Positions 1-13,290 of a DNA stretch of 13,290 nt are shown piece after piece. The notes beneath the pieces are model-generated. The model was not told where the DNA came from. It did no database searches and was given only the letters and a program-made list of their open reading frames with translations. Source of the DNA: an uncultured Clostridia bacterium (GTDB lineage Bacteria > Bacillota > Clostridia > Oscillospirales > Ruminococcaceae). The position numbers and the translations under genes were made by a program. The first letter of the stretch is position 1; the number at the start of each line of letters is the position of its first letter. Location of the stretch: contig CALDJI010000282.1 in assembly GCA_937901805.1 (NCBI GenBank), forward strand, positions 1-13,290, given 5' to 3'.

Positions 1-20
1 GAGAAATGGAAGACAAAAGC

Positions 21-290
21 TTATCCATCCTTTTTGAGTTCCTCCTCCAGTCTGTCGTAAATCTCGTCACTGATGGCTGTCGAAAAAGCTCTTTCAAAAC
101 GCTTTGCTTTACGCGCCTTTTGAAAGCATTCTATGTTCTTGCAGATATAAGCGCCCCTGCCAGGCTTGCGTCCCGTCAGATCCAATGAAATCTCCCCTTC
201 CGGGCTTTTGACCACACGGATTAGTTCCCGCTTAGGGAACTGTTCCCCGCAGCCGGTGCACATCCTCATTGGAATTCGCTTTTTCTGCAT
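21..290 (-). CDS. ylxR: YlxR/RnpM family RNA-binding protein (DUF448)
   Basis: Small basic protein of 89 residues, the normal family length. Near the N-terminus it has the family signature PMRMCTGCGEQFPKRELIRV, then a GRKPGRGAYIC segment and a second Cys pair (ICKNIEC), followed by a basic helix. In Bacillus subtilis the homologue (RnpM) binds RNase P RNA; the family sits in the nusA-infB operon. I chose the ATG at 290 because MQKKRIPMRMC matches the family start and a GGAG lies 7 nt upstream (298-301). A longer reading to 362 in the same frame lacks a proper ribosome site and adds non-conserved residues. It lies 136 bp after nusA, an unusually wide gap that contains its own promoter-like sequence. 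A stronger AGGAGG at 311-316 serves a different, out-of-frame ATG at 303. The gene ends 20 bp from the window edge; infB would be expected next. Confidence 0.93.
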   Translation of the reverse strand: MQKKRIPMRMCTGCGEQFPKRELIRVVKSPEGEISLDLTGRKPGRGAYICKNIECFQKARKAKRFERAFSTAISDEIYDRLEEELKKDG

Positions 291-303
291 CAAACCACTC
301 CAT
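232..303 (-). CDS. Possible 23-residue overlapping leader ORF in front of ylxR
   Basis: A 23-codon ORF starts with ATG at 303-301, exactly 7 nt after a perfect AGGAGG (311-316), and ends with TAA at 232-234. It overlaps the first 59 bp of ylxR in another frame. Its peptide begins MEWFDAEKANSNEDV and resembles nothing I know. The arrangement is notable because the best Shine-Dalgarno in the leader is spaced for this ORF and not for ylxR. It could be a real leader peptide that modulates ylxR initiation, or chance. Codon content says nothing at this length, so confidence is low. Confidence 0.25.
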   Translation of the reverse strand: MEWFDAEKANSNEDVHRLRGTVP

Positions 304-314
304 TTCCTATCCTC

Positions 315-337
315 CTGCGGGCAGCGTATCCCCGCAG
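315..337 (-). other. Leader hairpin next to the AGGAGG upstream of ylxR
   Basis: Inverted repeat CTGCGGG (331-337 read on the - strand) and CCCGCAG (315-321), 7 bp with a 9-nt loop. Its 3' arm overlaps the first two bases of the AGGAGG at 311-316. This could limit access of ribosomes to that site in the ylxR leader. A structural role is inference. Confidence 0.35.
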
Positions 338-382
338 CGATCCCGGACTCTCCCGGATTCAAAACAACCTTCCTAGCATCCT

Positions 383-391
383 ATTGTATCA
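383..391 (-). promoter_or_regulatory. Putative extended -10 promoter before ylxR
   Basis: Reading the - strand, TGATACAAT occurs in the nusA-ylxR gap (TACAAT at 383-388), matching the extended -10 pattern TGnTAtAAT. No clear -35 hexamer is visible 17 bp further upstream. It would start a transcript near 376 with a leader of about 85 nt. It explains the wide spacing between nusA and ylxR. Confidence 0.4.
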
Positions 392-426
392 TAAATTCCT
401 GTAATAGGCGAGATACCGCCGGAGAA

Positions 427-1530
427 TTATTCTTCGTCCTGCGTCTGCTCTGCGGATTCCTGTTCCGCAGGATGCAGAGGCCCTTCTTCCGATGAATCCG
501 TCTGCGACTTAATATCAATCTTGTACCCGGTCAGCCGTGCAGCCAGACGGGCGTTTTGTCCCTTGTTGCCAATGGCAAGGGACAGCTGCGTATCCGGAAC
601 AACCACACGGCAGGAATGGGATTCCTCATCCAGGATAGTAACTTCCAGTACATCCGCCGGGGAAAGGGCGGCAGCGATAAACTGTTCCGGCTCTTCGGAA
701 TATTTGACCACATCGATTTTTTCCCCGCCGAGTTCTTCCACAATTTTTGCCACACGGATACCCTTCGGGCCGATACAGGCGCCGACTGCGTCAATATTTT
801 CATCCTTGCTCCACACGGCAATCTTTGTGCGGGATCCGGCCTCGCGGGAAATAGATTTTACCTCAATCAGGCCGTCGTAGATTTCTGGAACCTCATTTTC
901 AAAAAGGCGTTTAACAAGGCCGGGATGGGTGCGGGAAATCATGATACGCGGGCCGCGATCCGTTTCGCTCACCCCGACCACATACACTTTGATGATATCG
1001 CCTTCGGTATAGATTTCGCCCGGAACCTGTTCTGATTTGAGCAGATATGCTTCCGATCCGTCAATCTCTACAGTAATACCGCCCCTTCTCGGGTCGAGTT
1101 TCATGACGCGGGCGGAGACAATCTCCTGATCATGCTTCTGGAATTTCTGGAACGCCTGGCCTCTTTCCGCTTCACGGATCCCCTGTCGGATGACATGTTT
1201 TGCCGTCTGTGCGGCAATTCTGCCGAACTCTTTCGTCTGGAGCGGGACAAAGACAATGGACTCCAGTTCCGCCTGCGGATCGATCTTTCTCGCGTCTTCC
1301 AGCAGGATTTCAATTTTTGGATCAAAGACCTCTTCCACCGCTTCTTTGCCCACGGCCACTTCAAAAATTCCCTGATCCGGTTCGATATCCACCCGGACGT
1401 CTTCTGCGCCCTCGTAATCTCTTTTCACCGCGATGGTGATGGCGTTTTTGATTTTCTCCAGAAGGTAGTCTGCCGGAATCCCCTTTTCCTTTTCAAGCAT
1501 CGTCAGCGCTTCAAAAAACTCGGTGTTCAT
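427..1530 (-). CDS. nusA: Transcription termination/antitermination factor NusA
   Basis: NusA binds RNA polymerase and nascent RNA, promotes pausing and hairpin-dependent termination, and takes part in antitermination. The 367-residue protein has the family order: N-terminal RNAP-binding domain (about 1-125, with FGRIAAQTAKHVIRQGIREA), S1 domain (about 135-200, containing VPGEIY), then two KH domains (SRTHPGLVKRLFENEVPEIY, VGACIGPKGIRV, SLAIGNKGQNARLAARLTGY). It ends after KH2 with a short acidic tail, the usual Gram-positive form without the AR repeats of proteobacteria. It overlaps rimP by 4 bp (ATGA), so the two are translationally coupled. A GGGAGG 9 nt before the ATG is the likely ribosome site. 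Product and position in the rimP-nusA-ylxR cluster are secure. Confidence 0.98.
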   Translation of the reverse strand: MNTEFFEALTMLEKEKGIPADYLLEKIKNAITIAVKRDYEGAEDVRVDIEPDQGIFEVAVGKEAVEEVFDPKIEILLEDARKIDPQAELESIVFVPLQTKEFGRIAAQTAKHVIRQGIREAERGQAFQKFQKHDQEIVSARVMKLDPRRGGITVEIDGSEAYLLKSEQVPGEIYTEGDIIKVYVVGVSETDRGPRIMISRTHPGLVKRLFENEVPEIYDGLIEVKSISREAGSRTKIAVWSKDENIDAVGACIGPKGIRVAKIVEELGGEKIDVVKYSEEPEQFIAAALSPADVLEVTILDEESHSCRVVVPDTQLSLAIGNKGQNARLAARLTGYKIDIKSQTDSSEEGPLHPAEQESAEQTQDEE

Positions 1531-2048
1531 TCTCCTTGTCCTCCCATATCGGTGTCATCATAATCCTGTTCAAACAGATCGCACAATTTCACAGAGGCAA
1601 TCTCGCCTTTTTGGGCTGTCATCTGGGTCTGATCATCTACCTGAATGGTGACAGCACCCTCTTCATAAGAGAGCAGCTCGCCCGTAAATTCCCTCCGGCC
1701 GTCGACCGGCCGAATCAGTTTGAGCGTTACCGGCGCGCCCAAAAACTGTTCAAAATGTTCTTTTCGCGTCAGTTCCCGCTCAATCCCCGGAGAGGATACC
1801 TCCAGATAATAGCTCTGGCTGATTGGATCTGCCTTGTCAAGCGGTTCATCAATGGCCCGGCTGACCTTTTCACAGTCGAGCACATCCACCGGCGCATCTT
1901 CCCGGTCGATAAAAATACGCAGGTACCAAGAACTCCCCTCTTTTTCAAAGCGGACGTCCCACAGCAGAAGACCCAGTCCTTCTACAATCGGCTTGACAAT
2001 TTCTGTTACGGTCGACACCGTATTCATCCCATGATTGCTCTTTGCCAC
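1527..2048 (-). CDS. rimP: Ribosome maturation factor RimP
   Basis: RimP assists maturation of the 30S ribosomal subunit. The protein of about 173 residues has the typical alpha/beta N-terminal domain (LGLLLWDVRFEKEGSSWYLR, then IDREDAPVDVLDCEKVSRAI), the hallmark YYLEVSSPGIERELT, and the C-terminal Sm-like domain. I chose the GTG at 2048, giving VAKSNHGMNTVSTV, because GGAG lies 7 nt upstream and many clostridial RimPs begin MAKSN or MAKGN. A GTG three codons further upstream (2057) is open but overlaps the Shine-Dalgarno, and an ATG at 2027 has no ribosome site. First gene of the operon; its stop overlaps the nusA start. A strong promoter and a terminator-like leader hairpin precede it. Confidence 0.96.
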   Translation of the reverse strand: MAKSNHGMNTVSTVTEIVKPIVEGLGLLLWDVRFEKEGSSWYLRIFIDREDAPVDVLDCEKVSRAIDEPLDKADPISQSYYLEVSSPGIERELTRKEHFEQFLGAPVTLKLIRPVDGRREFTGELLSYEEGAVTIQVDDQTQMTAQKGEIASVKLCDLFEQDYDDTDMGGQGE

Positions 2049-2070
2049 AAAAATCACTCCAACATAAACG

Positions 2071-2094
2071 AAAGAGTGGGAAACCCCACTCTTT
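2071..2094 (-). promoter_or_regulatory. rimP leader hairpin, candidate NusA-responsive attenuator
   Basis: A perfect 10-bp inverted repeat AAAGAGTGGG / CCCACTCTTT with a 4-nt loop sits between the rimP promoter and start codon. On the - strand its 3' arm is followed by a broken T-tract (TTTCGTTTATGTT). That is the look of a weak intrinsic terminator. In B. subtilis the homologous operon leader carries a NusA-dependent terminator used for autoregulation; assigning the same role here is inference from position and shape. Confidence 0.7.
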
Positions 2095-2120
2095 CACTCG
2101 TCACCTTTGTTTACTGATTC

Positions 2121-2149
2121 ATTCTATCATAAGTTTCAGCGAAAATCAA
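2121..2149 (-). promoter_or_regulatory. Sigma-A-type promoter of the rimP-nusA-ylxR operon
   Basis: On the - strand TTGATT (2144-2149) and TAGAAT (2121-2126) are separated by exactly 17 bp. The predicted start is near 2114, giving a leader of about 65 nt that contains the attenuator-like hairpin at 2071-2094. The promoter lies entirely in the spoVT-rimP gap. Confidence 0.75.
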
Positions 2150-2207
2150 GCCTTTTACCGGGAAATCCGGGCATTTTCAAAGCTTTTTCCCAATCCTATA
2201 TGCTTTT

Positions 2208-2744
2208 TCAGCTCTCCATCTGCCGTCCAAGGAAATCCGCCGCTATCTGGACAGCTTTATTCTCTGTTTCCGACGCCTGGCGCCCGCCTTCGCCTTCAAG
2301 CAATACCACCGAACCGGTGACATCCCCGGAGGACAGAATGGGATAAATGACGGCGGCATTCCTGCTGATCCCCTCCACCGGCCGGAGCGTTTCTCCTTCG
2401 GAATGCCGATAGCTGTGGCGCTGTTCCATAATCTCCTCCAATTCGCCGGACACCCTGCGTTCGAGCACTTCCCTTTTCGGTATCCCATTGACGGCTACCA
2501 CATGGTCTCGGTCGGTGATAACCACCGGCATTCCCATGGATTTTGCAAGGACTTCCGCATACTGGCAGGCAAAGGCGGAAAGTTCTTCAATCGGGGAATA
2601 CTTTTTAAAAATAACCTCCCCATTGTTGTCCGTATAAATCTCAAGCGGATCCCCTTCCCGGATTCTCATGGTCCTGCGGATCTCTTTTGGGATAACGACG
2701 CGTCCCAAATCGTCTATTCTTCTGACAATACCAGTTGCTTTCAT
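2208..2744 (-). CDS. spoVT: Stage V sporulation protein T, AbrB-family regulator
   Basis: SpoVT is a forespore DNA-binding regulator acting late in sporulation. The 178-residue length matches the family. Residues 1-50 form the swapped-hairpin AbrB/SpoVT DNA-binding domain (MKATGIVRRIDDLGRVVIPK, EIRRTMRIREGDPLEIY), and about 55-178 form the GAF-like C-terminal domain (MGMPVVITDRDHVVAVNG, GSVVLLEGEG). AbrB and Abh are only about 90 residues and lack the GAF domain, so SpoVT is the better call. GGAGGAGAG stands just upstream of the ATG at 2744. No clear sigma-G promoter could be assigned; the upstream region is AT-rich. It is the best evidence here that the organism forms endospores. Confidence 0.95.
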   Translation of the reverse strand: MKATGIVRRIDDLGRVVIPKEIRRTMRIREGDPLEIYTDNNGEVIFKKYSPIEELSAFACQYAEVLAKSMGMPVVITDRDHVVAVNGIPKREVLERRVSGELEEIMEQRHSYRHSEGETLRPVEGISRNAAVIYPILSSGDVTGSVVLLEGEGGRQASETENKAVQIAADFLGRQMES

Positions 2745-2920
2745 TCGTGGCTCTCCTCCGATGATACATATTTTTCTCTTTTTGACAACAAGTTGATAAA
2801 ACCGTACTGTTATTGTTGCTTTTACAGGGAGAAATATACATCGGGATTAGCAATATTTTCTGTCTTGCTATATGGGAGAATCCCTTGGTTTTTCCAGTTT
2901 TTAAGATTTTCTTCTATCTA

Positions 2921-2966
2921 TCATAAAAAATCCGACCCAGGTTTCATAAAAAATCCGACCCAGGTT
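2921..2966. repeat. Perfect 23-bp tandem duplication
   Basis: Bases 2921-2943 and 2944-2966 are identical over 23 bp and directly adjacent. The unit contains AAAAAATCCGACCC, which is one arm of the terminator at 2948-2984, so the duplication has doubled that arm. It looks like a recent slippage event. Confidence 0.97.
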
Positions 2967-2984
2967 TTCCGGGTCGGATTTTTT
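2948..2984. terminator. Strong terminator with a duplicated arm
   Basis: AAAAAATCCGACCC (2948-2961) pairs perfectly with GGGTCGGATTTTTT (2971-2984), 14 bp with a 9-nt loop. It starts 5 bp past the stomatin-like gene's stop and serves as its terminator on the - strand. On the + strand it is followed by further T-tracts (TTTTTTATTTTTTATTT), so it works in both directions. On the - strand the neighbouring duplicate offers a second 3' arm plus T6 tract. Confidence 0.9.
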
Positions 2985-2989
2985 ATTTT

Positions 2990-3904
2990 TTATTTCTGCG
3001 GATCCGTCAGCACCTCTTTGAAAGAGGTTGCAAGCCCGGCAAGGGACTGAATCTCGCTTGGGATGATGATCTTGGTAGCCCTTCCATCGGCAGCTTTGGT
3101 AAATGCTTCCAGGCCTTTGATCTGGATAACCTTATCCGTCGGGGCTGCCTCATTCAACAGCTTAATGCTGTCCGCATAGGCCTTCTGAACCATCATAATG
3201 GCCTCCGCTTCACCTTCTGCCTCCATCACCTTTTGCGCTTTCACTGCTTCCGCCCTCAGGATTGCAGATTCCTTTTCTCCTTCCGCAACCAGGATTTTGC
3301 TCCGTTTGTCGCCTTCTGCAATCAGGATCGCTTCACGGCGTTCCCGCTCCGCCTTCATCTGTTTTTCCATGGCGTCCTGGATTTCGCGCGGGGGAAGGAT
3401 ATTTTTGAGTTCTACACGGTTGACCTTAATCCCCCATTTATCCGTTGCAGTATCCAGGATTGTGGTAATTTTAGTGTTGATGACATCACGGGAGGTCAGG
3501 GTATTATCCAGTTCCATCTCACCGATAATGTTTCTCAGCGTCGTAGCGGAGAGATTTTCGATCGCGGACAGCGGGCGTTCCACGCCATAAGTAAACATTT
3601 TGGCGTCTGTAACCTGATAAAAAACCACCGTATCAATCTGCATGGTGACATTATCCCTTGTAATCACAGGCTGCGGCTTAAAATCCACAACCTGTTCTTT
3701 CATGGAAACGCGTTTTGCAACACGGTCAATAAACGGCACCTTGAAATGCAGGCCGGTTTCCCAAGTGGCATAATAGGCTCCCAAACGCTCCACAACATAA
3801 ACTGCCGCCTGTGGGACAATCTTGATATTCGAAACCATCACTATCAGCAATACCAAAATCAATAAAACAATCACAATAAAACCAATCGTTAATCCTGTAG
3901 GCAT
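2990..3904 (-). CDS. Stomatin-like SPFH/band 7 membrane protein (paraslipin/QmcA type)
   Basis: A membrane-anchored scaffold protein of 304 residues. One hydrophobic segment spans about 7-27. The SPFH/band 7 domain follows (about 28-180: VVERLGAYYATWETGLHFKV, PFIDRVAKRVSMKEQVVDF, then ILPPREIQDAMEKQMKAERE). A long Ala/Glu-rich coiled coil covers about 180-245, and there is the conserved tail KIIIPSEIQSLAGLA. Such proteins form oligomeric microdomains and are often partnered with NfeD proteins and membrane proteases. Here an NfeD gene lies 77 bp upstream in the same direction, supporting that pairing. A perfect AGGAGG stands 7 nt before the ATG. The substrate or client is unknown. Confidence 0.93.
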   Translation of the reverse strand: MPTGLTIGFIVIVLLILVLLIVMVSNIKIVPQAAVYVVERLGAYYATWETGLHFKVPFIDRVAKRVSMKEQVVDFKPQPVITRDNVTMQIDTVVFYQVTDAKMFTYGVERPLSAIENLSATTLRNIIGEMELDNTLTSRDVINTKITTILDTATDKWGIKVNRVELKNILPPREIQDAMEKQMKAERERREAILIAEGDKRSKILVAEGEKESAILRAEAVKAQKVMEAEGEAEAIMMVQKAYADSIKLLNEAAPTDKVIQIKGLEAFTKAADGRATKIIIPSEIQSLAGLATSFKEVLTDPQK

Positions 3905-3981
3905 ACGAATTCCTCCTCATCATATTTTCACGGTTTTTCCATACTGCTTACAACAATCCGGTCAAAATTACTCAGCGCCTA

Positions 3982-4434
3982 TCAGACAAGACGTTCGACA
4001 ATGACCTTTACCCCATCGATACGCTTTACCACACCCTGTTCTTTCTCTTCAATCGGCTCCCCATCTTCAGACTGTGCGGCCCAGTCCAAACCGTTCACAA
4101 AGACGCGGCCTTTTCCCGCCGCATTATCAATCCGGTGGAGCACCACGCCAATTTGCCCAACCACACTGTCTGCATTGGTTTTTGTCTTACGCACATTCAA
4201 GAAACGTTTCACAAATGGTCGGGTACAGACGAGCAGTACCGTGCTTGCTATCACAAATACAATCAACTGTACCGTCAGCGAACCGCCCATAACTGCCGGA
4301 AGAATAGCAACTACCGCGCCAATTGCAAACCAAATAGCGACCATCTGAATACTGGCCGCCTCCACAACGCCCAGAACAATTGCCAAGATTAACCAGAAAA
4401 ATGGCATCCACTGGGTACCAAAGAATTCAGGCAT
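3982..4434 (-). CDS. NfeD-like membrane protein with C-terminal OB fold
   Basis: A 150-residue protein of the short NfeD type, without the N-terminal ClpP-like protease domain of the long form. Three hydrophobic segments are seen at about 11-25, 30-48 and 55-73, followed by a soluble OB-fold-like domain (about 85-150) with VVGQIGVVLHRI, GRVFVNGLDWAA and a KRIDGVKVIVERL ending. Established knowledge: NfeD proteins are encoded beside stomatin/flotillin genes and bind them through the OB domain. The neighbour at 2990-3904 is such a partner. A G-rich site (AAGGGGG) lies about 9 nt before the ATG at 4434. It starts 42 bp after the PadR regulator and is probably cotranscribed with it. Confidence 0.88.
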   Translation of the reverse strand: MPEFFGTQWMPFFWLILAIVLGVVEAASIQMVAIWFAIGAVVAILPAVMGGSLTVQLIVFVIASTVLLVCTRPFVKRFLNVRKTKTNADSVVGQIGVVLHRIDNAAGKGRVFVNGLDWAAQSEDGEPIEEKEQGVVKRIDGVKVIVERLV

Positions 4435-4476
4435 TACAATTTTCCCCCTTTCAAGCCCCTGTTTCAGATTTTCCCA

Positions 4477-4800
4477 TTACCCTTCTGTCTGCCGGATAAT
4501 TCCATACAGCTGAATAATCCGCTCCATCTCCGCAGACAGCACCTTTTTTCCAACCGGTGTGATACAGTACAGTTTCCTGCGCTCCACCTCCCTGGTCACC
4601 TCAATCAGGCCGTCGTTTTCCATCTTATACAGGATGGTGTATACCGTCCCCGCCCCAAGGCTGACCCTTCCCTGTGTCAAGCGGGATGCATTTTGCATAA
4701 TACCGTACCCATGGTTTTCATGGAGCAGACTGTACAGCACCAAAAAGCTCGGCTCCGACATAGGAATATAGCTTGAAATCAGCTTTTCCACTTCTGCCAT
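4477..4800 (-). CDS. PadR-family transcriptional regulator
   Basis: A 107-residue winged-helix repressor of the short PadR type. The N-terminal half has the family signatures LVLYSLLHENHGYGIMQ and the recognition-helix/wing region GAGTVYTILYKMENDGLIE, followed by RKLYCITPVGKKVL and a C-terminal dimerisation helix. I chose ATG 4800 because AGGAGG (4808-4813) stands 7 nt upstream. The GTG at 4818 is in frame but lies upstream of that ribosome site. PadR proteins usually repress their own promoter and often control membrane or stress functions. Here inverted repeats overlap two promoters just upstream, and an NfeD/stomatin pair follows, so the likely targets are itself and these two genes. Confidence 0.9.
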   Translation of the reverse strand: MAEVEKLISSYIPMSEPSFLVLYSLLHENHGYGIMQNASRLTQGRVSLGAGTVYTILYKMENDGLIEVTREVERRKLYCITPVGKKVLSAEMERIIQLYGIIRQTEG

Positions 4801-4824
4801 TAGGAAACCTCCTCTCACAGCGCC

Positions 4825-4833
4825 ATTATATCA
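4825..4833 (-). promoter_or_regulatory. Second (extended -10) promoter of the padR gene
   Basis: TGATATAAT on the - strand is a perfect extended -10 element (TATAAT at 4825-4830). The -35 region is weak. A start near 4818 would leave a leader of only about 17 nt before ATG 4800. It overlaps one half-site of the operator-like repeat. Confidence 0.5.
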
Positions 4834-4865
4834 CAAAATGATATATTGATAATATGAATATATCA
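4827..4865. promoter_or_regulatory. Operator-like repeats upstream of padR
   Basis: TATATCA (4827-4833) and TGATATA (4839-4845) form a perfect 7-bp inverted repeat with a 5-bp spacer. A third TATATCA (4859-4865) lies 13 bp further on. The sites overlap both promoter -10 elements and the start region of the upstream promoter, as expected for repression. Binding by the adjacent PadR protein is inferred. Confidence 0.65.
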
Positions 4866-4885
4866 CTGCTCGTTATAGTTGTCAA
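4857..4885 (-). promoter_or_regulatory. Sigma-A promoter of the padR-nfeD-stomatin operon
   Basis: On the - strand TTGACA (4880-4885), a 17-bp spacer and TATATT (4857-4862). The -35 overlaps the stop codon of the upstream amidase gene (4882-4884), so no terminator separates the two genes and read-through from the amidase is possible. Predicted start near 4850. Confidence 0.75.
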
Positions 4886-5790
4886 GAGGGAAATCCATTC
4901 TTTTCAGAAAACAGGGATGGCAGGATTGTTTTTGGCATAGCAAAACAGACCGTGCGCTTCGGATCAACCACCTGACAGAATTGGAGAGTACCCACAGCAC
5001 TCATCAGCATCCCCGCTTCCTCCAGGGAAAGTCCCAATTGTTTTTGGATTACCTGGTTCATATCCCGTGACGCCAAAAAGATTGCCTGCTCCAAATCCTC
5101 ATGGGAGGCGATGGTATATACCATAGTGGAATCCTCCAGCATGGGGTTTTCAATCGTCTGGTTTTTGAGGACTTCTACATAAACAGCTACTTTGGCGGAA
5201 ATTTCCACCCCAGTCACCATAATTTCCCCATCGCCCATCCGTGCGTGGACATCCCCGATGGAGAGCAGGCCGCCCTCATGAAAAACAGGGAGATACAGTA
5301 CTGAACCCTTACGGATCCTGGTGTTATCCATGTTGCCCCCATGGCTGCCGGGCGTCCCGCAGGGGACAGCCCCCTCTTTTGGAGCGACGCCGATTACGCC
5401 AATCATCGGATCACAGGGAATGGAAAGCTGATCGTGAAACCGGATATGCCTGCGCTCTATCGGCATCACCTGAACCAACGGTTCTTTCACCAGATCCCCC
5501 AGTACTCCATTTCCCGGAATCGCCGCCATAACTCCCTGTTTTCCCACCACAATATTTTCAATGTGGATTTTTAAAGTATCCCCCGGCATAGCCCCTTCCA
5601 CAAAAACAGGACCTGCCGCCGGATTGATATGAGTCCAGTCCAGAGTATCAACTGTGTGCGAATTCTGGATAATCTGCCCTCCAAAACAATCCAGCGTGTG
5701 AAATACAACCGCTGTATTGTCCGCCACCCGCAGCACCGGACGATTTGCCGCATCCATTTGATAAATCTGGTGCCCTTTTACTTCAAACAT
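4882..5790 (-). CDS. Acetamidase/formamidase family hydrolase
   Basis: A cytoplasmic hydrolase of about 302 residues, normal for the FmdA/AmdA family, which releases ammonia from formamide, acetamide or related small amides. Family hallmarks are seen in order: VVFHTLDCFGGQI near the N-terminus, NPAAGPVFVEGAMPGD, PMIGVIGVAPKEG, CGTPGSHGGNMDN (about 144-156), GDVHARMGDGEI (about 179-190) and a C-terminal MLMSAVGTLQFCQVVDPKRT. I chose ATG 5790 because GGAGGG lies about 7 nt upstream; the frame is open to 5853 but without a ribosome site. The gene stands alone, with a promoter-like sequence and an inverted repeat upstream and no transporter next to it. The actual substrate cannot be told from sequence. 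Confidence 0.92.
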   Translation of the reverse strand: MFEVKGHQIYQMDAANRPVLRVADNTAVVFHTLDCFGGQIIQNSHTVDTLDWTHINPAAGPVFVEGAMPGDTLKIHIENIVVGKQGVMAAIPGNGVLGDLVKEPLVQVMPIERRHIRFHDQLSIPCDPMIGVIGVAPKEGAVPCGTPGSHGGNMDNTRIRKGSVLYLPVFHEGGLLSIGDVHARMGDGEIMVTGVEISAKVAVYVEVLKNQTIENPMLEDSTMVYTIASHEDLEQAIFLASRDMNQVIQKQLGLSLEEAGMLMSAVGTLQFCQVVDPKRTVCFAMPKTILPSLFSEKNGFPS

Positions 5791-5892
5791 AAGCGCCCTC
5801 CTACTGTAGAAATTGTATCCCGGATGAAACAATGATCTCTGCTTTTTACACATCCGTCCCGCTTATGGAATCATACGCGGGATCACATAGTT

Positions 5893-5931
5893 ATTATATC
5901 GCAAATTCTATTTTTTTACTAGGAAATAGAA
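5893..5931 (-). promoter_or_regulatory. Amidase promoter region with an operator-like inverted repeat
   Basis: TATAAT is present on the - strand at 5893-5898, with a poor -35. Over the -35 position lies a perfect 8-bp inverted repeat, TTCTATTT (5906-5913) and AAATAGAA (5924-5931), with a 10-bp spacer. A weak -35 under a dyad suggests control by an activator or repressor. The predicted leader is about 95 nt. The regulator is not identified. Confidence 0.5.
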
Positions 5932-5937
5932 GGGGCG

Positions 5938-6031
5938 CTTTCGTCCACAAACAGAAAGGGAATATACAGCCTATCCATGGGCTGTTTTCCGGAAGCACTC
6001 CACAGGAAGAGGGAAAACACATGGACGAAAG
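5938..6031. other. Gene-free segment with a nested inverted-repeat structure
   Basis: A perfect 10-bp inverted repeat, CTTTCGTCCA (5938-5947) and TGGACGAAAG (6022-6031), encloses two further hairpins: CAGCC/GGCTG (5967-5971 with 5980-5984) and TTTTCC/GGAAAA (5985-5990 with 6012-6017). Together they can fold as a three-way junction in RNA from either strand. Reading frames through here have no recognisable protein features. Function unknown. Confidence 0.5.
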
Positions 6032-6078
6032 AGAGCCGACGTCATCCCGGACGCCGGCGGAGAAAAGGGCGCCGGAAA

Positions 6079-6297
6079 GCAAATGCCGGCAGGCACTTGC
6101 AGCGGTTCTAAAACCGCATATGGGATACCGTGGTTTCCTCCAATGCAGTCTCGCCCCGAAAATAGGATTGAAAGTTGGAAATTCTTCTGTTATTTTCCTG
6201 TTTTCAATAAACCCTTGCATACTTAGAAGGGAATCCTTTACAGCTGTCATTGGAAATGGCTGAAAGGGGCCTTCTTTATAAAAATGTGCTTTTATAA
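6079..6297. other. Hairpin-dense noncoding block
   Basis: The stretch 5854-6451 has no convincing gene; open frames on both strands give peptides without domain features, ribosome sites or good codon use. This part holds five consecutive inverted repeats. They are 6079-6100 (8 of 9 pairs, 4-nt loop); 6102-6117 (GCGGTT/AACCGC); 6167-6208 (ATTGAAA plus GGAAA pairing with TTTCC plus TTTCAAT around a 3x3 internal loop); 6225-6275 (19 pairs in four short helices); and 6276-6297 (TTATAAAA/TTTTATAA). This density suggests a structured RNA or an interspersed repeat element. Confidence 0.45.
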
Positions 6298-6314
6298 TAC
6301 GAGACGGCAAATTA

Positions 6315-6347
6315 AAAACTGGAACTTCCAGCAGAAGTTCCAGTTTT
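6315..6347 (-). terminator. Intrinsic terminator downstream of the LysR gene
   Basis: A perfect 14-bp stem, AAAACTGGAACTTC (6315-6328) and GAAGTTCCAGTTTT (6334-6347), with a 5-nt loop. On the - strand it ends in TTTTTAATTT, a usable T-tract. It lies about 105 bp past the stop of the LysR-type gene. The + strand T-run is shorter. Confidence 0.85.
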
Positions 6348-6451
6348 ACATGAAAATAATCTTTTCTGCGTGCTTTGGGATCTTTTCCGCTTCTGCACTT
6401 TAGTCTGTGCCGCGGCCTATCTTGCGAAATACAAGTCTTTGCCGGCGTCCA

Positions 6452-7372
6452 CTATTCCACCGCAGATGCGCGAAGCAACTGGACAAAGCGTCTGCCGTAC
6501 TCGGACAGGGGCTCTTTCTGGGGATAGATCACAATATCCCTGTGCAGCATACTGGGAAGCACACACTTTTTCGTCACCAGCCCGTGTTGCTCTAGGTAAT
6601 CCGAGGGGATGTGGGACACCCACATAAACGATCCGGGGACGCGCTGCAAAACATCGTATTGGCTGCCCCGATCATAGACATAGATCCGCTTGGCATGGGA
6701 CGCAGGACCAGGTTCCTGATGAATTTGGGAGAGCGAAACAGAGGGTACTTTAAAATCCCCCTGTACAATTTCCGGATATCCGTCCAGCATTTGGAAGGAT
6801 ACCGTTTCCTGGACGGCAAGCGGGTGGTTTTTCGACATCAGCAAAACCGTGGCAAATTCGCTGATAAGCTCCTTGGAAAGCCCCCTGTCCCGGATACTGC
6901 TGAGAAAATACTCCTCATAAATACTCTGATAACGGACAATCCCAAAATCCGACTCTCCCGAAGCGACATCGTTGATGGCCCCCATGGCGCTGGTCTCTTT
7001 AAAATAAATATTCATGTGGGGCTTGTCCGCATACTCTGCAATAAAATCTGCCGCCGTCACAGAAACATAAGTGGCGCGGGGCACAGAAAAGGAAAATTCT
7101 ACAGATTCCGATGCGTAGGGTCGTTTATACATGGCCTCCAGCTCATTGACCTGGGAGAGAATCGAATTTGCATACTCCAGAAATTCCCTTCCCTTGCGGG
7201 TCGGCTGAACGCCCTGCGCCGTCCGCTTAAAAATAGTAATGCCGATTTCGCTTTCCAGTTCTTTAATCGCCTTACTCAGATTGGGCTGACCCATATACAG
7301 GTTGTGAGCCGCCCTGGTAATCGAATTGGTTTTGCCCACCTCCAGGACATATTTTAAATGGGAGAGGTTCAT
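6452..7372 (-). CDS. LysR-type transcriptional regulator
   Basis: A 306-residue protein of normal LysR length. The N-terminal winged helix-turn-helix is clear (HLKYVLEVGKTNSITRAAHN, MGQPNLSKAIKELESEIGI, then FKRTAQGVQPTRKG), and about residues 90-300 form the periplasmic-binding-like effector domain. I chose ATG 7372 because GGAGG lies 6 nt upstream and MNLSHLKYVLEVGK is the usual start; 12 extra in-frame codons up to 7408 lack a ribosome site. It is divergent from the alcohol dehydrogenase gene across a 224-bp gap, the classic LysR arrangement, so that gene is the likely target. A T-N11-A dyad lies in its leader. The effector is unknown. Confidence 0.93.
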   Translation of the reverse strand: MNLSHLKYVLEVGKTNSITRAAHNLYMGQPNLSKAIKELESEIGITIFKRTAQGVQPTRKGREFLEYANSILSQVNELEAMYKRPYASESVEFSFSVPRATYVSVTAADFIAEYADKPHMNIYFKETSAMGAINDVASGESDFGIVRYQSIYEEYFLSSIRDRGLSKELISEFATVLLMSKNHPLAVQETVSFQMLDGYPEIVQGDFKVPSVSLSQIHQEPGPASHAKRIYVYDRGSQYDVLQRVPGSFMWVSHIPSDYLEQHGLVTKKCVLPSMLHRDIVIYPQKEPLSEYGRRFVQLLRASAVE

Positions 7373-7395
7373 GGATATCCTCCATTCCTTTTTTA

Positions 7396-7410
7396 ATATA
7401 CCGGCCATAT
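7396..7410. promoter_or_regulatory. LysR-type T-N11-A box candidate
   Basis: ATATACCGGCCATAT is a dyad (ATAT arms, 7-bp centre) containing a T-N11-A match (T7397 to A7409). It lies 24 bp upstream of the LysR-type start codon. LysR proteins commonly bind such boxes in the shared intergenic region and repress themselves. Confidence 0.45.
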
Positions 7411-7529
7411 CAAAAAAAGATTACCCGATAAAACCCAACTATGATAAAATAATAACAAAGAGCGAAGGAGCTGTGGGTAACAGAGTTTACAGGCAGGTTC
7501 CGGTATTTCATGCTCTTTCTATAGTATAA

Positions 7530-7549
7530 CACATTCTTACGGGAATGTG
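7530..7549. promoter_or_regulatory. Dyad at the putative start of the alcohol dehydrogenase transcript
   Basis: CACATTC (7530-7536) and GAATGTG (7543-7549) form a perfect 7-bp inverted repeat. It directly follows TATAGT/TATAAC (7520-7530), the best -10 candidates for the dehydrogenase, though no good -35 is seen. CGGTTTTT follows the dyad, so on the + strand it could be an operator at +1 or a small attenuator-like terminator. Confidence 0.45.
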
Positions 7550-7596
7550 CGGTTTTTCCATTTGTTTACGTTCCAAAATAAAAGGAGGAATTTCTC

Positions 7597-8811
7597 ATGC
7601 GTTTCACATTACCAAGAGACATTTACCACGGCAAAGGGGCTTTGGAAGCTCTCAAAACTCTGGACGGAAAAAAAGCCATCATCTGTGTCGGCGGCGGCTC
7701 GATGAAAAAATTCGGCTTCCTTGACAAAGCTGTTTCCTATCTGAAAGAAGCAGGTATGGAAGTTGAATTGTTCGAGGGCATCGAAGCGGATCCTTCTGTC
7801 GAGACTGTTATGAGAGGCGCAGAGGCTATGCAGAAGTTCCAGCCGGACTGGATCGTTGCTATCGGCGGCGGTTCCCCGATCGACGCTGCAAAAGCAATGT
7901 GGATCAAATATGAGTATCCGGAAGTTACTTTTGAAGATATGTGCAAAGTATTCGGGCTGCCGAAACTGAGAACCAAAGCTCATTTCTGCGCGGTTTCCTC
8001 TACCTCCGGCACCGCTACTGAAGTTACCGCTTTCTCCATTATTACTGACTACAACAAGGGTATCAAATATCCGATCGCCGACTTTGAAATCACTCCGGAC
8101 GTTGCGATTGTTGATCCAGAACTCGCAGAGACCATGCCGAAAAAACTCGTTGCTCACACCGGTATGGATGCCATGACCCATGCAATCGAGGCTTATGTTT
8201 CCACTGCAAACTGCGACTACTCCGATCCTCTCGCTCTGCATGCCATTAAGATGATCCAGAACGATCTGGTTGGTTCTTATAACGGCGACATGGCAAAGAG
8301 AGACAGCATGCACAATGCACAGTGCCTGGCTGGTATGGCATTCTCCAACGCACTGCTCGGAATTGTCCACTCCATGGCTCACAAGACCGGCGCTGCATTC
8401 GCTGATCACGGTGCGCACATCATCCACGGTGCTGCAAACGCAATGTATCTGCCAAAAGTCATTGCTTTCAACGCAAAAGATGAGACCGCAAAGAAACGCT
8501 ATGGCGTTATTGCTGACTTCATGGGTCTTGGCGGCAGCAGCGATGATGAAAAAGTTCAGCTCCTCATCAAATACCTGAGAAAGATGAACGATGACCTGAA
8601 CATCCCGCACTGCATCAAGAACTATGGCGCAGACAGCTACCCAACCGAGAACGGCTTTGTTCCAGAGAATGTTTTCCTCGAAAGACTGCCGGAAATCGCC
8701 AAGAATGCAATCGGAGACGCCTGCACAGGTTCCAACCCGCGTCAGCCAAGCCAGGAAGAGATGGAGAAGCTCCTCAAGTGCTGCTACTATGACACCGAGG
8801 TTGACTTCTAA
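7597..8811 (+). CDS. Iron-containing (group III) alcohol dehydrogenase
   Basis: A cytoplasmic NAD(P)H-dependent alcohol/aldehyde oxidoreductase of 404 residues, close to clostridial butanol dehydrogenases. The Rossmann-like N-terminal domain has GGGSPIDAAKA (about 90-100); the C-terminal helical domain carries the metal site. By analogy with lactaldehyde reductase FucO the ligands are Asp191 and His195 (GMDAMTHAIEAY), His258 (GIVHSMAHK) and His277 (HIIHGAANA), with His262 near the active site. The 15-residue step from His262 to His277 is 5 longer than in FucO. AGGAGG stands 8 nt before the ATG. Strong, uniform codon bias suggests high expression, fitting a main fermentation enzyme. It is divergent from a LysR regulator and followed by nfnAB. 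Confidence 0.95.
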   Translation: MRFTLPRDIYHGKGALEALKTLDGKKAIICVGGGSMKKFGFLDKAVSYLKEAGMEVELFEGIEADPSVETVMRGAEAMQKFQPDWIVAIGGGSPIDAAKAMWIKYEYPEVTFEDMCKVFGLPKLRTKAHFCAVSSTSGTATEVTAFSIITDYNKGIKYPIADFEITPDVAIVDPELAETMPKKLVAHTGMDAMTHAIEAYVSTANCDYSDPLALHAIKMIQNDLVGSYNGDMAKRDSMHNAQCLAGMAFSNALLGIVHSMAHKTGAAFADHGAHIIHGAANAMYLPKVIAFNAKDETAKKRYGVIADFMGLGGSSDDEKVQLLIKYLRKMNDDLNIPHCIKNYGADSYPTENGFVPENVFLERLPEIAKNAIGDACTGSNPRQPSQEEMEKLLKCCYYDTEVDF

Positions 8812-8841
8812 GTATAACTACATTACAATTAAATCAGTTTC

Positions 8842-8919
8842 AGTAGAAGTCTGTGGCCTTCCATAAATATGGAAACCAGCGGCGGAATCCCCCGCCGCTG
8901 GAGCTAACAGACTTTTACT
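8842..8919 (+). ncRNA. Predicted three-way-junction RNA between the dehydrogenase and nfnA
   Basis: A 13-bp closing stem (8842-8854 with 8907-8919; 12 Watson-Crick pairs and one G-U) encloses two hairpins: TTCCAT/ATGGAA with an AAAT loop (8859-8874) and the 10-bp CCAGCGGCGG/CCGCCGCTGG with a 6-nt loop (8876-8901). The rest of the 166-bp gap shows only the nfnA ribosome site. It could be a complex terminator, a processing/stability element or a leader element of nfnAB. I do not recognise it as a known riboswitch. Confidence 0.55.
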
Positions 8920-8977
8920 TTTAGTTCCCATTTTTATTTGAAGTTCCTACAACTGAAGAGGAAAGGTTTGAAAAGCT

Positions 8978-9745
8978 ATGTATCGTATTCTCCGCAAGAA
9001 AGTCCTCAACCCGACTGTCACGCTGATGGATATCGACGCCCCCTTGATTGCCAAAAAAGCAGAGCCAGGGCAGTTCATTATTCTGAGAGTGGACGAAAAC
9101 GGCGAGCGAATCCCTTTGACCATTGCGGATTTTGATCGCGAAAAGGGAATTGTCACGATCATTTTCCAAGTCGTGGGCGCCACCACAGAAAAACTCAACC
9201 ATCTGGAAGAGGGCGACTCCCTGCACGATTTTGTCGGCCCGCTCGGCGTTCCTTCCCATGTGGAAGGCCTGAAAAAAGTCGCTGTCATCGGCGGCGGCGT
9301 CGGATGCGCCATCGCCTACCCGATCGCAAAGAAACTCCACCGTCTGGGTGCGGAAGTCCATTCTGTGGTTGGGTTCCGCAACAAGGATCTTGTCATTTTG
9401 GAAGATGAATTCAAAGCTGCAAGTTCGAAGTTCGTCATGATGACGGACGATGGTTCCTATGGAGAAAAGGGCCTTGTCACAGATGCGCTCAAAAAGCTGA
9501 TTGAAAGCGGCGAGAAGTATGATGAAGTCATCGCCATCGGCCCACTCATCATGATGAAGTTTGTATGCAAACTCACCAAAGAGTATGGCATCAAGACTGT
9601 CGTCAGCATGAACCCAATCATGTTCGACGGCCATCTCGTGGACTTTGACGAGGCCATGGAACGCGCTACCATGTACAAGGATTTTGAGCGCCACCAGTAT
9701 GAAGAAACCTGCAATCTGTTCAAGGGGGTAAAAGACAATGCCTAA
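8978..9745 (+). CDS. nfnA: NfnA-like small subunit (FAD/NAD(P)-binding) lacking the [2Fe-2S] segment
   Basis: Relative of the small subunit of NADH-dependent ferredoxin:NADP oxidoreductase, also annotated sulfide dehydrogenase beta or PyrK-like. FAD-binding barrel: PGQFIILRVDENGERIPLTI (30-49) and DFVGPLG. NAD-binding domain: VAVIGGGVGCAIAYPIAKKL (101-120), then GFRNKDLVILEDEF, TDDGSYGEKGLVTD, VIAIGPLIMMKFV. Family members of about 280 residues then read NPIMVDGTGMCGxCRV, a stretch ending KFACVDGPE, and FDGHLVDFDE. Here Met215 is joined directly to Phe216 (SMNPIMFDGHLVDFDE), so about 27 residues with all cluster ligands are absent. The protein is 255 residues and its only cysteines are 110, 197 and 245. 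The frame is intact and conservation on both sides is high. Start at ATG 8978 after GAGGAAAGG. Overlaps nfnB by 8 bp. Confidence 0.9.
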   Translation: MYRILRKKVLNPTVTLMDIDAPLIAKKAEPGQFIILRVDENGERIPLTIADFDREKGIVTIIFQVVGATTEKLNHLEEGDSLHDFVGPLGVPSHVEGLKKVAVIGGGVGCAIAYPIAKKLHRLGAEVHSVVGFRNKDLVILEDEFKAASSKFVMMTDDGSYGEKGLVTDALKKLIESGEKYDEVIAIGPLIMMKFVCKLTKEYGIKTVVSMNPIMFDGHLVDFDEAMERATMYKDFERHQYEETCNLFKGVKDNA

Positions 9746-11045
9746 TATGTCCCTGAAAAAAAATCCAATGCCCGTTCAAGAGCCGACGGTGCGCAATCAC
9801 AACTTTGAAGAGGTCGCCCTGGGCTATACCCCGGAACAGGCGGTTGACGAGGCGAATCGCTGCCTTGGCTGTAAAAACAAACCCTGCGTCGGCGGATGCC
9901 CGGTCGCAATCGATATCCCGGCATTTATTGCTAAAATCAAGGAGCAGGATTTTGAAGGCGCTTACCAGATCATCAACAAATCCAGCTCCCTCCCCGCTGT
10001 CTGCGGCCGTGTCTGCCCGCAGGAAACCCAGTGTGAATCCAAATGCGTCCGCGGTATCAAAGGCGAGCCGGTTGCTATCGGCCGCTTAGAGCGCTTTGTC
10101 GCCGACTGGCATATGGCGCACAACACCGAAGCTCCGGTAAAACCGGAGCCAAACGGCCACAAAGTCGCCATTGTCGGCGCCGGTCCTGCAGGATTAACCT
10201 GCGCCGGCGACCTTGCAAAGCTGGGCTATGAAGTTTCCATCTTCGAGGCGCTCCATCTGGCCGGCGGCGTGCTGGTCTATGGAATCCCGCAGTTTAGGCT
10301 TCCGAAAGAGATTGTCCAGAAGGAAATCGACAACCTCAAAGCCATCGGTGTCCACGTGGATACCAACGTTGTCATCGGCAAAACCATCACCATTGACGAG
10401 CTCTTTGAAGATGGCTTTGAAGCGATCTTTGTCGGATCTGGCGCCGGACTTCCGAATTTCATGAAAATTCCGGGCGAAAACCTCAAAGGCGTGTATTCCG
10501 CCGTCGTTGGCGGCGGAAACGTGGCCATGGACGCCGCCCGCTGCGCGAAGAGATTGGGCGCGGAAAATGTCTACATCGTGTACCGCCGTTCAGAAGACGA
10601 ACTTCCGGCCAGAAAAGAGGAAGTTGAACACGCAAAAGAAGAGGGCATTATCTTTAAACTCCTCAATAACCCGGTCGAAATCCTTGGCGACGAGCATAAA
10701 TTTGTCAATGGTATGAAGTGCATTGAGATGGAACTCGGCGAACCGGACGCTTCCGGCAGACGCCGTCCCATCCCGAAGGAAGGCTCGGAATTCGTTCTGG
10801 ACGTAGACTGCGTCATCATGTCCATCGGTACCTCTCCGAACCCGCTGATCAAATCCACCACCAAAGGCCTCGACACCAACAAATGGGGCTGTATCGTGGC
10901 AAATGAGGAAACCGGGCAAACCTCCCGCGAGGGCGTATTTTCCGGCGGCGATGCCGTCACAGGCGCTGCAACGGTTATTCTCGCCATGGGCGCTGGCAAA
11001 AAAGCTGCCGCCGCTATGGATGAGTACATTAAAAACAAACACTAA
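9738..11045 (+). CDS. nfnB: NfnB/GltA-like flavoprotein large subunit with an internal deletion
   Basis: Relative of the NADPH-binding large subunit of Nfn, often annotated glutamate synthase (NADPH) homotetrameric or small chain. Eight cysteines for two [4Fe-4S] clusters are present: 42, 45, 50, 54 (CLGCKNKPCVGGCP) and 89, 93, 99, 103 (CGRVCPQETQCESKC). Then come FAD motif VAIVGAGPAGLTCAGDLAKL (143-162), LVYGIPQFRLP, NADPH motif VVGGGNVAMDAARCAKRLGA (256-275), and the final FSGGDAVTGAATVILAMGAG. Family proteins of about 464 residues have some 29 residues (beginning NEFLTRVN) between GVYSA and VAVVGGGN. Here Ala255 runs straight into Val256, giving 435 residues. No GOGAT large subunit is nearby, so Nfn is the better name. 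AAGGGGG precedes ATG 9738, which overlaps the nfnA stop. Confidence 0.9.
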   Translation: MPNMSLKKNPMPVQEPTVRNHNFEEVALGYTPEQAVDEANRCLGCKNKPCVGGCPVAIDIPAFIAKIKEQDFEGAYQIINKSSSLPAVCGRVCPQETQCESKCVRGIKGEPVAIGRLERFVADWHMAHNTEAPVKPEPNGHKVAIVGAGPAGLTCAGDLAKLGYEVSIFEALHLAGGVLVYGIPQFRLPKEIVQKEIDNLKAIGVHVDTNVVIGKTITIDELFEDGFEAIFVGSGAGLPNFMKIPGENLKGVYSAVVGGGNVAMDAARCAKRLGAENVYIVYRRSEDELPARKEEVEHAKEEGIIFKLLNNPVEILGDEHKFVNGMKCIEMELGEPDASGRRRPIPKEGSEFVLDVDCVIMSIGTSPNPLIKSTTKGLDTNKWGCIVANEETGQTSREGVFSGGDAVTGAATVILAMGAGKKAAAAMDEYIKNKH

Positions 11046-11052
11046 CCTATTG

Positions 11053-11092
11053 AAAAACCCCGGATGCTGAAGTTCAAGCATCCGGGGTTTTT
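11053..11092. terminator. Bidirectional terminator between nfnB and pncB
   Basis: AAAAACCCCGGATGCT (11053-11068) pairs perfectly with AGCATCCGGGGTTTTT (11077-11092), 16 bp with an 8-nt loop. T-tracts exist on both strands. It lies 7 bp past the nfnB stop and directly beside the pncB stop at 11094-11096, so it ends both convergent transcripts. Confidence 0.95.
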
Positions 11093-11093
11093 T

Positions 11094-12539
11094 CTATTTT
11101 CTATTTTCGCTCAACAGTTTCTGACGAATATTCCACAGCTTTTGGGAGAGATCCACATAGTAGTTGTGCGGGTTTTCAAACCGCTTGACTTCTTCCCACT
11201 GCAAGTCCACCTGCTGCTTGCAGTAAGCGCGGATTTCCTCGGTGGATGGGCACTGGTACACACACTCCCCATTTTTGAAAACCGGGACAAGCAGTTCCTC
11301 CGCTGTAAAATCGGTCAGCGTCTTGCGTTTCCAAGTGTAATCCGGGTCAAAGATTTCCAGGGGCTTAGTATCGTCTACGATTTCATCGTGTACACAGAGC
11401 AAATCCGCAATCGCCTTGCCGGAATCCTTTTCATACAGACGATAGACCTTTTTAAAATGCGGAATGGTCAGCTTCGCCGCATTCTCGCTGATTTTGATTT
11501 TCGGGACAATTGCCCCATCCTCTTTTTCTACGGCAACCAGCTTGTATACTCCCCCAAAGACCGGATCGCTTTTGGAGGTAATCAGCCTCTCACCCACGCC
11601 AAAACTGTCGATGCAGGCGCCCTGTCCCAGCAAATCCTGGATGATATATTCATCCAGCGAGTTAGTGGCAATGATTTTGCAGTCCGGATACCCTGCCTCG
11701 TCCAGCATCTTCCTTGCCTGCTTGGAAAGGTAAGTCAGATCCCCGGAATCAATCCGAATCGCACAGCTGGTAATTCCTCTGGGTTTTAATACCTCGTCAA
11801 AGGCGCGGATTGCATTTGGTACTCCGCTTTTCAGGACATTGTAGGTATCTACTAAAAGTACAACATTATTTGGATATAACTCACAGTATGTTTTGAAGGC
11901 GGTCAACTCATCATCAAACATCTGCACCCAGGAGTGGGCCATGGTGCCGGCCGCAGGTGTGCCGTAATACTGATCCGCCAGCACACAGGCCGTACCCGTA
12001 CAGCCCGCGATATAGGCGGCACGCGCGCCAAGCACAGCGCCGTCCGCTCCCTGTGCACGCCGGGAGCCGAATTCCGCAACCCCTCTGCCCTGCGCCGCAC
12101 GGACAATCCGGTTGGACTTTGTTGCAATCAGGGATTGGTGGTTGAGCGCCAACAGCACATAAGTTTCAATCAGCTGGGCTTCAATTGCCGGGGCGCGCAC
12201 GGTCATAATCGGTTCGTGCGGGAAAACGGGAGTCCCCTCCGGCACCGCATAGATATCCCCATGGAACCGGAACGTGTACAGATACTCCAAAAATTCCTCC
12301 GGGAACACTTTTTTCGTGCGCAAAAAGGCAATATCCTCTTCGCTAAAATGCAGGTTTTTGATATAGTCGATTACCTGTTCCAATCCTGCGGCGATGGCAA
12401 ACCCGCCCCCGTCCGGAATCCTGCGGAAAAACACGTCAAAATAGGTTATCCGGTCTTTCAGCCCGATCTGAAAATAGCCGTTTCCCATAGTCATCTCATA
12501 AAAGTCAAACAACATGGTATAATTTGGTTTGGTGTCCAT
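11094..12539 (-). CDS. pncB: Nicotinate phosphoribosyltransferase
   Basis: Makes nicotinate mononucleotide from nicotinate and PRPP with ATP hydrolysis, the committed step of NAD salvage from nicotinic acid. The 481-residue length fits the Gram-positive form. Seen in order: YTMLFDFYEMTMGNGYF near the N-terminus, FDVFFRRIPDGGGFAI, EFGSRRAQG (156-164), GTMAHSW with the expected catalytic-loop His202, LLVDTYNV, RIDSGDLTYL and SFGVGERL, which line the PRPP/nicotinate site. AAGGAAGGGG precedes the ATG at 12539. It begins 13 bp after the nicotinamidase-like gene and is very likely translated from the same message; the shared terminator at 11053-11092 ends the operon. Confidence 0.96.
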   Translation of the reverse strand: MDTKPNYTMLFDFYEMTMGNGYFQIGLKDRITYFDVFFRRIPDGGGFAIAAGLEQVIDYIKNLHFSEEDIAFLRTKKVFPEEFLEYLYTFRFHGDIYAVPEGTPVFPHEPIMTVRAPAIEAQLIETYVLLALNHQSLIATKSNRIVRAAQGRGVAEFGSRRAQGADGAVLGARAAYIAGCTGTACVLADQYYGTPAAGTMAHSWVQMFDDELTAFKTYCELYPNNVVLLVDTYNVLKSGVPNAIRAFDEVLKPRGITSCAIRIDSGDLTYLSKQARKMLDEAGYPDCKIIATNSLDEYIIQDLLGQGACIDSFGVGERLITSKSDPVFGGVYKLVAVEKEDGAIVPKIKISENAAKLTIPHFKKVYRLYEKDSGKAIADLLCVHDEIVDDTKPLEIFDPDYTWKRKTLTDFTAEELLVPVFKNGECVYQCPSTEEIRAYCKQQVDLQWEEVKRFENPHNYYVDLSQKLWNIRQKLLSENRK

Positions 12540-12552
12540 TGAAACCCCTTCC

Positions 12553-13080
12553 TTATCGGTTGATTACAGTCATCTGAAGGCCTTCCATGACGTCCAGCGC
12601 TTTGTTATGCAGGGTATCGTCATTGCTGGCCGTACACTGTGCGTCAATGATAATTTCTGCTTCCGGCAGCGCCGCTTTTGCCAGGACAGCGTTAGAGATC
12701 ACACAGATATTGGAAACAACGCCTGCCAGCTCTATCCGGTCATAGGGATGTTCTCTCAAGTAATCCGCCAGCGCCACGCTGCCAAAGGCGGCCTTTTCCA
12801 GGCAAGCCGCCGCCCGGTCTTGATAGTCCGCGATCCTTCCGTAGAGTTCCCAGCCGGGCGTGCCTTTGATGCAGTGCGCCACTGGGAGACGTCTTCCCTC
12901 CTGCGTCTGAAGATAGTCTTCCCCATGCGTATCGAAGGTAAACAGGATATCCTGCCCGGCCTTCAGGTATTCCTCGATTTTTGTACAGAGCGCGTTCTCC
13001 AGGCACTTTGCTTTTTCAAAGCCCAGCGAACCACAGACAAAATCATTTTGATAATCTACAATAACCAATAGCTGCTTCAT
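12553..13080 (-). CDS. pncA: Nicotinamidase-like cysteine hydrolase
   Basis: An isochorismatase-fold hydrolase of 175 residues, likely deamidating nicotinamide to nicotinate for the next gene. The catalytic triad pattern is visible: Asp9 (VIVDYQNDF), Lys96 (EKAAFGS) and nucleophile Cys126 (GVVSNICVISNA). The metal-binding region is FTFDTHGEDY (Asp50, His52); the second His of the D-x-H-x5-H pattern in well-studied PncA proteins is not where expected, and PVAHC (His69) may substitute. Many clostridial members share this form. The name therefore rests partly on its place just before pncB. GGAGGAG precedes ATG 13080 and overlaps the upstream nitroreductase stop region. Confidence 0.8.
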   Translation of the reverse strand: MKQLLVIVDYQNDFVCGSLGFEKAKCLENALCTKIEEYLKAGQDILFTFDTHGEDYLQTQEGRRLPVAHCIKGTPGWELYGRIADYQDRAAACLEKAAFGSVALADYLREHPYDRIELAGVVSNICVISNAVLAKAALPEAEIIIDAQCTASNDDTLHNKALDVMEGLQMTVINR

Positions 13081-13091
13081 TCCATCTCCTC

Positions 13092-13290
13092 CTATTCGTC
13101 CAGGAATGTGACAACTTCAGCAAGCGGGCGGCGCGGACGTTCCTCCGGCTCTTCCGCCGGAAACCCTACCGGCAAAATTGCCACCGGACGCAAATCGCTG
13201 CCGAGTTTCAGCACTTTGGAGCAGAGCGCCTCGTCAAACGATCCAATCCAACAGGAGCCAAGTCCCATGGCGTGCGCACACAGCAGGATA
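13092..13290 (-). CDS. Nitroreductase family protein, C-terminal end only
   Basis: The last 65 codons of a gene that enters from beyond the right edge, stop TAG at 13092-13094. The visible part has AHAMGLGSCWIGSFDE and LRPVAILPVGFPAEEPEERP, typical of the C-terminal part of FMN-dependent nitroreductases, which use NAD(P)H to reduce nitro compounds, quinones or flavins. It ends with the family's RPRRPLAEVV. The stop lies 11 bp before the nicotinamidase-like start, so it probably belongs to the same operon. The true start and flavin site are outside the window. Confidence 0.85.
   Translation of the reverse strand, partial: ILLCAHAMGLGSCWIGSFDEALCSKVLKLGSDLRPVAILPVGFPAEEPEERPRRPLAEVVTFLDE

Follow-up and report, generated by a model that had tools for sequence, protein, structure and literature searches.

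The window analysed here, a single contig of 13,290 bases, carries two genes of an Nfn complex in the order nfnA-nfnB (Table 1). The nearest loci by protein were from Clostridia, and many of them bore animal gut record titles. NfnA of the window has kept the FNR-type FAD/NAD-binding body, as judged by PRK06222.1, the Pfam domain NAD_binding_1 and a fold match to 5jca_S. NfnB matched PF14691 (E = 1e-45), and its translation holds both [4Fe-4S] motifs, RCLGCKNKPCVGGCPV and GRVCPQETQCESKC. These were searched for as RCx2Cx4Cx3CPV and, without its tail, GRVCPQExQCx3C, as given in the available part of PMC6405883. The gene order, the FNR-type body of NfnA and the cysteine motifs of both [4Fe-4S] clusters resemble those of the NfnAB/NfnI enzymes of Thermotoga maritima (4YLF/4YRY) and Pyrococcus furiosus (5JCA). 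Unlike these enzymes, the window copy has an NfnA without the Asp(Cys)3 [2Fe-2S] segment and an NfnB that is 28 residues short.

Table 1. The nfnA and nfnB genes and the two deletion junctions, in positions of the window
Feature	Position	Strand	Description	Basis
nfnA	8978..9745	+		NCBIfam PRK06222.1 (E = 2.4e-98, best stretch ends at residue 218); no PF10418 in the Pfam scan
Deletion junction 1	9622..9623	+	81 bases encoding IDGTGMCGGCRLTVGGETKFACVDGPD absent	Protein and DNA alignments to relatives
nfnB	9738..11045	+	GltA/GltD-like subunit, 435 aa, internal 28-aa deletion	TIGR01316 gltA, two stretches, 526.8 bits
Deletion junction 2	10499..10502	+	84 bases encoding ANEFLTRTNLMKAYREGSSTPIEHAKNV absent, just before the GGGNVAMD loop	

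At the first junction, the codon ATG (9620-9622, Met215) is directly followed by TTC (9623-9625, Phe216), and the protein reads SMNPIM joined to FDGHLVDFDE. The earlier note had proposed that NfnA lost its whole [2Fe-2S] segment at this point, and the comparison with an intact protein of 282 aa, P0002, bore this out. Exactly IDGTGMCGGCRLTVGGETKFACVDGPD (27 aa, 81 bases) is gone after residue 215 of the window NfnA, and the other 255 residues show no mismatch. Two further relatives, P0003 and P0004, differ from the window NfnA outside the gap by one and six residues, respectively, and the cluster motif is present in all three relatives. The missing piece contains DGTGMCGxCRx10CV with the Asp(Cys)3 ligands, which is the NfnA [2Fe-2S] motif in the available part of PMC6405883, and the window NfnA is without it. 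In P0002, this piece aligned without gaps to the same motif of the solved P. furiosus NfnI (5jca_S). The remaining cysteines of the window NfnA (110, 197 and 245) were all aligned with cysteines of P0002. Thus, there is no replacement cluster, and the claim that all four ligands were lost also stands. The blastn pieces against relatives overlapped at 9623-9631, and the precise point of the break may therefore shift within a repeat.

A second deletion, absent from the finding of the earlier note, lies 0.88 kb downstream in nfnB. Compared with P0122 (463 aa), the window NfnB has lost exactly 28 residues (84 bases), and the other 435 residues are identical. Outside the gap, P0123 and P0124 have one and ten mismatches, respectively. 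The break falls after residue 254 or after residue 255, an ambiguity of one codon. Alignment to relatives and to T. maritima 4ylf_B showed that ANEFLTRTNLMKAYREGSSTPIEHAKNV sits just N-terminal to the GGGNVAMD loop. The segment presumably links the FAD domain with the one that binds NADPH, and with the 28 residues before the loop gone, the FAD and NADPH-binding domains of the window NfnB are not complete. The note's remark that the rest is well conserved is right for NfnA (255 of 255 residues against P0002) and wrong for the complex, given the 84-base deletion in NfnB. This deletion also undercuts its picture of an otherwise intact Nfn whose flavins are merely uncoupled. The NfnB relatives (119 others among the matches listed) are 452-620 aa long, against 435 aa in the window. 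Three NfnB sequences from ENA, P0140, P0141 and P0142 (587, 620 and 561 aa), have internal in-frame duplications and occur on one or two contigs each. They may be rearranged assemblies, which would suggest that rearranged nfnB sequences do turn up in such collections.

Each of the two window proteins occurs on one contig only, the one of 13,290 bases. The intact P0002 occurs on 10 contigs and the intact P0122 on four; P0003 and P0123, also intact and with one mismatch each, occur on two contigs each. In a full-length search, PF10418, which we take to be the iron-sulfur-binding domain of the dihydroorotate dehydrogenase B type, was present in 119 of 119 other NfnA proteins among the matches listed. 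A search scored on residues 186-250 only should give a high rank to any NfnA that shares the gap. The window NfnA came first in it, and PF10418 was present in all 119 others (best 120 of 7998 scored). Therefore, neither search gave a second NfnA with the same gap among the 119 others in the matches listed, and this speaks against a working Nfn without the cluster. At the DNA level, the cluster segment was intact by pattern in 95 of the 100 loci scanned, and the joined-up gap pattern was found in 0 of the 100. In L078, the segment was found by reading the sequence, which gives 96 intact loci; they are not 96 independent genomes, as some share a genome (e.g. L082 and L094), and 80 of the loci were picked for similarity to an intact query. 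Four loci retrieved with a different window stretch (L097-L100) had no match to the segment patterns. The top identity to P0002 was 89% among the 80 loci listed, and closer genomes may exist. The earlier note had named intact homologues at this locus in close relatives as grounds against its finding, and intact homologues are what the relatives examined here (the listed proteins and loci) have. Viral contigs searched with a 24-base pattern of the window gave 0 matches. A literature search with broad terms found no NfnA without the cluster in the titles or abstract openings of the matches listed.

DNA of the same species was sought among genomes, and the nearest match was genome G067, with 87% identity in the nfn region. 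Its locus (L094) is the closest DNA found, with 79-87% identity in five blocks, and nfnA and nfnB are both intact in the aligned DNA. The two stretches are colinear, except that L094 has an extra 1.45 kb or so after nfnB. Across the 13 window genes compared, window-side gaps exceeding one base were confined to nfnA (81 bases) and nfnB (84 bases). The sole other gap was one base at the nfnB stop codon, and no frameshift was found in the 13 genes. The YlxR-like ORF at 21-362 was left out of this set; it has gaps of 2 and 7 bases at 328 and 344, which precede its likely internal start, as judged by eye. Apart from the 1.45-kb stretch, intergenic window-side gaps were 20 bases at most. The ratio of synonymous to other codon differences from L094 was 73 to 6 in nfnA and 170 to 10 in nfnB. 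As the differences are mainly synonymous, constraint probably acted on both genes up to the appearance of the gaps. G067 has a single nfnA; the only other match, at 35% identity, is probably PyrK, and no second Nfn copy was seen in this genome.

In relatives, the edges of the first deletion are formed by IDG codons on the left and FDG codons on the right, an in-phase direct repeat. Of 95 relatives, 11 have 8 of 9 bases in common between the two edges, and the remaining 84 have 5-7. This fits the proposal of the earlier note that the segment was deleted between short direct repeats, although the lost triplet in relatives reads IDG (e.g. ATC/ATT GAC GG) rather than the VDG it had expected. Since the codons and their phase agree at the two edges, joining across IDG and FDG preserves the reading frame with no need for selection. 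For the window species itself, the length of the repeat is taken from its relatives. The edges of the second deletion are two Ala codons, with a shared run of 0 bases in 41 of 69 matches in relatives, 3 bases in 21 and 4 bases in 7. With the repeat weak or absent, the frame may have been kept here by chance (1 in 3). A hairpin with a 9-bp stem at 10496-10518 spans the second junction in the window. The z-scores for folding against shuffled sequences were -1.16 and -0.45 at the window junctions and, for comparison, -1.38 in L043 over the intact nfnA region. As these scores are unremarkable and folding is little stronger than shuffled, we rejected a hairpin-driven deletion as a proven cause.

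We consider both gaps to be an artefact of assembly or amplification, or a minor haplotype, in one contig, with a probability of about two in three. In this reading, the nfnAB operon is normal in all other respects, and sequencing, amplification or assembly would most likely be the step at which it lost the two stretches, unless the gaps mark a minor haplotype; the species as such would have an intact Nfn. The contig is probably metagenomic, and the joins at both junctions would be technical. The first deletion would have used the IDG/FDG repeat; for the second, with a weak repeat or none in relatives, we leave the cause open. This reading is favoured because the proteins identical to the window outside the gaps (P0002 and P0122) are intact, and because the window proteins are confined to one contig and the gaps are seen in none of the listed relatives nor in L094. 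Against it, the chance that two unrelated artefacts both keep the frame is about 1 in 9. The in-phase repeat would explain the frame at the first deletion, but hardly at the second, and a frame kept twice favours a real, selected change, which is a small point. The lack of frameshifts in the 13 genes makes the contig look clean, which also counts against an artefact, and the junctions could be real.

A real and very recent loss of function, in which deletions broke nfnA and nfnB in one strain, comes second, and we regard it as rather unlikely. The loss would have occurred by slipped mispairing at the short repeat in nfnA and by a cause left open in nfnB, with the frame kept by the repeat in the former and by chance in the latter. 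The direct repeat at the edges of the first deletion, the hairpin across the second junction, the lack of frameshifts and the single Nfn copy seen in the nearest genome found are all consistent with it. However, the edges of the second deletion share no run of bases in most of the matches in relatives, and folding at the junctions is not much above that of shuffled sequences. The order of events is a further difficulty. As there are no amino-acid differences from P0002 and P0122, both gaps must be newer than any such difference, and two large deletions in adjacent genes before a single amino-acid change would be an unlikely sequence. The earlier note had argued that nfnA does not look like a decaying gene, which lends function no support, since flanking protein identical to the intact form makes the deletions look new or artefactual.

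According to the available parts of three papers (PMC6405883, PMC8097209 and PMC12921514), the first electron in Nfn leaves the bifurcating flavin of NfnB through the [2Fe-2S] cluster, which passes it towards the NADH-side flavin of NfnA. Without the cluster, the branch to the NADH-side flavin should be cut, and the deletion in NfnB would put the NADPH side in doubt too. A variant Nfn that functions without the cluster, e.g. as an NAD(P)H:ferredoxin or diaphorase-type enzyme with the NADH-side flavin uncoupled from the bifurcating one, could draw on both frames being open, on the unchanged flanks and on both gaps being multiples of three. Relatives that depart from bifurcation are also in print. 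According to the available part of PMC8097209, NfnII of P. furiosus is a non-bifurcating relative whose NADH side is no longer part of bifurcation; there, the NADH site is blocked by a loop and the residues that bind NAD are altered, and this part of the paper describes no deletion of the cluster segment. A Sud protein of Giardia, by its description in the available part of PMC6405883, is, like the window copy, Nfn-related and without the [2Fe-2S] binding domain. However, it is eukaryotic, its authors thought it unlikely to catalyse the Nfn reactions, and the window gap is known from one contig only.

Structure prediction was also considered. The closest solved chain of the intact P0002 is 5jca_S (E = 9.4e-100, residues 1-269 of 282 aligned), and the intact P0122 aligned to a solved NfnB subunit over residues 6-460 of 463. 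The AlphaFold2 model of the window NfnA also had 5jca_S as its best solved match, so the body is still predicted to take the FNR-type fold, which would favour a functional variant. Its block pLDDT was 77-97 up to residue 210 and 34-44 after the junction, and the NfnB model was poor (mean pLDDT 51.9); these values count against function but weigh little, as the alignments behind them had few rows (34 and 26) and there was no intact control. The low pLDDT of these models is no evidence of misfolding in either subunit, and we rejected structure prediction as a test of function for the same reasons.

A functional Nfn without the cluster is highly improbable, as the second subunit is damaged too, with 28 residues lost before the GGGNVAMD loop, and slimmer still is the chance that, in some strain, both subunits, shortened in frame, still form a working NAD(P)H oxidoreductase that does not bifurcate and has no [2Fe-2S] cluster. 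If it were functional, it would offer a test of whether the Nfn flavins work without their bridging cluster. Most likely, this is an error of assembly or amplification, or else a very recent breakage, rather than a new enzyme type. When a cofactor segment is cleanly missing in frame from one contig only, near-identical relatives and the partner subunit should be compared before a new type of enzyme is put forward.

Two other differences between the window and L094 were observed. The extra stretch of about 1.45 kb in L094, at window positions 11075-11084, was considered as a third deletion and rejected. It holds an ORF of 361 aa (L094 3528-4613, minus strand) between nfnB and the nicotinate phosphoribosyltransferase gene, with the stretch CPYCKRRKI, and is therefore read as an insertion in L094. 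Between the start of the acetamidase-like ORF and the LysR gene, the window region 5816-6450 aligned poorly to L094 and has about 245 bases more than it, spread over several gaps.
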